A program made the translations under genes and the position numbers. This document shows, piece by piece, positions 1 through 64,000 of a DNA stretch of 64,000 nt. The number at the start of each line of letters is the position of its first letter. The stretch's first letter is position 1. This stretch comes from an uncultured Clostridia bacterium (GTDB lineage Bacteria; Bacillota; Clostridia; Oscillospirales; Ruminococcaceae). A model generated the notes under the pieces. The model was not told the origin of the DNA, ran no database searches, and saw nothing but the letters and a program-made list of their open reading frames with translations. Where the stretch lies: contig CAMVNQ010000015.1 of the NCBI GenBank assembly GCA_947168885.1, forward strand, positions 1 through 64,000, given 5' to 3'.

Positions 1-55
1 GAGCGCTTGACTGTTAATCAAGATGTCACTGGTTCAAGTCCAGTAACAGGAGCCA
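1..55 (+). tRNA. tRNA-Asn (GTT), 3' part; 5' end lies before the window
   Basis: The first bases hold the end of the D arm, an anticodon arm (stem CTTGA/TCAAG around loop CTGTTAA, anticodon GTT), a T arm with TTCAAGT and an acceptor strand ending in encoded CCA. The same 55 bases recur at 25787-25841 and the last 23 recur at 38009-38031. This gene is therefore the attachment site used by tandem integrated elements. Confidence 0.93.
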
Positions 56-60
56 ACAAT

Positions 61-94
61 CCCGCTAACCATCACGGTTGGCGGGATTTTGCTT
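61..94 (+). terminator. Terminator after tRNA-Asn
   Basis: A hairpin pairs CCCGCTAACC with GGTTGGCGGG (one G-T pair) around ATCAC and is followed by ATTTTGCTTT. It lies directly after the tRNA CCA end. Confidence 0.75.
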
Positions 95-406
95 TGATTT
101 GGTACTTGTTTTGGCTCTTATGGTCGTTGTAAGTATTGCACATAAAACGGAGTGCTGCTGTGTGAAAGCTGCACATTAGTTTGTAGATCAACCGCCTGCA
201 ACTAAATAACGATAACGATGTTCATATTGTAATACTATTTTGGCGATATTTTCCTGTATATCTCACCAGATTTTTCCGAAAATTTATTCGGCTAAAGCAA
301 GCGGGGCGATTTTCGCGTTTGTAGTTCGAGCGCTGTTAATGCTATTCTGTATTTGAATATTATGAAATAATTTATGCTCAACTCGAGGAGAATTGAGCAT
401 TTTCTA
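95..406. other. Intergenic region at the left end of element A
   Basis: No convincing gene is seen. One GGTCGTTGT (122-130) matches 8 of 9 bases of the GGTCGTTAT arm-type repeats found at both ends of element B. A hairpin pairs TGCTCAA with TTGAGCA (about 374-400) and is followed by TTTTCTATT, so it could terminate readthrough just before the next promoter. Confidence 0.4.
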
Positions 407-435
407 TTGTTTGTTGCAAGGTTTTGTGGTATAAT
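407..435 (+). promoter_or_regulatory. Promoter of the mntA-hepT operon
   Basis: TTGTTT (407-412) and TATAAT (430-435) are separated by 17 bases, 40 bases before the first gene of the operon. Confidence 0.6.
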
Positions 436-474
436 AATTAATAATAGCATATTCCGCGAAAGGAGAAGATCAAT

Positions 475-777
475 ATGTCTGAGAACATTATGTCAATTAA
501 CGATATTAAGCGAATCGTCAGACCGCTTGCCGAAAAATACCGTATCAGCGAAGTGTATATTTTCGGGTCTTATGCAAGGAATGAGGCTACTGCTCACAGT
601 GATATTGATTTTCTTGTATTCGGTGGGAAAGATTTTAAGCTAACCTCTGTTTTTGCTTTTGCTGAGGAACTAAGACGGGCAATTGATAAAGAGATTGATG
701 TATTTGAGATAAACGAAGTGAACACGGACAGCTCGTTTTACGAGACGATAATGAAAGAGAAGGTTAAGGTGGCATGA
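475..777 (+). CDS. mntA: MntA-type nucleotidyltransferase antitoxin
   Basis: A 100-residue minimal nucleotidyltransferase. The nucleotide-binding motif GSYARNEATAHSDIDFLV (about residues 31-48) fits GSxxRx(n)SDxD, with the acidic pair that binds metal. In the MntA/HepT family this protein AMPylates the HepT toxin at its catalytic tyrosine. The gene overlaps hepT by 4 bases (ATGA), typical of the pair. AGGAG lies upstream of the ATG. Function is assigned from motif, size and partner and is considered secure. Confidence 0.88.
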   Translation: MSENIMSINDIKRIVRPLAEKYRISEVYIFGSYARNEATAHSDIDFLVFGGKDFKLTSVFAFAEELRRAIDKEIDVFEINEVNTDSSFYETIMKEKVKVA

Positions 778-1115
778 AATATTCTGACGAACAGCGCCTT
801 CATAAGATATATGAAAAAGGTAATATGCTGCTTGAATATATCAGGGATCACGATGTTAAGAAAGACAATCTAATGAATGATACCGCTTTGCAGTGGCTTG
901 TCACTACTCCGCTTTCAAATATCGGCGAGCATGCTTACTATATCTCCGATGAATACAAGGTTAAGCATCCGGAGATACAGTGGAATATGATTGCTGGGCT
1001 GAGGCACAGACTCGTGCATGACTATGACGGCACAAACTGGTTTATTATTGCTGATGTTGTATTTGATGAACTACCAGTCCTTGTGAAACAGGTAAAAGGA
1101 CTTATATCAGCATGA
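774..1115 (+). CDS. hepT: HepT-like ribonuclease toxin (DUF86)
   Basis: The 113-residue protein carries the HEPN nuclease motif R-x4-H-x-Y as RHRLVHDY (about residues 76-83), preceded by the usual helical NIGEHAYYI segment. HepT proteins are HEPN RNases inhibited by MntA-mediated AMPylation of the Tyr in this motif. The gene overlaps mntA by ATGA and its stop overlaps the following exonuclease start, so all three are probably translationally coupled. All motif residues are present, so the toxin looks intact. Confidence 0.88.
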   Translation: MKYSDEQRLHKIYEKGNMLLEYIRDHDVKKDNLMNDTALQWLVTTPLSNIGEHAYYISDEYKVKHPEIQWNMIAGLRHRLVHDYDGTNWFIIADVVFDELPVLVKQVKGLISA

Positions 1116-1666
1116 ACGAAAAAGCTAAAATGTACACCTACACAGTTTTTGATGTCGAAACGCCCAACCGTGCGAACGACAGGATGAGCGCTATCGGTAT
1201 CACGGTCATCGGCGGCGGGAAGATTGTGGACGAGTTTTATTCCCTTGTGAACCCCGAAACGCATTTTGACTACTTCAACACAAAGCTCACGGGTATCAGC
1301 TCTGAATCGGTCAAAGGGGCTCCGACTTTTCCGGAACTCTGGAAAACCATAGAGCCGTACATGAGCGACGGAATCCTGACCGCACACAACGCCGTGTTTG
1401 ATATGGGAGTCTTGAAAAAGTGCCTGATAGGGTACGGCATTGAGTGGAGGAAGTCTGCGAAATATCTTTGTACTGTGAAGATCGGACGGGGCTGCCTGCC
1501 GAATATGAGCCATAAGCTCGATGTCATGTGTGAGCATTACGGTATCGCACTCGATCATCATCAGGCTGCAAGCGACAGCCACGCTTGTGCGGAGATATTG
1601 CTGAGATACATAGATGCGGGGTATGATGTTAATTCGTACATAAGGACGTATAGGCTGGAGGGATAA
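1112..1666 (+). CDS. DnaQ/EXOIII-family 3'-5' exonuclease
   Basis: A 184-residue DEDDh exonuclease. FDVET (about 12-16) supplies the first Asp and Glu, HNAVFDMGVL (about 91-100) supplies the second Asp, and HHQAASDSHA (about 148-157) supplies the His and last Asp. It resembles stand-alone epsilon-like exonucleases rather than a full PolC. The start overlaps the hepT stop by 4 bases, so it belongs to the toxin operon. It could act on RNA or DNA during toxin action or defence; that role is inference. Confidence 0.82.
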   Translation: MNEKAKMYTYTVFDVETPNRANDRMSAIGITVIGGGKIVDEFYSLVNPETHFDYFNTKLTGISSESVKGAPTFPELWKTIEPYMSDGILTAHNAVFDMGVLKKCLIGYGIEWRKSAKYLCTVKIGRGCLPNMSHKLDVMCEHYGIALDHHQAASDSHACAEILLRYIDAGYDVNSYIRTYRLEG

Positions 1667-1668
1667 TA

Positions 1669-1893
1669 ATGTGTATGTATTGCAAAAGCGGTACAGTTGT
1701 TGAATCGACGACAACGCATTCCGTTGACTATAAAGGCAGTATCATTATTATCAAGAATGTTCCGTGCCTTGAATGTGATCAGTGCGGCGAGAAGTATTAT
1801 ACCGGTACTGTCGCTGAAAAAATTGAGAAGATTGTTGAACGTACAAAATCATTGAATATGGAGATGTCGGTAATAGATTACACATTTACATAA
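1669..1893 (+). CDS. YgiT-type zinc-finger protein (MqsA N-domain-like)
   Basis: A 74-residue protein with two CxxC knuckles, CMYC (residues 2-5) and CDQC (about 36-39). The spacing and the following GEKYYTGTVAE resemble the zinc domain of MqsA/YgiT antitoxins. It lacks the C-terminal HTH of full MqsA. Such short proteins usually follow a DUF4258 toxin, which is absent; here the gene starts 2 bases after the exonuclease. It may be an orphan antitoxin or an accessory of the HepT operon. Confidence 0.72.
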   Translation: MCMYCKSGTVVESTTTHSVDYKGSIIIIKNVPCLECDQCGEKYYTGTVAEKIEKIVERTKSLNMEMSVIDYTFT

Positions 1894-1920
1894 ATGCGTA
1901 CCCCAGTAATCTCTTGTCAA

Positions 1921-2075
1921 AATAAGTGGTGCATACTTTTAAGAAAACAAAGTACAGCAAGCAAGGAAAGAAGTGCATTCCGAGTCAGGGGGATCCCGAC
2001 TTTTGCACTTTCTTTCCGGAAATCGTCAAGCTGCGACTGACGATTTTTGTATCAGGGGACCTGTTGCCCTGATAC
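1921..2075 (+). other. oriT-like triple-hairpin region (orphan copy)
   Basis: Three consecutive hairpins occur: I, GGAAAGAAGTGC (1965-1976) with GCACTTTCTTTCC (2005-2017); II, ATCGTCA (2022-2028) with TGACGAT (2038-2044); III, GTATCAGGG (2049-2057) with CCCTGATAC (2067-2075). AAGTGGTGCAT and AGCAAGCAAGG precede them. The same order, loops and leader words occur at 50104-50262 just before mobC and the relaxase, with different but still paired stem sequences. The match suggests a transfer origin stranded in an element without its relaxase. Confidence 0.6.
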
Positions 2076-2092
2076 CTATAGAGGAACGATCT

Positions 2093-2374
2093 ATGACAAT
2101 TGACGATATTAAAAATGCAGTTAAAGATGTAGCTGTCGAATTTCCTATATCTCGCACAGTACTTTTCGGTTCGCGGGCAAACGGTACATACACGCCTGAA
2201 AGCGATGTTGATCTGATAATGGAATTTAACGCGCCGGTAACGCTTATTACTATTTCAAAAATCAAAAACCGGCTTGAAAGTATTCTTGAAACAAATGTTG
2301 ATATTGTTCATGGCCCGATGCAAGATGATGATATGATCGAGATAGAAAATGAGATTGAGGTATATAAAGCATAA
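2093..2374 (+). CDS. Solitary minimal nucleotidyltransferase
   Basis: A 93-residue protein with FGSRANGTYTPESDVDLIM (about residues 24-42), the GSxxxGx(n)SDxD signature of MntA/MNT antitoxins. The start chosen is ATG 2093, preceded by AGAGGA; a longer reading to 1973 would run through the hairpins upstream. It ends in an acidic tail. No HepT or HEPN partner follows, so its toxin is either missing or supplied by another locus. It is distinct in sequence from the mntA gene at 475. Confidence 0.75.
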   Translation: MTIDDIKNAVKDVAVEFPISRTVLFGSRANGTYTPESDVDLIMEFNAPVTLITISKIKNRLESILETNVDIVHGPMQDDDMIEIENEIEVYKA

Positions 2375-2402
2375 TATGCAGGGACTGATTGGAGAAATCA
2401 TT

Positions 2403-3002
2403 ATGAACTCTCTTGATAAACAGATATTTTTCAGAAAGCTTAAAAAGATACTTGTGTGGAAGCTTGGCGAGGCAAAAGGCATTGAGATCTGGAATGATGC
2501 GGCGGCAGAGTATGACCGTATCATGCACCAAAATCCGGCATTAAGAAAACACAAGGGTGCAATGGCAATCCCGGCAGTTGCGCTGTATCACACATTCAAG
2601 GCTTATGGGATAAAGGCTGAGGAAACGCTGAAACGCTATGGCACATACATGGGCAGGAAGGTCGGCAAGTTTGTACATAAGATCACGTCGCTGCCGAATG
2701 TTGACTACAAGATTTGGACGAATATCGAAAAGATCATGGACGATGCGAGCAGTGAGAAAAAAGGTTACAAGCGCAGGATCGTAAGTGAGCCGCCGGAGAT
2801 GTACGGCGTGGATATTCTGTCCTGCCCCTTTCACGAGGTTTGCAAGGAGCTCGGCTGCGAAAAAGCTGTGCTGTGCATTTGCAGCATGGACAAGGAGTAC
2901 ATGAAAAGTTTTAATCATATCCGGTATGAACGCACGACCGCCGTTTCCGAAGGCGCAGAGTGCTGTGATTATCGGCTGAGATTTGATCCGGATAAAGCAT
3001 GA
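2403..3002 (+). CDS. L-2-amino-thiazoline-4-carboxylate hydrolase-like protein
   Basis: A 199-residue protein that resembles the ATC hydrolase family, which opens the thiazoline ring in L-cysteine synthesis in Pseudomonas. Family-like features are the N-terminal helical region and the C-terminal Cys/Asp-rich segment with CPFHEVCKELGCEKAVLCIC (about 140-160). In Firmicutes these homologues are often next to regulators and their substrate is unknown. Start ATG 2403 follows GGAG. It lies 28 bases after the nucleotidyltransferase. Confidence 0.6.
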   Translation: MNSLDKQIFFRKLKKILVWKLGEAKGIEIWNDAAAEYDRIMHQNPALRKHKGAMAIPAVALYHTFKAYGIKAEETLKRYGTYMGRKVGKFVHKITSLPNVDYKIWTNIEKIMDDASSEKKGYKRRIVSEPPEMYGVDILSCPFHEVCKELGCEKAVLCICSMDKEYMKSFNHIRYERTTAVSEGAECCDYRLRFDPDKA

Positions 3003-3007
3003 AATAT

Positions 3008-3038
3008 CCCCGTTTGGCTGTGAAGCCGAACGGGGATT
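3008..3038 (+). terminator. Terminator after the ATC-hydrolase-like gene
   Basis: CCCCGTTTGGCT pairs with AGCCGAACGGGG (one G-T pair) around GTGA and is followed by ATTTGGCTTT. Confidence 0.8.
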
Positions 3039-3064
3039 TGGCTTTATGAAGGCGTTTCAAGATG

Positions 3065-3095
3065 CCAAATCACGATTTAGTAAATCGTGATTTGG
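3065..3095. terminator. Palindromic hairpin at the convergent gene ends
   Basis: A perfect 15-bp stem (CCAAATCACGATTTA with its complement) around a single G lies immediately after the leftward XRE gene. It can act in both directions. Confidence 0.65.
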
Positions 3096-3338
3096 TTATT
3101 CTATTTCTTGTTCGAGATCAGCAAACAAAGGTGAGTCGAAGAAATCCTGAATGGAAATGTCCAACCCGTCACAAAGCATTTTTATCGTAACGATACCGGG
3201 ATTTCTGCTTACCCCATAAATGATATTCTTAACGGTCGAGGGCGGAACGGCTGCTTGTGTTGCAAGTCCGTTAATTGTGAGGTTGTTCTGCTTGCAAAGT
3301 TCCTCAATTCGTTTAGCAATGGCTTCTCTTGTTTTCAT
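3096..3338 (-). CDS. XRE-family HTH regulator
   Basis: An 80-residue single-domain cro/cI-like protein. The HTH runs through LTINGLATQAAVPPSTVKNI (about 21-40), and the tail GLDISIQDFFDSPLF is typical of compact XRE repressors. It is transcribed away from the SLOG gene, with three copies of a TATATATAGAC word in the shared 126-base interval, so autoregulation and control of the SLOG gene are likely. A second XRE/SLOG pair with the same divergent layout lies at 36858-37758. Confidence 0.85.
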   Translation of the reverse strand: MKTREAIAKRIEELCKQNNLTINGLATQAAVPPSTVKNIIYGVSRNPGIVTIKMLCDGLDISIQDFFDSPLFADLEQEIE

Positions 3339-3346
3339 ATTAGCTC

Positions 3347-3452
3347 CGACTATATATAGACTTTATAATAGTATAGCATCCCGCACCTAATAATATCGCC
3401 TATATATAGACTTTTGCGTATCTCTATGATATAATAGACTATATATAGTCTA
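3347..3452. promoter_or_regulatory. Operator sites between XRE and SLOG genes
   Basis: The word GACTATATATAGAC occurs at 3347-3360, CTATATATAGAC recurs near 3399-3410, and a perfect palindrome AGACTATATATAGTCT lies at 3437-3452 directly before the SLOG ribosome site. These are probable binding sites of the adjacent XRE protein. A -10-like TATAAT (about 3430) overlaps the last site. Confidence 0.6.
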
Positions 3453-3464
3453 ACGGAGGTGCTT

Positions 3465-3926
3465 ATGAAAACTTGCTGTTTTACCGGACATCGGATAATT
3501 AAAATAACCCCTGAACTTGTTCAGAGGCTGAAAGATACTATAATAAAGCTGATTGAGCAGGGCGTGACTGACTTCTACAACGGCGGCGCTATCGGTTTTG
3601 ACATGCTATGCGCCGAAACAGTTATAGCGCTGAAAGCTGAGCACAGCGATATAAAGCTACATATGCTCCTGCCGTGTCCGCCAGAAGAACATGCCAAAAG
3701 GTGGAATAAGGTTCAGATCGCGAAATACAATGAAATCTTGCAAGTGGCGGACAGCGTGACCGTTCTTTCTGAGCACTACACCGAAGAATGTATGAAACGA
3801 CGCAATGAGTGGCTTGTCGAGCTTGCGGACTGTTGTATCTGTTACTGCAATAATCCGAGAAGCGGGACGGGGCAGACTGTGCGTATGGCACGTGAGAAGG
3901 GGATAGATGTTATAAATCTATGTTAG
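3465..3926 (+). CDS. SLOG-family protein (YpsA/DUF1273-like)
   Basis: A 153-residue Rossmann-like protein: N-terminal CCFTGHRIIKITPEL, the GGAIGFDML loop (about 42-50), LPCPPEEH and a C-terminal NNPRSGTGQTVRMA phosphate-binding segment. SLOG proteins bind nucleotides or their derivatives and are often tied to conflict systems. ATG 3465 follows GGAGG. A close paralogue of nearly the same length lies at 36858-37325 in element B, again divergent from an XRE gene, so the pair is a recurring module of these elements. The exact ligand is unknown. Confidence 0.8.
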   Translation: MKTCCFTGHRIIKITPELVQRLKDTIIKLIEQGVTDFYNGGAIGFDMLCAETVIALKAEHSDIKLHMLLPCPPEEHAKRWNKVQIAKYNEILQVADSVTVLSEHYTEECMKRRNEWLVELADCCICYCNNPRSGTGQTVRMAREKGIDVINLC

Positions 3927-3971
3927 GTGGGTGGATTTTGGCACAATTGGCTAAATCTGAACCTGAAATGC

Positions 3972-4000
3972 TTGCAAAATTTGTTATAATATGGTATAAT
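3972..4000 (+). promoter_or_regulatory. Promoter of mcrBC
   Basis: TTGCAA (3972-3977) and TATAAT (3995-4000) are separated by 17 bases; GGAGG and the mcrB start follow within 31 bases. Confidence 0.7.
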
Positions 4001-4030
4001 ATAATGGATTATAAGATTTTGGAGGACATT

Positions 4031-6877
4031 ATGATTAATAAGGATAAACTAAAATCTATACTGGATGGTTATATAGCGTACTTTCCTAAAGCATGGGAAA
4101 AAGGCGAAATGGAAAAATGGCAGGCTATAAAATGTTTTCAGGATAACTGGGATATTGATGCTGAGAATTTCGAAGTAATGTTTGCTAATGCAACACATCA
4201 CGCGGCATTCTTATTATCCGCAATGAACTTTTATCCGAGAAAAATGATCTTAAACTTTGCTAAGGCAGATGCTGAAGCTACGCGTTCTATGTTTCGCAAA
4301 CTGTATGATGAGAGTCTACCATTAAAAGACAGGGTAAATGCGTTTCAAACAGAGTCGGAAGCATTGAGAGCAAAATATGATGATGATGGAACATGGAAAA
4401 ATCATTATCAGAAAACCAATGCAATAAGTACATACCTATGGCTTAAATATCCGGACAAGTATTATATATACAAGTACGAGCTTGCTCACGCAGCTGCTTT
4501 GGAGTTGTCGTCAGATCATCAGCCCAAAGCCAATGGCTCTGCTGAAAGCATGATTGCTGGTTTTAACCTGTACGACGATATATGTGAAGTCGTAAAAGCG
4601 GATACTCGAATAAGAGATATGATAAATAGGAATAAAACCGATTCCTGTTATGACGATCCTGAAATGAAAACAGCCACTATTGATGTGGTGTTCTACTTAA
4701 AACGGTTTATACTTGATGAAAAAGAGAAGGCAGACGGGTTTAGTTGGTTCCCCTCTCATGAAGAGTATGATCCGGAACTCTCCGTTGATGACTGGCTGGA
4801 GCTGTTCAAGGACAAATCGGTACTCACTGACGACAGCTTTACTATTCTTTCTCGTATGCTTGAAATGGGCGGTGCAGCTACTTGTAAGGAATTATCTGAT
4901 AAATATGGCAAATCCCCCAATTATTATAACAGTGGTTCAACTAGTCTTGCGAAAAGAGTACATGATAAAACAAACTGCCCGATAATGCCGCGTGATGAAG
5001 ATAATGCTCGTTGGTGGCCCATTTTATATGTGGGAAGGCATCAGGCTTCCGATAAGCCGGGCGAATATGTCTGGAAAATGAGAGAGGAGTTGAAAGAGGC
5101 GTTGGAAACTATAGATACTAATGTGGTAAATACATGGCTACTAAATTGGAATCCTTCAAATCAAGACTGGAAGTGGGAGGAACAGGAGGATGAGTACGGT
5201 TATAAAAATACTGTGAAAACGGTAAAAAGTGGTGGTACAGTGTTCTTTTGCTGGAAATGCATGAGCAAACAGATAAAAACCGGTGACCGTATCTTTATGG
5301 TTAAGCTTGGCAATCCTCCTAGGGGTATTTTTGCTACAGGATATGCAGCAAGCGATACATACGACAGCACATATACAGATGATAATGGAAAAGAAGCAAC
5401 TGAAAGAGTTGTTGATATTTGCATAACCGGTTTTTTGGATTATCATACAGATAAATTGATTTCACAAGATATACTGAAAAGTAAATTCCCAGATCAGCAA
5501 TGGAGCCCACAAGGTTCCGGAATATCTATAAAACCGGAGGCCGCACGGTGGTTGATTGAAAAATGGAACAACTTTAATGATGATACCAATGATGTGGCAA
5601 CGGATGATGTTTCAAGCTTTCATTCTGATGCTCGACATAAGCAGTATTTTATCCCTATTACAGAAGCCTTAATTCAACTCGGTGGATCGGCTAAAAGGAC
5701 AGCTGTACACAAGAAAGTAGCGGAGATATGTGGCATAACCGATGAAGAGTTAAGCGTAAAAAATAAATCAAACCAAAGTGTTGTAAAAAATGATATTGAT
5801 TGGGCAAGAAATTATTTAAACTATGAAGGATTTATAGATAGTAACGCCCCGAACGGAATATGGGCATTATCTGATATTGGCAAAAAATATGAAATGACAG
5901 AAGAGCTTGCCGAAAAGATAATTGTAAAATGGGTAAAAATAACGACCGCACGCAGAAAGAATGATCCAGAGCCTGTTATTGATCTGACACCATACTATAA
6001 ATTAAGGAAAACCAAATATACTAAGCAAGACTTCATTAATGATGTATATATGATTCCCGAAAGATACGACGAGCTGAAAGCGCTTCTTATAAACAAGCAG
6101 AACATTATTCTGCAAGGCGCTCCCGGTGTTGGTAAGACATACTCTGCCGAAAGGCTCGCATACTCGATAATGGGCGAAAAGGACGACAGCCGCATTGAAT
6201 TTATCCAGTTCCACCAGAACTACTCTTATGAAGATTTCATCATGGGGTATCGCCCGAATGAAAAAGGCGGGTTTGATCTGAAAGAGGGTGTTTTCTACCG
6301 GTTCTGTGAAAAAGCAAGAAACGATCCGGATCACAGAAAGCATTTCTTCATAATAGATGAGATCAACCGCGGTAATCTTAGCAAGATATTTGGCGAGTTG
6401 CTCATGCTCATTGAAAAGGATTATCGCAAGGAAAGCGCTACGCTTGCGTACAGAGATGAGAAGTTCACGGTTCCGGATAATCTCTATATCATAGGTATGA
6501 TGAATACTGCTGACCGTAGCCTCGCACTGATAGATTATGCTCTCCGCCGTCGTTTCAGTTTCTTTGAAATGGAACCCGGCTTTGATTCGGACGGCTTCAG
6601 GAAGTATGCGGCAGGGCTTAATAACCCGAAGGTCGATGAACTTATCAAGAAGATTGTTGAACTGAACAAAGCAATTACCGATGATAAATCGCTTGGCAAG
6701 GGATTCAGAATAGGTCACAGTTATTTCTGCGGCAGGAGTGCCGAAAACTGTACTGATGAATGGCTGCGTTCTGTTGTAAAGTATGATATTATACCGACCT
6801 TGGAAGAATACTGGTTTGATGATATGGACAAGGTATCGGATTGGGAAAACAAGTTGAATGGTGCGCTGAATGACTAA
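4031..6877 (+). CDS. mcrB: McrB-like GTPase with modified-base sensor domains
   Basis: A 948-residue subunit of a type IV restriction system. The C-terminal AAA+ motor has Walker A GAPGVGKTYS (about 694-703), the FHQNYSYEDFIMGYRP motif, Walker B FIIDEINRG (about 772) and MMNTADRSLALIDYALRRRF (about 823-842). Ahead of it lie a winged-helix, Mrr_N-like region (about 537-620), an EVE/PUA-like region (about 363-516) likely to read modified bases, another winged helix (about 257-317) and an N-terminal helical domain. ATG 4031 follows GGAGG. It overlaps mcrC by 8 bases. Domain calls outside the motor are by pattern only. Confidence 0.9.
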   Translation: MINKDKLKSILDGYIAYFPKAWEKGEMEKWQAIKCFQDNWDIDAENFEVMFANATHHAAFLLSAMNFYPRKMILNFAKADAEATRSMFRKLYDESLPLKDRVNAFQTESEALRAKYDDDGTWKNHYQKTNAISTYLWLKYPDKYYIYKYELAHAAALELSSDHQPKANGSAESMIAGFNLYDDICEVVKADTRIRDMINRNKTDSCYDDPEMKTATIDVVFYLKRFILDEKEKADGFSWFPSHEEYDPELSVDDWLELFKDKSVLTDDSFTILSRMLEMGGAATCKELSDKYGKSPNYYNSGSTSLAKRVHDKTNCPIMPRDEDNARWWPILYVGRHQASDKPGEYVWKMREELKEALETIDTNVVNTWLLNWNPSNQDWKWEEQEDEYGYKNTVKTVKSGGTVFFCWKCMSKQIKTGDRIFMVKLGNPPRGIFATGYAASDTYDSTYTDDNGKEATERVVDICITGFLDYHTDKLISQDILKSKFPDQQWSPQGSGISIKPEAARWLIEKWNNFNDDTNDVATDDVSSFHSDARHKQYFIPITEALIQLGGSAKRTAVHKKVAEICGITDEELSVKNKSNQSVVKNDIDWARNYLNYEGFIDSNAPNGIWALSDIGKKYEMTEELAEKIIVKWVKITTARRKNDPEPVIDLTPYYKLRKTKYTKQDFINDVYMIPERYDELKALLINKQNIILQGAPGVGKTYSAERLAYSIMGEKDDSRIEFIQFHQNYSYEDFIMGYRPNEKGGFDLKEGVFYRFCEKARNDPDHRKHFFIIDEINRGNLSKIFGELLMLIEKDYRKESATLAYRDEKFTVPDNLYIIGMMNTADRSLALIDYALRRRFSFFEMEPGFDSDGFRKYAAGLNNPKVDELIKKIVELNKAITDDKSLGKGFRIGHSYFCGRSAENCTDEWLRSVVKYDIIPTLEEYWFDDMDKVSDWENKLNGALND

Positions 6878-7931
6878 TGACAAGGGTATTCTGATAAAGA
6901 ATATTTACTATATGCTATCTTATGCTTTTCAAGTGCTGAAGCAAAAGGATTACGAAGATGTGGCAGCAGAGGAGTTTGACGAGGTGTATAAGCTGTTTGC
7001 GGCTATACTTTGTAAAGGTGTACCGCGTCTGTTAAAGCAGGGCTTGCACAAAGAGTACATCACACATCATGATGATTTGGCATCAATGCGTGGGAAGTTG
7101 GACATCAACGGTACTATCATCAATAAAATGCAGCAGAAGCATCTTCTTGCCTGTGAGTACGACGAGCTTTCGGAGAATAACATCTACAATCAGATAATCA
7201 AGACTACGATGTACTGCCTTATAAGAGCCGACAAGGTTAAATCGGAACATAAAACAACTTTGAAGAAGCTGATCGCGGGTTTCGGAAATGTTGATATAAT
7301 ACCGAAAGATACGATAAAATGGAACACACTACATTATTATCGCAACAATCGCAATTATGAGATGCTTCTGAATATCTGCTATCTTGTGCTGAACGGTATG
7401 ATACAGACCACCGAAAAGGGCGAGTATAAGCTGATGTCGTTCTCCGATGAACAGATGCAGACCTTATATGAGAAGTTTATCCTTGAATACTACAAGCGGC
7501 ACTATAAGCACCTTGATCCGAAGGTTGTTACAATGGACTGGAATTACGCAGACGGCTCCGATGAGGAGATGATAAAGTTCCTGCCGAAGATGAAAACAGA
7601 CATTACCCTGCATAACAAAGAAACCGGAAAGACGCTGATCATTGACGCAAAGTATTATGGTAAGGTATTCTCGAAGAATTTTGATAAGCAAACCTTTCAT
7701 TCCGGCAATATGTATCAGATATTTACGTATGTCAAGAATATGGACAAGGATAATACCGGAGATGTTGCGGGATTGCTGCTTTATGCACGGACGCAGGAGG
7801 AAGATCTGCCAAAAGAACCGGTGTTTGCAAACTTCGGGAATAATAAGATCGGCGTGGGAACGCTTGATCTGAATTCAAACTTTGATAAAATAGCAGAAAA
7901 ACTAAATTGGATAGCTAATTGTAAGCTTTAA
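6870..7931 (+). CDS. mcrC: McrC endonuclease subunit
   Basis: A 353-residue partner of McrB. The PD-(D/E)xK nuclease core is TDITLHNK...LIIDAKYY (about residues 243-263), supplying Asp and the D-A-K triad. The N-terminal two thirds is the usual McrC helical and beta scaffold that docks on the McrB hexamer. Together they should cleave DNA carrying modified bases. The start overlaps mcrB by 8 bases. The gene is complete. Confidence 0.9.
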   Translation: MTNDKGILIKNIYYMLSYAFQVLKQKDYEDVAAEEFDEVYKLFAAILCKGVPRLLKQGLHKEYITHHDDLASMRGKLDINGTIINKMQQKHLLACEYDELSENNIYNQIIKTTMYCLIRADKVKSEHKTTLKKLIAGFGNVDIIPKDTIKWNTLHYYRNNRNYEMLLNICYLVLNGMIQTTEKGEYKLMSFSDEQMQTLYEKFILEYYKRHYKHLDPKVVTMDWNYADGSDEEMIKFLPKMKTDITLHNKETGKTLIIDAKYYGKVFSKNFDKQTFHSGNMYQIFTYVKNMDKDNTGDVAGLLLYARTQEEDLPKEPVFANFGNNKIGVGTLDLNSNFDKIAEKLNWIANCKL

Positions 7932-8038
7932 GAAAAGCATGATTTTTTGGGGGTATCTTTATAACTACCGCTAGATAGATAATAGTGTAATTTATACCGT
8001 TGTCTAGAAATTTTCCTGTTTCATATGAGAGAATAATA

Positions 8039-8149
8039 TGGCAGAGCAATGCCGGAAAGAACTATCGTTATTTCATGGTGTTTGATCAGAATCCGGTGGA
8101 AAATGCTTATAAATTGGATGCGTTCAAGGATTTGTTGGAAGATGTGTAA
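8039..8149 (+). pseudogene. C-terminal coding remnant between mcrC and the next gene
   Basis: An open stretch without a start reads WQSNAGKNYRYFMVFDQNP and ends KLDAFKDLLEDV before TAA at 8147. It looks like the tail of a deleted protein. A 110-base spacer after mcrC shows no other signal. The parent family is not recognised. Confidence 0.4.
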
Positions 8150-8170
8150 TAATATTAAGGGGGGTATTAA

Positions 8171-9130
8171 ATGAAAAAAAATAAAAAGCAGGAATCCAGC
8201 AACAATAAATCAACGGATTTTAATATTTACTATTTAAATTTTAGTAAGGTGTATGAGATAGCAATGATGATAAACAATGTTATCTTGACAAAAATAGAAC
8301 GAGATCATTCTAACAGTTTTGAAAGGCAATATGGAATAAACGCATCCATTTCTGCCCAGGAATCAAAAAAGTTTCTTGATGGAATTAAATCATCTTTGTC
8401 AGCGGATGCTAGAGAAACATCATTATCTTCTATAAAAGTTGTTGAAAGTTTAGATGTTAAAACTACAAAGTCTATTCTTCTAAGAAGAATAATTGAACGA
8501 TGTGCTAAAGCAAAAATTCTTACAGGAACAGACGAAGGAGCTTTGATAAAGGTAGATAATGTTGAATTAGAATTGTTCGATGAAAATAGTTTAAGACAGT
8601 TTTTAGTGCTTAAAAGAGATGCACTTAAAGGTTTTCGCGTTGAGGGAATGGATGTAAATAATCTGGTTAGTTCTATGTTGCAAGATTATGCTTATGTCTT
8701 AAAAGGCAAAATAAAAAATGACCAAGAATCAACCGATAATGACATAATTATTAAGATTCCTATGGAACTTCAAAGTGAATTTGAAAATAAGTATAATATT
8801 GATGATTTGCTTATTGGTCATGTATCAATTGTAGGTATTTACAAGGGCATAATAGAAGAAGATTTTATTACTTCAAATACATTTTCATATTTCAAAGAAG
8901 CAGGAGAGCAAAAGAGAAACAAGGAATCAGAGGTTAATAAAGTAATAAAGAGTAATACTAATCCAATAAAAAAAGAAAGTGATAATAAATCTACATTGGA
9001 TAATTACCATTTTATTGATACAATTGCAGTAATACAAGATGTATCTTTTAATTATAATAATTTATCAGTACCTAAAAAGCATTGGTGGAATAGATTAGGA
9101 CTTTGGTTGAGTCGACTAGGGAGAAAGTAA
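8171..9130 (+). CDS. DUF6414-like protein of an AT-rich ATPase cassette
   Basis: A 319-residue protein with no transmembrane segment. It begins with a lysine-rich tail, then STDFNIYYLNFSKVYEIAMM, a conserved-looking core VELELFDENSLRQFLVLKRD and a C-terminal Trp/Arg-rich end. It resembles the uncharacterised DUF6414 family, whose members occur in mobile elements. The base composition is much more AT-rich than the flanking genes. It is followed after 2 bases by a small ORF and then a ClpA-like ATPase. The family call is tentative and no catalytic motif is seen. Confidence 0.6.
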   Translation: MKKNKKQESSNNKSTDFNIYYLNFSKVYEIAMMINNVILTKIERDHSNSFERQYGINASISAQESKKFLDGIKSSLSADARETSLSSIKVVESLDVKTTKSILLRRIIERCAKAKILTGTDEGALIKVDNVELELFDENSLRQFLVLKRDALKGFRVEGMDVNNLVSSMLQDYAYVLKGKIKNDQESTDNDIIIKIPMELQSEFENKYNIDDLLIGHVSIVGIYKGIIEEDFITSNTFSYFKEAGEQKRNKESEVNKVIKSNTNPIKKESDNKSTLDNYHFIDTIAVIQDVSFNYNNLSVPKKHWWNRLGLWLSRLGRK

Positions 9131-9132
9131 AA

Positions 9133-9279
9133 ATGTCAGAATATATACTATATGTGTATCGAGGGTTATCCGAATTACGAAGAATTCAAAATGAGCGAAA
9201 AGTATATCGGTTTGTTTTTCAAGATACTTTATCACTTTTAGAACAAAATGATGAAATTGTATTGATATATCAGTGTTAA
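9133..9279 (+). CDS. Small ORF ahead of the ClpA-like ATPase
   Basis: A 48-codon ORF starts MSEYILYVYRGLSELRRI and ends EQNDEIVLIYQC. It overlaps the GTG start of the ATPase gene by 7 bases. It is either a coupled small protein or the true N-terminus of the ATPase separated by a frameshift, because its last strand-like segment (DEIVLIY) runs straight into the ATPase start (LIYYLL) in another frame. Confidence 0.5.
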   Translation: MSEYILYVYRGLSELRRIQNERKVYRFVFQDTLSLLEQNDEIVLIYQC

Positions 9280-10682
9280 TATATTATTTATTGACGAATA
9301 AAAGTGATATTTATCCTGCTTACAATAATTTGCGTGCTATTACAGAAAATACAATAATTATTGTTGATGAAAAAATAGCCAATGATGCATTAGAGATTTT
9401 TCCTTTTGTTTTTTCTAGTTGCGAAAAATATTACAAGGAAGAAAATACGGACGATGAAACAGATATTTCTGCATTTGTACAGAATATACAAAGACGTACA
9501 GTTTACAAATATAATAATGCTAAAGAACTGGATGATATAATAGAATATGCTGATAAGAACGATATTCCAATTGCAACTTTTCAACAAGCAAACCAAGATA
9601 GGCGTGATGAGTTTGATAAGTTCAGCAAGAGCGAAGAAATAGCTCTGTTGGATGCGACGTCAATGACATATGCAGTTCAAGATAATAAAAGTATTATATA
9701 TTTATTTGAACAATTGATTTGCCTGCTTAACAATGTAAGTGTTATTTGTCTTACCTCTCAGGTAGATAAAATACTTGATTATTATCCTTTATTCTTTAGC
9801 GATGTAAAACCAATAAGCTGTTTAATCCCAGAATTAAAAAATATTGGACAGGAAGAATTAAGTAAAGAGTCAATTTCCAAAATAACAGATTTAAATACAA
9901 GCGAATTTAATGATTTCATGGATAAATTTTCTCATAATTTAGTAGGTCATTTTTATTTTAAGGAGCGATTACAATATTTATTATTTAATTTTATAAAACT
10001 TAATAAAGCAAGAGAACAAAATGTATTTTCCATTTTTTTGTTTGGAGCTTCAGGAATTGGAAAAACTGAAGTAGCTAGATTAATTTCAAATTGCTTAAAA
10101 GATAACAGCTATTTAGCAAAGATCAATTTCCAAAATTATAGTAGTCAAGATGCACTCAATAGTTTAATTGGTAGTCCTGCTGGATATGTTGGTTGTAATC
10201 ATGGTGAATTAAGCGAAAAAGTTCAAAAAAGTAAAGTAGCAGTTTTACTTTGTGATGAGTTTGAAAAAACTACACGACCAGTTTATTCATTTTTTTTAGA
10301 GCTGTTGGAAGAAGGTCGTTTTACAGATTCGATGGCGCGGGAATATGATATGGATGGTTACATCATTGTATTTACTTCAAATATTACTAGTGAAAATGAA
10401 TATAAAAAAGTAATCCCGCCTGAACTTCAAACTCGTTTTGATTTGGTTTGTGAATTTGAGCAGCCTACGATATTAGATAAAAAAGATTTTCTTGAATTAT
10501 TATTTGAAAAAGCTCAAATAAATTTTAAGGATATGTTTGAGAATATGTCAATTACTGATGCGGATAAAAAGGAATTGCTTAATTTTAACTACTCACAATT
10601 ATTATCACTTAGAGATATTAAAAGAGTATTTAATAACCGATTAATGGATTTGTTTTCTAACAAAGAAAAAAATGATAAATGA
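9273..10682 (+). CDS. ClpA/ClpB-type AAA+ ATPase
   Basis: A 469-residue protein. Walker A is GASGIGKTE (about 257-265), Walker B is VLLCDEFEKT (about 324-333), and GSPAGYVGCNHGEL resembles the pore loop of the Clp C-terminal motor (AAA_2). TSN sensor 1 and a C-terminal small domain follow. The N-terminal 230 residues match no family I recognise, so this is a single-motor variant with its own adaptor domain. The GTG start overlaps the upstream small ORF. With the DUF6414-like gene it forms an AT-rich two- or three-gene unit, plausibly a defence cassette. Confidence 0.75.
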   Translation: MLIYYLLTNKSDIYPAYNNLRAITENTIIIVDEKIANDALEIFPFVFSSCEKYYKEENTDDETDISAFVQNIQRRTVYKYNNAKELDDIIEYADKNDIPIATFQQANQDRRDEFDKFSKSEEIALLDATSMTYAVQDNKSIIYLFEQLICLLNNVSVICLTSQVDKILDYYPLFFSDVKPISCLIPELKNIGQEELSKESISKITDLNTSEFNDFMDKFSHNLVGHFYFKERLQYLLFNFIKLNKAREQNVFSIFLFGASGIGKTEVARLISNCLKDNSYLAKINFQNYSSQDALNSLIGSPAGYVGCNHGELSEKVQKSKVAVLLCDEFEKTTRPVYSFFLELLEEGRFTDSMAREYDMDGYIIVFTSNITSENEYKKVIPPELQTRFDLVCEFEQPTILDKKDFLELLFEKAQINFKDMFENMSITDADKKELLNFNYSQLLSLRDIKRVFNNRLMDLFSNKEKNDK

Positions 10683-10750
10683 CATTTCATCCTGTATTGC
10701 TATGATATATGAGGGAAAAATAATTTGCTAGCAGAATAATCTGTTATGAT

Positions 10751-10759
10751 TGCTATAAT
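10751..10759 (+). promoter_or_regulatory. Extended -10 promoter before the kinase/Thg1 operon
   Basis: TGCTATAAT is an extended -10 element, 90 bases before the first gene. No good -35 is seen. Confidence 0.45.
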
Positions 10760-10849
10760 GAGATCATTCCCCAGAATATTAGTAAACAGGACAATTATAT
10801 AAGGTATAAGGATATAGCAGCGTAATTTAATTTCAACAGGTAAATTGTA

Positions 10850-11299
10850 ATGGATAAACTGGCAATAATATTCATTGGCATACAAGCAAGCGGTAAAACA
10901 ACTTTCTACAATAAGTATTTCAGCGATTATGTACACATAAATCTTGATACATTGCATACGCGAAACAAGGAAGATAAACTATTGAAGGAATGTGTTGATC
11001 AGGAAAAGTCGTTTGTTGTTGACAATACCAATCCTACAAGAGAAAACCGTGCTAAATACATTACATTGGCGAAAGAGCACGGTTATCGTATTATCGGTTA
11101 TTATTTACGATCTTCCATATCCGAAAGCATTAGGCGTAATTCAAAACGGACAGGGAAAGCATTTGTTCCGCAAGCAGCGATTGCAAACACATTAAATAAG
11201 TTGGAGCTACCGGATTATGATGAAGGCTTTGATGAACTGCATTATGTACATATAGAAAAACGCGAGTTTATTATTGAGGATTGGGATACAAGCAAGTAG
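10850..11299 (+). CDS. P-loop kinase, polynucleotide-kinase-like
   Basis: A 149-residue P-loop protein with Walker A GIQASGKTT (about 10-18), an NLDTLHTRNKED region and VDNTNPTRENRAKYI (about 58-72), which match the small kinase domain of T4 Pnk / PNKP-type 5'-hydroxyl kinases. No phosphatase domain is fused. It lies 9 bases before a Thg1-like gene in a run of co-directional genes. Phosphorylation of an RNA 5' end before repair is a reasonable but unproven role; other small-molecule kinases share this fold. Confidence 0.72.
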   Translation: MDKLAIIFIGIQASGKTTFYNKYFSDYVHINLDTLHTRNKEDKLLKECVDQEKSFVVDNTNPTRENRAKYITLAKEHGYRIIGYYLRSSISESIRRNSKRTGKAFVPQAAIANTLNKLELPDYDEGFDELHYVHIEKREFIIEDWDTSK

Positions 11300-11308
11300 G
11301 AGGACGCT

Positions 11309-12073
11309 ATGAACTTTGATGATTTTGACGCAAGTATGCGAATATATGAGCAGTCGCTCGATCAGTATGTGCTGCCGGATATGTACATAGCGGCAAGGTT
11401 GGACGGGCGTTCGTTTACCCGATTGACAAAGGAGATATGTAAATTTGAAGCGCCGTTTGATGAAAAATTCCGTGATCTTATGGTCAATACGGTCAAGATG
11501 CTTATGACGGATTCCGGCTTTCGCATTATCTACGGTTATACTGAAAGCGATGAAATATCGTTGCTGTTTCACCCGGAAGATAACACATTTGCCCGAAAGG
11601 TACGAAAAATCAATACAACACTTGCCGGAGAAGCAAGTGCATATTTTTCTTTACAGCTCGGTCGTGCGGCATCTTTTGATTGTCGGGTATGTCCACTGCC
11701 AAACATCGGAAAAGTAATTGACTATTTTTTATGGCGACAGGAGGACTCTCACCGGAATTCTCTGAACGCGCATTGCTATTGGGCTTTGCGAAAAGAGGGG
11801 AAATCACAAAATGAAGCAACAGATGAGCTTGAAGGAAAAAGCGTAGCGTTCAAAAACGAGTTGTTGTTTCAAAAAGGCATAAATTACAACGATCTGCCGA
11901 CATGGCAGAAACGAGGTATAGGTTTGTATTTCAAGGATATTCAAAAAACAGGTTTTAATCCGATAACAAAAGAAGAGACTGTAACGGAAAGACGAGCTGT
12001 GTTTGCTGATTATGAATTGCCTATTGGTGACGGATACAGAGAAATGATCGCACGATTGATAGATACCGTGTGA
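11309..12073 (+). CDS. Thg1-like 3'-5' polymerase (tRNA-His guanylyltransferase family)
   Basis: A 254-residue Thg1-family protein. ARLDGRSFTRL (about 30-40) and YTESDEISLLF (about 76-86) supply the metal-binding Asp residues and the TESDE hallmark, followed by RKINTTLAGEASAYF. Bacterial Thg1-like proteins add nucleotides in the 3'-5' direction to repair 5'-truncated tRNAs. It is placed right after a kinase that could restore the 5' phosphate. The gene is full length with GGAGG before ATG. Thg1 in a mobile island is unusual. Confidence 0.88.
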   Translation: MNFDDFDASMRIYEQSLDQYVLPDMYIAARLDGRSFTRLTKEICKFEAPFDEKFRDLMVNTVKMLMTDSGFRIIYGYTESDEISLLFHPEDNTFARKVRKINTTLAGEASAYFSLQLGRAASFDCRVCPLPNIGKVIDYFLWRQEDSHRNSLNAHCYWALRKEGKSQNEATDELEGKSVAFKNELLFQKGINYNDLPTWQKRGIGLYFKDIQKTGFNPITKEETVTERRAVFADYELPIGDGYREMIARLIDTV

Positions 12074-12121
12074 TGACACATATAAAGTCAAATTGCATTA
12101 CGGAGTATTAAGGAGCACTTT

Positions 12122-12970
12122 ATGAAACAAGTCAATATAAACTGCAAAACCGTTCCCGCGATAGGGCAGGGAACATGGCATATCGGTGACGATCCGAAGC
12201 TGCACGACCGGGAAGTTGAAGCGCTTCGCACCGGCATTGAGAACGGCATGACGCTGATAGATACGGCCGAGATGTACGGTTACGGCAAGAGCGAGCTTGT
12301 GGTCGGCGACACGATAAAGCCTTATGACCGCGAAACGCTTTTCATCGTGTCAAAGGTGCTGCCGCAGAATGCGGGAAAGCGTGATATGCGTCGTTCGTGC
12401 GAGGAAAGCATGAAACGGCTCGGAACAGATTATCTCGATCTGTATCTTTATCACTGGCGCGGCTCGATACCGTTGTCCGAGACCGTGAACTGCTTGCAGG
12501 AATTGAAAGATGCCGGTCTTATCCGTGAGTGGGGAGTGTCGAATTTCGATACCTCTGATATGCACGAATTATCGCGTTTGAAACACAGCGGTAATTGCGC
12601 TGTCGTGCAGGACTTGTATCATGTCGGCTCGCGCGGCGTGGAGTACAGCCTGCTGCCGTATTTGCGGAAAAACAATATTGCGTTTATGGCATACTGTCCG
12701 CTCGCAATGAACGGAACGCTCCGGAAGGGTATCTGGTCAAACGCGGTATTGCAGAAGATCGCGGCTGCACATTACGCAACGGTTCAGCAGATAATGCTCG
12801 CGTGGGCGATACGGGACGGGAACACGATTGCGATACCGAAAAGTTCGACAAAAGAACACACACTTGAAAATGCAGCAGCAGCAAATATCGAGCTGACGAA
12901 TGATGAACTGCAAATGATAGAAAACGAGTTTCCGGCACCCGACAGAGAGATGCCGCTTGATGTGGAGTGA
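12122..12970 (+). CDS. Aldo/keto reductase
   Basis: A 282-residue NADPH-dependent reductase of the TIM-barrel AKR family. The catalytic tetrad is visible as DTAEMYGYGKSE (Asp, Tyr), VSKVLP (Lys) and LYLYHWRG (His), and the C-terminal AIPKSST binds the cofactor phosphate. AGGAG precedes ATG. It lies between Thg1-like and macrodomain genes and 8 bases before the latter. Its substrate cannot be told from sequence. Confidence 0.9.
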   Translation: MKQVNINCKTVPAIGQGTWHIGDDPKLHDREVEALRTGIENGMTLIDTAEMYGYGKSELVVGDTIKPYDRETLFIVSKVLPQNAGKRDMRRSCEESMKRLGTDYLDLYLYHWRGSIPLSETVNCLQELKDAGLIREWGVSNFDTSDMHELSRLKHSGNCAVVQDLYHVGSRGVEYSLLPYLRKNNIAFMAYCPLAMNGTLRKGIWSNAVLQKIAAAHYATVQQIMLAWAIRDGNTIAIPKSSTKEHTLENAAAANIELTNDELQMIENEFPAPDREMPLDVE

Positions 12971-12978
12971 GGTAGATC

Positions 12979-13500
12979 ATGGCTTTACAGAACAACATTA
13001 CATTTGATATAGGCGACATCACGCGACTTGACGTTGACGCGATAGTTAATGCGGCTAACAGTTCGCTGCTCGGCGGCGGGGGAGTTGACGGAGCGATACA
13101 CCGCGCGGCAGGTTCCGAACTTCTCGCGGAATGCAGCACTCTCGGCGGGTGCAGGACAGGCGAAGCGAAGATAACCAAGGGCTACAGGCTGAAAGCGCGG
13201 TATATTATCCACACGGTCGGACCGATTTACAGAGGCAGTCCCGACGACGCGAAGCTGTTGTATTCCTGCTATCGCAACTCGCTTGAACTTGCAAAGAAGA
13301 ATGACGTTCACAGCATTGCGTTCCCCGCAATCTCGACGGGAGTGTACGGTTACCCGAAAACCGAAGCGGCGGAGATCGCACTGAAAGCGATAAATGACTG
13401 GTTCGGTGAGAATGAGGATTATGGAATGAACGTGATCATGAGTTGCTTTGATAAGGGGACTTATGATACTTATCAGAAAATAATTGATAAGAAGGAATGA
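12979..13500 (+). CDS. Macrodomain ADP-ribose hydrolase (YmdB-like)
   Basis: A 173-residue single macrodomain. The ADP-ribose-binding signatures are [20 protein letters not shown] (about residues 16-35) and [11 protein letters not shown] (about 115-125). Proteins of this class remove ADP-ribose from macromolecules or hydrolyse O-acetyl-ADP-ribose. In RNA repair, relatives act on ADP-ribose 1''-phosphate formed by Tpt1. Its place in an operon with Thg1 and a kinase makes an RNA-repair link worth considering. Confidence 0.9.
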
Positions 13501-13511
13501 GGTGTTTTATT

Positions 13512-13787
13512 ATGATGATTTCTCCGAAAAGTTATGTTGAAGATAAGAAAGATAAAAGCTATAAACAGCTTATAGAAGAGCGAAATGAGTTGATCAGGGA
13601 AATACAGGAATTTGAGCGTAAGGAATTGATTGGTGATAGAACAGGTGATGAATGGGATATTGACCCGTCTCCTGATGTCATCTATCAATGCAACTTGGAA
13701 TATCTTGCTGAATTGTGTAACCATATGTCTTTAAGATATAATGAAGAATATGTAGATAGTAATAAAAAGCTCGCTGATGATAGATGA
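13512..13787 (+). CDS. Small hypothetical protein
   Basis: A 91-residue charged protein that starts MMISPKSYVEDKKDKSYKQL, followed by an amphipathic helix (LIEERNELIREIQEFERKEL). I do not recognise it. It sits 11 bases after the macrodomain gene and 11 bases before the Nmad2-like gene, so it is probably part of the same operon. Confidence 0.6.
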   Translation: MMISPKSYVEDKKDKSYKQLIEERNELIREIQEFERKELIGDRTGDEWDIDPSPDVIYQCNLEYLAELCNHMSLRYNEEYVDSNKKLADDR

Positions 13788-13798
13788 GGTGTTGAACT

Positions 13799-14398
13799 AT
13801 GACATATCTGTTCATTTATAGAATGACATCCGATACAGGTTTGGCTCCGTGTGTGGATAATAATTTGCTTTCGCTCGCTTGCTGTAAGGGCGGATATGTG
13901 CGAAACGGAAAGCCAATAAAGACAGGGCTGCGCTACCGTATCGGAAGTAAACGAGAAAGCGATTACGAAAAAGATGATGTGCATATTCTTGGAATATATA
14001 AAAACAAAGTGCTGTATCTTGCACGTGTTACGGAAGTAATGCCGATGACAGAGTATTATTTGGAAAAATCCAAAGGCAGGACGGACGATATATACAGAGT
14101 TGTTAATGGAAAGCTCGAACGCAACAATAGATTAAAGAACATACATACTAAATCATCGGGTGAAGATAAACGTGATATTGCAGGAGAGTATGTGTTGCTG
14201 TCTGATGATTTCATTTATCTTGGCAGTGATGCTGCTGTTAAATCTATTGAGGAATATTATCCGAAATTCAGAGAAACAAAGATATATTCAGGCGAAGAGG
14301 CAGAATATATAATTGATGTGTGCAAACAATCCGACGATAAGAAAAAACACAAACCGACGAAGCCGCTCGGCGCAAAATGCGGAGGCTGCCACAAATGA
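13799..14398 (+). CDS. Nmad2-like nucleotide-modification-associated protein
   Basis: A 199-residue protein opening MTYLFIYRMTSDTGLAPCVD with later KTGLRYRIGSKRESDYEKDD. This resembles Nucleotide modification associated domain 2, a family defined by linkage to phage and bacterial base-modification genes. It ends with a Cys-rich tail, CGGCHK. It overlaps the next gene by ATGA. Its biochemical activity is unknown. Confidence 0.65.
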   Translation: MTYLFIYRMTSDTGLAPCVDNNLLSLACCKGGYVRNGKPIKTGLRYRIGSKRESDYEKDDVHILGIYKNKVLYLARVTEVMPMTEYYLEKSKGRTDDIYRVVNGKLERNNRLKNIHTKSSGEDKRDIAGEYVLLSDDFIYLGSDAAVKSIEEYYPKFRETKIYSGEEAEYIIDVCKQSDDKKKHKPTKPLGAKCGGCHK

Positions 14399-15207
14399 AA
14401 ATAATACTTTCCCGCAAAGGTTTTGATTCGTCGAATGGCGGCTGCCCGAGTCCGATACTTCCGGACGGAACGCTGCTGTCCATGCCGATACCGTCGAAAG
14501 ATGACGCAAGTTATGATGATCTGTGTTATAATGGCGAAACGTATTCTGATATTCTGAAACAGTTGAAACCGGATCCCCGCGAGCCTTTTGTGAATTGTCA
14601 TGTTGATCCCGATATAAGAGATAACAACAGAAAAGTTCCGATTGCCGAATGGAAGCCTGCTTTTGGACAATGTGAAGCGGCGCAGGGACTTCTTTCAAAT
14701 GCAGGAGTTGAAAAGGGAGATATATTCCTGTTCTTTGGCTGGTTCAGACAGACTGAAAAGCATAACGGAAGTTATCGTTTTGTAAGCAGGAAGAACGGCG
14801 GATTTTACGATCATGATGATATGCACATAATATACGGATATATGCAAGTCGGCGATATATTATCAGACAGTGATGATTTAGCCAAATATTCTTGGCATCC
14901 ACACTCTGCTTTTGTTGAAAGAAATGTCGCGAACAATGCAATATACACTCCGACCGAAACGCTGTCATTACTCCCAAAATTGAAAGGATACGGAACTCTT
15001 GATTACAGAAGAGACCGTGTGCTTACAATGGAGGGAAAAAGCAGAGGTACTTGGAATGACCTGCCGTTCCTGCGTCCGGAGCATACATACGGAAAGCGGA
15101 AGAACTCCGCAAAAGGCGAGGGCTTGTATTACAGCGGTATCTGGCAGGAGCTTGTTGTTTATGAGTCAGAAGGATTGATAGACTGGGCGAAGTCTGTAAT
15201 AAAATAG
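14395..15207 (+). CDS. Nmad3-like nucleotide-modification-associated protein
   Basis: A 270-residue protein starting MKIILSRKGFDSSNGGCPSP and containing DIFLFFGWFRQTE, DMHIIYGYMQVGDI and WHPHSAFVE. These match the pattern of Nucleotide modification associated domain 3. ATG 14395 overlaps the upstream stop, so the two Nmad genes are translationally coupled. It is the last gene of the operon starting at 10850. A role in making or processing a modified nucleotide is inferred from family linkage only. Confidence 0.68.
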   Translation: MKIILSRKGFDSSNGGCPSPILPDGTLLSMPIPSKDDASYDDLCYNGETYSDILKQLKPDPREPFVNCHVDPDIRDNNRKVPIAEWKPAFGQCEAAQGLLSNAGVEKGDIFLFFGWFRQTEKHNGSYRFVSRKNGGFYDHDDMHIIYGYMQVGDILSDSDDLAKYSWHPHSAFVERNVANNAIYTPTETLSLLPKLKGYGTLDYRRDRVLTMEGKSRGTWNDLPFLRPEHTYGKRKNSAKGEGLYYSGIWQELVVYESEGLIDWAKSVIK

Positions 15208-15240
15208 GTGCAGCATAGCGACCCTGTGTTTTATGAGTAA

Positions 15241-15326
15241 ATTCCCTTGATTAGCGCATAATATTAAGGGAATATTCCCTTAAACGTTTGACAAATCCCT
15301 TAATATGTGATACAATTTAAGGGAAA
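15241..15326 (+). promoter_or_regulatory. Fic promoter inside a repeated TTAAGGGA operator
   Basis: TTGACA (15288-15293) and TACAAT (15311-15316) are 17 bases apart. Arms of the word TTAAGGGAA occur in alternating orientation. They include a perfect 20-bp palindrome at 15264-15283, a further arm ATTCCCTTGAT at 15241-15251, CCCTTAAT inside the spacer and TTTAAGGGAA just after the -10. A protein binding here would occlude the promoter; the C-terminal winged helix of the Fic protein is the obvious candidate. Confidence 0.7.
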
Positions 15327-15348
15327 GCTAAGAAAGCAGGGGAAGAAA

Positions 15349-16395
15349 ATGAGAGAATTCAGATATTCGCTGATCAAAGATAATAAGTGGGATTCAGAGC
15401 TTCTGGGGCTTATTGCCGCAATCTACAAAGAAGCGGGAAAGCAGGAGATGTTTCTTAAGCAGAGACCGGAAGAGCTTGAAAAGCTTGTGGAGATCGCCAA
15501 GATACAGAGCACAGAGGCTTCCAACGCGATAGAGGGAATAGTTACGACCAACACCCGTATCCGGCAGCTTGTGGAAGAAAAGACGACTCCGAGAAACCGT
15601 GATGAGCAGGAGATCGCAGGGTACAGAGATGTGCTCGGAATCATTCACGAGAGCTTTGACGCTATACCTATCACGCAGAATTATATCCTGCAGCTTCATA
15701 AGATACTTTACAGCCACATGAACAATCCGTTGGCGGGGAAAACGAAGAATGTACAGAACTACATCACTTCGACATATCCGGACGGGCATACGGAGGTGCT
15801 TTTTACGCCGCTTGCTCCCTATGAGACTCCGGAGGCGCTCGACAGGATATGTGAAGAGTACAACCGCGTCATCGGGAATATGGAGCTTGAACCGCTTATC
15901 GCGATACCGGTATTCATTCACGACTTTCTTTGCATACACCCGTTCAATGACGGGAATGGGCGTATGAGCAGGCTCCTCACAACGCTTCTCCTTTACAGGA
16001 GCGGCTTTTATGTGGGAAAGTACATCTCGCTCGAAGCAAAGATCGCGAAGAACAAGGATCTCTATTATGAGGCTCTTTCTGCATCGCAGAACGGGTGGCA
16101 TGAGGGAAAGGACGATCCGGTTCCGTTTATAAAATACCTGCTGGGAACTATTATTGCCGCATACAGGGATTTTGAAGACCGCTTTGCGCTTGTGGAGACC
16201 AAACGCCCGGCATTGGATACGGTAAGGCTTGCTGTGCAGAACAAGATCGGGCGTTTCACCAAGCAGGATATAAGAGAACTTTGTCCGTCGCTCAGCTTAA
16301 GCTCTGTCGAGGGTGCTCTCAGAAAGCTTGTGGAATTAGGAGAGCTTAAGCGCGAGGGAAGCGGGAAGAACACCTGCTATTACAGAATAAAATGA
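15349..16395 (+). CDS. Fic-domain AMPylase with C-terminal winged helix
   Basis: A 348-residue class II-type Fic protein. The catalytic loop is HPFNDGNGRMSR (about 197-208). An N-terminal inhibitory helix carries SNAIEG (about 55-60), fitting (S/T)xxxE(G/N), so the protein is self-inhibited. The last 70 residues (NKIGRFTKQDIRELCPSLSL onward) form a winged helix, as in Fic transcription factors. ATG 15349 follows AGGGGA. The promoter lies in palindromic repeats, so autorepression is likely. The target of AMPylation is unknown. Confidence 0.88.
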   Translation: MREFRYSLIKDNKWDSELLGLIAAIYKEAGKQEMFLKQRPEELEKLVEIAKIQSTEASNAIEGIVTTNTRIRQLVEEKTTPRNRDEQEIAGYRDVLGIIHESFDAIPITQNYILQLHKILYSHMNNPLAGKTKNVQNYITSTYPDGHTEVLFTPLAPYETPEALDRICEEYNRVIGNMELEPLIAIPVFIHDFLCIHPFNDGNGRMSRLLTTLLLYRSGFYVGKYISLEAKIAKNKDLYYEALSASQNGWHEGKDDPVPFIKYLLGTIIAAYRDFEDRFALVETKRPALDTVRLAVQNKIGRFTKQDIRELCPSLSLSSVEGALRKLVELGELKREGSGKNTCYYRIK

Positions 16396-16440
16396 TTCAT
16401 TATCCCGGAATTATTCATATAAAAGCTCTCCTATTATCTA

Positions 16441-16746
16441 AAGTTTGAGCCCGACCGTGTGGAAATGACGCTTGACATTGACTTTACCGCCGACAAAAAG
16501 AAAATCGACGGTAAATTGGCGGTAAATATCGGCGGTAATGGGAAAATCGGCGGTAAATCGGAAAGAATCAATCAGATAATTGAGTTTATTTCTGAAAAAG
16601 GCAGCGCAGCACCTGCCGAAATAGCAGAGCATATTGGTTTGAGTACGTCGAGAATTCGGGATTATCTGAAAGAACTGACCGATGGCGGAAAGATAACCTA
16701 CGACGGAACATTCAGGGACAGAAGATATAAACTGAACGGCAATTAA
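16441..16746 (+). pseudogene. C-terminal remnant of an AlbA/RecG-like HTH protein
   Basis: A frame begins abruptly at KFEPDRVEMTLDIDFTADKK, continues through an IGG-repeat linker and a winged helix (APAEIAEHIGLSTSRIRDYL), and ends RRYKLNGN. This is the usual tail of Schlafen-AlbA regulators of the kind intact at 20990. The N-terminal ATP-binding part is missing. GTG 16459 could still allow a 95-residue HTH protein. Confidence 0.5.
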
Positions 16747-16762
16747 ACAGGAGAAAACCTCT

Positions 16763-16909
16763 ATGAATTACAAAATAACCGACCTTATCGAGCCCGACAA
16801 CGGCTGCGAGGGTTTTATGCCCGGCGAGGAACCAATGTTAACGCTGATACTGTCAGACGAAAACGATAACGAAAGAAAAGTGAAGCTGCCGGACATTCGC
16901 GCATATTAG
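16763..16909 (+). CDS. Small hypothetical protein
   Basis: A 48-codon ORF starting MNYKITDLIEPDNGCEGFMP, with AGGAG 8 bases before ATG, ending KVKLPDIRAY. It is acidic, has no membrane segment and is not recognised. It lies between the HTH remnant and the DUF503 gene. Confidence 0.45.
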   Translation: MNYKITDLIEPDNGCEGFMPGEEPMLTLILSDENDNERKVKLPDIRAY

Positions 16910-16965
16910 CTCAAATGGGACATTGGCGTGACAATAACACAATATGATATAGAAAAATACTGCAA

Positions 16966-17247
16966 ATGAAAATAGCTGTAATGACATTCAGATTGCATGC
17001 CCCGTGGGTTCATAGTCTGAAAGAGAAAAGAATGATCGTCAAGAGCATTGTCGCAAGGCTGCAAAACAAATTTCATGTTTCTGCCGTCGAGACAGACGAG
17101 CAGGACACACATCAGATCATCGTCATTGGCGTGGCTGCAATTGTTCCGCATAACGCAATGGCGGACAGCTTGATGGACGAAATATCGCTGTTCGTTGAGG
17201 AAAACACAGATGCCGAGATACTTGACGAAACACGGGAAATACGTTAA
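16966..17247 (+). CDS. DUF503 (YlxP-like) protein
   Basis: A 93-residue protein with the DUF503 pattern: hydrophobic first strand MKIAVMTFRLH, then the family hallmark SLKEKRMIVKSIVARLQNKF and VSAVETDEQDTHQIIVIGVA. The family adopts a ferredoxin-like fold; the best known member sits near rbfA in Bacillus and has no firm function. It lies 12 bases upstream of the ArsC-like gene. The ribosome site is weak. Confidence 0.82.
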   Translation: MKIAVMTFRLHAPWVHSLKEKRMIVKSIVARLQNKFHVSAVETDEQDTHQIIVIGVAAIVPHNAMADSLMDEISLFVEENTDAEILDETREIR

Positions 17248-17259
17248 CGGAGGGAAATC

Positions 17260-17613
17260 ATGCTGAAAGTATATTGCTATAACAAATGCACCGCCTGCAA
17301 AAAGGCGCTGAAATGGCTGGACGATAACGGCATTGATTATGAGCTTGCTGACATTAAAACCGAACACCCGGACGAGAAAGCTCTGCGGGAATATCACGCT
17401 ATGAGCGGTCTGCCGCTGAAACGTTTCTTTAACACAAGCGGTATTCAGTACCGTGAAATGGAGTTATCAAAGAAGCTGCCGGACATGAGCGAGGACAAGC
17501 AGTTCGCCTTGCTTGCATCTGACGGTATGCTCGTGAAGCGCCCGCTTGTGATCGGCGACAGCTTTGTGCTGACAGGTTTCAAGGAAGATGAATGGAAGAA
17601 AAAGCTGCTGTAA
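17260..17613 (+). CDS. ArsC/Spx-family thioredoxin-fold protein
   Basis: A 117-residue protein with N-terminal CTACKKALKWL (CxxC, about 9-12), GLPLKRFFNTSG and VKRPLVIGDSFVLTGF, the core of the arsenate reductase-like / Spx / YffB family. The KRP motif and CxxC suggest a reductase-like member rather than Spx, but the two are hard to separate. GGAGG precedes ATG. The stop overlaps a terminator hairpin. Confidence 0.8.
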   Translation: MLKVYCYNKCTACKKALKWLDDNGIDYELADIKTEHPDEKALREYHAMSGLPLKRFFNTSGIQYREMELSKKLPDMSEDKQFALLASDGMLVKRPLVIGDSFVLTGFKEDEWKKKLL

Positions 17614-17633
17614 TTTGTGCAGCTTTTTTAGGT
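17599..17633 (+). terminator. Terminator overlapping the ArsC-like stop codon
   Basis: AAAAAGCTGC pairs with GCAGCTTTTTT around TGTAATTTGT, followed by a T-rich tail. Confidence 0.75.
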
Positions 17634-17641
17634 AAAAGAGA

Positions 17642-18445
17642 ATGAACATCAATGAATACAACAACTTTGTTTTCGATCTCTACGGCACCTTGATCGAAAT
17701 GCACACGGACGAGGAAGAACTCCCGTTCTGGGCGAAAATGGCTGAGCTGTATGCCGTCTATGGCGCTGATTATACTGCAGCAGGCTTGCGCAAAGAGTAC
17801 AAACGTTTATGCAAAGAGGAAGAACGTAAGCTTATCGCGGAGACAGGCTGTCGGATACCGGAGATAAAGCTTGAAAAAGTGTTTGCACGGCTGCTGACAG
17901 AAGCGAAACATACCCACAAGACGGCGCATGATCTCGGCAAGAATATCGACGAGACCGCGTACTACATATCCAACTCTTTCCGGGTCCTGTCACGGCACAG
18001 AATGAAGCTGTACCCGGCAGTCCCGGAGCTGCTGCAACACCTGCGTGACAGCGGCAAGGGCGTGTTTATGCTGTCGAACGCACAGGCTGTTTTCACGACA
18101 CCGGAGATCGAGCAGCTTGACCTTGCAAAATTTTTCGATGACATCTTCCTCTCCTCTGATATCGGGGTGAAGAAGCCGGAAGCGACATTTTTTGAAAAGC
18201 TGCTGCAAAAGCACTCGCTTGACCCTGCAAAAACCGTAATGGTGGGCAACGACTTTTACGCCGATATGGGAATTGCAGTTGCCTGCGGAACTGCCGGAGC
18301 GCATATTAATTCCGATAAGCTGTCGGCGCGGGAGCGGGCAAATCAGAAAAAAATGCTTGAAACAGAGTATGGCAGGAGTACGGAAAATATCTTTGAATAT
18401 CAAAGTATCTGCGACTTGTATAACGCATTAACGCGGACGGAATGA
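17642..18445 (+). CDS. HAD-family hydrolase
   Basis: A 267-residue haloacid dehalogenase superfamily phosphatase. Motif I is FDLYGTLIEMH (about 10-20, nucleophile Asp; Tyr replaces the usual Gly at the second position), motif II is MLSNAQ, and motif III/IV is VKKPEATFF...MVGNDFYADM. A helical cap (type C1) lies between motifs I and II. It resembles YjjG-type nucleotidases but the substrate is not determinable. It is the first of a run of hydrolases. Confidence 0.85.
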   Translation: MNINEYNNFVFDLYGTLIEMHTDEEELPFWAKMAELYAVYGADYTAAGLRKEYKRLCKEEERKLIAETGCRIPEIKLEKVFARLLTEAKHTHKTAHDLGKNIDETAYYISNSFRVLSRHRMKLYPAVPELLQHLRDSGKGVFMLSNAQAVFTTPEIEQLDLAKFFDDIFLSSDIGVKKPEATFFEKLLQKHSLDPAKTVMVGNDFYADMGIAVACGTAGAHINSDKLSARERANQKKMLETEYGRSTENIFEYQSICDLYNALTRTE

Positions 18446-18461
18446 GCAAGGAGCTGAACAG

Positions 18462-19007
18462 ATGAAATTGTGCGTATTGTTTCCGGGGATAGGTTATCAT
18501 TGCGATAAACCGCTTTTGTACTATTCGTCAAGGCTTGCAAAAAGCAAGGGGTATGATGTTGTCGCTCTGAAATTTTCGGATTTCCCCGAAGGTGCAAAGG
18601 GCAATAAGGAGAAGATGCATCAAGCGGCTGTGCACGCTCTTTCGCAGGCAGAGAAGCAGCTTTCTGATATTGATTTTTCTATTTACGATGATGTACTTTT
18701 TATCGGAAAGAGCATCGGTACAAAAGCGGCACTCGCATTCCGCGAAAACCACGCACTAAATGTAAAAGCTGTTCTCCTGACACCGCTTGAAATGACCTTT
18801 GAGCACGGCACAAGCAATTGCATAGCTTTTCACGGAACGTCCGATCAATGGGCAAGCACTGCCGAAATTGAGCGCTTGTGCAGAGATAACGGAGTTCCGC
18901 TGCATGAATACGAAAATGCAAATCATTCGATCGAAACTGACGACGCTTTCCGGAATATCGAATATCTGTTCGATGTACTGCAAAAGACAGATATGTTTAT
19001 TGGATAA
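18462..19007 (+). CDS. Small alpha/beta hydrolase-like protein
   Basis: A 181-residue protein with an oxyanion-loop-like PGIGYHCDKP and a nucleophile elbow GKSIGTKAA (about 86-94; Gly-x-Ser-x-Gly), plus a late catalytic His in YENANHSIETDD. These are the parts of a minimal alpha/beta hydrolase. AAGGAG precedes ATG. It lies 16 bases after the HAD gene and 25 bases before the carboxylesterase. Substrate unknown. Confidence 0.75.
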   Translation: MKLCVLFPGIGYHCDKPLLYYSSRLAKSKGYDVVALKFSDFPEGAKGNKEKMHQAAVHALSQAEKQLSDIDFSIYDDVLFIGKSIGTKAALAFRENHALNVKAVLLTPLEMTFEHGTSNCIAFHGTSDQWASTAEIERLCRDNGVPLHEYENANHSIETDDAFRNIEYLFDVLQKTDMFIG

Positions 19008-19032
19008 CTGATCCCGTCGGAAAGGAGCCTTT

Positions 19033-20811
19033 ATGATAAGACGCATTCTGAACGCATTGCTGTTTCTGGTGATGCTTGCGGTGCTTGAACTGAACAAAAA
19101 CACGATAGTCGGCTGGGCGGTATTTATCGCTCTTACAGCCGGGTATGTATGGCTTCGGGAAAAGCCGCTGAAAGACAAGAAATTCCTGCCGAGAGCGGGA
19201 GCATGGCTCGGCTGGATCGCGTCATTCGCGGTCGTGCTGATCCTGTCGTTCCCGCCTGTCCGGAGCATTCCCGCAGCAGATGTGAACGCACCGCAGACTA
19301 CGGGTGTCGTAACTGTTGAGCAGGGACAGCTTACAGGCGTATTCAATGCCGACAACAGTGTTGAAATATATGCGGGAATACCTTATGCACAGCCGCCGGT
19401 AGGTGAACTGCGCTGGAAGGAGCCGCAGGACGCTCTGCCGTGGGAGGGCATTCTTAATGCCGACAGTTTCAAGCCTATGAGTATGCAGCCGACAAATCTG
19501 CCGATATATAATTCGCTGTCTCAGATAATCGGATATCACGATTACGAAATATCGCTGACCGACAACTATATCCCGCCTGTGAGCGAGGATTCGCTTTATC
19601 TGAATATATGGAAGCCGGCGGGCGATGTCAGCGGACTTCCCGTGCTCGTGTATATCCACGGCGGTTCGCTCCAGACGGGGCAGCCGTGGTATGCGGATTA
19701 CAGCGGAGAGGGACTCGCAAAGCAGGGCGCTGTTGTTGTGAACATGGGGTATCGCCTCGGCGTTTTTGGATTTTTCGCGGACGAGGAACTGCAAGCGGAA
19801 TCCGCGCAAGGTACAACCGGAAACTACGGACTTCTCGATCAGATCAAGGCGCTTGAATGGGTGCGTGACAATATCTCGGCATTCGGCGGAGATCCGGATA
19901 ACGTGACGCTTTCGGGCGAATCGGCAGGTTCCGCCTGCGTGAGTGCATTGTGCGTTTCGCCCCTTGCGTCGGGACTGTTCCGGCGCGTTATAATGGAAAG
20001 CTCTACTGTAGTTTCTGCAAAACCGCCGCACTCGTTCAGATCACTCGAAGAAGCGTTCGACAGCGGAAAAGCGCTGAAATCCCGTCATAACTGCGCAAGT
20101 ATAGAGGAACTGCGGAAGCTTCCGGCATCGGAACTTGTGCAGGAAGCCTACACACAGCATCACATCACCGTTGACGGGTATGTGCTGACTGAACTGCCGT
20201 ATGAATCCTACAAAAAAGGAATACATAACGAAGAAGCGATACTGCACGGCTGCAACGAGGAGGAAAGCGCACCGTTCATTATCTTTGACCATGCAAATAT
20301 GAGCAATTATTCCGCGAAAATAAAGGGCTATTTCGGGGCATACGCAGACGATATACTGCGCATTTACCCCGCCGTGACAGATGAGGAAGCTGACAAGTAT
20401 TGGGCGGAGATCTACGGTTCCGTTTTCTTCAATTATCCGCATTACTGCCTTGACAGGCTCGCTGTCGCAAACGGCATTCCGGCTTACGAATACCTGTTCA
20501 CGAAGCATAACGGACGGCTCGGGTGCTGGCACAGCGGCGAGATGATCTACTGCTTCGGCAACATTCCCGACAGCTCGGCTCTGTATGATACGGCAGACCG
20601 TGAACTGAGCAGGACAATGACATCTTACTGGCTGAATTATATGAAAACCGGCGATCCCAACGGCGCGGGACTTCCTGCATGGGAGCAAAGTCCGACATCG
20701 GAAAAGCTGCTTGAGTTCGGCGAAAATGTCGGAATGACAGACGAAAAGCGACTTGCGCTGTACTCGGTGCTTGACGGAATGGACGGGTTTGAAATATCAA
20801 CGGAGAATTGA
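19033..20811 (+). CDS. Membrane-anchored type B carboxylesterase
   Basis: A 592-residue enzyme. Three hydrophobic segments at residues 1-80 (ILNALLFLVMLAVLEL, TIVGWAVFIALTAGYVWL, IASFAVVLILSFPPV) anchor it, and the esterase domain is probably outside the cell. Family signatures are EDSLYLNIWKP, the oxyanion YIHGGSL, the nucleophile GESAGSA and the late His in GCWHSGEM. Type B carboxylesterases act on varied esters. The membrane anchor is unusual for the family. AAAGGAG precedes ATG. Confidence 0.88.
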   Translation: MIRRILNALLFLVMLAVLELNKNTIVGWAVFIALTAGYVWLREKPLKDKKFLPRAGAWLGWIASFAVVLILSFPPVRSIPAADVNAPQTTGVVTVEQGQLTGVFNADNSVEIYAGIPYAQPPVGELRWKEPQDALPWEGILNADSFKPMSMQPTNLPIYNSLSQIIGYHDYEISLTDNYIPPVSEDSLYLNIWKPAGDVSGLPVLVYIHGGSLQTGQPWYADYSGEGLAKQGAVVVNMGYRLGVFGFFADEELQAESAQGTTGNYGLLDQIKALEWVRDNISAFGGDPDNVTLSGESAGSACVSALCVSPLASGLFRRVIMESSTVVSAKPPHSFRSLEEAFDSGKALKSRHNCASIEELRKLPASELVQEAYTQHHITVDGYVLTELPYESYKKGIHNEEAILHGCNEEESAPFIIFDHANMSNYSAKIKGYFGAYADDILRIYPAVTDEEADKYWAEIYGSVFFNYPHYCLDRLAVANGIPAYEYLFTKHNGRLGCWHSGEMIYCFGNIPDSSALYDTADRELSRTMTSYWLNYMKTGDPNGAGLPAWEQSPTSEKLLEFGENVGMTDEKRLALYSVLDGMDGFEISTEN

Positions 20812-20861
20812 AATGCAAGTTTTTAAATATTGTCTGAAACTGCAAAAAAGATTAAAATTAG

Positions 20862-20991
20862 ATTTTAAATTCCATAATAATATTTAAAATATCATTGACA
20901 AATTTAAAATAATGTGCTAAAATTTAAAATGAAAAGTGGACTAATTTAAAATTGAAAGAAGAAATTTAAAATATTCGGCGGGATTTAAAAT
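20862..20991 (+). promoter_or_regulatory. Phased ATTTAAAAT operator array over the AlbA-gene promoter
   Basis: Seven 9-bp sites (ATTTTAAAT once, then ATTTAAAAT six times) start at 20862, 20882, 20902, 20922, 20944, 20964 and 20983, a spacing of 19-22 bases or two helix turns. TTGACA (20895-20900) and TAAAAT (20918-20923), 17 apart, lie inside the array, and the last site overlaps the ATG. Cooperative binding along one face would shut both transcription and translation start. Confidence 0.75.
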
Positions 20992-22429
20992 GAACGAGAA
21001 AGATTTAAAAAATATTGTAAAGAAAATTCAAAGTGCTCAGGCTGAATTTCAAACTGTCGAAGTCAAGCGTAGCAAAACGCAGGCTACAGAAAGACTTTTC
21101 GATACATTGTCGAGCTTTTCAAATCAGGACGACGGCGGGGTTATCGTATTCGGTCTGTATGAGGGCGACAGCTTTGCTGTGACAGGTGTTGACGACGTTC
21201 AGGAGCTTCAGAAAAGCGTGATGAACCAGTGCGAACAGATGGAGCCGCCGGTCAGGGCAGTTTTTACTGTTGCCGAGATAGACGGAAAGAACGTCGTTTC
21301 TGCAGAGATACCGCCAATAGATATAACGGAGCGTCCTTGCTTCTATAAAGGCAAGGGGAGGTTGAAGGGCTCGTATGTCCGTGTCGGCGAATCCGATCAG
21401 CACATGAGCGAATATGAGGTTTACAGCTATGAAGCGTACCGGAAAAAGTATCAGGACGACATACGTCCGGTTGAGCGAGCTGCAATTTCATCACTGGACA
21501 GTGAGAAACTGGCAGAGTACCTGAAACTGCTTAAAGCGGACAAGCCTAATCTCAGCCGCCTTGATGACAGTCAGATAATGGAACTTATGAGCATAGTGCG
21601 TGACAATAAACCCACCATTGCAGCGGAACTTCTTTTCGGGCTGTATCCGCAGGCTTTTTTCCCGCAGCTTGGTATTATTGCTGTATCTGTTCCGGGAACG
21701 GAGATAGGAGATACCGATACCGACGGTTCAAGATTTATAGATAATCAGCGCATAGAAGGCACTATACCCGATATGGTTGAAGATGCGCTGCAATTTGTCC
21801 GCAGGAACACGCGAAAGAAAACGATAATAGACCCTGATACCGGAAAGCGCAGGGATAAGACCGATTATCCTGTCAAGTCTGTGCGCGAAGCTTTGCTTAA
21901 TGCGTTGGTTCATCGTGATTACAGCATTCATACTGAGGGTATGCCTGTACAACTCAGTATTTTTGCGGATCGCCTTGAAATCACTAATCCGGGAGGACTT
22001 TACGGCAGGCTTACGCTTGATACTCTTGGCAAAGTCCAGCCTGATACAAGAAACCCTGTGATCGCTACTGCACTTGAGGTCATGGACATTACTGAAAATC
22101 GTTATTCCGGCATACCGACAATGAGGAGAGAATTAAAGGAATATGGATTGCCGGCGCCCGAATTCCGGAATGAACGCGGAGAGTTTACGGTATGCTTCAG
22201 ACTTAACGAAGAACCGGCAGTTCAGAACAGCGATATTGACATAATCGGATTCTGTAAGACACCAAGAACCCGCAAGGAGATCGCTGAATATATAGGTCTG
22301 AACTCGGTGACTTATGCGATCAAAAAATATGTGCAGCCGCTTATAGACAGCGGGCATATAAAGCTGACAGTTCCCGAAGCCCCGTCAAGCCCCAATCAGA
22401 AGTACTATTCACAGATTTGCGGGGATTGA
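20990..22429 (+). CDS. Schlafen AlbA_2-domain regulator (RecG-like ATP-binding HTH protein)
   Basis: A 479-residue protein. The N-terminal AlbA_2 domain shows TVEVKRSKTQATERLFDTLS and GGVIVFGLYEG (about 20-60). A GHKL-like middle holds VREALLNALVHRDYSIH and ITNPGGLYGRL (about 300-345), and a C-terminal winged helix lies in TRKEIAEYIGLNSVTYAIKK. Such proteins are DNA-binding regulators often misnamed RecG. The start codon overlaps the last ATTTAAAAT repeat, pointing to autoregulation. Target genes are unknown. Confidence 0.82.
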   Translation: MNEKDLKNIVKKIQSAQAEFQTVEVKRSKTQATERLFDTLSSFSNQDDGGVIVFGLYEGDSFAVTGVDDVQELQKSVMNQCEQMEPPVRAVFTVAEIDGKNVVSAEIPPIDITERPCFYKGKGRLKGSYVRVGESDQHMSEYEVYSYEAYRKKYQDDIRPVERAAISSLDSEKLAEYLKLLKADKPNLSRLDDSQIMELMSIVRDNKPTIAAELLFGLYPQAFFPQLGIIAVSVPGTEIGDTDTDGSRFIDNQRIEGTIPDMVEDALQFVRRNTRKKTIIDPDTGKRRDKTDYPVKSVREALLNALVHRDYSIHTEGMPVQLSIFADRLEITNPGGLYGRLTLDTLGKVQPDTRNPVIATALEVMDITENRYSGIPTMRRELKEYGLPAPEFRNERGEFTVCFRLNEEPAVQNSDIDIIGFCKTPRTRKEIAEYIGLNSVTYAIKKYVQPLIDSGHIKLTVPEAPSSPNQKYYSQICGD

Positions 22430-22447
22430 CCTCTGTGGAGAGAGATA

Positions 22448-23110
22448 ATGACAATATCCAACAAAGAAATAACAATATACCCCGCGCATGATGCCGGCAG
22501 CCCTCTTGTGATCCTGAACTCGTTCGGTGACGAGGGGGAAGCGGTGCATGAAGAATTACAGAAAATGCAGACAGCGGACTTTACGCTCGCTTCAATAAAA
22601 ATCACAGATTGGAACAGCGACCTGTCCCCGTGGGCGATACCACCGGTGTACAAGAACGACGAGCCGTTCACTGGCGGGGCTGACGCATATCTTGAAACGT
22701 TGACAGGGGAGATAGCGCCTGCAATCATATCGGAACTCGGCAGTAAGCCTGCATATATTGCGCTGGCAGGGTATTCGCTTGCGGGGCTGTTTGCCGTGTA
22801 CGCTATGTATCGTACCAAAATGTTTTCGAGGATCGCGAGCGCGTCTGGTTCGCTGTGGTATCCCGGATTTATGGATTACGCTAAATCACATGAATTATCG
22901 GCACTCCCCGAAAAGCTGTACCTCTCTCTTGGCAACAGGGAAGCCCGGACACGCAATCAGATCATGGCGAAGGTTGAGCAGAACACCGGAGACCTCCACG
23001 AATATTACAAGTCTCTCGGAATCGACACGATTTTTGAACTCAACGAGGGCAACCACTTCAAAGATGCGGGGCTCAGGATCGCAAAAGCTATAACATGGAT
23101 AACCGACTGA
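22448..23110 (+). CDS. Putative esterase, alpha/beta hydrolase fold
   Basis: A 220-residue protein related to esterase D / enterobactin-esterase-type hydrolases. The nucleophile elbow is AGYSLAGLFAVYA (about 115-127), the acidic residue lies in the LGNREARTRN region and the His in NEGNHFKDAG. GGAGAGA precedes ATG. It lies 18 bases after the AlbA gene and may share its promoter. The C-terminus is complete. Confidence 0.78.
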   Translation: MTISNKEITIYPAHDAGSPLVILNSFGDEGEAVHEELQKMQTADFTLASIKITDWNSDLSPWAIPPVYKNDEPFTGGADAYLETLTGEIAPAIISELGSKPAYIALAGYSLAGLFAVYAMYRTKMFSRIASASGSLWYPGFMDYAKSHELSALPEKLYLSLGNREARTRNQIMAKVEQNTGDLHEYYKSLGIDTIFELNEGNHFKDAGLRIAKAITWITD

Positions 23111-23884
23111 AATAATATGAATTGTGGGCGACGTATAATCTCAAAGCATATAATAATGATAGGATAAGTGGCGCTTGAAAAAACATGACCAAACTTTTCT
23201 TCAACTTTTCGTGTAAAACTTCCCATGCTATAATCAAAAAATATTACAGACAGTTATATATCTCCCGATTTCTGACATTAAGATCTGCGATTGTTTTTTT
23301 GTCGGGCGAATGATTTTTGAAACATTCGTCTGATGCATTTTTTTAAGGGGGTCCCGACGAAAAAATCGAAAGTGTACGTACACTTTCTATGCTTGCAAGT
23401 ATTAGAATTTTTATCCGGAATACGTACACTTGGTTTTATGCCTTTTTGCATATCTCAACATTTTGGAATTTCAAAATCAAATAGGGTCATAGGGATACCC
23501 GACATTTTGGATTTACATTTTGTATAACGTCCCTGACTAAAAAATTTTGAATCCGGTGGTCGGAAATGTCCGGGGTATGACCCGGAACATGTTGGAATGG
23601 AAACAATGCTCGTCGTTATGACTGACAGGTCAGGGCAGATGTCGGAATGTGGCTGCTGAATTAGCGTTACTTAGCAAGCACAGAAAAATACCGGTAATTT
23701 TCAAAAACGGCGATAATTTTCGCCTTGCCTCAAATTATTCTCGCTGCCGATATGCTGATAAATCTGTCTTGCTCTCTCACGCTGCCTCAGATGCTCTGTA
23801 CGCGATTTTTGAGGGTGTGGTAGTGAAAACTATACTACTTCGATAAAAATTTTCGAAATAGGGCTGTTTTGGGAACTCTGAGAC
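23111..23884. other. Long non-coding interval with palindromes
   Basis: No convincing gene is present. At 23288-23368 a nested structure pairs CGATTGTTTTTTTGTCGGG with CCCGACGAAAAAATCG and encloses a CGAATG/CATTCG hairpin. A perfect 20-bp palindrome GAAAGTGTACGTACACTTTC lies at 23368-23387, and TACGTACACTT recurs near 23420. TGTCCGGG pairs with CCCGGAACA near 23566-23590. These could be recombinase sites, an operator or remnants of an element end. Confidence 0.5.
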
Positions 23885-23913
23885 TTGACATTTGACTGCC
23901 CGCGTGCTATCAT
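23885..23913 (+). promoter_or_regulatory. Promoter of the large serine recombinase
   Basis: TTGACA (23885-23890) and TATCAT (23908-23913) are 17 bases apart; the recombinase start lies 121 bases on. Confidence 0.55.
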
Positions 23914-24034
23914 ATGGTAAAGCGTGATCCCCGAATGGGCTAAACGGAATACGGTACCTTGACAACTGAACCTGAACCAATGACTTGTTGAGATTTATAT
24001 TTTGCTCCGTTGTATCAGTACAATGGAGGCTAAT

Positions 24035-25681
24035 ATGAATAATCATAAGACAAATAACGATTTTAATATCCCGTACAAACCGATCGCATACTGCCTGTAC
24101 CGTGTATCGACGGCAGGGCAGGTCGATAAAGTGAAGAACGACATCCCGATGCAGAAGGAAGAATGCCGCGAATTTGCAGCAAGACAGGGCTGGATCATCG
24201 GTAAGGAGTTCCTCGAAAAGGGAGTATCCGGATTTAAGGTGTCCGCCGAGAAGCGCGATGCTATTCAGGATCTTAAAGCTGCGGCAGTCCGTGGGGAGTT
24301 CCAGATATTGCTTGTATTCATGTTCGATCGTATAGGTCGTATCGACGACGAAACGCCGTTCATAGTCGAATGGTTTGTCAAGCATGGCATACAAGTCTGG
24401 AGTACGCAGGAGGGCGAGCAGAAGTTTGAGACTCACGTTGATAAACTTTTGAACTATATCCGCTTCTGGCAGGCCTCCGGCGAAAGTGAAAAAACGTCGA
24501 TAAGAATCAAGACGCGACTTCATCAGCTTTCCGCTGAAGGAATCTACACGGGCGGTCCCGTACCTTTCGGATATTGCACCGTCAAGAACGGCCGCCTTAA
24601 CAAGAAGGGCAGGGAAGTCCTCGATCTTGCAGTGGAACCTCGTGAAGCCGAGTGGGTGAAAAAGCTGTATGAAAAAACTGTCGATGACGGTATGGGGTCA
24701 TACCAATTGGCAGAACTTCTGAATAACAGCGGTATGCGTACCCATACGGGCGCGAAGTTTCAGGCGGGAACAGTTCTACGCATACTTCGTAATAAAATGA
24801 ACCTCGGATATGCCCGCAACAGCAACATGGAACTGCCATACCTTGAACATTTGCAGATAATCGACGAGATCACTTTTGACCGAGCCCAGTATATTCTTGA
24901 CCAAAGGTCGAAGGTTGACAATGAAAAAAGGACTATCGCGAGACAGTCCAAAAGTAAGAATATGTTATCGGGTATCATGTTCTGCGGTCATTGCGGACAT
25001 AGGCTGACTTCCTTGGTTTATCATGAAAAGTATATCCGCAGGGACGAATCGGTTTACGATCGAAGACAGCTCAAATATCTGTGCTATCATAAGAGCCGCG
25101 GACTTTGTAAGTGCGACGGGCAAAGCACGTATGTTGCCGAGCGCGTGGATAATGCGATAATCGCATATATGCACAAAATGTTTCAGAACATTAAGAACTC
25201 GCCTGACGAAGCCGAGCTTAAAAAAAGCATTGAGAGGTCGGCCGCAGAAAGCAAAGCCGCACAGGACTTGTTAAATCTCGAACTGCAAAAAAACTCCGAT
25301 CAGCTTATTACGCTGCATAATCAGGTAAGTGCAACATTGAACGGCGACGGAGTTTATACTACTGAGCAGCTCAGTACGGCGATAAGAACTGTCGAGGCTC
25401 GCATTTATTCTATCAGGGATAAGATAGAAGAATTGCAGAGCGAAGTCGATTATAAAAGAGAATCCCTCGAACAGTTAAAGCCGATGTTTGATCAGCTTAT
25501 TTTATGGGCGCAGGCTTTCGACAACAGTAGTATCGCGCAGAAGAAAATGATAATCTCGCACATGCTCAGCAGCATTAAGCTATATAAAGATTACAAGATC
25601 GTGATCGAGCTTAATGTAGATTATAAATATCTGTGCGAAAATTGGGACAATTTAGCTGCGGAGAGCATAATTTACGCATGA
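24035..25681 (+). CDS. Large serine recombinase
   Basis: A 548-residue site-specific recombinase. The resolvase domain starts AYCLYRVSTAGQ with the catalytic Ser at about 24, followed by VFMFDRIGR. A recombinase domain (PFGYCTVKNGRLNKKG) comes next, then a zinc ribbon with CGHCGHRL (about 317-324) and later Cys residues, and a long coiled coil (about 400-500). ATG 24035 follows GGAGG. It ends 105 bases before the tRNA repeat at 25787. Serine recombinases rarely use tRNA 3' ends, so this gene may belong to an older insertion rather than to the tRNA-site integration. Confidence 0.9.
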   Translation: MNNHKTNNDFNIPYKPIAYCLYRVSTAGQVDKVKNDIPMQKEECREFAARQGWIIGKEFLEKGVSGFKVSAEKRDAIQDLKAAAVRGEFQILLVFMFDRIGRIDDETPFIVEWFVKHGIQVWSTQEGEQKFETHVDKLLNYIRFWQASGESEKTSIRIKTRLHQLSAEGIYTGGPVPFGYCTVKNGRLNKKGREVLDLAVEPREAEWVKKLYEKTVDDGMGSYQLAELLNNSGMRTHTGAKFQAGTVLRILRNKMNLGYARNSNMELPYLEHLQIIDEITFDRAQYILDQRSKVDNEKRTIARQSKSKNMLSGIMFCGHCGHRLTSLVYHEKYIRRDESVYDRRQLKYLCYHKSRGLCKCDGQSTYVAERVDNAIIAYMHKMFQNIKNSPDEAELKKSIERSAAESKAAQDLLNLELQKNSDQLITLHNQVSATLNGDGVYTTEQLSTAIRTVEARIYSIRDKIEELQSEVDYKRESLEQLKPMFDQLILWAQAFDNSSIAQKKMIISHMLSSIKLYKDYKIVIELNVDYKYLCENWDNLAAESIIYA

Positions 25682-25752
25682 ATACCACAAGCTGCAAACC
25701 GCACTACAAAAGGAAATTTTAGCGTTCTGAGTTCGGACGCTATCAAAAAAAT

Positions 25753-25777
25753 AAGGGGCTTTGATGTAAAGCCCTTC
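25753..25777 (+). terminator. Hairpin after the serine recombinase
   Basis: AAGGGGCTTT and AAAGCCCTT pair around GATGT, followed by TCG. The poly-T tail is poor. Confidence 0.45.
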
Positions 25778-25786
25778 GAAACGTTA

Positions 25787-25841
25787 GAGCGCTTGACTGT
25801 TAATCAAGATGTCACTGGTTCAAGTCCAGTAACAGGAGCCA
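25787..25841 (+). repeat. att repeat: second copy of the tRNA-Asn 3' end
   Basis: This is a 55-bp exact copy of window positions 1-55, from the end of the D arm through CCA. The bases upstream (CGAAACGTTA) do not continue a tRNA, so this is a 3' fragment left by integration. It is the junction between elements A and B. Confidence 0.9.
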
Positions 25842-25851
25842 TTTGATTTTA

Positions 25852-25890
25852 CCCGCAAAGCCGCTTGTAGAACGGCTTTGCGGGAATTTC
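25852..25890. terminator. Hairpin terminator at the element A/B junction
   Basis: CCCGCAAAGCCG (25852-25863) pairs with CGGCTTTGCGGG (25873-25884), followed by AATTTCGTTTTT. It can also end the leftward integrase transcript. Confidence 0.75.
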
Positions 25891-25913
25891 GTTTTTACGG
25901 GTTTTAGGCGTTT

Positions 25914-25933
25914 GGTCGTTATCGGGTCGTTAT
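25914..25933 (+). repeat. Integrase arm-type direct repeats, left end of element B
   Basis: GGTCGTTAT occurs at 25914-25922 and 25925-25933, one helix turn apart. The same pair with the same spacing lies at 37873-37892 by the other end, as expected for arm-type integrase sites. Confidence 0.65.
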
Positions 25934-25941
25934 TTCGACAA

Positions 25942-27162
25942 TCAGGACGCTGCGGGGAGAACTTCGGTCGTTTTCTTGCGAGTGAGCGGGAGTGCGTCGG
26001 CTACTGCCTGCATTGCCACAGCCTGTGCTGTCTGGAATGCGTGGCTGTACACCTGCAAAGTCGTCACCGGCGTCGAATGCCCTAAACAACTCTGAACGGT
26101 CTTTACGTCAATTCCCGCATTGATAAGCAGGCTCGCGTTCAAGTGCCGCATTGAGTGGCAGGATACATACCGCATACCTGTTCTCTTACAAAAGCTGACG
26201 AAATAGTTTCTCGGAGCCGAGCGGTGAAGCGGGTCGCCGTTCCATTTGGTGAAGATCCGGTCGTTATCCGTCCATTGATCGCCCGCCTGTTCACGCTGCT
26301 TTGCCTGTAAACTCCGCCATTCATTGAGGATGTCGATGACTTCCTGCGGGACTTTAAGGCTGCGGGCGCTCTGTGCGGTTTTCGGTGTTTCGGTGTAAAT
26401 TCCGCCCTTGTTCTTGTTATAAAGGCTCGTCCTGCATACCGATATGACGTTCGCGTCGAAGTTGACGTCCTTCCATTCCAATCCGAGAAGCTCTCCAAGA
26501 CGGAAGCCCGTATAGATCGCGAGGGTGAAGAAGCATACGAAGATGTAGTTGCTCTTGTCCTCTTTCTCGAACAGGTCGAATAACTGCTGCGTTTCTTCAA
26601 TGGTGTAGAATTCTTTTTCGGGTGATACCACTTTCGGAATAGTCACGTTTTTGCAGGGGTTATCCCGGATGACGTTCATCTTCACGGCGTAGCTGCAAAC
26701 CGTGGAAATAAAGGATTTGTACAGCTTTATTGTCTTTGTGGAGAGCTTTCCGTCGTGCTTGTCCTGTGTGTCGAAACGCTTGGTGTCGCATAAATTAACG
26801 ATGAATTTCTGAATGTCGCGTGTGGTGAGTTTATCCATTCTGATGTGTCCGAGAGCCTTGATGATTCTCGGTTTCATCGAGCGGTAACCGGTCACGGTGT
26901 TCGGCTTCAATGCAAGCTCCGCATATTCCGTGAACCACTGATCCATAAACTCCTCGAACTTGACGGACGAGGCTGCATAGCCGCTCATACACTGTTCCTC
27001 GAACAGCACCGCCTGACGCTGCAATTCTTTTTCGATCTGCTTTTTGGTCATACCCTTGTCGGGCTTCCAAGTAAGCGTGTGCATGATCTGCTTGCCGTGA
27101 ATGTCATAACCGCACGAAACTCTTATGCGATAAGCGTCGTTTCTTTTCTGAATAGTTGCCAT
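25942..27162 (-). CDS. Tyrosine integrase of element B
   Basis: A 406-residue phage-type integrase. The N-terminal arm-binding domain starts MATIQKRNDAYRIRVSCGYD, followed by a SAM-like core-binding domain (EEFMDQWFTEYAELALKPNT). The catalytic residues are Arg in TGFRLGELLGLEW, His and Arg in CHSMRHLNAS, His in LGHSTPVTT and nucleophile Tyr in LQVYSHA. It reads toward the tRNA fragment 100 bases away, the usual layout for tRNA-site integrases. It is complete and probably active. Confidence 0.93.
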   Translation of the reverse strand: MATIQKRNDAYRIRVSCGYDIHGKQIMHTLTWKPDKGMTKKQIEKELQRQAVLFEEQCMSGYAASSVKFEEFMDQWFTEYAELALKPNTVTGYRSMKPRIIKALGHIRMDKLTTRDIQKFIVNLCDTKRFDTQDKHDGKLSTKTIKLYKSFISTVCSYAVKMNVIRDNPCKNVTIPKVVSPEKEFYTIEETQQLFDLFEKEDKSNYIFVCFFTLAIYTGFRLGELLGLEWKDVNFDANVISVCRTSLYNKNKGGIYTETPKTAQSARSLKVPQEVIDILNEWRSLQAKQREQAGDQWTDNDRIFTKWNGDPLHRSAPRNYFVSFCKRTGMRYVSCHSMRHLNASLLINAGIDVKTVQSCLGHSTPVTTLQVYSHAFQTAQAVAMQAVADALPLTRKKTTEVLPAAS

Positions 27163-27525
27163 AGATTAGTTCCTCCTCTGACTAACCATAGGCGCACATC
27201 TTCAATTACAATTTTACTCTTTAAAGCGCTTTTTGTCAAGTACTATAAAAGGGTTTGTTGAACTTTTTTGATATGCGCTTACGGCTATTTCTGTTGAATT
27301 TCATTGTTATGTGATATTTTCTATTCTCTATGTCTTTTGTAGTGCGCCCACAGGCACATTCTTTTCCTTTTTCGGCTTAACTGCCACACATCGCAGTCGG
27401 CAAGCCGGTCAATGGGGGAGACTCCGAAAATTTTTCGCCCTGATAACAGAGCGAAAAAATTTTGGAGTACCCTTGACAGGTGCAGACGAGCTGCGATAAA
27501 ATAGGCAAGCCGAAGAATGAAAAGG
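27163..27525. other. Interval between integrase and MobV with a long hairpin
   Basis: No gene is seen. CTCCGAAAATTTTTCGC (27422-27438) pairs with GCGAAAAAATTTTGGAG (27451-27467) with one bulge. Candidates are a transfer origin for the adjacent MobV or a recombination directionality site; a simple terminator for the leftward mob gene is also possible. Confidence 0.4.
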
Positions 27526-28896
27526 TCATAGGCTTCGGTGCTTTTTGATAGTCTGAATAGGATGCAGGAACTTTTCAAGCTGCTCCCTGAGATTCAGACT
27601 TTCGATAAATTCCATTACCTTGTTGTACTTTTTCTTCCATTCCTCGATCTCGGCTTTCAAGCCCTCAACATTCAGACGATCACGAATGGATTTGAGCCGA
27701 CTTATCTCAGCTTTCTGTGCGTCATTGGCTTTCTGCAAATCCTCCTTTTCTTTGGCGAGCTGTTCCTTTTCCTGTTTCAATGTGGAGATTTGGTCTTTCA
27801 GCTTCTTCTCGTGGCTTTCTGCGGCAATTTGCTTTTTGGCGAGAGTGGAAACCTTGTCGTAATCATCGGCGGCGACGGTTATCTTCCCGCCGAACATCGT
27901 CTTTTTAGTTTCAATGTAGTCAATGTTCTTGATCTGCGTGGCTTTTTCGGCACTCTCGGCGATAAGCGCCTGCTGCTCCGCAAGCTGTGAAGCGGCTTCG
28001 GACAGTTCCTCGGTCTTGGCGGTCAATTCCTCCGTGACTTGTGCGATCTCGGACTGCTTGGCGCTGATCTGGGTGTCCATACTCTGGACATCCCTGCGTT
28101 TCTGCTGAAACTCCCCGTCAAGGCGGTCAATAGCAGCTTCCGCGCTTTCTATCAGTTCTTCGCGCTGGTGCAGCACATATTCTGCACTGTGAGCCTTACT
28201 TTCAAGAGTTTTCAGCTCCTTCTGCCGCTACTGTTTCTTGTAATCAAGGACGGAAAGATGCTCGTTGTGTGTTCCGAGCTGCTCCCACTCAATGCCGCGG
28301 GTGAGCATAACCTCGGAAAGAGCCTGTTTCTCGCGTTCTATCCACTTCTTGGTGTTGGTTTCAAGCTTGCCCTCGCCCCGAAAGCCCTGCTGTTCGAGAG
28401 CCTTTGACAGCGAGTTCCGTGTGGATAATCCCCGCTTCTGCCCGGTGGCGAACGGCACAAAGTCGATGTGAACGTGTGGGGTAGCTTCATCAAGGTGTAT
28501 GACTGCGTTGAATACCCGGATGTTCGGATTACGCTTGATGAAGCCCTCCGTGAATTCTTTCAGTATTTCTGTGGTGAGCTTGGCTTCGTCCGAGCCTACC
28601 GGTGTGTCGTCCATATTCCCGACTTGGAAGATGACCTCGTAGAACTCCTTTTCCTGCCGTCCGTGTCTGATGTGCTCACGATAATCGTGTATCTCCCTGT
28701 CCCTGCGGGTCTGACGGACGTTGTACTCTTTCAGAGCGTCGTCGAACAGCTCGTGATACACCGCCCGGATGTCATCGCATACGATAGTGATGTTGTCGTT
28801 AACGCGGGTGCGGTCAACATTCTCGGCGATGAACTTACGGTTGTTGTGATTGACATCACCTTTGTCGATCTGACCGCTAATCGTTCTTTTTATCAT
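27526..28896 (-). pseudogene. MobV/Pre-type relaxase interrupted by an in-frame TAG
   Basis: The N-terminal 222 residues form a MobV relaxase: NHNNRKFIAENVDRTR, YEVIFQVGNMDD and the metal-binding HLDEATPHVHIDFVPF. After YKKQ an in-frame TAG (28228-28230) stops translation. The same frame continues RQKELKTLESKAHSAEYV into a 230-residue coiled coil ending near 27526. A single CAG to TAG change explains it. The catalytic domain would still be made. It starts 13 bases after the DUF3987 gene ends. Confidence 0.8.
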
Positions 28897-28909
28897 AGCT
28901 TTCCCCCTT

Positions 28910-30343
28910 TCATATCAGCGGGTTGATCTCGTAGCAGGTTTTCCCGGCGTCGTCATACGCTGCCGCGTATCCGCGGTCAATGAGCAGCTCCATAGGCTCG
29001 TCAAGGTCACTGACCTTCTTGAAACGGCGACATAAGCGGAGAAGATCGCGGCTGCTGATTCTCTTTATCCGCTTGGTTTTCAGCTTGTTCAGTACATACT
29101 CCGCGGCCTCGCACACGGCTCCCGTAGTGTTCAGAGTGTAGGCATATACCGCCTGTGTTTTGTAGTATTCCGCGATGTCAAGAGCCTCCATAAGCGTTTC
29201 GAGCGTTACCTTTTCATTCTCCGGCTTTGCGCCGCCTTCGATACTCTTGATACAATGCAGCAGACCACACAAGCGGAGGATGAGTCCGTGGAACTTGCCG
29301 CCCCAGTCGGGGCAGTCCGCAAAGTCCGTGAGCAGCGACGGCTCTATCGTGCTGTTGTAGTATTTGGCGAACTCCGCTCTTGCTTCATCGTCGAAGTACA
29401 GCGGTATCTCCGGCGTTCCTTTCTTCCTGCCGTACTTGATCGCAAGCGCATATTTGACAAGATTGTCATAAGCTGCCGTAAACTCCGGTTGTGCAGCACG
29501 GGCATTGTAGTCCCGCATACCGACATAGGAACGAGGAAAGCAGTAGATAAACCTTGCGAGCATACCGCTTGAAACGAACGCGCGGTTTTCCATAAGCTCC
29601 GAGAGAATGTACGGCTGCCCGCAAAGGCATACCGACAAATACGGTCTTTCAAGGTAGATCGGCTCGCCGTTGCAGCGGTCTTTCTGATAACTCTCGCCTC
29701 CCCAGCATTTGAGGAACAGGTCGAGGTTTGCGCCGCCGCCTTGATACCGTCCGTTGAAGTTCTTGAAAACTCCCGCTTCGTCGGACATCATCAGCAATGT
29801 TTCGTTGTCGTTCATCAGCTTTACAAGTGCCTCCGGAGTCACGTCATCGACGCATACGCGCCGGAACCGCTCGATCTCCATACTGTCAAGCTGTGCGCGT
29901 CTGAACGCGATCTCGTCTGGCGAGCCGCCCTTTGACTGCATTTCCGCGATCTCGTTCCGGAGTTTCGCCGCCTGTTCCTGCGAGGTGTAGATCTGTAATT
30001 TCCTGCTCTCATTGAAATCCCGGGCGAACTCGATAAACGGTTTCTTGATGAAGCGCATTACCGGGGATTTGCGCTCGGCGGGGTTTGCAAGTATCAGCGA
30101 GTATAGCGTTATCGGCTCGCTGTGGTCGGTCTTGCCGTACATTCTGTAAACCCCCGAAAAGCAATGCGACATTGCCGATAATACCGCTGTCGTCGCCATT
30201 GAGATGTCCGTCGATGTCGTGACCGACACCGAAGCTGTCATTCCTTGCAGCGCGTTCGGCAGGCTCGCTGCCGGGTAGGGCTTGAAAGAGGATCTCTCCT
30301 CTTTCAATGTCTGCGGTACTGTCCACTTTCTGTTGTCTGTCAT
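28910..30343 (-). CDS. DUF3987 (YfjI-like) protein
   Basis: A 477-residue protein with SLILANPAERKSPVMRFI (a P-loop-like segment), TPEALVKLMNDNETLLMMSDEAG (about 180-200), GGGANLDLFLKCWGGES and a C-terminal winged-helix-like tail. DUF3987/YfjI proteins occur in prophages and integrated elements and are thought to aid replication. ATG at 30343 overlaps the stop of the upstream HTH gene and follows GGAGGA. The function in this element is probably plasmid-like replication after excision. Confidence 0.78.
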   Translation of the reverse strand: MTDNRKWTVPQTLKEERSSFKPYPAASLPNALQGMTASVSVTTSTDISMATTAVLSAMSHCFSGVYRMYGKTDHSEPITLYSLILANPAERKSPVMRFIKKPFIEFARDFNESRKLQIYTSQEQAAKLRNEIAEMQSKGGSPDEIAFRRAQLDSMEIERFRRVCVDDVTPEALVKLMNDNETLLMMSDEAGVFKNFNGRYQGGGANLDLFLKCWGGESYQKDRCNGEPIYLERPYLSVCLCGQPYILSELMENRAFVSSGMLARFIYCFPRSYVGMRDYNARAAQPEFTAAYDNLVKYALAIKYGRKKGTPEIPLYFDDEARAEFAKYYNSTIEPSLLTDFADCPDWGGKFHGLILRLCGLLHCIKSIEGGAKPENEKVTLETLMEALDIAEYYKTQAVYAYTLNTTGAVCEAAEYVLNKLKTKRIKRISSRDLLRLCRRFKKVSDLDEPMELLIDRGYAAAYDDAGKTCYEINPLI

Positions 30344-30528
30344 ATCTTGTCCTCCTCTCCCGTTCTCCTGCCGAATACCGTTTCGTACAAGTCCTCCTCG
30401 GCTATGAGGTACTTGTTGCCAGCTTTGAAGCACCTGAGCTGTCCGCTCTTACACATTTGTCTTATGCGGTACTCAGTGAGTCCTTCGATAAGCTGTGCTG
30501 CCTGCTTAATGGTTAAAATTCTCTTCAT
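30340..30528 (-). CDS. Excisionase-like HTH protein
   Basis: A 62-residue MerR/Xis-type helix-turn-helix: LTIKQAAQLIEGLTEYRIRQ followed by CKSGQLRCFKAGNKYLIAEE. It overlaps the DUF3987 start by 4 bases. Proteins of this size act either as excisionases for the tyrosine integrase or as regulators of the rep gene. GGAGG lies ahead of the start. Confidence 0.82.
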   Translation of the reverse strand: MKRILTIKQAAQLIEGLTEYRIRQMCKSGQLRCFKAGNKYLIAEEDLYETVFGRRTGEEDKI

Positions 30529-30648
30529 TGTTGCCTCCGTTTCTGTCTCTGTTCCGTGAGCCTATCGGCTCCTTACACTGCTATTATCGCATAATCCGCA
30601 CCTAACCTGAAGAGATTACAGTTACAGATATTAAGTCAGTTCCGAGAG

Positions 30649-30677
30649 CTGACAAATCCGCTTGAATAGGCTATAAT
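30649..30677 (+). promoter_or_regulatory. Rightward promoter before the zinc-ribbon gene
   Basis: CTGACA (30649-30654) and TATAAT (30672-30677) are 17 bases apart. Confidence 0.6.
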
Positions 30678-30743
30678 ATATGAAACCGTACAGCAAATAA
30701 ATTCAAATATTTCAGTTTATCCGGATGATTTTTGAGGTGTATT

Positions 30744-31736
30744 ATGGTTTATTTCGGCTACTATTTTGACTACAGAAAAGGAAAAGCGCACATTGGTATC
30801 TCGAACGATACCAAAATGCGCGAGTTCAAGGAATATACAATTTCGGACATAGTGCGGCAGGTATACCAGTTCTCGGAGAACTACGATGCCCTGAAACAGG
30901 GCGTCACGGAACTGTGCGAAGTTCTGACCTGCGGTAAGGACAAGCGCAAGTCGGCACTGGCTAAGCTCGAATCGTTGTCGATGAACGACAATGTGTGCCT
31001 GCAATACATAATCAAGAGACTGTTCGAGGACTACGGGAGCGCTGAGAGTGATTTCGGGAGTGGTAAGCAGTCGTTCACGAAGTTCATAACCGGTCTGACG
31101 CTGCCGCTGAACATCGAGAAGAAGCGGAAGAAGTGGGAAACGGAGCTTATGAACACTTTTGGTAAGCTGACTTCCGCGTTCGTGTCGATCGAGGGAACAT
31201 TAAAAAATCCCGACAGCACCGCGACTGCGGTAATCTGTGGGGATTACGACTACACGATATGCAACGATACATTGGAGTTCTTCATCTTCGATCTGCACCG
31301 CGGCTGCCGGAAGAATGACATTCAGATACGGCGATGTGAAATCTGCGGAAAGATGTTCGCGTCCTCGGACGGCAAGGTTAAGTATTGCTCGTCGGAGTGC
31401 GGAAGTTCCGCACGCAAGGAGAATATCCGCAAGGCTCGCACTATTGTTGAGAGCGACCCGCTCAAACGCGAGGTCGAGCGGTCTATCAGCAATATGAAGA
31501 ACAACGACAAGAAAGTCAAGGACGCACTCGGTGCCGATGACCCGCGGTACATCGAGTTTCACGGTATTTTCGCCGAATACAAGGAAGATATACGCGACAA
31601 GCGTGATCGGCTGACGCACGATATTGAACGGGATAAGATCACTGTCGGTGACGCGCTCGACAAACTGGAAGAGTGTACACAGGAACGCGAGAAGAAGTTG
31701 GCGAAGAAAGCGAGCGTTCTGATCTATGTTTCGTGA
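30744..31736 (+). CDS. DUF6076-like zinc-ribbon protein
   Basis: A 330-residue protein with a treble-clef-like site CEICGKMFASSDGKVKYC followed by SSEC (about residues 199-220), and a basic helical tail. Its zinc part resembles that of the protein at 48300-49490, so the two may be distant members of the DUF6076 group. GAGG precedes ATG 30744. It is divergent from the HTH/DUF3987 operon. Role unknown. Confidence 0.6.
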   Translation: MVYFGYYFDYRKGKAHIGISNDTKMREFKEYTISDIVRQVYQFSENYDALKQGVTELCEVLTCGKDKRKSALAKLESLSMNDNVCLQYIIKRLFEDYGSAESDFGSGKQSFTKFITGLTLPLNIEKKRKKWETELMNTFGKLTSAFVSIEGTLKNPDSTATAVICGDYDYTICNDTLEFFIFDLHRGCRKNDIQIRRCEICGKMFASSDGKVKYCSSECGSSARKENIRKARTIVESDPLKREVERSISNMKNNDKKVKDALGADDPRYIEFHGIFAEYKEDIRDKRDRLTHDIERDKITVGDALDKLEECTQEREKKLAKKASVLIYVS

Positions 31737-32644
31737 CTGCCACCGCACGAAGCGGTGCAGGTCGATACCAAAGGCGCGCACGATGCGCGCATACAAAGTA
31801 TCGACCGAGTGACAAACGTGACAGTTGGCTTCGATCCCGTTCACTGTGAGGGTTTGAACTGTCACGCTATGATGTGACTGCGGTGTGACAGCGTGACAGC
31901 TTTGCTGTCGTTCGGCGGTAGCCGATTATCTTGTCACGCTCACGGCACGATATCGGATTTTGGTTTGCGTGACGTGTGACAGCGTGACAAGTGTGACAGC
32001 TCCTGCTGTCTTTACGCGCGGCGTTAGCCGCTTTCTTGCCGCCCCAGTTATTAAAGGCGGCTTAAGGGAGTCCAGAGGGAACGGCTGGCGCAAAGGGACT
32101 TTTGATAGAAGGCTTGCCGCACTGTCAAAAGTACCTTTGCGTTACTTTCGCAGAAAGTAACAAAGGCGTAGGTTGTTCCGGACTGTAAAAAAGATAGCTC
32201 GACTTTATTCAGCGGAGTTAGCAGCCTGTTATGGCTGCCGGCTTCGCTGTTGGTTTGTCACACCTGTCACGCTGTCACGTGTCACGTCTGTATGTTTTTT
32301 GCAGTTAAAACGTATCACGGCTGTCACACTAATGTCATGGGCGAGCGTGACAGTGGAAAGCCTTTTACAGAACTGGATTGATAACTGCTGTCACGTTTGT
32401 CACGCTGTCACGCATTTCCAATTCTGTCATTGGGCTTATTGCTGCTTGTACCTACATCTGAAAGGGGCGAATCCGGGAAGAAAAGAGGCATTTTTTACGC
32501 TGTACGCCGCCCAAAATGCACCGATAATGATATTACCCTATGACCGTATCGGAAGCGGATCAGAGCTTTTTTGAATTGCGCCTACCACAGAAAAAGACGC
32601 AGAGCATTTCGCCCTGCGCCTTTGTTATTATTTACTTTTACAGC
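31737..32644. repeat. TGTCAC/GTGACA repeat field with large hairpins
   Basis: Well over a dozen copies of GTGACA or its complement TGTCAC occur between 31809 and 32412, often as GTGACAGCGTGACA or TGTCACGCTGTCACG. The left cluster is mostly GTGACA and the right cluster mostly TGTCAC, so the clusters face each other. Between them (about 32090-32166) two hairpins form from CGCAAAGGGACTTTTGA/TCAAAAGTACCTTTGCG and GTTACTTTC/GAAAGTAAC. An iteron-type replication origin is one possibility. No convincing gene is present. Confidence 0.55.
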
Positions 32645-35461
32645 TTACTTCTTTCTCTTCTTCAGAACAAGCGCCGCGCCTGCTGTAAGAGCGCATACCG
32701 CGAGAAGCCCGAAGCCTGCGGAAACGCCCGTGTGCGGGTTGCCGTCATCGACCGCGTTATCCACGCTGTGATCGTCGTCGGCATCATCGCTGTCGTCGTC
32801 GCTTATGGTGCCGTCGGTATCTTCCTCGTCGTCGTCATCGTCGCTGTCGTCGGTCAGCTCGTCGAAATCGTCGCCCGTATCGGTGTCGGTATCTTCATCG
32901 TCGTCCGTTTCCCCAACAGATGTGTCCGCCGCTGCCGGAGCGTCCTCAAATATCAGGAAATAGCAGGAGAAGCTGTCTGTGTAGAATGTCGCTATACCTG
33001 TTTCGGGATCAAACTCGCACTTGATGATCTCGACAGTGCCGTCGTCCTTGATATGTCCGATATAGAATGTACGCTGAGTGTCGGGATCGCTGTTTATGAA
33101 CTTTTCGGGGACCTTGAAGCCGACCTCGACCTTGCCGTTGACTTCGTGTATCTGCACTGGAGCTTTTGAGCCGACCTTCTTGAACAGGTTCATATCCATG
33201 TACATCGCGATCTCGCCGCCCTCATCTATCTTCGCGAGAGCTTCCTCAGCCTTCTGCTGCTCGGCTTTGGTGGGTTTCTTTTCCTCTACTTCGAGATATA
33301 CCTGAATGTTCTCGCCCTTTGCCATAGCGTCACGGTCTGCGTCCGTAAGAACAGCCTTGCTGAGTTCGTCGTTGCTGCTTTCGAGGGAAGCGCCGTTGTC
33401 GTTCTTCTTTTCGTCGGTAGTGTTATCAAGCTTGCCTGTATTTGTTGTTGTGGTCGTTGTCGTTGGGGTATAGCTCGGAATAACAGGTGTGTAACCGCCG
33501 CCGCCCTGTCCGCCGCCGGATGACTTGTCCTTGAAGTTAGCCGTCACGGTAACAGCCTTTGCGGGCATTGTGAATGTCGTTGTGGCAGCCGTTGAGCCGT
33601 TAAGTCCTTCAACGTCGCTCGTTGTCCAGTTTACAAATTCTTTGCCGTCGGGAATAGTCGCGGTTATGGTGACTGTTGCACCCGCTTCGGCAGTCGCCTT
33701 GTCGGAAGTACCGCCTACGACTGTGACAGAATATGTCTCTGCGGGCTTCGCTTTTACGGTGACCGTTAATGCAACAGCGGTCGGATGTTTATAGTTGCCG
33801 GTCGTTTCGGTATAGCTTGCCGGGAATGTATGTGTTCCGGCTGTTCCTACGCTTGTTGTCGGGGAATCCCAAGTCCAGCCTGTCGGGAGCGCTACATCAG
33901 CAAGAGTCTGTCCTTCTGTCGCGGTAAGCCCTGTTGGAGTTGTCGGGTCGGTGGGGTTGATTGTGATAGCCACGGTTTTTGTTGTTTCGGCATAAGTGTC
34001 CGTTGCCGACGCGGTCACGGTAACAGTAGCGCTGCCTACTTTAAGGATTGTAAGCGCGCCGCTCGTTGCATTTATTGTGACTACATCATCACCGGCTGTA
34101 ACTGCATAGCTCAAAGTTCCGTCGCCGGTAGTAAGAGTAGCACTTACAGCTTTTCCTGTGTCGCCGTATGTAGCGATCACATCGGCGGCTGTGATGGTCT
34201 GTGTTGCTTTGTCGCTGATCGTAACGGTAATGGGAGTTGCGGCAAGAGCATTATAGTTATCGTCCTCCGCGATAGTTACGTTTACGGTCACTGTGCCTGT
34301 GGTCGAGCCGGAGGTCAGAACGCTGCCGTTCAGTGTGCAGCCGTTCGCATTGCCGTCGATTGCATAGGAAACTGCGCCCGTCGCACCGTTCTTTGTTACA
34401 TTAGCCGACAGATCAACGGTACTGCCTTTTGTTACGCTTGCTGTGCCTGTTACAGTTGCAGGGTTTGCCGCCTTGTCGACAGTAACAGTCACGTCCACGT
34501 TTGAAGCAGAGCTGTGGTTGTCATCTCCGGCAAAGTTTGCCTTGAAGGTGTTGTTGCCCACACTGCCGACGCTTTGTGTGCTGTCTGTCCAAGTCCAACC
34601 GGTGGGCAGCACAACGTCAGACAGCGTCTGCCCGTATGTTGCGTTCAGACCTGTCGGAGCTGTGGGATCAATTTTTGCAACGGTAAATGCCTTGACCGCA
34701 GTATAGGTGTTGCTGCCGCTGGTCAGCGTGACACTGGCGTAGTAATAGCCTGCGCCGGTTGGAGCGCCTGTTTGGACTGTTCCGCCCGTGGTTGCGCCTT
34801 GCGTATCTACCTTGTAATAGGCAACATCGCCCACCGTGTCGCCGGTAACGGCTGGGATATTGTTTGTGACTGTCGCGCTATAAGCAGTCGTGCCATCATA
34901 TGTACCGCCCGCCGCAGCAATGGTCAGGGTCGCCGGTGTTGTATCATAGCTGTCTGGGCAGCCCGCCGTACACGTCGCCGTTATAGTCGCGCCTGTTGCG
35001 GAATATGTGAAACTGTGGGTGTGGGCAGACGCTTCATGCACAGCAAATGTTACGTTGGAACCGTTGAGTGATTCCACAGATATGCCGTCGGAATTGTCAG
35101 TTACTGACCATAAGCCTCCTGTATAACCAAAAAGATTTTCTTGGGCACCCTTAAAAACAGTACCATCGTTGCTTTTTAAGAGGTAGTAATCACCATTCTC
35201 TGATTCAGTAATAGTCATCGAATCAATGATATTACCTCTTACCAATGTCCATGGCTTAAGATTTGTATTGAGAAGAGACCCACCCCCCAATTGATACCCT
35301 GTAGTCGAATTGATGGTATCGCCCAGATGAAGTACATCTCCCTCTTGCAGAATTGTAAATTCTGTCGGTGTCGCATACGTCGTCAGGCTCATTCCCACCA
35401 TGCACGATATTATCATGCAGAATGACAGGAACACGCTTAAAATTTGTTTTGTCCTTTTCAT
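32645..35461 (-). CDS. Large sortase-anchored surface protein with Ig-like and InlB-type repeats
   Basis: A 938-residue exported protein. It has a signal peptide (MKRTKQILSVFLSFCMIISC onward), MBG/YDG-like and Ig-like repeats (ATYGQTLSDVVLPTGWTW and ATEGQTLADVALPTGWTWDS are two copies), an InlB/Flg_new-like repeat (EFVNWTTSD...FTMPAKAVTVTANF), a Gly and Thr linker, a conserved distal domain and a long Asp-rich stretch. The end is NPHTG (about 908-912), a hydrophobic helix and KKRKK, a sortase signal. It probably acts in adhesion. Upstream lies an invertible segment whose promoter at present points away. Confidence 0.9.
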   Translation of the reverse strand: MKRTKQILSVFLSFCMIISCMVGMSLTTYATPTEFTILQEGDVLHLGDTINSTTGYQLGGGSLLNTNLKPWTLVRGNIIDSMTITESENGDYYLLKSNDGTVFKGAQENLFGYTGGLWSVTDNSDGISVESLNGSNVTFAVHEASAHTHSFTYSATGATITATCTAGCPDSYDTTPATLTIAAAGGTYDGTTAYSATVTNNIPAVTGDTVGDVAYYKVDTQGATTGGTVQTGAPTGAGYYYASVTLTSGSNTYTAVKAFTVAKIDPTAPTGLNATYGQTLSDVVLPTGWTWTDSTQSVGSVGNNTFKANFAGDDNHSSASNVDVTVTVDKAANPATVTGTASVTKGSTVDLSANVTKNGATGAVSYAIDGNANGCTLNGSVLTSGSTTGTVTVNVTIAEDDNYNALAATPITVTISDKATQTITAADVIATYGDTGKAVSATLTTGDGTLSYAVTAGDDVVTINATSGALTILKVGSATVTVTASATDTYAETTKTVAITINPTDPTTPTGLTATEGQTLADVALPTGWTWDSPTTSVGTAGTHTFPASYTETTGNYKHPTAVALTVTVKAKPAETYSVTVVGGTSDKATAEAGATVTITATIPDGKEFVNWTTSDVEGLNGSTAATTTFTMPAKAVTVTANFKDKSSGGGQGGGGYTPVIPSYTPTTTTTTTNTGKLDNTTDEKKNDNGASLESSNDELSKAVLTDADRDAMAKGENIQVYLEVEEKKPTKAEQQKAEEALAKIDEGGEIAMYMDMNLFKKVGSKAPVQIHEVNGKVEVGFKVPEKFINSDPDTQRTFYIGHIKDDGTVEIIKCEFDPETGIATFYTDSFSCYFLIFEDAPAAADTSVGETDDDEDTDTDTGDDFDELTDDSDDDDDEEDTDGTISDDDSDDADDDHSVDNAVDDGNPHTGVSAGFGLLAVCALTAGAALVLKKRKK

Positions 35462-35681
35462 TTTTGTTATCCTTTCATTTCATTATTTCCCCGAAGGGAT
35501 AGTTTTAGCGCAAAAGCCTTTATGTCCACAAATGATTGATAACCAAGCTGAAAATGGGTATAATACCGATGTAGACAGTGGGTTTCGCAAAATAGAACAT
35601 TTCACGAAAAAACGCTCCGAAACGCCGTAAACACGGCACTTTATAAAGCCGTACTGACGGCAATATTACGAACATCTGACG

Positions 35682-36755
35682 TTACGCGACAAGGCTCAGC
35701 CGTGACATAAACTCCCGTTTGCGGTCAATGGACGGGTGAACGTAGCGGTTAAGCGTGATCTCGACCGAGCTGTGACCGAGTATCTCGGAAAGCGCCTTGA
35801 CATCAAATCCGAGCGCGATACAGTTTGTAGCGAAAGCGTGCCTCAGGCTGTGAAAGTGAACTGACGGTAATTTTCCGTTTTTGAGAAGTGTGGCAAAGCG
35901 GTATTGCAGGGTTCGGCATTCCATCGGCATACGCTTGCCGGACATAACATACATATCATCGGCGCTTCTGTGCTGTTCAAGCAGCGGGAGAAGACAGTCC
36001 GGTATCGGAATATCACGCACGGAGCTTGCGCTTTTCGGCTCGGTTATCACGATTTTCGTCCTTTTTGCGCTGTTTCCGGTCTGTATGCGCTGTAACGTGC
36101 GGCGAACGTGTATTGTCTTGCTGTCAAGGTCAATGTCGCCCCATTTCAAGGCGCATAGCTCCCCGATACGCATACCAGTGAACAGCGACAGAACAGCACC
36201 AAAGTGCTTTATATCGTTTTCTGCGGTCGCAAGGCTCACAAGTCGATGCTGATCGTGCTCTGAAAGTACAGCAACATCGGTTTTGGCTGTTTTAGGCATT
36301 TTGAAGCTGTCAAGCGGGTTTCTGATGTTATGCGTCCGCACGGCAAAACGGTAAATTCCTTTCAGCAGCACCACAATATCTGCGATATACCGCGCCGACA
36401 TGCCGATTTTCCGCTTCTTCCCGATAAAAGCATAAACATCATCAGCGGTAAGCAGGCAGCAGCACTTGTCCCCGAACGCCGGAATTATATGTTTTTCGGC
36501 TTTCATTCGGTAGTTGGCAAGTGTCGATTCCTTTAGCTGCGGCTTTACCGTGTCAAGATATTCAAGCGTGATCTCCTTTACCGTCATTTCCGTTATTGAA
36601 TACTCGAGTTTGTCCAAAGCCGACATCTTACTTTTAATTTCTTCCGGCGTTTTTCCGTAAACTGAGCGATACTTCCGCTTTCCGTCGCTGTCTTTGCCAA
36701 AAGAAATACGCGCTTCATAGCGCCCGTCTTTACGTTTATATAAATTTATCGACAT
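35682..36755 (-). CDS. Tyrosine recombinase (inversion enzyme)
   Basis: A 357-residue integrase-family recombinase with N-terminal MSINLYKRKDGRYEARISFG, a core-binding domain, and catalytic Arg in TGMRIGELCALKW, His and Arg in HFHSLRHAFAT, His in LGHSSVEIT and nucleophile Tyr in LNRYVH. GGAGG lies 5 bases before ATG. It is distinct from the element integrase at 25942. Its position inside perfect inverted repeats makes it the likely invertase of this segment. Overlapping divergent promoters probably serve it and the outward promoter. Confidence 0.9.
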   Translation of the reverse strand: MSINLYKRKDGRYEARISFGKDSDGKRKYRSVYGKTPEEIKSKMSALDKLEYSITEMTVKEITLEYLDTVKPQLKESTLANYRMKAEKHIIPAFGDKCCCLLTADDVYAFIGKKRKIGMSARYIADIVVLLKGIYRFAVRTHNIRNPLDSFKMPKTAKTDVAVLSEHDQHRLVSLATAENDIKHFGAVLSLFTGMRIGELCALKWGDIDLDSKTIHVRRTLQRIQTGNSAKRTKIVITEPKSASSVRDIPIPDCLLPLLEQHRSADDMYVMSGKRMPMECRTLQYRFATLLKNGKLPSVHFHSLRHAFATNCIALGFDVKALSEILGHSSVEITLNRYVHPSIDRKREFMSRLSLVA

Positions 36756-36771
36756 ATTTCCTCCAAAAACA

Positions 36772-36800
36772 TTGACTTTTGCACCATAAAATAGTATAAT
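36772..36800 (+). promoter_or_regulatory. Outward consensus promoter inside the invertible segment
   Basis: TTGACT (36772-36777) and TATAAT (36795-36800) are 17 bases apart and read right, antisense into the 3' end of the SLOG gene. After inversion the -10 would map to 35637-35642 reading left, giving a leader of about 170 bases to the surface-protein start at 35461. Confidence 0.8.
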
Positions 36801-36857
36801 AATATCAACAAATAAGGCAGAAAGCCGTTTCGTGAAATGTTCTATTTTGCGAAAAAA

Positions 36858-37325
36858 CTACCCGGAAAACAGGTTTATAACATCAATGCCTTTTTGTTCC
36901 GCAATACGCACGGTCTGTCCCGTTCCGCTTCTCGGATTATTGCAGTAGCAGATACAGCAGTCCGCAAGCTCGACAAGCCGTTCGTTGCGTCGTTTCATAC
37001 ATTCTTTGGTGTAGTGCTTGGACAGCACGATCACGCTGTCTGCCGCTTGCAGTATCTCGTTGTATCGTGCGATCTGAGCCTTATTCCACCTTTTGACATG
37101 CTCCTTCGGTGGACATGGCAGAAGCAGATTCAGTTTTATGTCGCTGTATTCGGCTTTCAGCGCTATGACAGTTTCGGCACAGAGCATATCAAAACCGATA
37201 GCTCCGCCGTTGTAGAAGTCAGTTACGCCGCACTCAATCATATTTATAATAGTATCCCGTAGCCTCTGAACAAGTTCAGGGGTTATTTTTATTATCCGGT
37301 GACCGGTAAAACAGCAGGTTTTCAT
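36858..37325 (-). CDS. SLOG-family protein, paralogue of the one at 3465
   Basis: A 155-residue protein nearly identical in layout to the element A copy: CCFTGHRIIKITPELVQRLR, NGGAIGFDML, LLPCPPKEH and NNPRSGTGQTVRIA. Its stop lies only 3 bases from the right inverted repeat, so the switch segment abuts but does not cut the gene. It is divergent from an XRE regulator as in element A. The antisense reading of the invertible promoter could reduce its expression in the present orientation. Confidence 0.82.
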   Translation of the reverse strand: MKTCCFTGHRIIKITPELVQRLRDTIINMIECGVTDFYNGGAIGFDMLCAETVIALKAEYSDIKLNLLLPCPPKEHVKRWNKAQIARYNEILQAADSVIVLSKHYTKECMKRRNERLVELADCCICYCNNPRSGTGQTVRIAEQKGIDVINLFSG

Positions 37326-37347
37326 ATATCTCACCCTTTTAAGTCAT

Positions 37348-37440
37348 AATAATACAATATTATATTGTACTATTATAGCATAAAACTCTATAAAATACAA
37401 TAATAACTTGTATAATTATTGTATTAAGGGGTTGAGTTTT
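37348..37440. promoter_or_regulatory. Operator region between SLOG and XRE genes of element B
   Basis: An imperfect palindrome TACAATATTATATTGTA (about 37351-37367) and a second dyad TACAATAATA...TATAATTATTGTA (about 37396-37425) flank the start region. The layout matches 3347-3452 in element A, with a different operator sequence. Confidence 0.55.
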
Positions 37441-37758
37441 ATGAACAGGATAAAAGAATTGAGAGAAAGCAAGGGTATGACGCAGGTGCGACTCAGTATC
37501 GAGCTCGAAGTGTCACAGGAGACCGTTAGCGCATACGAAAAGGGAAAGCACTATCCAAGCGTGGATGTACTTATGAAGCTGTCTGAAATTTTTGATGCGA
37601 GTATCGACTACATTTTAGGCTTATCAGATGTGAGGAAGCTCCCGTCGACCGACTATTCGCCGGATGAGATAAATCTTCTTGCCGTTTATCGCTCGCTTCC
37701 GTCAAAGGAGAAGGCTATGGCGCAGGCGTATATGCAAGGTTTGAATGATAATAAATAA
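37441..37758 (+). CDS. XRE-family HTH regulator of element B
   Basis: A 105-residue repressor-like protein. HTH: MTQVRLSIELEVSQETVSAY (about 13-32), then GKHYPSVDVLMKLSEIFDAS and YILGLSD, the hallmark of Cro/CI phage-type regulators. ATG 37441 follows AAGGGG. It is longer than and not closely similar to the XRE protein at 3096 although both face a SLOG gene. It probably governs element B lysogeny-like control. Confidence 0.87.
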   Translation: MNRIKELRESKGMTQVRLSIELEVSQETVSAYEKGKHYPSVDVLMKLSEIFDASIDYILGLSDVRKLPSTDYSPDEINLLAVYRSLPSKEKAMAQAYMQGLNDNK

Positions 37759-37795
37759 AAACTCCGCTGATCTTGACAATTAGCGGAGTTTCGGG
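37759..37795 (+). terminator. Terminator after the element B XRE gene
   Basis: AAACTCCGCT pairs with AGCGGAGTTT around GATCTTGACAATT. Confidence 0.78.
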
Positions 37796-37872
37796 TTATT
37801 CTGTTGTCATTACTATGAGAGTTATTCTTCCGGAAAATACGTTGATGATATAACAGATGTGCGCCTGATTTG

Positions 37873-37892
37873 GGTCGTTATTTGGTCGTTAT
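37873..37892 (+). repeat. Integrase arm-type direct repeats, right end of element B
   Basis: GGTCGTTAT occurs at 37873-37881 and 37884-37892, the same 11-base period as the left-end pair. Confidence 0.65.
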
Positions 37893-38008
37893 TTTTACAA
37901 AAGTTTGCTTCAAGTGACCACAAGCTGCTAAATGTACAGTGCCGCAAAGCCGCATTATACCGCACTTTTCTTGAAATTGCCAAAAGACGCAAAAAGCTCG
38001 AAGGTCAA

Positions 38009-38031
38009 TTCAAGTCCAGTAACAGGAGCCA
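38009..38031 (+). repeat. att repeat: 23-bp third copy of the tRNA-Asn 3' end
   Basis: The 23 bases TTCAAGTCCAGTAACAGGAG plus CCA match the T loop to CCA of the tRNA. Upstream (AAGGTCAA) the match is lost. It marks the right end of element B and the likely original tRNA/chromosome junction. Confidence 0.85.
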
Positions 38032-38037
38032 AGACAG

Positions 38038-38072
38038 ACAAATCCGAACCATAACGGCTCGGATTTGTTTAT
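38038..38072 (+). terminator. Terminator after the third att copy
   Basis: ACAAATCCGA pairs with TCGGATTTGT, followed by TTATTTTC. This may be the original tRNA-Asn terminator. Confidence 0.7.
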
Positions 38073-38298
38073 TTTCTATTCGGGAAAACCGTACTTCGGA
38101 ATAGTTATAAGAATTATTGATTAATAAATTATGTGCTGGCTTTAAGTATTAGCCAACACCTGCTTTTATTACTAATTCAATGATTAAAATGTTGGAATTG
38201 CGCCGTAAAATCCCTTCAAATATTCTTTTACTACCTTTTATCAAAGCTTACGTCATAAGATCGCTATTTCAAAAGTGGATTTAAAAATGAATAAAATC

Positions 38299-38327
38299 TT
38301 TACAAATTCGATTTTATGTGTTATAAT
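38299..38327 (+). promoter_or_regulatory. Promoter of the membrane-protein gene at 38418
   Basis: TTTACA (38299-38304) and TATAAT (38322-38327) are 17 bases apart. The preceding interval from 38073 shows no gene. Confidence 0.65.
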
Positions 38328-38417
38328 ACCTGTAAGAAATATCATGTTTGAACATGACATTGATATTAGAATTCTAATGGTAAATATAAACTATATGATA
38401 GCAAAGGTGGTAACCAT

Positions 38418-39065
38418 ATGTCAGAACATGAAGCAAATTTAGAGTATCAGCAACCTGAGCAACATATGGATGAGCATACAATAGAAGAACAATCTATATC
38501 AGCAGAACCAACAGCCCAACCTCAACAAGAGAATTTGACATTAGAACCAGTTTTCCCGTCAGCACAGCTTTTGCTCAGCTGTGCTAAAGATGAATACACA
38601 AAAGAAAGGGAAAGAACACAATTTCTTGATAATAAGGCATCTTTCTTTATGTCTGCTATTATCCTTGTTGCAACGATTTTTGTTCCGTTTATTCCTTTTG
38701 ATAAGGTATACGAATCTATCACAACTGGCTCAGAACTTCAAAAGGCGATAACATACATTGCCGGAACTCTTGTGTTTGTTTCATTTGTAATTCTTGTAAT
38801 AGCATTTAAGAAGCTTTATGGTGCTTATAAAATCCAAGAATATGAGCGATTCAACATTGAGAATTTGGCTGATATCGGGATTCTTAAAACTGAAAAAAAT
38901 GCTATGGAAAAGGCTTTATGCGAGAATTATAAAAATACGATAGAAAAGAATATAAGAAAGAACGATTCTAAAGCGGAGAAGGTATCTAGTGGTATTGGTA
39001 AATGTGCCATTGGATTTCTGTTATTGGCAATCTCTGCGATTTTGCTTAAAATCTTCATAGGGTAG
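38418..39065 (+). CDS. Three-helix membrane protein, SLATT/Pycsar-effector-like
   Basis: A 215-residue protein. A glutamine-rich soluble N-terminus (1-55) is followed by ERTQFLDNKASFFMSAIILVA and two hydrophobic helices (about 73-95 and 110-135), an amphipathic region and a final helix (IGFLLLAISAILLKIFI). The helix pair after a conserved-looking DNKAS recalls SLATT and Pycsar transmembrane effectors, which depolarise membranes in phage defence. No cyclase gene is adjacent, so the assignment is weak. Confidence 0.5.
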   Translation: MSEHEANLEYQQPEQHMDEHTIEEQSISAEPTAQPQQENLTLEPVFPSAQLLLSCAKDEYTKERERTQFLDNKASFFMSAIILVATIFVPFIPFDKVYESITTGSELQKAITYIAGTLVFVSFVILVIAFKKLYGAYKIQEYERFNIENLADIGILKTEKNAMEKALCENYKNTIEKNIRKNDSKAEKVSSGIGKCAIGFLLLAISAILLKIFIG

Positions 39066-39095
39066 AAAGAGATTATGTTAAAAGAGGTGATAAGA

Positions 39096-39320
39096 ATGGA
39101 TGACAATGACTTAAGAACTCAAGCACAGCAAGCAGTGGCACAAATTGCCGCGGCTAGAAAAGAACAACAGAAAAATACCAAGCCGGATTTACGTCCATCA
39201 GTTCCGAGTACATATGGGCTTAATGGAACCACAAATTTAAGAGATTCAATGTCGTTAAACGAGGGCGTGGACTTTGAAAATGGAGTCAATTTCGCTGAGA
39301 ATAATGGTGATACACTATAA
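39096..39320 (+). CDS. Small hypothetical protein
   Basis: A 74-residue hydrophilic protein starting MDDNDLRTQAQQAVAQIAAA. ATG 39096 is chosen because AAGAGGTG lies just before it; an in-frame ATG at 39075 is an alternative. It follows the membrane protein by 30 bases and probably shares its transcript. Not recognised. Confidence 0.5.
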   Translation: MDDNDLRTQAQQAVAQIAAARKEQQKNTKPDLRPSVPSTYGLNGTTNLRDSMSLNEGVDFENGVNFAENNGDTL

Positions 39321-39493
39321 GCATTTGGAGAAAAATGAGATGTGACATATAGCTTTTTGCAAACATGTTTATATTTGAGAGAGAGCACAGATGATAATTC
39401 GGAATGATATTAGATCATTTCGGAAATTGGGGTTAGCTTTAGAATAAAAAACACAGCATAAAGCGGTGAAAGAATAATCTTTAGATACAAAAT

Positions 39494-39525
39494 CGCACCA
39501 TTCGGCGTAACAACCGAATGGTGCG
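39494..39525. terminator. Bidirectional terminator before the flavoprotein gene end
   Basis: CGCACCATTCGG pairs exactly with CCGAATGGTGCG around CGTAACAA, directly past the 3' end of the leftward gene. The preceding interval from 39321 shows nothing else. Confidence 0.8.
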
Positions 39526-39534
39526 TGTTCTTTA

Positions 39535-40557
39535 TTATCCCATTTTGAACGACTCGGCCATATTCGTGACAAAATGCCATTGCCGTTCCATATAGGTTTT
39601 CAGCATTTTAGTCCGATCCCGGTAATCAGCAAGAACGCTGTCAGGCGCATCAAAATGCTCTGTTATCGCTAAAGCGGCGGTATTTCCGCTTTCCATTCCT
39701 GCGGAAATACCCTCGCCCATAGGGTTCAGGAAGCCCGCGACTTCTCCCGCGAATAACAGCCGACCAGTGCCGTAGTCTATATTGCACCCCGTCTGAATAT
39801 GCGGCATGAGCCACTTTTCCTCCTTCACGCTTTTGTCTACGGTAAGAGCATGACGATCCTGCATATAGCGAATAAAGCTGTCATAATAGTATGCGATCAT
39901 GCTCGTATCCTTAACTGCGACACCCAGCACGAGCATATCGTCCTTCACATTGAACCAAGCGTCATATTCGGACAGCTCCGGCTGGAGGTAAGCGTAGAAA
40001 TAGTGCGGATCGAGGTCAATTTTTCCGTAATTGAAGGTCTGATATGTAGTAATGAATTTCGGAGATGTGTTCAGCACCGACCTTTTAATCACAGATGTAA
40101 CGCCCTCGCAGTCAATAACATATCTCGCCTGTTCGTTGTAGGTCTTGTCGGAATGAAGTTTAAGCTCGATATAGCTGCTTTTCTGCTCACAGGATATTGC
40201 CGAAGTCTCATCACGAAGCTCAACACCCGCTTCGACCGCATTTTCGGTCAGCCAGTTATCGAACAAACTTCGCCAGATGTTGACACCTTCCTGCTCAAAA
40301 GCGTATTCCTTGCCCTTATCATCGGTAAATATCATGCCGCGGTTATCAGTCGGAATACACATCGCAGAGCGCGGAATCTCTTTTCCGAAATACCGTCTCA
40401 CCAAGTCCATGGACCTTTTTATCAGTACACCCGAACACGACTTATACCGCGGCAGCTTCATATGCTCGACGAGCAAAACCTTCAAGTGGCTGTCGGCGAG
40501 CGTCTTTGCCGCTGTCGAGCCTGTCGGTCCCGCGCCGACAACTATAACATCATACAT
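39535..40557 (-). CDS. Geranylgeranyl-reductase-family FAD oxidoreductase
   Basis: A 340-residue flavoprotein. The FAD-binding dinucleotide fold is DVIVVGAGPTGSTAAKTLA at the N-terminus, then LPRYKSCSGVL (the PxxxCxG motif of this family) and a second FAD motif LLFAGEVAGFLNPMGEGISA (about 268-287). Relatives reduce isoprenoid chains or act in lipid or cofactor synthesis. The gene stands alone, with a terminator downstream, and reads left like the cluster next to it. Confidence 0.85.
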   Translation of the reverse strand: MYDVIVVGAGPTGSTAAKTLADSHLKVLLVEHMKLPRYKSCSGVLIKRSMDLVRRYFGKEIPRSAMCIPTDNRGMIFTDDKGKEYAFEQEGVNIWRSLFDNWLTENAVEAGVELRDETSAISCEQKSSYIELKLHSDKTYNEQARYVIDCEGVTSVIKRSVLNTSPKFITTYQTFNYGKIDLDPHYFYAYLQPELSEYDAWFNVKDDMLVLGVAVKDTSMIAYYYDSFIRYMQDRHALTVDKSVKEEKWLMPHIQTGCNIDYGTGRLLFAGEVAGFLNPMGEGISAGMESGNTAALAITEHFDAPDSVLADYRDRTKMLKTYMERQWHFVTNMAESFKMG

Positions 40558-40602
40558 CTGTTGTCCTCGAATTATTAATACTACAGCATAGTGTAGAGTT
40601 AA

Positions 40603-41256
40603 TTATCCCTTTACATCCAAACTATTCTTTACGAGCTTATCACCGCTTTTCACAAGTGTACTGTCAACAGACTCTCGGGTGACGTTATTCAGAGCTCCGG
40701 CGGGCAGCTTCTTTCCGAGCTCCCAAGTCGGATCAGCTTCTTTGCAGGCATCGTAAAGCGCCTGTCTGTACTGCCGTTCATATTGCCCGAGCGTCCAAGT
40801 GCCTTTCAGCCTGTCTTTGATCGGAACACTAAGCTGATAATCTCTGAATACTTCAGAGCGCCTTGTGGTATCGCCGTTCGCAACGCCGTTTTCCTGCATA
40901 AAGTGGCGTTTGGTCTCGTCAAACATCTTCTGACGGGCGCTTTCGGAAACATCTATGATCTGATGACGTTCGGATTCCGGTATTCCCGTAGCGTCCATTC
41001 CGGCGACACCAAAGGCATTGAGCAGATTACCGTCCTTATCGAATGATGACATAAGGTTCTTGATAGCCTGCGGATTGGTGTATCCGACAGCGCCGCCCTT
41101 CATAGAGCTTGTCATCATATTCATAGCAGCCTTGTATTGCTTGCTGTTGGTGTCAATTCCGGCGCTTTTAAGCATTTGCTTGCCTTTTTTGCTGTTTATC
41201 GGCGATCCGAGCATCTGATTTATAATGTCGCTTGAGTTTCTTATCATCAATGACAT
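40603..41256 (-). CDS. Uncharacterised protein, last gene of the 40.6-46.0 kb cluster
   Basis: A 217-residue soluble protein starting MSLMIRNSSDIINQMLGSPI, with a C-terminal half rich in charged helices (GTWTLGQYERQYRQALYDAC). It may belong to the DUF3879-type group. The start was chosen at 41256, where AAAGGGAGG lies upstream. It follows the previous gene by 28 bases. No catalytic motif or signal peptide is seen. Confidence 0.55.
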   Translation of the reverse strand: MSLMIRNSSDIINQMLGSPINSKKGKQMLKSAGIDTNSKQYKAAMNMMTSSMKGGAVGYTNPQAIKNLMSSFDKDGNLLNAFGVAGMDATGIPESERHQIIDVSESARQKMFDETKRHFMQENGVANGDTTRRSEVFRDYQLSVPIKDRLKGTWTLGQYERQYRQALYDACKEADPTWELGKKLPAGALNNVTRESVDSTLVKSGDKLVKNSLDVKG

Positions 41257-41284
41257 AAGATTTCCTCCCTTTATATCATCCAAG

Positions 41285-42376
41285 TTATATAAAAGTAGTC
41301 ATAACCTTCTTTCCCGACGACACGCCAAGATCGTTGACATAATCATCTATCCAGTCCGTGTCACCGTTCCCGTAGCTGTTTTTCTGCCCGATGTCGTGAA
41401 GCCCGGTAGAATTGAACTTTATGGAAAGATCCATTTTCAGAGAGCTGTCGGAATAACCGTACTCAGCTGCATGGTCGATATAGCTGTGCAGCAGCTTTGT
41501 GTGTGATTCAACGGTAAATCCGTCTGTTGGATTGGCTTTTGCGTATTCGTGCAGCATTTCCTTTACGCTTCTGTTATCCGGCGTTATAAAATCATTGCCG
41601 TTTTGAGTACATTCCGCGAGATTCACGCCGATAAGCTCCTTTACAAGCTCGTTGGAATACCGGAGCGTCTGACCCTCCTTGAATATCTGAGAGTTGTTCT
41701 CCCAAGTACCGCAAAGCCGGATATGGTCATACAGGTTCTTGCCGTTCTGCCCCTTGTTGAGCACATTTTCAATTTCGGCGGCTTTTCCTTTGTCGGAGCC
41801 GTCAACGGTTATCCTGTTCGTGTACGCGTCAACGGTAAATGTGTAATTCTCGTTGTCGGAGATCGTGATACCGCTTTCCGAAAGGATATTCCCGATCTGA
41901 CGATTTATCATCTGTCGGTCAAAGCTGTTTTTGTCAAGCTCGCTCAGATACGCGCCGTTCGAGATGTATTCCGATGATTGATAATCATACCTTGCTCCGT
42001 TTATGCGGGTGCTTGCGTATGATATATTCTTTCCGGCTCTGTCATTTACCGCGATGATCTCATTTCCGGCATTTTCCAACCGTGCCTTGTTTTCGGCTTT
42101 GGCTGCATCAAAAGCGGCAGTCACATCTGCAAGCGTCGCCTTCGGTACTTCCGCAGCCGCTTTTTTGATCTGAGGTTTCCCGTATATTATCGCCTTTGAA
42201 ATTTTCGCTTTTGCGGCATCAGGCAGATCGGACTGCCAAGCAAAACCGTCCGCCTTTTTCACAGACTTTCCTTTTCCTGGTTTTACAGAAAGCATTTTAG
42301 ACATCAAGGCGGAGCCGTACGGTATTTTAATAAATGAACTGTTCGGATACATTCTTCTGATGTTCAAAGCAAACAC
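41285..42376 (-). CDS. DUF4885-like uncharacterised protein
   Basis: A 363-residue protein beginning MFALNIRRMYPNSSFIKIPY, with ISYASTRINGARYDYQSSEY, TVDAYTNRITVDGSDKGKAA and a late LSIKFNSTGLHDIG. The pattern recalls DUF4885 from Firmicutes. It has no signal peptide or membrane helix. It lies 6 bases after the upstream gene. Function unknown; the shared Ser/Asn/Tyr-rich start with neighbours may be an export signal. Confidence 0.6.
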   Translation of the reverse strand: MFALNIRRMYPNSSFIKIPYGSALMSKMLSVKPGKGKSVKKADGFAWQSDLPDAAKAKISKAIIYGKPQIKKAAAEVPKATLADVTAAFDAAKAENKARLENAGNEIIAVNDRAGKNISYASTRINGARYDYQSSEYISNGAYLSELDKNSFDRQMINRQIGNILSESGITISDNENYTFTVDAYTNRITVDGSDKGKAAEIENVLNKGQNGKNLYDHIRLCGTWENNSQIFKEGQTLRYSNELVKELIGVNLAECTQNGNDFITPDNRSVKEMLHEYAKANPTDGFTVESHTKLLHSYIDHAAEYGYSDSSLKMDLSIKFNSTGLHDIGQKNSYGNGDTDWIDDYVNDLGVSSGKKVMTTFI

Positions 42377-42382
42377 CCCCGT

Positions 42383-43198
42383 TTACGCCGAATATCCTAT
42401 CTTATCGCCTTTCTGTGCTACTTCGGCTGGAACCTTGTTCCAGTCTATATTTTTCATATTGCGGAAAAGCTCGTCGATAGTCTTTGCGTTGACAGGCGCG
42501 CGCTGAACCATTGTCGGCTCGATCTTTTCAAGATTTTTAGTGCGGACTGTCTCACCGGGAGCCGGACGCTTCTTCTGCTCATCAATGACCTTCTGCATTT
42601 TAGCTTTGTACTCAGCTACGGTTTGACGCGGACGTTCGGTCTTTTGGGCTTCTTTCTTGTCCTCGGCACGCTTTTCCTCGATCTGCTTCTGCATCTGCTC
42701 GTTGCGGTCAGCAGTGGACTTTTCAAGCTCCGCAAACATCGAGGTAATGCCCTTATCGTCGAACGATACGCTCACGCTGTTGAGTGAAACATCCTTGCCA
42801 AAATTGCGCTCATAACCGAACTGCTCGCAGATCTGCTTTGACATATTGACAGCGGTATCAACGTGCTTCATCTGCTTTGCCGCAAAATTCTCGTCGTCAG
42901 CCATTTTTTCAAGCTCCTCACTTGAAAATACTACCGAGAACTCCTTCGAACTCTGCTTCATAAGACCTTTCAAATCATCGCCCGCGTCTGCAATAACGAA
43001 ATCGTAGTCGCCATAATCCTTGCGTAGCTTGTCGAGATACTTCTGCGCCTTATCGGACAGCTTGTATTCGCTCGACTTAACCTCGGCGGCGGTGCTGTTC
43101 TTTGCAGCTTCGGCCTTTTTCGTTGTGTCGGTCTTTTTGTTGTTTCCAACAGCGTACTTTCCGTAGTTGCTGTTAGTCAGTCCGTGTATTCCTACCAT
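42383..43198 (-). CDS. DUF6033-like uncharacterised protein
   Basis: A 271-residue protein starting MVGIHGLTNSNYGKYAVGNN, followed by a lysine/alanine linker, then YKLSDKAQKYLDKLRKDYGD and DFVIADAGDDLKGLMKQSSK. The C-terminal third is a charged coiled coil. This arrangement fits the DUF6033 family found in gut Firmicutes. GGAGG precedes ATG. It is part of the leftward cluster and its role is unknown. Confidence 0.6.
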   Translation of the reverse strand: MVGIHGLTNSNYGKYAVGNNKKTDTTKKAEAAKNSTAAEVKSSEYKLSDKAQKYLDKLRKDYGDYDFVIADAGDDLKGLMKQSSKEFSVVFSSEELEKMADDENFAAKQMKHVDTAVNMSKQICEQFGYERNFGKDVSLNSVSVSFDDKGITSMFAELEKSTADRNEQMQKQIEEKRAEDKKEAQKTERPRQTVAEYKAKMQKVIDEQKKRPAPGETVRTKNLEKIEPTMVQRAPVNAKTIDELFRNMKNIDWNKVPAEVAQKGDKIGYSA

Positions 43199-43233
43199 AA
43201 TGTATTCCTCCTTGCTTTACATTGTTTTATGAC

Positions 43234-43875
43234 TTATCCTGTTATGTCGAGGACAGCGCCCGTATCACCGCTTGAAACAGCTATTGACGATGTTTCGGCA
43301 GTAGCCGGAGCGTCAATCTCTACGATCGCATCACGCTGGGCGGCATATAATGCCTGAGCCGTGGGATTCATATTTTCAACCCATGCATTGCTTTCCTCAT
43401 TCAGCTTGTTCTGCTTTTCCTGATACTCCCGTTCTTCGTCCTCGTCCCATTCGGACTTGTGCTTTTTACGTTCAGCATTCTGTGCCATCATCTGCGCTGT
43501 TTTGGCGAACTGGTACATATCCTTGTCGTATTCCATAAGCCTGCGTTCGTCACCCGGCGGGACAATATCGCCCTTTGCCATATTGCGATAAACGGTCATT
43601 GCCTTTGCCTGATCCTCGGCGTGCTTTTTCTCAGCTTCCGCATTAGCCTTTGATGTAGCCATCTGAGACTGCATCATATAAGCGTCATTAAAAGCCTTTT
43701 TGTCCTTGATCATCTGCTCTTTGGCAGCGTCCGTGAGCATATACTGCTCCCCGTCATCGCCTTGAATAAGGTTAGCTTGCTTATCCTTCGGAACTTCCTG
43801 TCCCTTTTGAAGCTTCACGGCTTCGTAGCTATGAACATACGGTGATATGTTGAATGATACACCTGTCATATCCAC
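43234..43875 (-). CDS. Uncharacterised coiled-coil protein of the cluster
   Basis: A 213-residue protein starting MDMTGVSFNISPYVHSYEAV, with YMLTDAAKEQMIKDKKAFND and a long acidic/lysine coiled coil, ending in a Ser/Thr-rich tail. It has no signal peptide. AAGGAGG precedes ATG. Not recognised beyond resemblance in style to its neighbours. Confidence 0.6.
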   Translation of the reverse strand: MDMTGVSFNISPYVHSYEAVKLQKGQEVPKDKQANLIQGDDGEQYMLTDAAKEQMIKDKKAFNDAYMMQSQMATSKANAEAEKKHAEDQAKAMTVYRNMAKGDIVPPGDERRLMEYDKDMYQFAKTAQMMAQNAERKKHKSEWDEDEEREYQEKQNKLNEESNAWVENMNPTAQALYAAQRDAIVEIDAPATAETSSIAVSSGDTGAVLDITG

Positions 43876-43901
43876 ACCTCCTTGTTATTTATACGGTTGT
43901 A

Positions 43902-44435
43902 TTACTTATCAAAAACGTAGTCTTCGTAGAAACGGAGAATCTGAACATACTCCTGCGCGATCCCATACTTTCCGAGTGCGTTCATATCAGCTATATTTTT
44001 CCTGAATGCCACCATAAAATCCTGTCGCTGGTTCAAACCAACATTTTCGCTGCCCAAAGGTAGAGAAGAAAATCCAAATCTTTTCGGTGCTCCGCTGTAA
44101 GCCTCCAAAGCCCGCATTTCGGGAAGTGTAGCGTTATGCGGATCAACTTTCCTTACATCAATGATCTGCTCGAACTCTTTCCCGTACTCATCAACGCCTT
44201 TGGCAAGTATCTTAGGATCGTCCTCGGTAGAGGTCTCGGCATATTTCAGATAAAAGGACAGACCCGTTCCATTCCCGCCGGAATAGAGCATATCATCCTT
44301 TTTCAGATAAACGATATGGCTTGAACCATTCTCCACTTTATCGGACAAAATGCTCCGGAAATCTGCGTTTCCAGTATTCCTGCCCGAATACCTGCTTTGA
44401 ATAGTTACATCGGTTACTATAGGATTTATCTGCAT
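43902..44435 (-). CDS. Uncharacterised protein of the cluster
   Basis: A 177-residue protein starting MQINPIVTDVTIQSRYSGRN, with SHIVYLKKDDMLYSGGNGTG and EYGKEFEQIIDVRKVDPHNA. It looks like a compact alpha/beta domain. AGGAG lies before ATG. Family not recognised. Confidence 0.58.
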   Translation of the reverse strand: MQINPIVTDVTIQSRYSGRNTGNADFRSILSDKVENGSSHIVYLKKDDMLYSGGNGTGLSFYLKYAETSTEDDPKILAKGVDEYGKEFEQIIDVRKVDPHNATLPEMRALEAYSGAPKRFGFSSLPLGSENVGLNQRQDFMVAFRKNIADMNALGKYGIAQEYVQILRFYEDYVFDK

Positions 44436-44509
44436 AAGTGCCTCCTATAAACGCTTATTATCCAATTATAATATCGGCAGAAATCTCTGAAACTTTAGCC
44501 AAATCCGGC

Positions 44510-44536
44510 AAAAAGCCGACCGCTATGGTCAGCTTT
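44510..44536 (-). terminator. Terminator downstream of the 44570 gene
   Basis: On the minus strand AAAAGCTGACC pairs with GGTCGGCTTTTT. It splits the leftward cluster into two probable transcripts. Confidence 0.68.
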
Positions 44537-44569
44537 TCACCGAGCATTATGACATCACCATTTATATGT

Positions 44570-45280
44570 TCAGAACAGCTTATTGTAGAGATAGCCGTTC
44601 ATTGACGCTGTTTGCGTTGTTGCCGCTGTTGTGGCGCTTGTTTTGGCGTAGGTCTTATCCTGTTCGAGATACGCTGTGCTCTTGGCGAACGCAGAAATCG
44701 CGCTTGCCTGCGTGGACATGAAGCTTGCATACGAATTTTTCTTGCCGAATACTTCGTCAAGCTCATCCTCACTTGCGCTTTTGAACGTATCCTTGTCAAC
44801 GGAGAGCTTCCCGTCGCTGCCTATGCTTATGCCGACCTTTGACAGCTTGGTGCTGTAAGCCGTAGTCATATTTGCAATAAACTCGGACTTGCCAGACACC
44901 GTGGAGTTACCGGAGCCGCGGGTAGCTGTATAAAGCTCGTTGTAGCTGTCAACAAAAGCCTGTGCAGCTTCAAAAGCCTTGTCCATATCTACCTCTCCGG
45001 TCTTATCATCAGCCTTGAACGCCGATTCGAGCTTTGACGCGGCGGACGAAACATTATCCGCATATGTTCCCAGCTTATCATTGTTTGCAGCCGAATAAGC
45101 CGTTGACTTCTTGGTATCTTTCTTTTCGAGCTTATCTGCAGTCTCGCTTGCTTTTTCGGAGGCGTTAGCCTTCTGCATAGCGAAATAGTGCTTATAAAGC
45201 GGCTTCGCGGTCTGGAAGTCACTCCATTGACTCAGAACGCTGCTCATTGACGAGTAGAATAAACTAAGATCGCTCATCAT
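44570..45280 (-). CDS. Helical protein with FliD-like tail, cluster member
   Basis: A 236-residue protein starting MMSDLSLFYSSMSSVLSQWS. Long Ala/Ser/Lys helices are followed by KVGISIGSDGKLSVDKDTFK, a segment typical of the C-terminal domain of flagellar cap protein FliD, and a final helix ending YLYNKLF. No flagellar genes are near. ATG 45280 follows AAGGGAAG. It may be an exported filament or surface protein. Confidence 0.55.
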   Translation of the reverse strand: MMSDLSLFYSSMSSVLSQWSDFQTAKPLYKHYFAMQKANASEKASETADKLEKKDTKKSTAYSAANNDKLGTYADNVSSAASKLESAFKADDKTGEVDMDKAFEAAQAFVDSYNELYTATRGSGNSTVSGKSEFIANMTTAYSTKLSKVGISIGSDGKLSVDKDTFKSASEDELDEVFGKKNSYASFMSTQASAISAFAKSTAYLEQDKTYAKTSATTAATTQTASMNGYLYNKLF

Positions 45281-45395
45281 ATCACTTCCCTTCGATAATA
45301 GTAGCGGCGGCTGTCCGCACGACAATACGGCAGAGGTCATGTCCGCGGGTAGTCGCGAAAAAGAGTATTGATGATGTCATTATGCTTGAAAATAG

Positions 45396-46004
45396 TTATT
45401 GAGCTGCCGATGAAGCGGCTTCGGACTGCGTGTTAAAGTCCTTCTCCCATTCATCGAAGCCCTTGCGCACACGGTCAAGCGTGTCGTAGCATACGCCGGG
45501 GAGCTTTCCGCCCCATATATGCTCACACTCTCCGAAGCCCTTTTCAAAGGCTTTCTTGACCTTTTGGAAAGACTCGTAATTGTCTCCGGCAAGGCTCTTG
45601 GCGAAGTCAAGGATACGGTTCGCGGTCTTTTCCGCGCCCCAGAAATCATCCGAGCCGTCACTCTTGATAGGCTCTACGCCGTAGCTGCGGAGTATAGAGT
45701 CAATGTTCACGCCGCCCTTTCCGGCAGCCTTATTTGCCTGTGTGCCAAGCATTTTGGCGACAACATCCTTCATTCCCTCGTTTTTGATGCCGAGAGCTGT
45801 TTTCCCCGCATATTCAGTAGCGATGCCCTTATTTGTAGCAGTCTTGCCGGTTATCTCAAGAGTATCCTTGTTGCTCTTTGCTTCTGCGGCTTTGGTGCTT
45901 TCGGCTGTCGCGTCCGATGTCTTCTTTACGGTATCATCGGTCTTTTTGCTGTAGCTTGCGGGATTACTGCGGTAATTACTGTAATTTGTGGTGATAACAC
46001 TCAT
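45396..46004 (-). CDS. Uncharacterised protein, first gene of the leftward cluster
   Basis: A 202-residue protein starting MSVITTNYSNYRSNPASYSK, then a Thr/Lys/Ala linker and a compact helical domain with GGVNIDSILRSYGVEPIKSD and SLAGDNYESFQKVKKAFEKG. AAGGAGG precedes ATG. The N-terminus matches the style of the DUF6033-like neighbour (NSNYGKY), so members may share a targeting signal. Divergent from the XRE gene at 46266. Confidence 0.58.
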   Translation of the reverse strand: MSVITTNYSNYRSNPASYSKKTDDTVKKTSDATAESTKAAEAKSNKDTLEITGKTATNKGIATEYAGKTALGIKNEGMKDVVAKMLGTQANKAAGKGGVNIDSILRSYGVEPIKSDGSDDFWGAEKTANRILDFAKSLAGDNYESFQKVKKAFEKGFGECEHIWGGKLPGVCYDTLDRVRKGFDEWEKDFNTQSEAASSAAQ

Positions 46005-46265
46005 AGCTTTGTCCTCCTTGAAATTATTAAGGTATGCCGCGCTCTCTGCCTAAGTGCGACATTAAGGCATATATCCTTATATGCCTACCGTTGATATATG
46101 CGCAAGAAACGGCATTACGCCATTTCTTAGTGCCGGAATTGCGAAAAGACTTTTTCCCACCATAATTATATCACGCTCGTGCTTATTTGTCAACATGAAA
46201 AATTACGATGATAGCCTTATAACGATATAGGGATTGTTGTATAATTACATTTAGGTGATGAACTT

Positions 46266-46574
46266 ATGGAATTGGGCGCAAAATTAAAGGAACTTCGGAA
46301 ATCAAAGGGCTTGTCGGTCTATCGCCTGAGTGACCTGACCGGATTGTCCGCTGATCATATAAGAAAAATTGAGCGGGATGCGAAAGTGCCGACAGTCGAG
46401 ACTATAAGGCGGTATTTAGCGCCTTTGGATGTTTCACTCTCCGAGTTTTTCTATGAGGATGAAGAGCAGGTCTTTGTGACCCCGGACGAAAAACGTTTGA
46501 TAGATATTTACAGATTACTGCCGAAAGAGAAATCAAAGGCACTTATTGAGTTTTTGGACAGCTTCTGCAAGTAA
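46266..46574 (+). CDS. XRE-family regulator, divergent from the cluster
   Basis: A 102-residue HTH protein: GLSVYRLSDLTGLSADHIRK (about 15-34) then ERDAKVPTVETIRRYLAPLD and a C-terminal MLLPKEKSKAL-type helix found in SinR-like regulators. A -10 TATAAT lies at 46240-46245 with a weak TTATAA -35. It faces the seven-gene cluster across a 261-base interval and is the natural candidate regulator. Confidence 0.85.
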   Translation: MELGAKLKELRKSKGLSVYRLSDLTGLSADHIRKIERDAKVPTVETIRRYLAPLDVSLSEFFYEDEEQVFVTPDEKRLIDIYRLLPKEKSKALIEFLDSFCK

Positions 46575-46943
46575 CTCCCGGACAGCGCCGAGAGCTTCTG
46601 TTTGTTTTATCGTTTCTTTTATCGCAAAGTTAAGCGAAATGGTGTGAAATGCACTTTTTATGTTGTAAAATGGCAATGCCGCCGGCTTTAAACAGTCGGC
46701 GGCATTGTTATATATTTCACTCTCGGTTTTCAGTATTCTATTTCCTATGTAGATATGGTAATGCAGAACACAAAAGGGCGGTTTGTAACAATTGCACAAC
46801 ATTTTGAACAAAAGGCGGAAGATGTTGTGATAAACAAACAAGAAGCGCCTCAATCAAGTTGAAACGCCTCCGAAGACTCCTACTACACATGGCAGTTGAG
46901 CTAATTATATTTTATGATATTTTATTAATTTTGTCAAGAGGTT
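46575..46943. other. Interval with a strong hairpin
   Basis: No gene is seen. CAATGCCGCCG (46674-46684) pairs exactly with CGGCGGCATTG (46697-46707), followed by TTATATATTT, a good terminator in the rightward direction. The rest is AT-rich. Confidence 0.5.
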
Positions 46944-47456
46944 TTAAGCACTTTTTTTATACTTTTCGTAATTTTTCAATTGTTTTTCAAGTGAGTGATC
47001 ATAATCAAGATAATATGCTGTTATCAAAAGATAATATGTTTTTCTATCCTCTAATATGACTAAATACCGTTCTTCTTCAAGTAAAATATGTATTCGGGTC
47101 CTGCTTTTATATGGTTCCTGCCATATTTTGACTCCGTTACAATCAGTACATTTGGAATTATCGCAATTATAATTTTCAATAAACGCACGAATCCAGCGTA
47201 TTCTTTCACATCTTCTCATGTCTGGCAATCGCTCATTATTTTTATTGAAATCTGCACAAGTTACATGAAAAAACGCATTTTCCTTTTCGTTCTCTATGGG
47301 ATATTTTTTTATTTGTACCTTTTTCCCATTAAATTGAGGTGTGGATGTTATAAAATCGTTTTTAAAAATACAATATATAGCATCTTCGTATTTTTGCCAA
47401 TTTCCGTCATACGATTCTAACGGAATTATTTCTGGAATCCAGCATTTTTCGTTCAT
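46944..47456 (-). CDS. Small AT-rich protein, possible BECR-fold nuclease
   Basis: A 170-residue protein with two CxxC-like pairs (CDNSKCTDC, about 98-106) and a C-terminal RIHILLEEERYLVILEDRKT followed by YYLLITAYYLDYDHSLEKQL. The beta-rich tail with a TAYY strand recalls phage-type BECR nucleases (RelE/barnase-like), but catalytic residues cannot be assigned. It overlaps the DUF3800 gene by 4 bases. Base composition is far more AT-rich than its neighbours. Confidence 0.5.
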   Translation of the reverse strand: MNEKCWIPEIIPLESYDGNWQKYEDAIYCIFKNDFITSTPQFNGKKVQIKKYPIENEKENAFFHVTCADFNKNNERLPDMRRCERIRWIRAFIENYNCDNSKCTDCNGVKIWQEPYKSRTRIHILLEEERYLVILEDRKTYYLLITAYYLDYDHSLEKQLKNYEKYKKSA

Positions 47457-48166
47457 ATTGTGTCCCTCGCATCCCAGAAAAACAGATTAAACTTATCTTC
47501 TCGCAATAATGTTGTTCTTCTCATCGAGTACCTAGAGCGTCTTTTTATCAAATCTATTAATGCTTGTTTAGCAGGACTTTTAACAAAGTCGTCCGGAAAG
47601 ATTCGATTTTCGTAGGCTATAGCTCCAATTAACAAGTCGACAATTTGCATAATTTGTACTTCGTCAGAACGTATAGGCTGAAGTTGCTTAATAACTCGTT
47701 TTGAAAAATCGTAAAGCGAATTACAGCAGACTTCTCTAAGCTTTTGTGCTTTTTGAAAGGAGTGACTGTCTTTAATATCAATATAAACCTCATACGTGTC
47801 AGAAGGGTTAAAAATAACTTTGAGCATGTCAAAGTACATTTTATAGTACCATTCATCATGTGTTTGATTAAACATTTTATGGTTAAGCTTACTTTTGTCA
47901 GGAACGATTAATGCTCTAAAATGTAGGTCATCATCGTCAAAGAAGTAATTAATAATATTTTCATATACTTCCAAACCTGCTGGACTAACTTTTGTCCATT
48001 TTAACTCATTAGTTTTAGATATATGACTTTTGGTTTTTATTTCAACTATTCTTGAGTTGATCTCTTTTAATTTGGTTTTGGGACACCATATAGATCCTAA
48101 TACCATTACATTAATACCATCATTTTCAAGATGACAAGATTCATCGCAATATACGTTATAATGCAT
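47453..48166 (-). CDS. DUF3800 protein
   Basis: A 237-residue protein with the DUF3800 hallmark NVYCDESCHLEND at the N-terminus, an acidic YIDIKDSHSF strand and a late DEVQIMQIVDLLIGAIAYE, the RNase H-like carboxylate pattern. The family is common in defence islands and is probably a nuclease. It is upstream of and overlaps the possible BECR gene by ATGA, so the pair forms one unit. Together they are an AT-rich insert. Confidence 0.78.
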   Translation of the reverse strand: MHYNVYCDESCHLENDGINVMVLGSIWCPKTKLKEINSRIVEIKTKSHISKTNELKWTKVSPAGLEVYENIINYFFDDDDLHFRALIVPDKSKLNHKMFNQTHDEWYYKMYFDMLKVIFNPSDTYEVYIDIKDSHSFQKAQKLREVCCNSLYDFSKRVIKQLQPIRSDEVQIMQIVDLLIGAIAYENRIFPDDFVKSPAKQALIDLIKRRSRYSMRRTTLLREDKFNLFFWDARDTI

Positions 48167-48299
48167 AACAAGCCTTTCTAGCTAACAGACAAGATGTTTA
48201 ATGCTGATTACAACTCGTCAATTCAGCTAATAAAAGATAATATCAATTTTGTAAATATATTATACCACGTTTTGAGGATTAGTGCAAGTGATTTTAATA

Positions 48300-49490
48300 C
48301 TATTTCTTCATCTCACGGACATACTCGTCATACTCGATTGTGCCGTCCAGCGCCTTGTTCCTTAGCACTATAGCATAATCCGCCCACTTCTGAAACTCTG
48401 ACTGCGTCATCTTCTTTTTAAGATACCGAGCGTAGTGAGCCTTGTAGCCCTTGTGGTACACGTTCCAGATTGGGTCGGTCTTTAACTTGTCGTTAAACTT
48501 CTTCCGGTGTCCGAGATCGCGGCAAGTTTTGTCAGGCTGCCCCTTGATCGGACGCTTGCAGTAGTTTGAGTAAAACCCGCGCTCCAGCACGAAGTACCGT
48601 CCACAGTAATCGCACTTGCGGGGCAAGTATCGGTGCTGCAACCCCTTGAATAATTCTATGTAAAGGAAGCCTCCGATCGTCGAGAAATGATAATTTTCGC
48701 AAAGCACGGAGGTTTTCTTTCGTTTGAGGACTTTGTATGAAAGCGTCATAGTCCCCGACGGGATAAGCTTGTCGTATGGGTTCAACTTTTTGTTAGCTTC
48801 GCTATTGAACTCGTCAAGCATTTCTGCGATTTCTTCATTGGTCAGGAATTCCTCACGGCTGTGTATCTTTTCAAGAAACGGCTCATACACCCGCTTCACA
48901 CGCAGTAAATCCTCAAAAAGTGTAATGTAGTGATAAATGAAGTCTTTTAATTCCGCGTTGAGCTTCAGCACCTCATCTATCATATCGGGATCATCCATTT
49001 CGTCAAGCGGGTCGCCCGGGCTGAATGAAGTCAGCATGCGGTCATGCTCATACATCGGCTCATGATAGACCGTTCCACGATCATCGTCTTTATTGTAATC
49101 ATCATAGCTGTCAAATTTGTCGTAGTCAAACCATTCATGTTCGATCTCGTTATCATCTATCTCAAAAAGAACAGAATGCCGGTTGATAATGTCATATAGA
49201 CCGCTGTCACGGAGCGGAAAACTGTTGTACGGCGGCAGAGCATGAATGTATTCCTCGGCTCGGTCGAAGAACGAGACAGCCTCCGTGAAAATATATTCGC
49301 AGTCAGACATTTGCGTGCGCGTTTCCGGGTAGTGCAGCAGGCGGAGATACTCCTTGCAGAAGCCCAGCTTGTCTTTCACGCCCTTGAAGCTTTTTTGCAG
49401 ATATTTTTCAAGTATTGACCCCAATGTGTACTCTTTGGTACCGTTGATGTAAAATTTCTCTTCAAAGTAAAATGCGTCAAATTCAGTCAT
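48300..49490 (-). CDS. DUF6076-like zinc-ribbon protein
   Basis: A 396-residue protein with an acidic N-terminal half and a zinc site CDYCGRYFVLERGFYSNYC (about 289-307) plus CRDLGHRKKF, then a basic C-terminal helical tail. It resembles the protein at 30744 in its zinc part. It is transcribed away from the mobilisation region. Role unknown. Confidence 0.62.
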   Translation of the reverse strand: MTEFDAFYFEEKFYINGTKEYTLGSILEKYLQKSFKGVKDKLGFCKEYLRLLHYPETRTQMSDCEYIFTEAVSFFDRAEEYIHALPPYNSFPLRDSGLYDIINRHSVLFEIDDNEIEHEWFDYDKFDSYDDYNKDDDRGTVYHEPMYEHDRMLTSFSPGDPLDEMDDPDMIDEVLKLNAELKDFIYHYITLFEDLLRVKRVYEPFLEKIHSREEFLTNEEIAEMLDEFNSEANKKLNPYDKLIPSGTMTLSYKVLKRKKTSVLCENYHFSTIGGFLYIELFKGLQHRYLPRKCDYCGRYFVLERGFYSNYCKRPIKGQPDKTCRDLGHRKKFNDKLKTDPIWNVYHKGYKAHYARYLKKKMTQSEFQKWADYAIVLRNKALDGTIEYDEYVREMKK

Positions 49491-49625
49491 AGCGCAGTTT
49501 CTCCTTACCCCTCAAAAAATATTTTTATAAATTTTTGAAAAATAGAAGTCAACTAAGAAAAAAGTAGAAAGTATTCAAAAATAGAAGTCAACTCATCTTT
49601 TTATAGACATATCATACCAAAATTA

Positions 49626-49720
49626 TTGACATCTGTCAAGCCTTGTTTTATAATGATTTTGAGCTCAGGGATAAGAGCATCTTACCCCACAAAAAATGTT
49701 CCGGAACATGGAAAGGAGAG
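49626..49720 (+). promoter_or_regulatory. Promoter, palindrome and ribosome site of the HTH-like gene
   Basis: TTGACA (49626-49631) and TATAAT (49649-49654) are 17 bases apart. A perfect palindrome ATGTTCCGGAACAT (49696-49709) and then AAAGGAGAG (49712-49720) follow. The next in-frame codon at proper spacing is ATA 49727, with no ATG, GTG or TTG in frame after the promoter. Confidence 0.75.
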
Positions 49721-49726
49721 ATCGCC

Positions 49727-49897
49727 ATAGCTAACGAAATCGTATTTTCGGAACTCAGGTTCAGGAATGTGACACCCGCAAGACTGGCAAGAGCACTCGG
49801 CTTGACCGAAAAGGTTCTGATGCAGGTGTTGAGATTTGAACTTGACGAGACCGAACAGCTTCGCATGGTGCAGCTTATTAACAGCATCGCTGCGTAA
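49727..49897 (+). CDS. Small HTH-like protein with an apparent ATA start
   Basis: A 56-residue protein reading ANEIVFSELRFRNVTPARLA then RALGLTEKVLMQVLRFELDE, an HTH-like core. A reading from TTG 49643 would place the start between the -35 and -10 of a consensus promoter and is unlikely. ATA 49727 lies 6 bases after GGAGAG. It stands before the transfer origin and may regulate mob genes. Confidence 0.6.
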   Translation: MANEIVFSELRFRNVTPARLARALGLTEKVLMQVLRFELDETEQLRMVQLINSIAA

Positions 49898-50103
49898 GAA
49901 TTGCCGTAGCCCCACCCAGCGCTGCACTCTTGCAGTCGCCTGAAACCCGTTGCCCCTGTTCCGGTTATCCGCGTTCGGAAGTCCGACAGACCCGCCACCC
50001 TGTCGGAAATCTGAAACGCACCTTGCCGTCGGAATATTGTCGGGTAACAATGATCACCGCGTGCAGTTGCCCGCGAAAAAAATCGGTCAATCGAAAAATA
50101 TGT

Positions 50104-50262
50104 GTCAAAAAAAGTGGTGCATTTTTTGAATAATTCTCGTGTTAGCAAGCAAGGTAAAAAAGTGCATTCTTCGTTGGGGGTCCCCGACTTCGGCACTTTT
50201 TTACCAACGCGGACTGCCTCGCAGTCACCGCTTTCCGATAAGGGAACCCGTCACCCTTATCG
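50104..50262 (+). other. Putative oriT of element C: triple hairpin
   Basis: The order is AAGTGGTGCAT, AGCAAGCAAGG, hairpin I GGTAAAAAAGTGC (50153-50165) with GCACTTTTTTACC (50193-50205), hairpin II ACTGC/GCAGT (50213-50225) and hairpin III CGATAAGGG (50236-50244) with CCCTTATCG (50254-50262). mobC starts 67 bases on. The conserved loop of hairpin I has GGGGGTCCCCGACTT. Position and structure fit a transfer origin; the nick site is not determined. Confidence 0.7.
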
Positions 50263-50328
50263 CTGCTGAAATTTGAAAAATCAAATCTGCACCGCATACA
50301 ATGAAATAACAAGAGGAGGAAAAACAAC

Positions 50329-50667
50329 ATGAGAAAGTATAAACAGGTCAAAGAGAAGAAAGTCACATACGACCTTGACGAATGGGAAGAGGTTGAGCAC
50401 CGCGCGGAGAAATTGAAGCTGAAAACCGGAACGTATATTAAGCGCATTTCGGTGGACGGTAAGATCATCGCCTGCGACGTTGATACCCTGCTCAAATTGA
50501 TAAACGAGATAAACGCGATAGGCCGCAACATCAATATGCTGACCCGCAAGGCATTGGAGATCAACAGTATCTATGCCGAGGATATGGAAAAGATACAGGA
50601 GGGCTTCGAGAGCTTATGCCGTACTGTAAACTCAAATCTGTTCATACCACAGTTCAGAATACTTTGA
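50329..50667 (+). CDS. MobC-like relaxosome protein
   Basis: A 112-residue protein. A ribbon-helix-helix-like N-terminus (VTYDLDEWEEVEHRAEKLKL) is followed by LKTGTYIKRISVDGKI and INEINAIGRNINMLTRKALE, the MobC signature. It assists strand opening at oriT. It overlaps the relaxase gene by 52 bases. GAGGAGG precedes ATG. Confidence 0.87.
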   Translation: MRKYKQVKEKKVTYDLDEWEEVEHRAEKLKLKTGTYIKRISVDGKIIACDVDTLLKLINEINAIGRNINMLTRKALEINSIYAEDMEKIQEGFESLCRTVNSNLFIPQFRIL

Positions 50668-52418
50668 ACTACATACTGAATCCGGAGAAAACCGATGAGC
50701 TGCTGTATGCGGACTCCATTAACTGTTTCACGGACGCTCCGTGCGCGTATGATAACATGAAAATGATTTATGAGCATTACAGCGGACGCAGCTTCACCGC
50801 ACCCATGCCAAAAAATGGAAATTGCCCGATAAAGGCTATTCACCTCATTCAGTCGTTCTCGCCGGAGGACGGTGTAACGCCCGAACAGGTACATGAGATA
50901 GGAATGGAACTTGTGCGGGAGCTATACGGCGATAAGGTTCAGGCAGTTGTGACGACACACGTTGACAAGGAACACATACATAACCATGTGTTGGTGTGTT
51001 CCTACACTACCGACGGCAGAAAGCTGTATAACACCATATCGGAGGTTAAACGCTTACGCGATCTGTCGGACTATTTATGTGAGGTGCGCGGTATTCGCAA
51101 TGTCATGGAAGAACGGCAGGGCAAGAGTTACAGCATATCCTATTCGGAGTGGCAGCATCGCAAGCGCGGCACTTCATGGAAAGCACACATTTCCGCTTAC
51201 ATCGACAGCCTGATACCGGTAGCAAAAAATCTCGAACACCTGTTGCAGATTATGGAAGCTCACGGCTACACAGTCAAGCGTGGAATGTACATCTCCGTGA
51301 GAGCACCTGACCAAAAGAGAGCGATCCGGCTGATAACGCTCGGTACTAACTACAAGGAATCCGCACTTTCCGAACGCATACAGGAGTACCTTGACGCTCA
51401 GCCGAAACCGAGAACTCTCACTGAGATCTTCGAGCTGATACAACGGGAGTTCACGCGGGAAACGCGGAACATCTGTTTCGCCGCCGGTGTAAAAGATACG
51501 ACAGAGCTTCTCTGCAAGCAGCTTGCACTTATCAATAATGAACATATTTCCAGTGTGGGCGAAGCCGAGCAGCTTTTGGAAAATGCTCAAAAGCGTATCA
51601 CGGAGCTTGAATCCGCCATAACGGATTTGAGTGCGGAAGCCCAGCACAAGCATATCGTGGCTGCCGCCGCCGAGAGATATTTCGGCAAGCACAAGTTCGG
51701 GGAATACCCTAACGCCCAGCGAAAGAGCGACAAGCTGATACTTGCGCGGGCGGGTATTACCGCGATAACCGATGTTTTGGGATATGCTGATGATGTCGCC
51801 GCTGATAACGAACGGCTCGCGGAAATGCAGACGGAGCTTGAAGAACAGAAAAAGCGTGAAGCGGTTCTTCGTGGGATTATCAGGACTTACGGTGACGGGG
51901 ACGACTATATTACCAAGCTCGTCAAGAGAACCCGTGAAAAGCTCGATGAGCAAGAGCAGGCTCGGGTCAGGGAACTTCAAGCGAAGAAGTACAGCGTCTA
52001 TACTCCGACCGATACAAAGAACATTGCTTTTGATCGGGCGAATATAGATTATTACAATAAAAGCTTCGAGCAGAGCTTGTTTGAGGTCAATGCTGATCCC
52101 GACAGCATTTATGAAACGCTGAACGAGATATATCAGACGCACGACTTGTTTGACGGTGATGTTATCTGTATTGACGGCAAGGCTCATTATATTGATACTG
52201 ACTGTTTCCGCGAGGTTGGTGACTTTATGCAGTCACGCGCCGAGATTGAACGTCAGCGTCAGGAGGAGCTTGCAAAACAGGAGCAGGAGCGCATTGTCGC
52301 CGAAGAACGCCGCCGTCAGCAGGAAGAAGAACAGTGCAGACTGGAAGAACAGAAAAAGAAGAAGGAAGAGGAAACAACTAAATCAGTGAAGCCGAAGAGA
52401 AATAGAGGCTTGCACTGA
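50616..52418 (+). CDS. MobP-type relaxase
   Basis: A 600-residue mobilisation nuclease. The three-His metal motif is THVDKEHIHNHVLV (about residues 114-127), preceded by the AIHLIQSFSPEDGVTPEQ region. The Tyr nucleophile is expected in the first 30 residues (PYCKLKS, NYILNPEK). A coiled-coil middle and a Glu/Arg/Gln-rich C-terminal tail follow. It nicks oriT and leads the strand out. ATG 50616 lies inside mobC, so translation may be coupled. Confidence 0.9.
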   Translation: MPYCKLKSVHTTVQNTLNYILNPEKTDELLYADSINCFTDAPCAYDNMKMIYEHYSGRSFTAPMPKNGNCPIKAIHLIQSFSPEDGVTPEQVHEIGMELVRELYGDKVQAVVTTHVDKEHIHNHVLVCSYTTDGRKLYNTISEVKRLRDLSDYLCEVRGIRNVMEERQGKSYSISYSEWQHRKRGTSWKAHISAYIDSLIPVAKNLEHLLQIMEAHGYTVKRGMYISVRAPDQKRAIRLITLGTNYKESALSERIQEYLDAQPKPRTLTEIFELIQREFTRETRNICFAAGVKDTTELLCKQLALINNEHISSVGEAEQLLENAQKRITELESAITDLSAEAQHKHIVAAAAERYFGKHKFGEYPNAQRKSDKLILARAGITAITDVLGYADDVAADNERLAEMQTELEEQKKREAVLRGIIRTYGDGDDYITKLVKRTREKLDEQEQARVRELQAKKYSVYTPTDTKNIAFDRANIDYYNKSFEQSLFEVNADPDSIYETLNEIYQTHDLFDGDVICIDGKAHYIDTDCFREVGDFMQSRAEIERQRQEELAKQEQERIVAEERRRQQEEEQCRLEEQKKKKEEETTKSVKPKRNRGLH

Positions 52419-52436
52419 TAGAGAACAGGAGGTTCA

Positions 52437-52616
52437 ATGAGAAGATATGAAATCAGGACGAGCACCGTAGCAGAGACTACGGACGAACAGATCAGGGCTC
52501 TTGCAGCCAGCTTCTACCCGACTATCCGGGCGTACTATGACACCGAGGAAGGGAAGAAGATGTTCGAGGAATTCATGGACGCGCAGAATGTGGGGGATAA
52601 CAAACCTGCGGCGTAA
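52437..52616 (+). CDS. Small hypothetical mobilisation-region protein
   Basis: A 59-residue protein, MRRYEIRTSTVAETTDEQIR to QNVGDNKPAA, with GGAGG before ATG, 18 bases after the relaxase. Not recognised; its position suggests co-transfer functions. Confidence 0.6.
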   Translation: MRRYEIRTSTVAETTDEQIRALAASFYPTIRAYYDTEEGKKMFEEFMDAQNVGDNKPAA

Positions 52617-52624
52617 AAAAACAG

Positions 52625-52659
52625 TCTGCCCCCGCCTCATAACGAGGCGGGGAAGCAGA
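52625..52659 (+). terminator. Terminator of the mobilisation operon
   Basis: CCCCGCCTC pairs with GAGGCGGGG around ATAAC, with outer TCTGC/GCAGA pairing. Confidence 0.8.
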
Positions 52660-52794
52660 TCGTTAAAAGTATCACATATACTATTATAATATAGTTATAG
52701 AAAAAATATCAGAAATCACGCTTTAAACTATTGAAATTCAGTCCAAAGCGTGGTATAATAAGGACAATGGAGTATTCAAGGAGGATAGAAAGCT

Positions 52795-54264
52795 ATGAAA
52801 GCAGTGATTTATGCAAGATATTCGTGCGACAACCAGCGCGAGGAGAGCATTGAAGGTCAGCTCCGCGAGTGTCGGGACTTCGCCGCAAAGAAGGATATGA
52901 CCGTGGTCGGAACCTACATCGACCGCGCAATGTCAGCCAAGACCGACAACCGCCCGGAATTCCAGCGCATGATCGCGGAAAGCGGCAAGAATATGTTTGA
53001 TACGGTCATAGTCTGGAAGCTTGACCGTTTTGCCCGTAACCGCTATGACAGCGCCCGGTACAAGATGCTGCTACGTAAAAACGGTGTCAAGGTCGTATCT
53101 GCAACGGAGGTCATATCCGAGGGAGCAGAGGGTATTATCCTCGAATCCGTGCTTGAAGGATACGCGGAATACTACTCCGCGGAGCTTTCCGAGAAAGTAA
53201 TACGCGGAATGACCGAAAATGCCCTTAAAAAGCAGTATAACGGGGGAAACGTGCCGACGGGTTACTACATTGACGAGCAGAAGCACTATCAGATCGACAA
53301 GCTCGTCGCGCCGTTCGTCCGTGAAGCTTTCCAAATGTACATCAACAACCGTCCGATCAAGGACATTGTGGCGTATCTGAACGAAAATCACGTCACGACC
53401 TGCAAGAATAAGCCGTTTACAAAGACTTCGGTCTCGGCTATGTTGCAGGTTCGCAAATATATGGGGGAGTATCGTTACCGGGATGTGGTATTTGAGGACG
53501 GAATCCCCGCGATAATAACGAAGGAGATGTTTAACATGGCACAGCAGAGGCTCGAAAAGAACAGATATGCCCCCGCGTGTATGAAAGCCGACATTACCTA
53601 CCTGCTTACCACCAAGCTGATCTGCGGTCATTGCGGTGCATTTATGGTAGGGGAGAGCGGAACAGGTACAGGTAACAAGAAGTATCACTATTATAAATGT
53701 GTATCCGCGAAGAAGAAAAAGGGCTGCACCAAGCGGACAGTACGCAAAGAATTCATCGAAAACCTCGTGGTTGACAGCGTTGTGAGAAATTTGTTTAATC
53801 CCGACACAATTGATAGGATTGCGGACGCGGTCATGGCGGAGCAGGATAAGGAAAGTACCGTTATCCCGCTGCTGGAGCGGGAATTGGCGGAAACACAGAA
53901 AACGCTCGACAATGTTATGACAGCTATCGAGCAGGGAATCATCACGGAAACCACCAAGCGCCGCATGAGGGAGCTTGAAGCCAAGAAGTCCGAGATCGAG
54001 ACGAAAATAATCCGTGAGGAGATCAAGGAGCAGCGTCTGACGAAGGAACAGATTGTGGCATGGCTCACCAAGCTCACTAAACTTGACCTCGCGGACGAGG
54101 GCAACAAGCTCAGGATCATCGAGACCTATGTGAACTCGGTGTATGCCTACGATGATAAAATTGTCGTCAATTTCAACTGCAGGGAGGAGCCGGAAACGGT
54201 TCCTCTCCCGCTCAAAATAGTGACTGATGTTTCGGATTTGTTGACGGTCGGGGAGCCATCATAA
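52795..54264 (+). CDS. Large serine recombinase of element C
   Basis: A 489-residue recombinase. Resolvase domain AVIYARYSCDNQREESIEGQ (catalytic Ser about 10) and VWKLDRFARNRYDSA; recombinase domain; zinc ribbon CGHCGAFMVG (about 281-290) with later Cys residues; coiled coil; C-terminal DUF4368-like tail. It resembles TnpX-type integrases of clostridial mobile elements. GGAGG precedes ATG. Confidence 0.92.
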   Translation: MKAVIYARYSCDNQREESIEGQLRECRDFAAKKDMTVVGTYIDRAMSAKTDNRPEFQRMIAESGKNMFDTVIVWKLDRFARNRYDSARYKMLLRKNGVKVVSATEVISEGAEGIILESVLEGYAEYYSAELSEKVIRGMTENALKKQYNGGNVPTGYYIDEQKHYQIDKLVAPFVREAFQMYINNRPIKDIVAYLNENHVTTCKNKPFTKTSVSAMLQVRKYMGEYRYRDVVFEDGIPAIITKEMFNMAQQRLEKNRYAPACMKADITYLLTTKLICGHCGAFMVGESGTGTGNKKYHYYKCVSAKKKKGCTKRTVRKEFIENLVVDSVVRNLFNPDTIDRIADAVMAEQDKESTVIPLLERELAETQKTLDNVMTAIEQGIITETTKRRMRELEAKKSEIETKIIREEIKEQRLTKEQIVAWLTKLTKLDLADEGNKLRIIETYVNSVYAYDDKIVVNFNCREEPETVPLPLKIVTDVSDLLTVGEPS

Positions 54265-54526
54265 GTATCCAATTTAGATATTCAGCCCACAAAAGGCTTG
54301 GTTAAGCCATTTGTGGGCTGAAATCTTATAGATTTTAAAAAACACGTTTCGTAGATATTTTTTGACCGTTTTTTTGGTACTTACTGGACTTGAACTGACC
54401 GAGTGTAGAAAAATTAAGTGATATTTTATTAAAAAGCAACAAATTAATAATATTTGACCGAATTCAAATATTTTCTATATATCGTACAAAATATTTTATG
54501 AAAGTTTGTTAAAAACAATGAATCGT
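54265..54526. other. Interval after the serine recombinase with an inverted att-like word
   Basis: No gene is seen. Bases 54381-54395, TTACTGGACTTGAAC, are the reverse complement of the core of the tRNA-Asn repeats. The next bases, TGACCGAG, also resemble the complement of the sequence just before the third copy (38000-38008). The meaning is uncertain. Confidence 0.4.
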
Positions 54527-54555
54527 TTGACTTTTTCCGACCGATATGATATAAT
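54527..54555 (+). promoter_or_regulatory. Promoter of the 54598 operon
   Basis: TTGACT (54527-54532) and TATAAT (54550-54555) are 17 bases apart. Confidence 0.75.
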
Positions 54556-54597
54556 CGGAAAGGTCGCATACACGACCGGAATCGGAGCTGAAAGTCA

Positions 54598-54873
54598 ATG
54601 GAAAACATCGAGGTCACGGTCATCGGCGGCGACATATCTCTTGCCGAACGTCAGGCATATATCGAACGAGGAAAAAATAATAAACCGAATATGATACTGA
54701 CGGCAATCAAGGTGGAACTGGACGGTGACTTTGCCGATATCACATATCAATACGCAGACCCGCCGCAGGATATGACAGTAAGCATTGGTGGCTGCATGAT
54801 CGGTAAGTTCGGCAGTTTCAACCACGGCAAGCAAGCCGAATACCTTGACAGGATCCCGAACGATCTGAATTAA
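54598..54873 (+). CDS. Hypothetical element protein
   Basis: A 91-residue protein starting MENIEVTVIGGDISLAERQA, with VELDGDFADITYQYADPPQD and a C-terminal GSFNHGKQAEYLDRIP. Compact alpha/beta; the family is not recognised. Promoter upstream and terminator downstream make it a one-gene transcript. Confidence 0.62.
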   Translation: MENIEVTVIGGDISLAERQAYIERGKNNKPNMILTAIKVELDGDFADITYQYADPPQDMTVSIGGCMIGKFGSFNHGKQAEYLDRIPNDLN

Positions 54874-54883
54874 ATAACATTTA

Positions 54884-54940
54884 GAGCCTGTAAGCTCAGA
54901 TGCGAGTAACATCGCATTTGAACTTGCAGGCTCTTTTTTT
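54884..54940 (+). terminator. Terminator after the 54598 gene
   Basis: GAGCCTGTAAG and CTTGCAGGCTC pair (one G-T pair) with an inner GATGCGA/TCGCATT hairpin, followed by TTTTTTT. Confidence 0.85.
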
Positions 54941-55032
54941 GTTGCAAAATTCAGTAAAAACAGAGAATTTCATTTGCGAAAAAAGATAAAATTCGGCAAA
55001 GTAAATGAAATTTTCAAAGAAAGGAAGCTCCA

Positions 55033-55536
55033 ATGTATTTCACAGAATCACCCCATTTACAGAGCATAGAGGCGGCTATGAAAATGATACCGCGTCACCC
55101 GCTGATACAGGACGCTGAACAGAAAGGAAGCAGTATGAAGCTTAAATTCTTATCGGAAGATCACTGTGACAGATTTCTCTCCCTTTTCAAGAGACTCCGA
55201 ACAAATCCCCTTCGCAGTGAACCGGAGTATTGCGCTGCGATCTATCTGCTGACCGCAGATCCCGACCTGTGGGAAACAGTCGCAGATAAGGTCAAGGATG
55301 AAAGTATCGAATTCAAGAGCATTAAGCTGCGAACCGTTGACTGCGACCGATATGCGCTGTATAAGTCGGCAAAGGACATTCTTTGCCATAAGTTCAAGCT
55401 ATCATTGGCAGAACTGCGGGAAATGGAACTGCTTGATATTACCATAAAGCTGATACGGACGGCGGTTCTTGTCTCCAAGAACGGCTACGGGTACATAGAA
55501 GTCGATAAATTCGGTTTGGACGACATCAAGGTCTGA
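55033..55536 (+). CDS. DUF6075-like protein
   Basis: A 167-residue alpha-helical protein starting MYFTESPHLQSIEAAMKMIP, with AIYLLTADPDLWETVADKVK and LIRTAVLVSKNGYG. It resembles the DUF6075 group of ICE-associated proteins. AAGGAAG precedes ATG. Function unknown. Confidence 0.58.
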   Translation: MYFTESPHLQSIEAAMKMIPRHPLIQDAEQKGSSMKLKFLSEDHCDRFLSLFKRLRTNPLRSEPEYCAAIYLLTADPDLWETVADKVKDESIEFKSIKLRTVDCDRYALYKSAKDILCHKFKLSLAELREMELLDITIKLIRTAVLVSKNGYGYIEVDKFGLDDIKV

Positions 55537-55581
55537 ACCGTTTTTATATATTTTTATCACAAGAAGGAAGAAGGTGAAATA

Positions 55582-56349
55582 ATGCCGAATTATGTAACGA
55601 ACCGCATTGTAATGACCGGTGAGCAGTCACGGATAGACGAGCTTGTCCGTGCAGTGCAGTTTTCGGACGAGGCTCTCGGCAGCGTTGATTTCAGCAAGGT
55701 GATACCTATGCCGCCGGAGCTTGATATCCCGGAATGCACCGACACACAGGACGGTTTCAAGCTCTACTCCGATTTTGTTGAGGTTTACAAGATCGGACTT
55801 GATAACAGACCGCTCGACCCGATGAACATCCCCGCGAGAGCCGAAAATGCATTCCTCAATTACAGACGAGGCATAAGCGATAGAGTCTGGACACTCGGAA
55901 GGGCTGCATATCGCAACTATGAGAAATACGGCTTCAAGACTTGGCTCGACTGGCGAATGAAGATGTGGAACACCAACTCCGAGGGCAGACGGTTTGAACC
56001 ATTCTCGGACAACACCATTTGCTTTGAGACAGCGTGGTCGAGGGCTTCTCCCATTGTCGAGCAGCTTTCGAGAATGTACCCCGATGTGCATTTCAACTAT
56101 GCGTGGGCAGACGAGGATTTCGGAAACAATGTCGGTGAAGTCGAGCTGCAAAACGGAGAGATAACTTACGAAAATATCCCTGCGCCGTTTTCAAAGGAAG
56201 CCTTTGAAATGGCTGCGGAGATACGCGGTGAAGATCTGCTGGCAGACCGACACATGATGTTCAACGAAGAAACCGACACCTATGAGCGCCTTTCCGACGA
56301 GGAATGGGAAGCTCTCGAAGCCTCAGGAGAACCGCAGCAGTCAATGTAA
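55582..56349 (+). CDS. Api92-like (DUF1281-type) ferredoxin-fold protein
   Basis: A 255-residue protein opening MPNYVTNRIVMTGEQSRIDE, the usual start of Api92-like proteins, then WLDWRMKMWNTNSEGRRFEP and FETAWSRASPIVEQLSRMYP. The family is widespread on phages and conjugative elements and its function is unknown. AGGAAGAAGG precedes ATG. Confidence 0.82.
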   Translation: MPNYVTNRIVMTGEQSRIDELVRAVQFSDEALGSVDFSKVIPMPPELDIPECTDTQDGFKLYSDFVEVYKIGLDNRPLDPMNIPARAENAFLNYRRGISDRVWTLGRAAYRNYEKYGFKTWLDWRMKMWNTNSEGRRFEPFSDNTICFETAWSRASPIVEQLSRMYPDVHFNYAWADEDFGNNVGEVELQNGEITYENIPAPFSKEAFEMAAEIRGEDLLADRHMMFNEETDTYERLSDEEWEALEASGEPQQSM

Positions 56350-56375
56350 CTGCCGCGGTATTTTTATGCGGGGAG

Positions 56376-57023
56376 GTGATAATCGGCTTAAAGGTATTGG
56401 AATTGTTCGCGGGGACACGGTCTATCGGTCGTGCTTTTGAACGGCGCGGTCATGCAGTATTCTCGGTCGAGTGGAACAAGGACTTTGAGAACATTTCGCT
56501 GTATAAGGACATATCCGAGCTGACGGCACAGGAGATAATCGACAGCTTCGGGCGACCGGACGTGATATGGGCTTCGCCTGACTGCACTACATTCAGCATT
56601 GCGGCGATATCGCATCACAGACGGAAGAACGAAGAAACAGGAAATCTCGATCCCGTCAGCGATTACGCTAAGTTCTGTGATAAAGTTGACACTCACGTTC
56701 TTGACCTCATTCGTGAACTTGCTCCGAAGTATTGGTTCATTGAGAACCCGAGAGGTGGTATGAGGAAGATGACCTGGATGCAGTCTCTTCCACGGTACAC
56801 AGTTACATACTGTCAATACGGAGATAAGCGAATGAAACCGACCGATATCTGGACGAACCACCCAGATCCGAAGTTCCTGCCGCCCTGTCACAATGGTGAC
56901 TCGTGTCACGAACCTGCACCGCGAGGCAGTAAGACAGGAACACAGGGGCTTAAGGGCAGCGTCCAAAGAAGCATGATACCGGACAGGCTCTGCGAACACA
57001 TTGTAAGAATATGCGAGGAATGA
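56376..57023 (+). CDS. C5-cytosine DNA methyltransferase, short type
   Basis: About 215 residues. SAM motif VLELFAGTRSIGRAFERRGH at the N-terminus, catalytic-loop IWASPDCTTFSIAAI (about 65-80) with Cys after Pro-Asp, then FIENPRGGMRKM. It lacks an extended target-recognition domain. The start is unclear: GTG 56376 overlaps the ribosome site GGGGAGG, while ATC 56382 has the right spacing and no ATG exists. It resembles phage DNA methylases. Confidence 0.8.
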   Translation: MIIGLKVLELFAGTRSIGRAFERRGHAVFSVEWNKDFENISLYKDISELTAQEIIDSFGRPDVIWASPDCTTFSIAAISHHRRKNEETGNLDPVSDYAKFCDKVDTHVLDLIRELAPKYWFIENPRGGMRKMTWMQSLPRYTVTYCQYGDKRMKPTDIWTNHPDPKFLPPCHNGDSCHEPAPRGSKTGTQGLKGSVQRSMIPDRLCEHIVRICEE

Positions 57024-57299
57024 CTCGCACCGTTCTCCATGATATCTTGAGCGATGAAATATTATAAACCAAATAAGAAAGTATGAGGTAACAAAAATGA
57101 AAAAGAAAAAGGTAAGAAAACTGTTCAGAAAGGTATTGAAGCAGTCGACAACGGCTGAAAAGCAGATAAGCAAAGTCTCGGTATGGATACAGGATTTCAT
57201 CGGAAGATCATCGCCGGATATAATGACGAGGGCGGATACGGAAGTATCAACCCACTGCGACTGTCTTTGTGACAGCTGCAGACAGAGATCAAACAGGAG
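57024..57299. other. Short interval with degenerate small ORFs
   Basis: A 29-codon ORF (57183-57272) reads MDTGFHRKIIAGYNDEGGYG and ends NPLRLSL. A peptide VRKTVQKGIEAVDNG lies in the same frame upstream before a stop. ATG 57097 (MKKKKVRKLFRKVLKQ) has GAGGTAAC ahead but runs long into the next gene in another frame. A decayed small gene is likely. Confidence 0.35.
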
Positions 57300-58415
57300 A
57301 TGGTCACAGCAATCAGATTTTTCGATATGTTCTCCGGAATTGGTGGATTCCGTTCTGGACTTGAACGAGCAGGAGGATTTAAATGTATCGGCAACTGCGA
57401 GATCGACAAGCATGCGGAAGCCGCCTACAGAGCGATGTATGAAACGAAAGGAGAAGAATATTACAACGACGCAAGAACGATCGACACAGACAGCGTTGGA
57501 GACTTTGATCTCATCGCTGGAGGCTTTCCATGCCAATCCTTTTCTGTCGCCGGACACAGATTGGGTCTCAATGACGAGCGAGGTAATCTCTTCCTTGAAA
57601 TTGCAAGACTCATTGAAGCCAAGCGACCTGCGTTTTTTCTGCTTGAAAATGTTCCCGGACTGCTATCGCATAACAAGGGGCAAACTTTCAAAGTCATCCT
57701 TACCAAATTTTCCGAATTGGGGTATTCATTTGAATGGATGGTGCTTAACAGCGCGCATTTCGGAGTCCCGCAGCAGCGGCGAAGGGTGTTCATTGTCGGA
57801 TATTCTCGAAACGAATGTGCCGGAAGAATATTTCCTCTCAAACAAGGCGATGGAAAGGATCTTAACTGCATAATACCTGGAAATCAGACGTGGCGGGTAT
57901 ATGGCACGGAAGGATCCGCCTGTACCCAGTGTGCGGGATCCGGCGGTGGCGGTGGCAAGACCGGACTGTACTTCATTGACAACAACCGCGATCCTAGGAT
58001 AACAGATCATGCCAGATGCATAACGGCAAGGCAGGATTCCGGTGTCAGCAAGCGCCGCGGTGAACATTCCGCTGTTCTTGTGGAAACAGGTCCGTGCGCA
58101 GTGATAAATCCCGCGAAAAAATGTGTACGGCAGAACGGCAGACGTGTGAAGGGACCGAACGAGCCGATGTACACGATAACCGTCCAAGACAGACACGGTA
58201 TCATTCATCAAGGCAGGATCCGCAGACTTATGCCGATAGAGTGTTGGAGACTACAAGGCTTTACTGATGAGCAATTTAACTGCGCTTCATCGGTCTGCAA
58301 AGCCAACACTCATCTATACCGAATGGCGGGAAACTCGGTCACAGTTCCCGTAATAACCGCAATAGCACAGAAGATCAAGGTAGCGGCTGAGATGATAGGA
58401 CTTGATACAGCATAA
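57300..58415 (+). CDS. Dcm-type C5-cytosine DNA methyltransferase
   Basis: A 371-residue enzyme. Motif I FFDMFSGIGGFRSGLERAG, motif IV GGFPCQSFSVAGHR (catalytic Cys about 78), motif VI ENVPGLL, motif VIII QQRRRVFIVG, then a target-recognition region and motif IX/X RRLMPIECWRLQGF and MAGNSVTVPV. No cognate restriction enzyme is adjacent, so it probably protects the element during transfer. ATG 57300 follows AGGAG. Confidence 0.92.
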   Translation: MVTAIRFFDMFSGIGGFRSGLERAGGFKCIGNCEIDKHAEAAYRAMYETKGEEYYNDARTIDTDSVGDFDLIAGGFPCQSFSVAGHRLGLNDERGNLFLEIARLIEAKRPAFFLLENVPGLLSHNKGQTFKVILTKFSELGYSFEWMVLNSAHFGVPQQRRRVFIVGYSRNECAGRIFPLKQGDGKDLNCIIPGNQTWRVYGTEGSACTQCAGSGGGGGKTGLYFIDNNRDPRITDHARCITARQDSGVSKRRGEHSAVLVETGPCAVINPAKKCVRQNGRRVKGPNEPMYTITVQDRHGIIHQGRIRRLMPIECWRLQGFTDEQFNCASSVCKANTHLYRMAGNSVTVPVITAIAQKIKVAAEMIGLDTA

Positions 58416-58430
58416 ACGAGGTAAAGCAAT

Positions 58431-58763
58431 ATGTGTAAAGTAAACGCTAAAACCGAGGACTATGAGTCTTTCTTCATTCTCGGTCAGGACGCTCTGTTCA
58501 CGAATTCACGGCTCGACCGTGCAACGATCCTGGAAGGGCTCTATGCCTACGACCTGCGGGACGAGTGCGATGGCAACATCAACGAACTGAAAGATTTCGT
58601 GCTGGTCAACCATTGGGGAACGGTCCTTGTCAAGGAACCTATTGCGGGTGCCGACAGGGGCGTTCAGATAAAGCCGTATGATTACAACTACATCGGCGAC
58701 ACAATGACCGTTGACGAGTTCATGAGCGAACAGCCGGAAACAGTACAGACACAAACCTTATAA
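58431..58763 (+). CDS. LPD28-like protein
   Basis: A 110-residue protein with YESFFILGQDALFTNSRLDR, EGLYAYDLRDECDG and VLVNHWGTVLVKEP, matching Large polyvalent-protein-associated domain 28, usual on conjugative elements. AGGT precedes ATG. Function unknown. Confidence 0.75.
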   Translation: MCKVNAKTEDYESFFILGQDALFTNSRLDRATILEGLYAYDLRDECDGNINELKDFVLVNHWGTVLVKEPIAGADRGVQIKPYDYNYIGDTMTVDEFMSEQPETVQTQTL

Positions 58764-58818
58764 ATAACCGTATTGCCTGCAAGGACAGGCGATACCATAA
58801 ATATATAGCAATTCATTT

Positions 58819-58860
58819 CCCTTTCGGTCGCGACTGTTCCTGCGGGCATCACCGAAAGGG
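58819..58860 (+). promoter_or_regulatory. Hairpin that covers the ribosome site of the Dam gene
   Basis: CCCTTTCGGT (58819-58828) pairs exactly with ACCGAAAGGG (58851-58860). The second arm overlaps the AAGGGGG ribosome site, so the RNA stem could block translation start. Confidence 0.6.
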
Positions 58861-58881
58861 GGTGATGATATAAACAGCTTT

Positions 58882-59709
58882 ATGAGCTGGATAGGCGGCA
58901 AGAAAAGCAGTCGCGACATAATAATCCCGAAATTCCCGCTGTACTATGAAAAGTACATCGAGGTGTTCGGCGGTGGCGGCTGGATACTCTTCGCGAAGCC
59001 GCCCGGTAACGACTTCGAGGTGTTCAACGACTTCAACAGCAACATCTCAAATCTGTACACCTGCGTCCGTGACAAAAGTGCGGAGCTGATTGAACGGCTC
59101 CGGTTTGTACTTAACAGCCGAGAGGATTTCGACCGTATCAAGCATATAATCAGCGAGAAAGCCGAGATCGGTGATGTTCAGAGAGCCGCGGAGTTCTATC
59201 AGCTTATCCGGTACAGCTACGCAAGCGGGTGTGACAGCTTCGGTGGCAAGCCTCACTCCATGTGGAGCAACTTCCCGCTGATAGAACAGGCTTCACGCCG
59301 TTTGCAGAAAGTCATAATCGAAAACAGGGACTTTGAGAAGCTCATCTCCGCACAGGACAGCGAGGTGAGCTTTTTCTATTGCGACCCGCCCTATTACGCG
59401 ACCGAGAGCTACTACGAAAACGTAGGTTTCACAAAAGCTGACCACGAACGGCTCCGGAACGCACTCACGGGAATAAGCGGAAAATTCCTTGTTTCGTACA
59501 ACGATTGTGAAGAGATACGCAGCCTGTATGACGGATGCCGGATGTTCTCCTATGAACGGCTGAACAATATACGGCAGCGATTCGACGGCGGCAGTATGTT
59601 CGGCGAACTGCTGATATCCAACTACGACATGGACGAGCGGAAAAAGAATCCGCCAAAACAGATCAGTTTCTTTGATGATGACAACGAATTTATGGAGGAA
59701 ATGCAATGA
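58882..59709 (+). CDS. Dam-type DNA adenine methyltransferase
   Basis: A 275-residue enzyme of the D12 class. SWIGGKKSSRDIII at the start, SAM loop EVFGGGGWILFAKP (about 30-43), catalytic FFYCDPPYYATESYY (about 164-178). ATG 58882 is about 20 bases beyond the ribosome site; ATA 58870 in the same frame (giving M-N-S-F ahead of MSWIGG) fits better. It overlaps the AbrB gene by ATGA. Likely protects the element from restriction. Confidence 0.9.
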   Translation: MSWIGGKKSSRDIIIPKFPLYYEKYIEVFGGGGWILFAKPPGNDFEVFNDFNSNISNLYTCVRDKSAELIERLRFVLNSREDFDRIKHIISEKAEIGDVQRAAEFYQLIRYSYASGCDSFGGKPHSMWSNFPLIEQASRRLQKVIIENRDFEKLISAQDSEVSFFYCDPPYYATESYYENVGFTKADHERLRNALTGISGKFLVSYNDCEEIRSLYDGCRMFSYERLNNIRQRFDGGSMFGELLISNYDMDERKKNPPKQISFFDDDNEFMEEMQ

Positions 59710-59984
59710 TAACATTTCAGACAAGACTTACCAAGAAAGGCAATATAAAGGTGCCTCTTGACATTCTCAACCTTATGTCGGCTTGCCCCGGCGACGATGT
59801 GATCGTGTCGGTCGATCTCGACCGCGACTCCCTTGTGGTCAGCAGATACGATGATGATGACGAATTTGGTATTACTGTTCCCGCAAATCTGCTCTATGAG
59901 GCAGGTATTGACAACGACAACTATCAGATGTATGCCGACAACGGCAGAGTGATCATTACAGAGGGAGATGAGTACGATGACTGA
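59706..59984 (+). CDS. AbrB/SpoVT-like DNA-binding protein
   Basis: A 92-residue protein whose first 50 residues (TRLTKKGNIKVPLDILNLMS, then DDVIVSVDLDRDSLVVSR) fit a swapped-hairpin AbrB domain, followed by an acidic segment and a second strand-rich part. It overlaps the Dam gene start-to-stop and the BRO gene. A local regulator is likely. Confidence 0.7.
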   Translation: MITFQTRLTKKGNIKVPLDILNLMSACPGDDVIVSVDLDRDSLVVSRYDDDDEFGITVPANLLYEAGIDNDNYQMYADNGRVIITEGDEYDD

Positions 59985-60765
59985 GAATCAGATTCAGACC
60001 TTTACCAATGAGCAGTTCGGACAGATCAGAACGGTGCTGATAGACGGCGAGCCGTGGTTTGTAGGTAAGGATGTTGCAACTTCGCTTGGGTACTCAAATC
60101 CGGCAAAAGCAATAAGAGATCATGTAGACGAGGAAGATAAGCTGAGTGAACGAATCGTTCTCTCAGGTCAGACACGTGAGGCTATCTTGGTGAACGAATC
60201 AGGTCTTTATTCTCTTATTCTTTCAAGCAAGCTCCCGACTGCAAAGGTGTTCAAACGCTGGGTAACTTCAGATGTTCTGCCCTCTATCCGCAAGACCGGC
60301 GGCTATGCTACGCCCGAAGCGATATACAAGACTCTGACCGAGCCGAAGAACCTCATCATCGTGCTTGAAACGCTTGCCGAGGAACAGGCGAAGAACAAAA
60401 GACTGACTGCCGAGAACGCGGTGCTGTCTGTTAAGGCTAAGTATTACGACGCTATCCTTGCCAGCTCCGAGTCCCTTCCGATAACCCAGATCGCAAAGGA
60501 TTATGGAATGTCTGCGGTTACGCTCAATAAGCTTCTCTGCGATATGGATATACAGTTCAAGCGCTGCGGAACGTGGATACTCTATCAGGACTATGCCGAC
60601 AAGGGGTACACACAAACCAAGACGTTCATCATCAATGAAAATCAGACCAAATCGTACACGACATGGACGCAGAAAGGCAGGCTTTTCCTGTACAATCTTC
60701 TCAAAGCGCACGGGATTGTGCCTATGTGTGAGCGTCCCGAAATATCAGGGTACATAAGCCGCTGA
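59977..60765 (+). CDS. BRO/KilAC antirepressor-like protein
   Basis: A 262-residue protein. BRO-N domain: TVLIDGEPWFVGKDVATSLG then GLYSLILSSKLPTAKVFKRW; C-terminal KilAC/ANT-type domain: ITQIAKDYGMSAVTLNKLLC and TQKGRLFLYNLLKAHG. These act as phage antirepressors or regulators. ATG 59977 follows GGGAG; 59968 is the alternative. Confidence 0.88.
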   Translation: MTENQIQTFTNEQFGQIRTVLIDGEPWFVGKDVATSLGYSNPAKAIRDHVDEEDKLSERIVLSGQTREAILVNESGLYSLILSSKLPTAKVFKRWVTSDVLPSIRKTGGYATPEAIYKTLTEPKNLIIVLETLAEEQAKNKRLTAENAVLSVKAKYYDAILASSESLPITQIAKDYGMSAVTLNKLLCDMDIQFKRCGTWILYQDYADKGYTQTKTFIINENQTKSYTTWTQKGRLFLYNLLKAHGIVPMCERPEISGYISR

Positions 60766-60915
60766 CGGCTTATTGATATACAAAGACCGGACAACCGACA
60801 GATCAGCGGTCAGAGCTGACAAGTGCCACAGAACTACAGACTTTGAGCAGCATCTCCCGCGGAACGACAGGAGATCCGGTAAACAAACCATATTTTATGA
60901 AAGGAAAGAAGAATC

Positions 60916-61164
60916 ATGAAGTTTTTCAAGAACGTAAAGGAAAAGGTCACAAACAGGACGGCAAAGGTAAAGGCGAAGGCTGTCTCTCTCTGGGCTGTTG
61001 CAGCCTGCAACCGTGGTGAGAACTACGTTGACAGCGGCGTTAAGATCCTTATCGCCGTAGTTATCGGCGCACTTCTCCTCGGCGGTCTCTATGCTCTCTT
61101 CGGCGATACCATTATGCCGACAGTGACTAAGAAAGTCGAGGAAATGTTCGAGTTCAAGGGCTAA
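60916..61164 (+). CDS. Flp/DUF6133-like pilin-like protein, copy 1
   Basis: An 82-residue protein: basic leader (MKFFKNVKEKVTNRTAKVKA), then NRGENYVDSGVKILIAVVIG, a membrane helix and a C-terminal MPTVTKKVEEMFEFKG. Shape and prepilin peptidase neighbour suggest a Flp/T4-type pilin. The last 50 residues equal those of copy 2 at 61813. GAAAGG precedes ATG. Confidence 0.72.
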   Translation: MKFFKNVKEKVTNRTAKVKAKAVSLWAVAACNRGENYVDSGVKILIAVVIGALLLGGLYALFGDTIMPTVTKKVEEMFEFKG

Positions 61165-61196
61165 GAAGCCGCTCCGAAAGGAGCAGGAGGTAAACC

Positions 61197-61430
61197 GTGA
61201 AACTGAAGATCTCAGCGATACTGCTCGTGCTGTGCATGATTTTCGGCGGCAGTATTCCGCATACCAATGCGGCAGCATTTGAGCAGGACATAACAGGTAC
61301 AGTACCGATGCAGCTTCCCGAGATCGAACCCAACCCCGATGATGCCGCGGCTATGGAGACTGTAGCCGCGGTCATCGTCATTATTCTCGTAGTCTGCGTG
61401 GTAATTTACATCTGCGACACATCTGATTAG
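61197..61430 (+). CDS. Small exported or membrane protein
   Basis: A 77-residue protein with a signal-like N-terminus (MKLKISAILLVLCMIFGGSI, cleavage near NAAAFE), a short acidic loop and a second helix AAVIVIILVVCVVIYICDTS. Between pilin-like and SpoVG genes. GGAGG precedes GTG/ATG. Confidence 0.65.
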   Translation: MKLKISAILLVLCMIFGGSIPHTNAAAFEQDITGTVPMQLPEIEPNPDDAAAMETVAAVIVIILVVCVVIYICDTSD

Positions 61431-61449
61431 AACGAAAGGAAAAAAGAAT

Positions 61450-61773
61450 ATGGACATCAATGTAAGGATCAACAAGATCAACACAACAGGAAACGTCAAG
61501 GCGACTGCTTCCGTAACTCTCGACGATTGCTTCGGGATCCGCGGAGTCAAGGTCATAGAGGGCAAGAACGGACTCTTCATCAATATGCCGTCGTACAAAG
61601 GCTCGAATGGTCAGTACAACGACATCTGCTTCCCCACAACAGCAGAGTTTCGCAAGGAGCTTGCCGATGCGGTCGTTGAGGCATACAAGCTCGCCATAGA
61701 GCAGATACAGAAGCAGTCGACTCAGTATGAGCCTTCAGTTTATGACGAGCCTGTTCCCGAGTTATCAATGTAA
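61450..61773 (+). CDS. spoVG: SpoVG-family protein
   Basis: A 107-residue protein with DINVRINKINTTGNVKATAS, VTLDDCFGIRGVKVIEGKNG and LFINMPSYKGSNGQYNDICF, matching the SpoVG fold that binds RNA or DNA and acts in regulation. Homologues are common on clostridial mobile elements. GAAAGGA precedes ATG. Confidence 0.88.
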   Translation: MDINVRINKINTTGNVKATASVTLDDCFGIRGVKVIEGKNGLFINMPSYKGSNGQYNDICFPTTAEFRKELADAVVEAYKLAIEQIQKQSTQYEPSVYDEPVPELSM

Positions 61774-61812
61774 GATAAACAAAAAACGTAATTACGAAAG
61801 GAAAGATAAACT

Positions 61813-62094
61813 ATGAACATTATCAAGAACATCAAGAACTTATTCAAGAATGCGGCAATAACCGTAAAGTATGCTATCTACGGCATTATCCGCAGAGTAA
61901 AGCTCGCAACTGCGAGAATGACCGCTGTTGCAGCTTGCGCCCGCGGCGAGAACTACGTTGACAGCGGTGTTAAGATCCTTATTGCCGTAGTCATCGGCGC
62001 GCTCCTTCTCGGCGGTCTTTACGCTCTGTTCGGTGATACCATTATGCCCACCGTGACCAAGAAGGTCGAGGAAATGTTTGAGTTCAAGGGCTGA
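61813..62094 (+). CDS. Flp/DUF6133-like pilin-like protein, copy 2
   Basis: A 93-residue paralogue of copy 1 with a longer, different basic leader (MNIIKNIKNLFKNAAITVKY) and the same last 50 residues from RGENYVDSGVKILIAV onward. Codon differences show the copies are not a recent duplication. It overlaps the peptidase gene by one base, which ties it to prepilin processing. Confidence 0.72.
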   Translation: MNIIKNIKNLFKNAAITVKYAIYGIIRRVKLATARMTAVAACARGENYVDSGVKILIAVVIGALLLGGLYALFGDTIMPTVTKKVEEMFEFKG

Positions 62095-62498
62095 TGCCGG
62101 TCATACAAACAGCCGTCATCATCGTCCTGCTCTGTATCGAGGTGTACTGCGATCTGAAAGACCGCACGATACCAAATGAAATATCGCTTGCGATTGCCTT
62201 GGCAGCCTTCATAGATTTTCATTTTGAAAATCTGTGGGGACTGCTGCCCGCAGCGATGTTTTTTATAGGAGCGCTGTTCACGAAGATCGGCGGCGGTGAT
62301 GTGAAAGCGGTCGCGGCTCTGAGCCTGTCGCTCGGACTATGGAAAACGCTCCTGCTACTGTTTGCGGCGGAGCTGTCTATGCTGGTATTCTACGGGATAT
62401 CGGCGATCATTCAGAAGTTAAGGCATAGAACGGCAGACAGGAATCTGCCGTTTCTGCCATTTATTATGTTCGGATATTTATGTACTTTAATTCTATAG
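62094..62498 (+). CDS. Prepilin peptidase (TadV/CpaA-like)
   Basis: A 134-residue membrane peptidase of the A24 family. The two catalytic Asp are in EVYCDLKDRTIPN (about 16-28) and GGGDVKAV (about 63-70). Four hydrophobic helices. It should cleave the pilin-like proteins. It starts within the stop of copy 2. Confidence 0.9.
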   Translation: MPVIQTAVIIVLLCIEVYCDLKDRTIPNEISLAIALAAFIDFHFENLWGLLPAAMFFIGALFTKIGGGDVKAVAALSLSLGLWKTLLLLFAAELSMLVFYGISAIIQKLRHRTADRNLPFLPFIMFGYLCTLIL

Positions 62499-62514
62499 AA
62501 AACAGGTGATATAT

Positions 62515-63468
62515 ATGAAACTTTTTAAAAACAGAACAGTCCTCGGCGTTCTCTGCATCGCCATTGCCCTCGTGATATGCTTCGTGATCACTCCGCTGTT
62601 CAATGCTTCGGCGGCGAATCTCACCACTATCGTCCGTATAAAGAACGATATCAAGGTAGGAACGGAGATTACAAGCAAAGATATCGAAACTGTTGAGGTC
62701 GGAGCGTACAATCTGCCCTCGAATGTAGTCAAAAAGCCCGATGATGTTGTTGGCAAGTATGCCGCCGTTGAGCTGCTCAAGGACGAGTATGTGCTTTCCA
62801 CCAAGATCAGTGATACGCCAGCGACCGAGAATGTGTATCTCTACGGCATGAACGGCTCAAAACGTGTTATGTCGGTAACACTGCCGTCCTTCGCAAAGGG
62901 ACTTTCGGGTAAGCTCATGTCCGGTGATATAGTGTCCGTGATTGCAGTAGATTACCAGGAAAAAGGCGAAACGGTCGTACCCGATGAACTCCAGTATGTT
63001 CAGGTGGTCGCAGCTACCGATAAGCGTGGCAACGACGAGAAAGTGACCGAATACCGCGCCGATGGCGAGGAAGAAACCGACCTGCCCGAGACTGTAACAC
63101 TTATGGTCTCCCCGTCACAGGCGATAGTCCTCGCGGAACTTGAAGCCGAGGGTGAGATACACATTGCGCTTGTTTATCGCGGAACGCAGGAGAATGCCGA
63201 TAAGTTCCTCGAAGCGCAGGAAAAGATACTCAAGGACAAGGCAGATGTGACCGTGACCGAGAAAACCGAGGAATCGGAAACGGAGGTGAAACCGGAAACA
63301 ACAGCCGAGCTGTTTGGAGGTGAGCCAGAGATCACGGAAGAAACCGAGGAATCAGAGACTACGGTCGAGCTGGATATCCCCGACCTTGCCCCCGAAGACG
63401 AAATTGAGAATGACGATACTACCGGAGAAACCGCGGAGGTGACTGACAATGGCATCATTTCTGAATAA
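62515..63468 (+). CDS. CpaB/RcpC-like SAF-domain protein
   Basis: A 317-residue protein with an N-terminal membrane helix (VLCIALALVICFVI-type), a SAF domain (NDIKVGTEITSKDIETVEVG) and RcpC-like region SVTLPSFAKGLSGKLMSGDI, then an acidic Glu/Thr tail. CpaB assists Flp/Tad pilus assembly. GGTGAT precedes ATG 62515. It overlaps the ATPase gene by 20 bases. Confidence 0.85.
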   Translation: MKLFKNRTVLGVLCIAIALVICFVITPLFNASAANLTTIVRIKNDIKVGTEITSKDIETVEVGAYNLPSNVVKKPDDVVGKYAAVELLKDEYVLSTKISDTPATENVYLYGMNGSKRVMSVTLPSFAKGLSGKLMSGDIVSVIAVDYQEKGETVVPDELQYVQVVAATDKRGNDEKVTEYRADGEEETDLPETVTLMVSPSQAIVLAELEAEGEIHIALVYRGTQENADKFLEAQEKILKDKADVTVTEKTEESETEVKPETTAELFGGEPEITEETEESETTVELDIPDLAPEDEIENDDTTGETAEVTDNGIISE

Positions 63469-64000
63469 GCTGATGAAGCACGGCGATGAGGACGAAGAAC
63501 TTGATATGGAGTTTGACATCGCTGAAAACGAATGTTTTGAGCTACCTCCCGACCGTAAGGATAATCAGATACTCGCGGTCTGGGGCAGCCCGTCCTCTGG
63601 CAAGACTATCATGAGCGTAAAGATCGCCCGATATATCGCCGCGCAGAAAAAGAATGTTATTCTCGTTCTCGCGGATATGTCCGCGCCGCCGCTTCCGTAC
63701 ATCTGCCCGTCCTCAGACCTTGAAGCCGAGGTGTCTCTCGGAACGATACTCGCATCCGCAGAAGTCACGGGCAGCATCATCAAGCAGAATGCGATACTGC
63801 ATAAACGTAACGAATATCTCACCATGCTCGGAATGCTCAAAGGCGAGAACGCATTCACTTACGCGCCGTACACGGAAACACAGGCAAAAGAGCTTCTGAA
63901 CGAGCTTCGCCGTATGGCTGACTACATCATTATCGACTGCACATCGAACATAACCAACGATATACTGTCGGCAGTGGCACTGATCGACTCGGACGCGGTT
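63449..64000 (+). CDS. TadZ/CpaE-like ATPase, truncated by the window
   Basis: 184 residues seen. A deviant Walker A VWGSPSSGKTIM (about 50-61) after an acidic N-terminus, then RRMADYIIIDCTSNITNDIL (Walker B-type). MinD/ParA-fold pilus-localisation ATPases match. It overlaps the CpaB gene. The rest is outside the window. Confidence 0.82.
   Translation, partial: MASFLNKLMKHGDEDEELDMEFDIAENECFELPPDRKDNQILAVWGSPSSGKTIMSVKIARYIAAQKKNVILVLADMSAPPLPYICPSSDLEAEVSLGTILASAEVTGSIIKQNAILHKRNEYLTMLGMLKGENAFTYAPYTETQAKELLNELRRMADYIIIDCTSNITNDILSAVALIDSDAV

Follow-up and report, generated by a model that had tools for sequence, protein, structure and literature searches.

Organization of the locus

The DNA analyzed here is a stretch of 64,000 nucleotides (the window) from an uncultured Clostridia bacterium of the family Ruminococcaceae. 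Within it, two 27-bp inverted repeats, at 35583-35609 on the plus strand and 36828-36854 on the minus strand, are complementary at 27 of 27 positions and are separated by 1218 nt, which gives a segment of 1272 bp with the sites included. No other match to this 27-mer was present in the 64-kb window at up to 3 mismatches, and none appeared in 100 dinucleotide shuffles at the same threshold. Each site is composed of 11-nt arms around the spacer AGAAC (35594-35598 in the left site, and 36839-36843 in the right site, which is the same as the left site, inverted). Such imperfect inverted arms with a short spacer common to partner sites, the organization of a core recombination site, were observed both at this locus and in the family described below. 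The genome contains a single cassette of this kind. A third copy of the 27-mer was detected at the edge of contig C10 (G000:C10:26-52; L001, L234). This contig begins 25 nt ahead of the solitary site, so a partner site may be missing, and these 25 nt had no second occurrence anywhere in the same genome. Another solitary site without an adjoining recombinase was found in a genome of the same genus (L230:1848-1874, G033:C80); both this site and the C10 copy lie directly 3' of a SLOG gene.

The sites enclose a gene for a 357-aa tyrosine recombinase (35682-36755, minus strand), which is the proposed invertase. It matched PF00589 (E 3.9e-25) and PF14659, and it has all six catalytic residues, placed by motif at R196, K241, H302, R305, H328 and Y338. 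The PF00589 match together with this R-K-H-R-H/W-Y set places the protein in the tyrosine recombinase superfamily. A Hin-type serine invertase, characterized by a Resolvase domain, was ruled out for this gene: only tyrosine-recombinase domains were found. The protein also matched PHROG 1 (E 1.4e-70), and its best matches among solved structures were XerA (5hxy) and the Int protein of 6emy-6en2. When the segment was inverted in silico, the coordinates of the recombinase gene mapped onto themselves. The first-pass annotation of this DNA had described perfect 27-bp repeats around a single, exactly centred tyrosine recombinase, and both parts of this description held.

To the left of the cassette, the gene proposed to be controlled (32645-35461, minus strand) encodes a 938-aa NPxTG-type surface protein with a PF18998 match; its score against the NCBIfam model Rumino_NPXTG (NF033846) was just below the cut-off (21.3 versus 23.5 bits). 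Read by eye, the sequence has the signal peptide, NPxTG motif, hydrophobic stretch and positive tail of a sortase substrate, with NPHTG as the C-terminal sorting signal, and two sortase matches were present in the genome. In a sister genome (L034/L103, 3' side), the surface protein has shrunk to 136 aa but still begins with a signal-like stretch and has a sorting signal, NPVTG. To the right, a SLOG (YpsA-like) gene (36858-37334, minus strand, PF06908) ends 4 nt from the right site and is at present co-directional with the recombinase; a SLOG neighbour was also found at L034/L103, L035/L104 and L044. Divergent from the SLOG gene is a gene for a Cro/C1-type HTH regulator (37408-37758, plus strand, PF01381), homologs of which recur near related cassettes or SLOG genes. 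Elsewhere in the window (3459-7931), a gene closely related to this SLOG gene (87.5%) directly precedes McrB-like (with Mrr_N) and McrC-like genes in a possible defence operon, which has no recombination sites.

Two predicted promoters were found as consensus matches, each with 11 of 12 positions. P_int (TTGACT-17-TATAAT, 36772-36800, plus strand) points out of the segment on the right, antisense into the SLOG gene beyond the right site. After inversion in silico, it is placed at 35665-35637 on the minus strand, with a start near 35630, about 169-170 nt before the ATG of the surface-protein gene at 35461, and faces this gene. The locus has in this respect the arrangement of an inverton, i.e., inverted repeats flanking a promoter that is able to face a gene in one orientation. 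An outward promoter with these boxes, running antisense into the SLOG gene and coming to lie about 170 bases from the surface-protein gene upon inversion, had been proposed earlier, and the coordinates agree (about 169 nt in silico). P_ext (TTGATA-17-TATAAT, 35536-35564, plus strand) is fixed outside the left site and directed into the cassette, where it is at present antisense to the recombinase and would be sense after inversion. Judged by its consensus match, this predicted promoter would drive the recombinase only after inversion. Taken singly, promoter-type matches are no rarity (35400-37450 has 7, compared with 4.0 ± 2.3 in shuffles), and the weight of P_int comes from its conservation in relatives and not from a lone consensus match.

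Directly 3' of the recombinase gene, a hairpin (-12.8 kcal/mol) followed by U6 was found at 35607-35652 on the minus strand, a possible terminator shielding the surface-protein gene. The stretch 35583-35690 folds at z -2.64, in a larger arrangement that takes in the palindrome of the site itself. Neither P_ext nor this hairpin with its U-run was part of the first-pass annotation. The latter had suggested that a weak promoter or read-through from the recombinase could give some expression of the surface protein in the present state. No minus-strand candidate promoter was detected immediately ahead of the surface-protein gene in the present orientation; read-through may still occur, although it is less likely because the hairpin and U-run follow the recombinase.

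The window also contains an integrase (25942-27162) and a Mob_Pre relaxase (28228-28896). Further downstream (50616-54264), a MobA/VirD2-type relaxase is followed by a large serine recombinase, and this region is probably a second integrative mobilizable element. The earlier placement of the cassette on a mobile element may be correct, with the integrase, relaxases and serine recombinase nearby.

Distribution of related recombinases

With a cut-off of E <= 1e-60, the share of genomes with a relative of the recombinase was 16 of 71 in the genus, 76 of 396 in a family-level sample, 52 of 394 in the order and 7 of 398 in a phylum-wide draw; these samples overlap and include the genome containing the window. 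The cassette is a member of a broad family and not a rarity. The earlier suggestion that such switches are uncommon fails in this lineage, given the number of family genomes carrying a relative, and an enclosed invertase is the known arrangement of Hin. A scan of one genome per species gave 12 encoding loci. Repeats flank 10 of these, and the remaining two, L044 and L045, were cut or incomplete. Some relatives had several cassettes per genome.

Flanks were analyzed for genus- and family-level loci, and relatives at the order and phylum levels were counted only. The loci examined comprised 80 chosen places, mostly higher-scoring ones, plus L038-L041, L043 and the window. Filtering by repeat and position reduced 95 recombinase hits to 81 cassettes, a set that includes near-duplicates such as the window and L103; the 14 dropped hits were second recombinases, were cut, or were without clear repeats. 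The six catalytic positions were invariant in all 81 aligned frames, two of which (L160 and L163) had internal stops.

Relatives were also present in plasmid and phage records. Plasmid pRUMAL02 of Ruminococcus albus 7 (DSM 20455) encodes one at 47%, and a plasmid of Vescimonas fastidiosa MM35 encodes one at 33%, located between 29 bp inverted repeats. On pRUMAL02, recombinase genes are found at 196064-197143 and 197936-199021, and the sites of the latter match perfectly over 20 bp. In megaplasmids of Enterococcus raffinosus and E. gilvus (L222-L227), relatives of 33-35% lie between inverted repeats of 18-26 bp; of the two annotated records, one has secA2 behind the cassette and the other has WxL surface-protein genes there. 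Two Bacteroidales plasmid records also contained relatives, as did seven unannotated "Bacteriophage sp." records from human faeces in a phage collection (33-40%). A protein search of IMG/VR for relatives and a search for the exact 27-mer gave no matches, and no plasmid DNA related to 35300-37350 was found.

Conserved sites and locus-specific spacers

Paired inverted repeats were present in the expected place in 77 of 83 full-length relatives with flanks, and the other 6 had no repeat at the threshold used. When flanks were swapped between loci, repeats were seen in 68 of 1636 cases, a control that is inflated by related loci. The aligned sites have the form TTTCGCAAAAT-N5-ATTTTGCGAAA. Arms are conserved between loci, and the 5-nt spacer carries almost no information across loci (0.03-0.36 bit). 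The spacer was the same in both partner sites in 77 of 79 pairs and equal between loci in 29 of 3081 comparisons; these repeats were found by exact seeds, and 2 of 81 repeat pairs fell outside the site consensus. Because the first repeats came from exact seeds, sites were also located independently by their arms. In the 50 of 83 loci with both sites strong, spacers were identical within the locus in 50 of 50 cases and between loci in 20 of 2450 ordered pairs, and the arms of partner sites differed at 2.3 of 22 nt.

Strand exchange by tyrosine recombinases requires matching spacers. Spacers that are identical within a locus and different between loci are the pattern expected of such an exchange. 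Among 13 genomes holding more than one cassette, 49 of 57 within-genome pairs had different spacers, and some paralogous cassettes had both spacer and cargo in common. In one genome, two cassettes (L151 and L153) have the same spacer and are 92.6% alike, and no similarity of their flanks was detectable on either side; the cassette can therefore be copied to a new place.

Promoters in the family

An outward promoter corresponding to P_int, with at least 10 of 12 sigma-70 consensus positions between the 5' site and the recombinase start, was present in 71 of 81 cassettes, versus 3.6% of shuffles. An outward promoter beside the recombinase start is therefore a recurring part of the cassette. At the same threshold, the 3' inner end gave 2 of 81 and 0 of 81, and the opposite strand gave 11 of 81 (shuffles 4%). 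On this weak signal, the idea that the cassette itself contains a strong promoter in sense to the recombinase was rejected. Inward promoters outside the 3' site occurred in 13 of 80 cassettes (shuffles 1.8%), the window's clade among them, and at loci with varied cargo (the window, L103, L104, L069 and L105) promoters of the P_ext type matched at 11 of 12 positions. With 13 of 80, P_ext was rejected as a family-wide feature. A family-wide terminator after the recombinase was rejected as well (27 of 81 cassettes versus 26.7% of shuffles).

Orientation of the cassettes

Both orientations, as expected of invertons, were observed at homologous loci of the family. In L167 and L174, two loci of one genome, the cassette (83%) is inverted between flanks of 81% and 92%. 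The cassette of L109 and L110 is inverted relative to that of L136 (79-80%) between homologous flanks of 73.5-80%. A third case involves the second cassette of R. albus 7 pRUMAL02, which is inverted relative to G377:C32 with flanks of 91.8% and 93.3%. Here the cassette, at 73%, is more diverged than its flanks, which makes replacement instead of inversion possible; this second R. albus 7 cassette lacks a clear repeat pair and has weak sites sharing CAACTTA. Inversion with one homologous flank was seen for L151/L152 (91.8% over 3252 bp) and L112/L113 (93.3% over 965 bp). Similar cargo was also found on either side of the cassette, e.g., LytTR response regulators (OFF side in L125, ON side in L177) and helicases (L107 versus L142 and L159).

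Several pairs with conserved flanks (e.g., L170/L171 and L125/L126) had the same orientation. For the window's locus, the only near-identical copy (G030, 98%, the sister genome) has the same orientation, and no flips were seen at the E. raffinosus secA2 locus in the 4 covering records of 5 matching ones. By simple ORF calls, the neighbour gene in the 81 loci was on the side away from P_int only in 40, on the side faced by P_int only in 10, on both sides in 11 and on neither in 16, with 4 unjudged. Accordingly, 51 of 81 loci (40 + 11) have a 3' neighbour that is directed away from the cassette and lies within 300 nt of it. The 40 to 10 excess of cargo on the 3' side may mean that flipping is rare or biased. 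Contig breaks, a potential mark of mixed orientation, were enriched on the 5' side only (10 of 75 cases, 2.5 expected; 2 of 75 on the 3' side). Repeated flanks possibly confound these figures, which were therefore given no weight.

Proposed mechanism and alternative explanations

Taken together, these data make it very likely that the locus is a self-contained phase-variation switch (inverton), whose recombinase would invert its own segment and whose P_int would direct its output to the surface-protein gene. Locus-specific paired spacers, a conserved P_int and both orientations at related loci support real inversion in the family, and they favour the invertible promoter that had been read from the window at first; that the window's exact locus flips is what we infer from the family. 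The enclosed recombinase would bind both 27-bp sites and cut at the short identical spacer, and strand exchange would invert the 1272-bp segment with the recombinase gene included. The sequenced orientation would be OFF, with P_int directed away from the surface-protein gene and the terminator possibly shielding it; the inverted orientation would be ON, with P_int about 170 nt upstream of this gene. Transcription of the recombinase gene probably starts outside the segment in both states, as read-through from the SLOG gene in the OFF state and from P_ext in the ON state. Both the ON/OFF expression and the outside feeding are what we infer from these features.

A switch that is now locked or decayed, such that the family flips and the window's copy is fixed in the OFF orientation, appears unlikely. 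The sister genome does have the same orientation, as well as a surface protein down to 136 aa, the present orientation is in 40 to 10 excess in the family, and the genus contains solitary sites without a recombinase (the C10 copy, at a contig edge, and that of G033:C80). However, the recombinase is intact with all catalytic residues, the sites are perfect over 27 nt, and both promoters match the consensus at 11 of 12 positions.

We also consider it quite unlikely that the surface protein is not the main target, i.e., that P_int yields an antisense RNA against the SLOG gene and the surface-protein gene is transcribed from an undetected promoter. P_int points into the SLOG gene just past the right site, and the SLOG neighbour is kept in L103, L104 and L044; yet P_int recurs in the wider family while neighbours change, outward-starting genes are common on the 3' side (51 of 81 loci, within 300 nt), and the minus strand just upstream of the surface-protein gene had no promoter candidate. 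A small transposable element, in which a recombinase gene between terminal inverted repeats moves rather than inverts, is very improbable: insertion-sequence shape and size, several cassettes per genome in some relatives, varied cargo and the similar L151/L153 cassettes in unrelated flanks would fit it, but most within-genome pairs (49 of 57) differ in the spacer, which the ends of a single transposon family would not do, the window's own genome has a single cassette, the outward promoter is conserved, and the cassette is found inverted between homologous flanks. Mobility and inversion are mutually compatible.

Relation to known systems

To our knowledge, known tyrosine-recombinase promoter switches keep the enzyme outside the flipping segment; in the FimB/FimE-fimS system, the recombinase genes are located outside the invertible segment. 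Phage and ICE integrases with PF14659 and PF00589 (PHROG 1) integrate or excise an element. They are sequence relatives of the cassette recombinase, which, unlike them, stands alone between inverted sites. Hin of Salmonella, with its H segment, is a serine recombinase, whereas the enzyme at the present locus is a tyrosine recombinase with R-K-H-R-H-Y. The two systems have in common that the invertible segment carries the gene of its own invertase as well as an outward promoter; PMC5903667 describes recombinases near the switch and occasionally within it, and names Hin. The Hin principle of an invertase inside its segment is known, and what is new here is its combination with a tyrosine recombinase and with spacers that mostly differ from locus to locus.

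In FimB/FimE-fimS, the RecV-dependent switches of C. difficile and the invertible promoters of Bacteroidales, as in the present family, a recombinase inverts a promoter between short repeats ahead of genes for surface or other functions. The C. difficile and Bacteroidales switches, too, differ in that the recombinase lies outside the segment, adjacent to it or elsewhere, according to PMC5903667 and PMC8748976; the latter places Bacteroidales invertible promoters immediately downstream of the invertase gene. In gut Clostridia, inverton group 139 has been tied to a nearby tyrosine-type recombinase (invertase group 35), and two examples switched orientation over culture passages, as described in PMC11892184, where einverted was used. 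Compared by description only, this group resembles our family in being a clostridial inverton with a tyrosine-type recombinase, and differs in the size of the two examples (~255 bp between outer ends) and in having the recombinase nearby. Among the matches listed in a literature search of titles and abstract openings, which covered few subscription papers, no report of the cassette family was found. Common inverton finders may skip repeats that are this far apart.

A broader reading, which we hold about as probable as its opposite, is that these cassettes are a hitherto undescribed family of self-driving, portable switches, widespread in Oscillospirales and relatives, in which the spacer would serve as an address that separates most cassettes of the same genome, and P_ext, in the window's clade, would feed the recombinase only when ON. 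The portable cassette has a size of ~1.2-1.4 kb and combines recombinase, promoter and sites as one unit. If this reading is true, its cargo would include dockerin and other secreted-looking proteins, helicases, a restriction methylase, response regulators, glycosyltransferases and a second recombinase, and feeding by P_ext only in the ON state would make the switch-back rate differ between states. Relatives of the switch stand before many different genes in many gut and rumen bacteria, and the diverse cargo suggests one switch design in gut and rumen Oscillospirales for surface, signalling and possibly defence functions. R. albus 7, a cultured type strain with a sequenced plasmid, has relatives, so that inversion, spacer specificity and state-dependent feedback are directly testable.

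Genes adjoining related cassettes

Cargo was named by Pfam for 10 proteins and, for the remaining ones, from ORF ends read by eye. The Pfam assignments were a helicase with HA domains (L107), LytTR response regulators (L125 and L177), glycosyltransferases (L147 and L144), tyrosine recombinases (L112 and L105), a dockerin protein (L175) and an Eco57I-type methylase (L104). The neighbour of L109, a large secreted-looking protein, had no Pfam match. In L105, L069, L112, L113, L116, L118, L119 and L121, a second tyrosine recombinase (~304-310 or 389 aa) adjoins the cassette, and the arrangement looks as if one switch controlled another recombinase. Tandem arrays of two cassettes, separated by a small gene and followed by a helicase, were found both in R. 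albus 7 pRUMAL02 (L221) and in G377:C32 (L145). In L143 (G207:C48), the inverted repeat extends outward to 181 nt and seems to cover, on either side, the beginning of one of two similar genes for secreted proteins; here, one promoter could alternate between the two genes.
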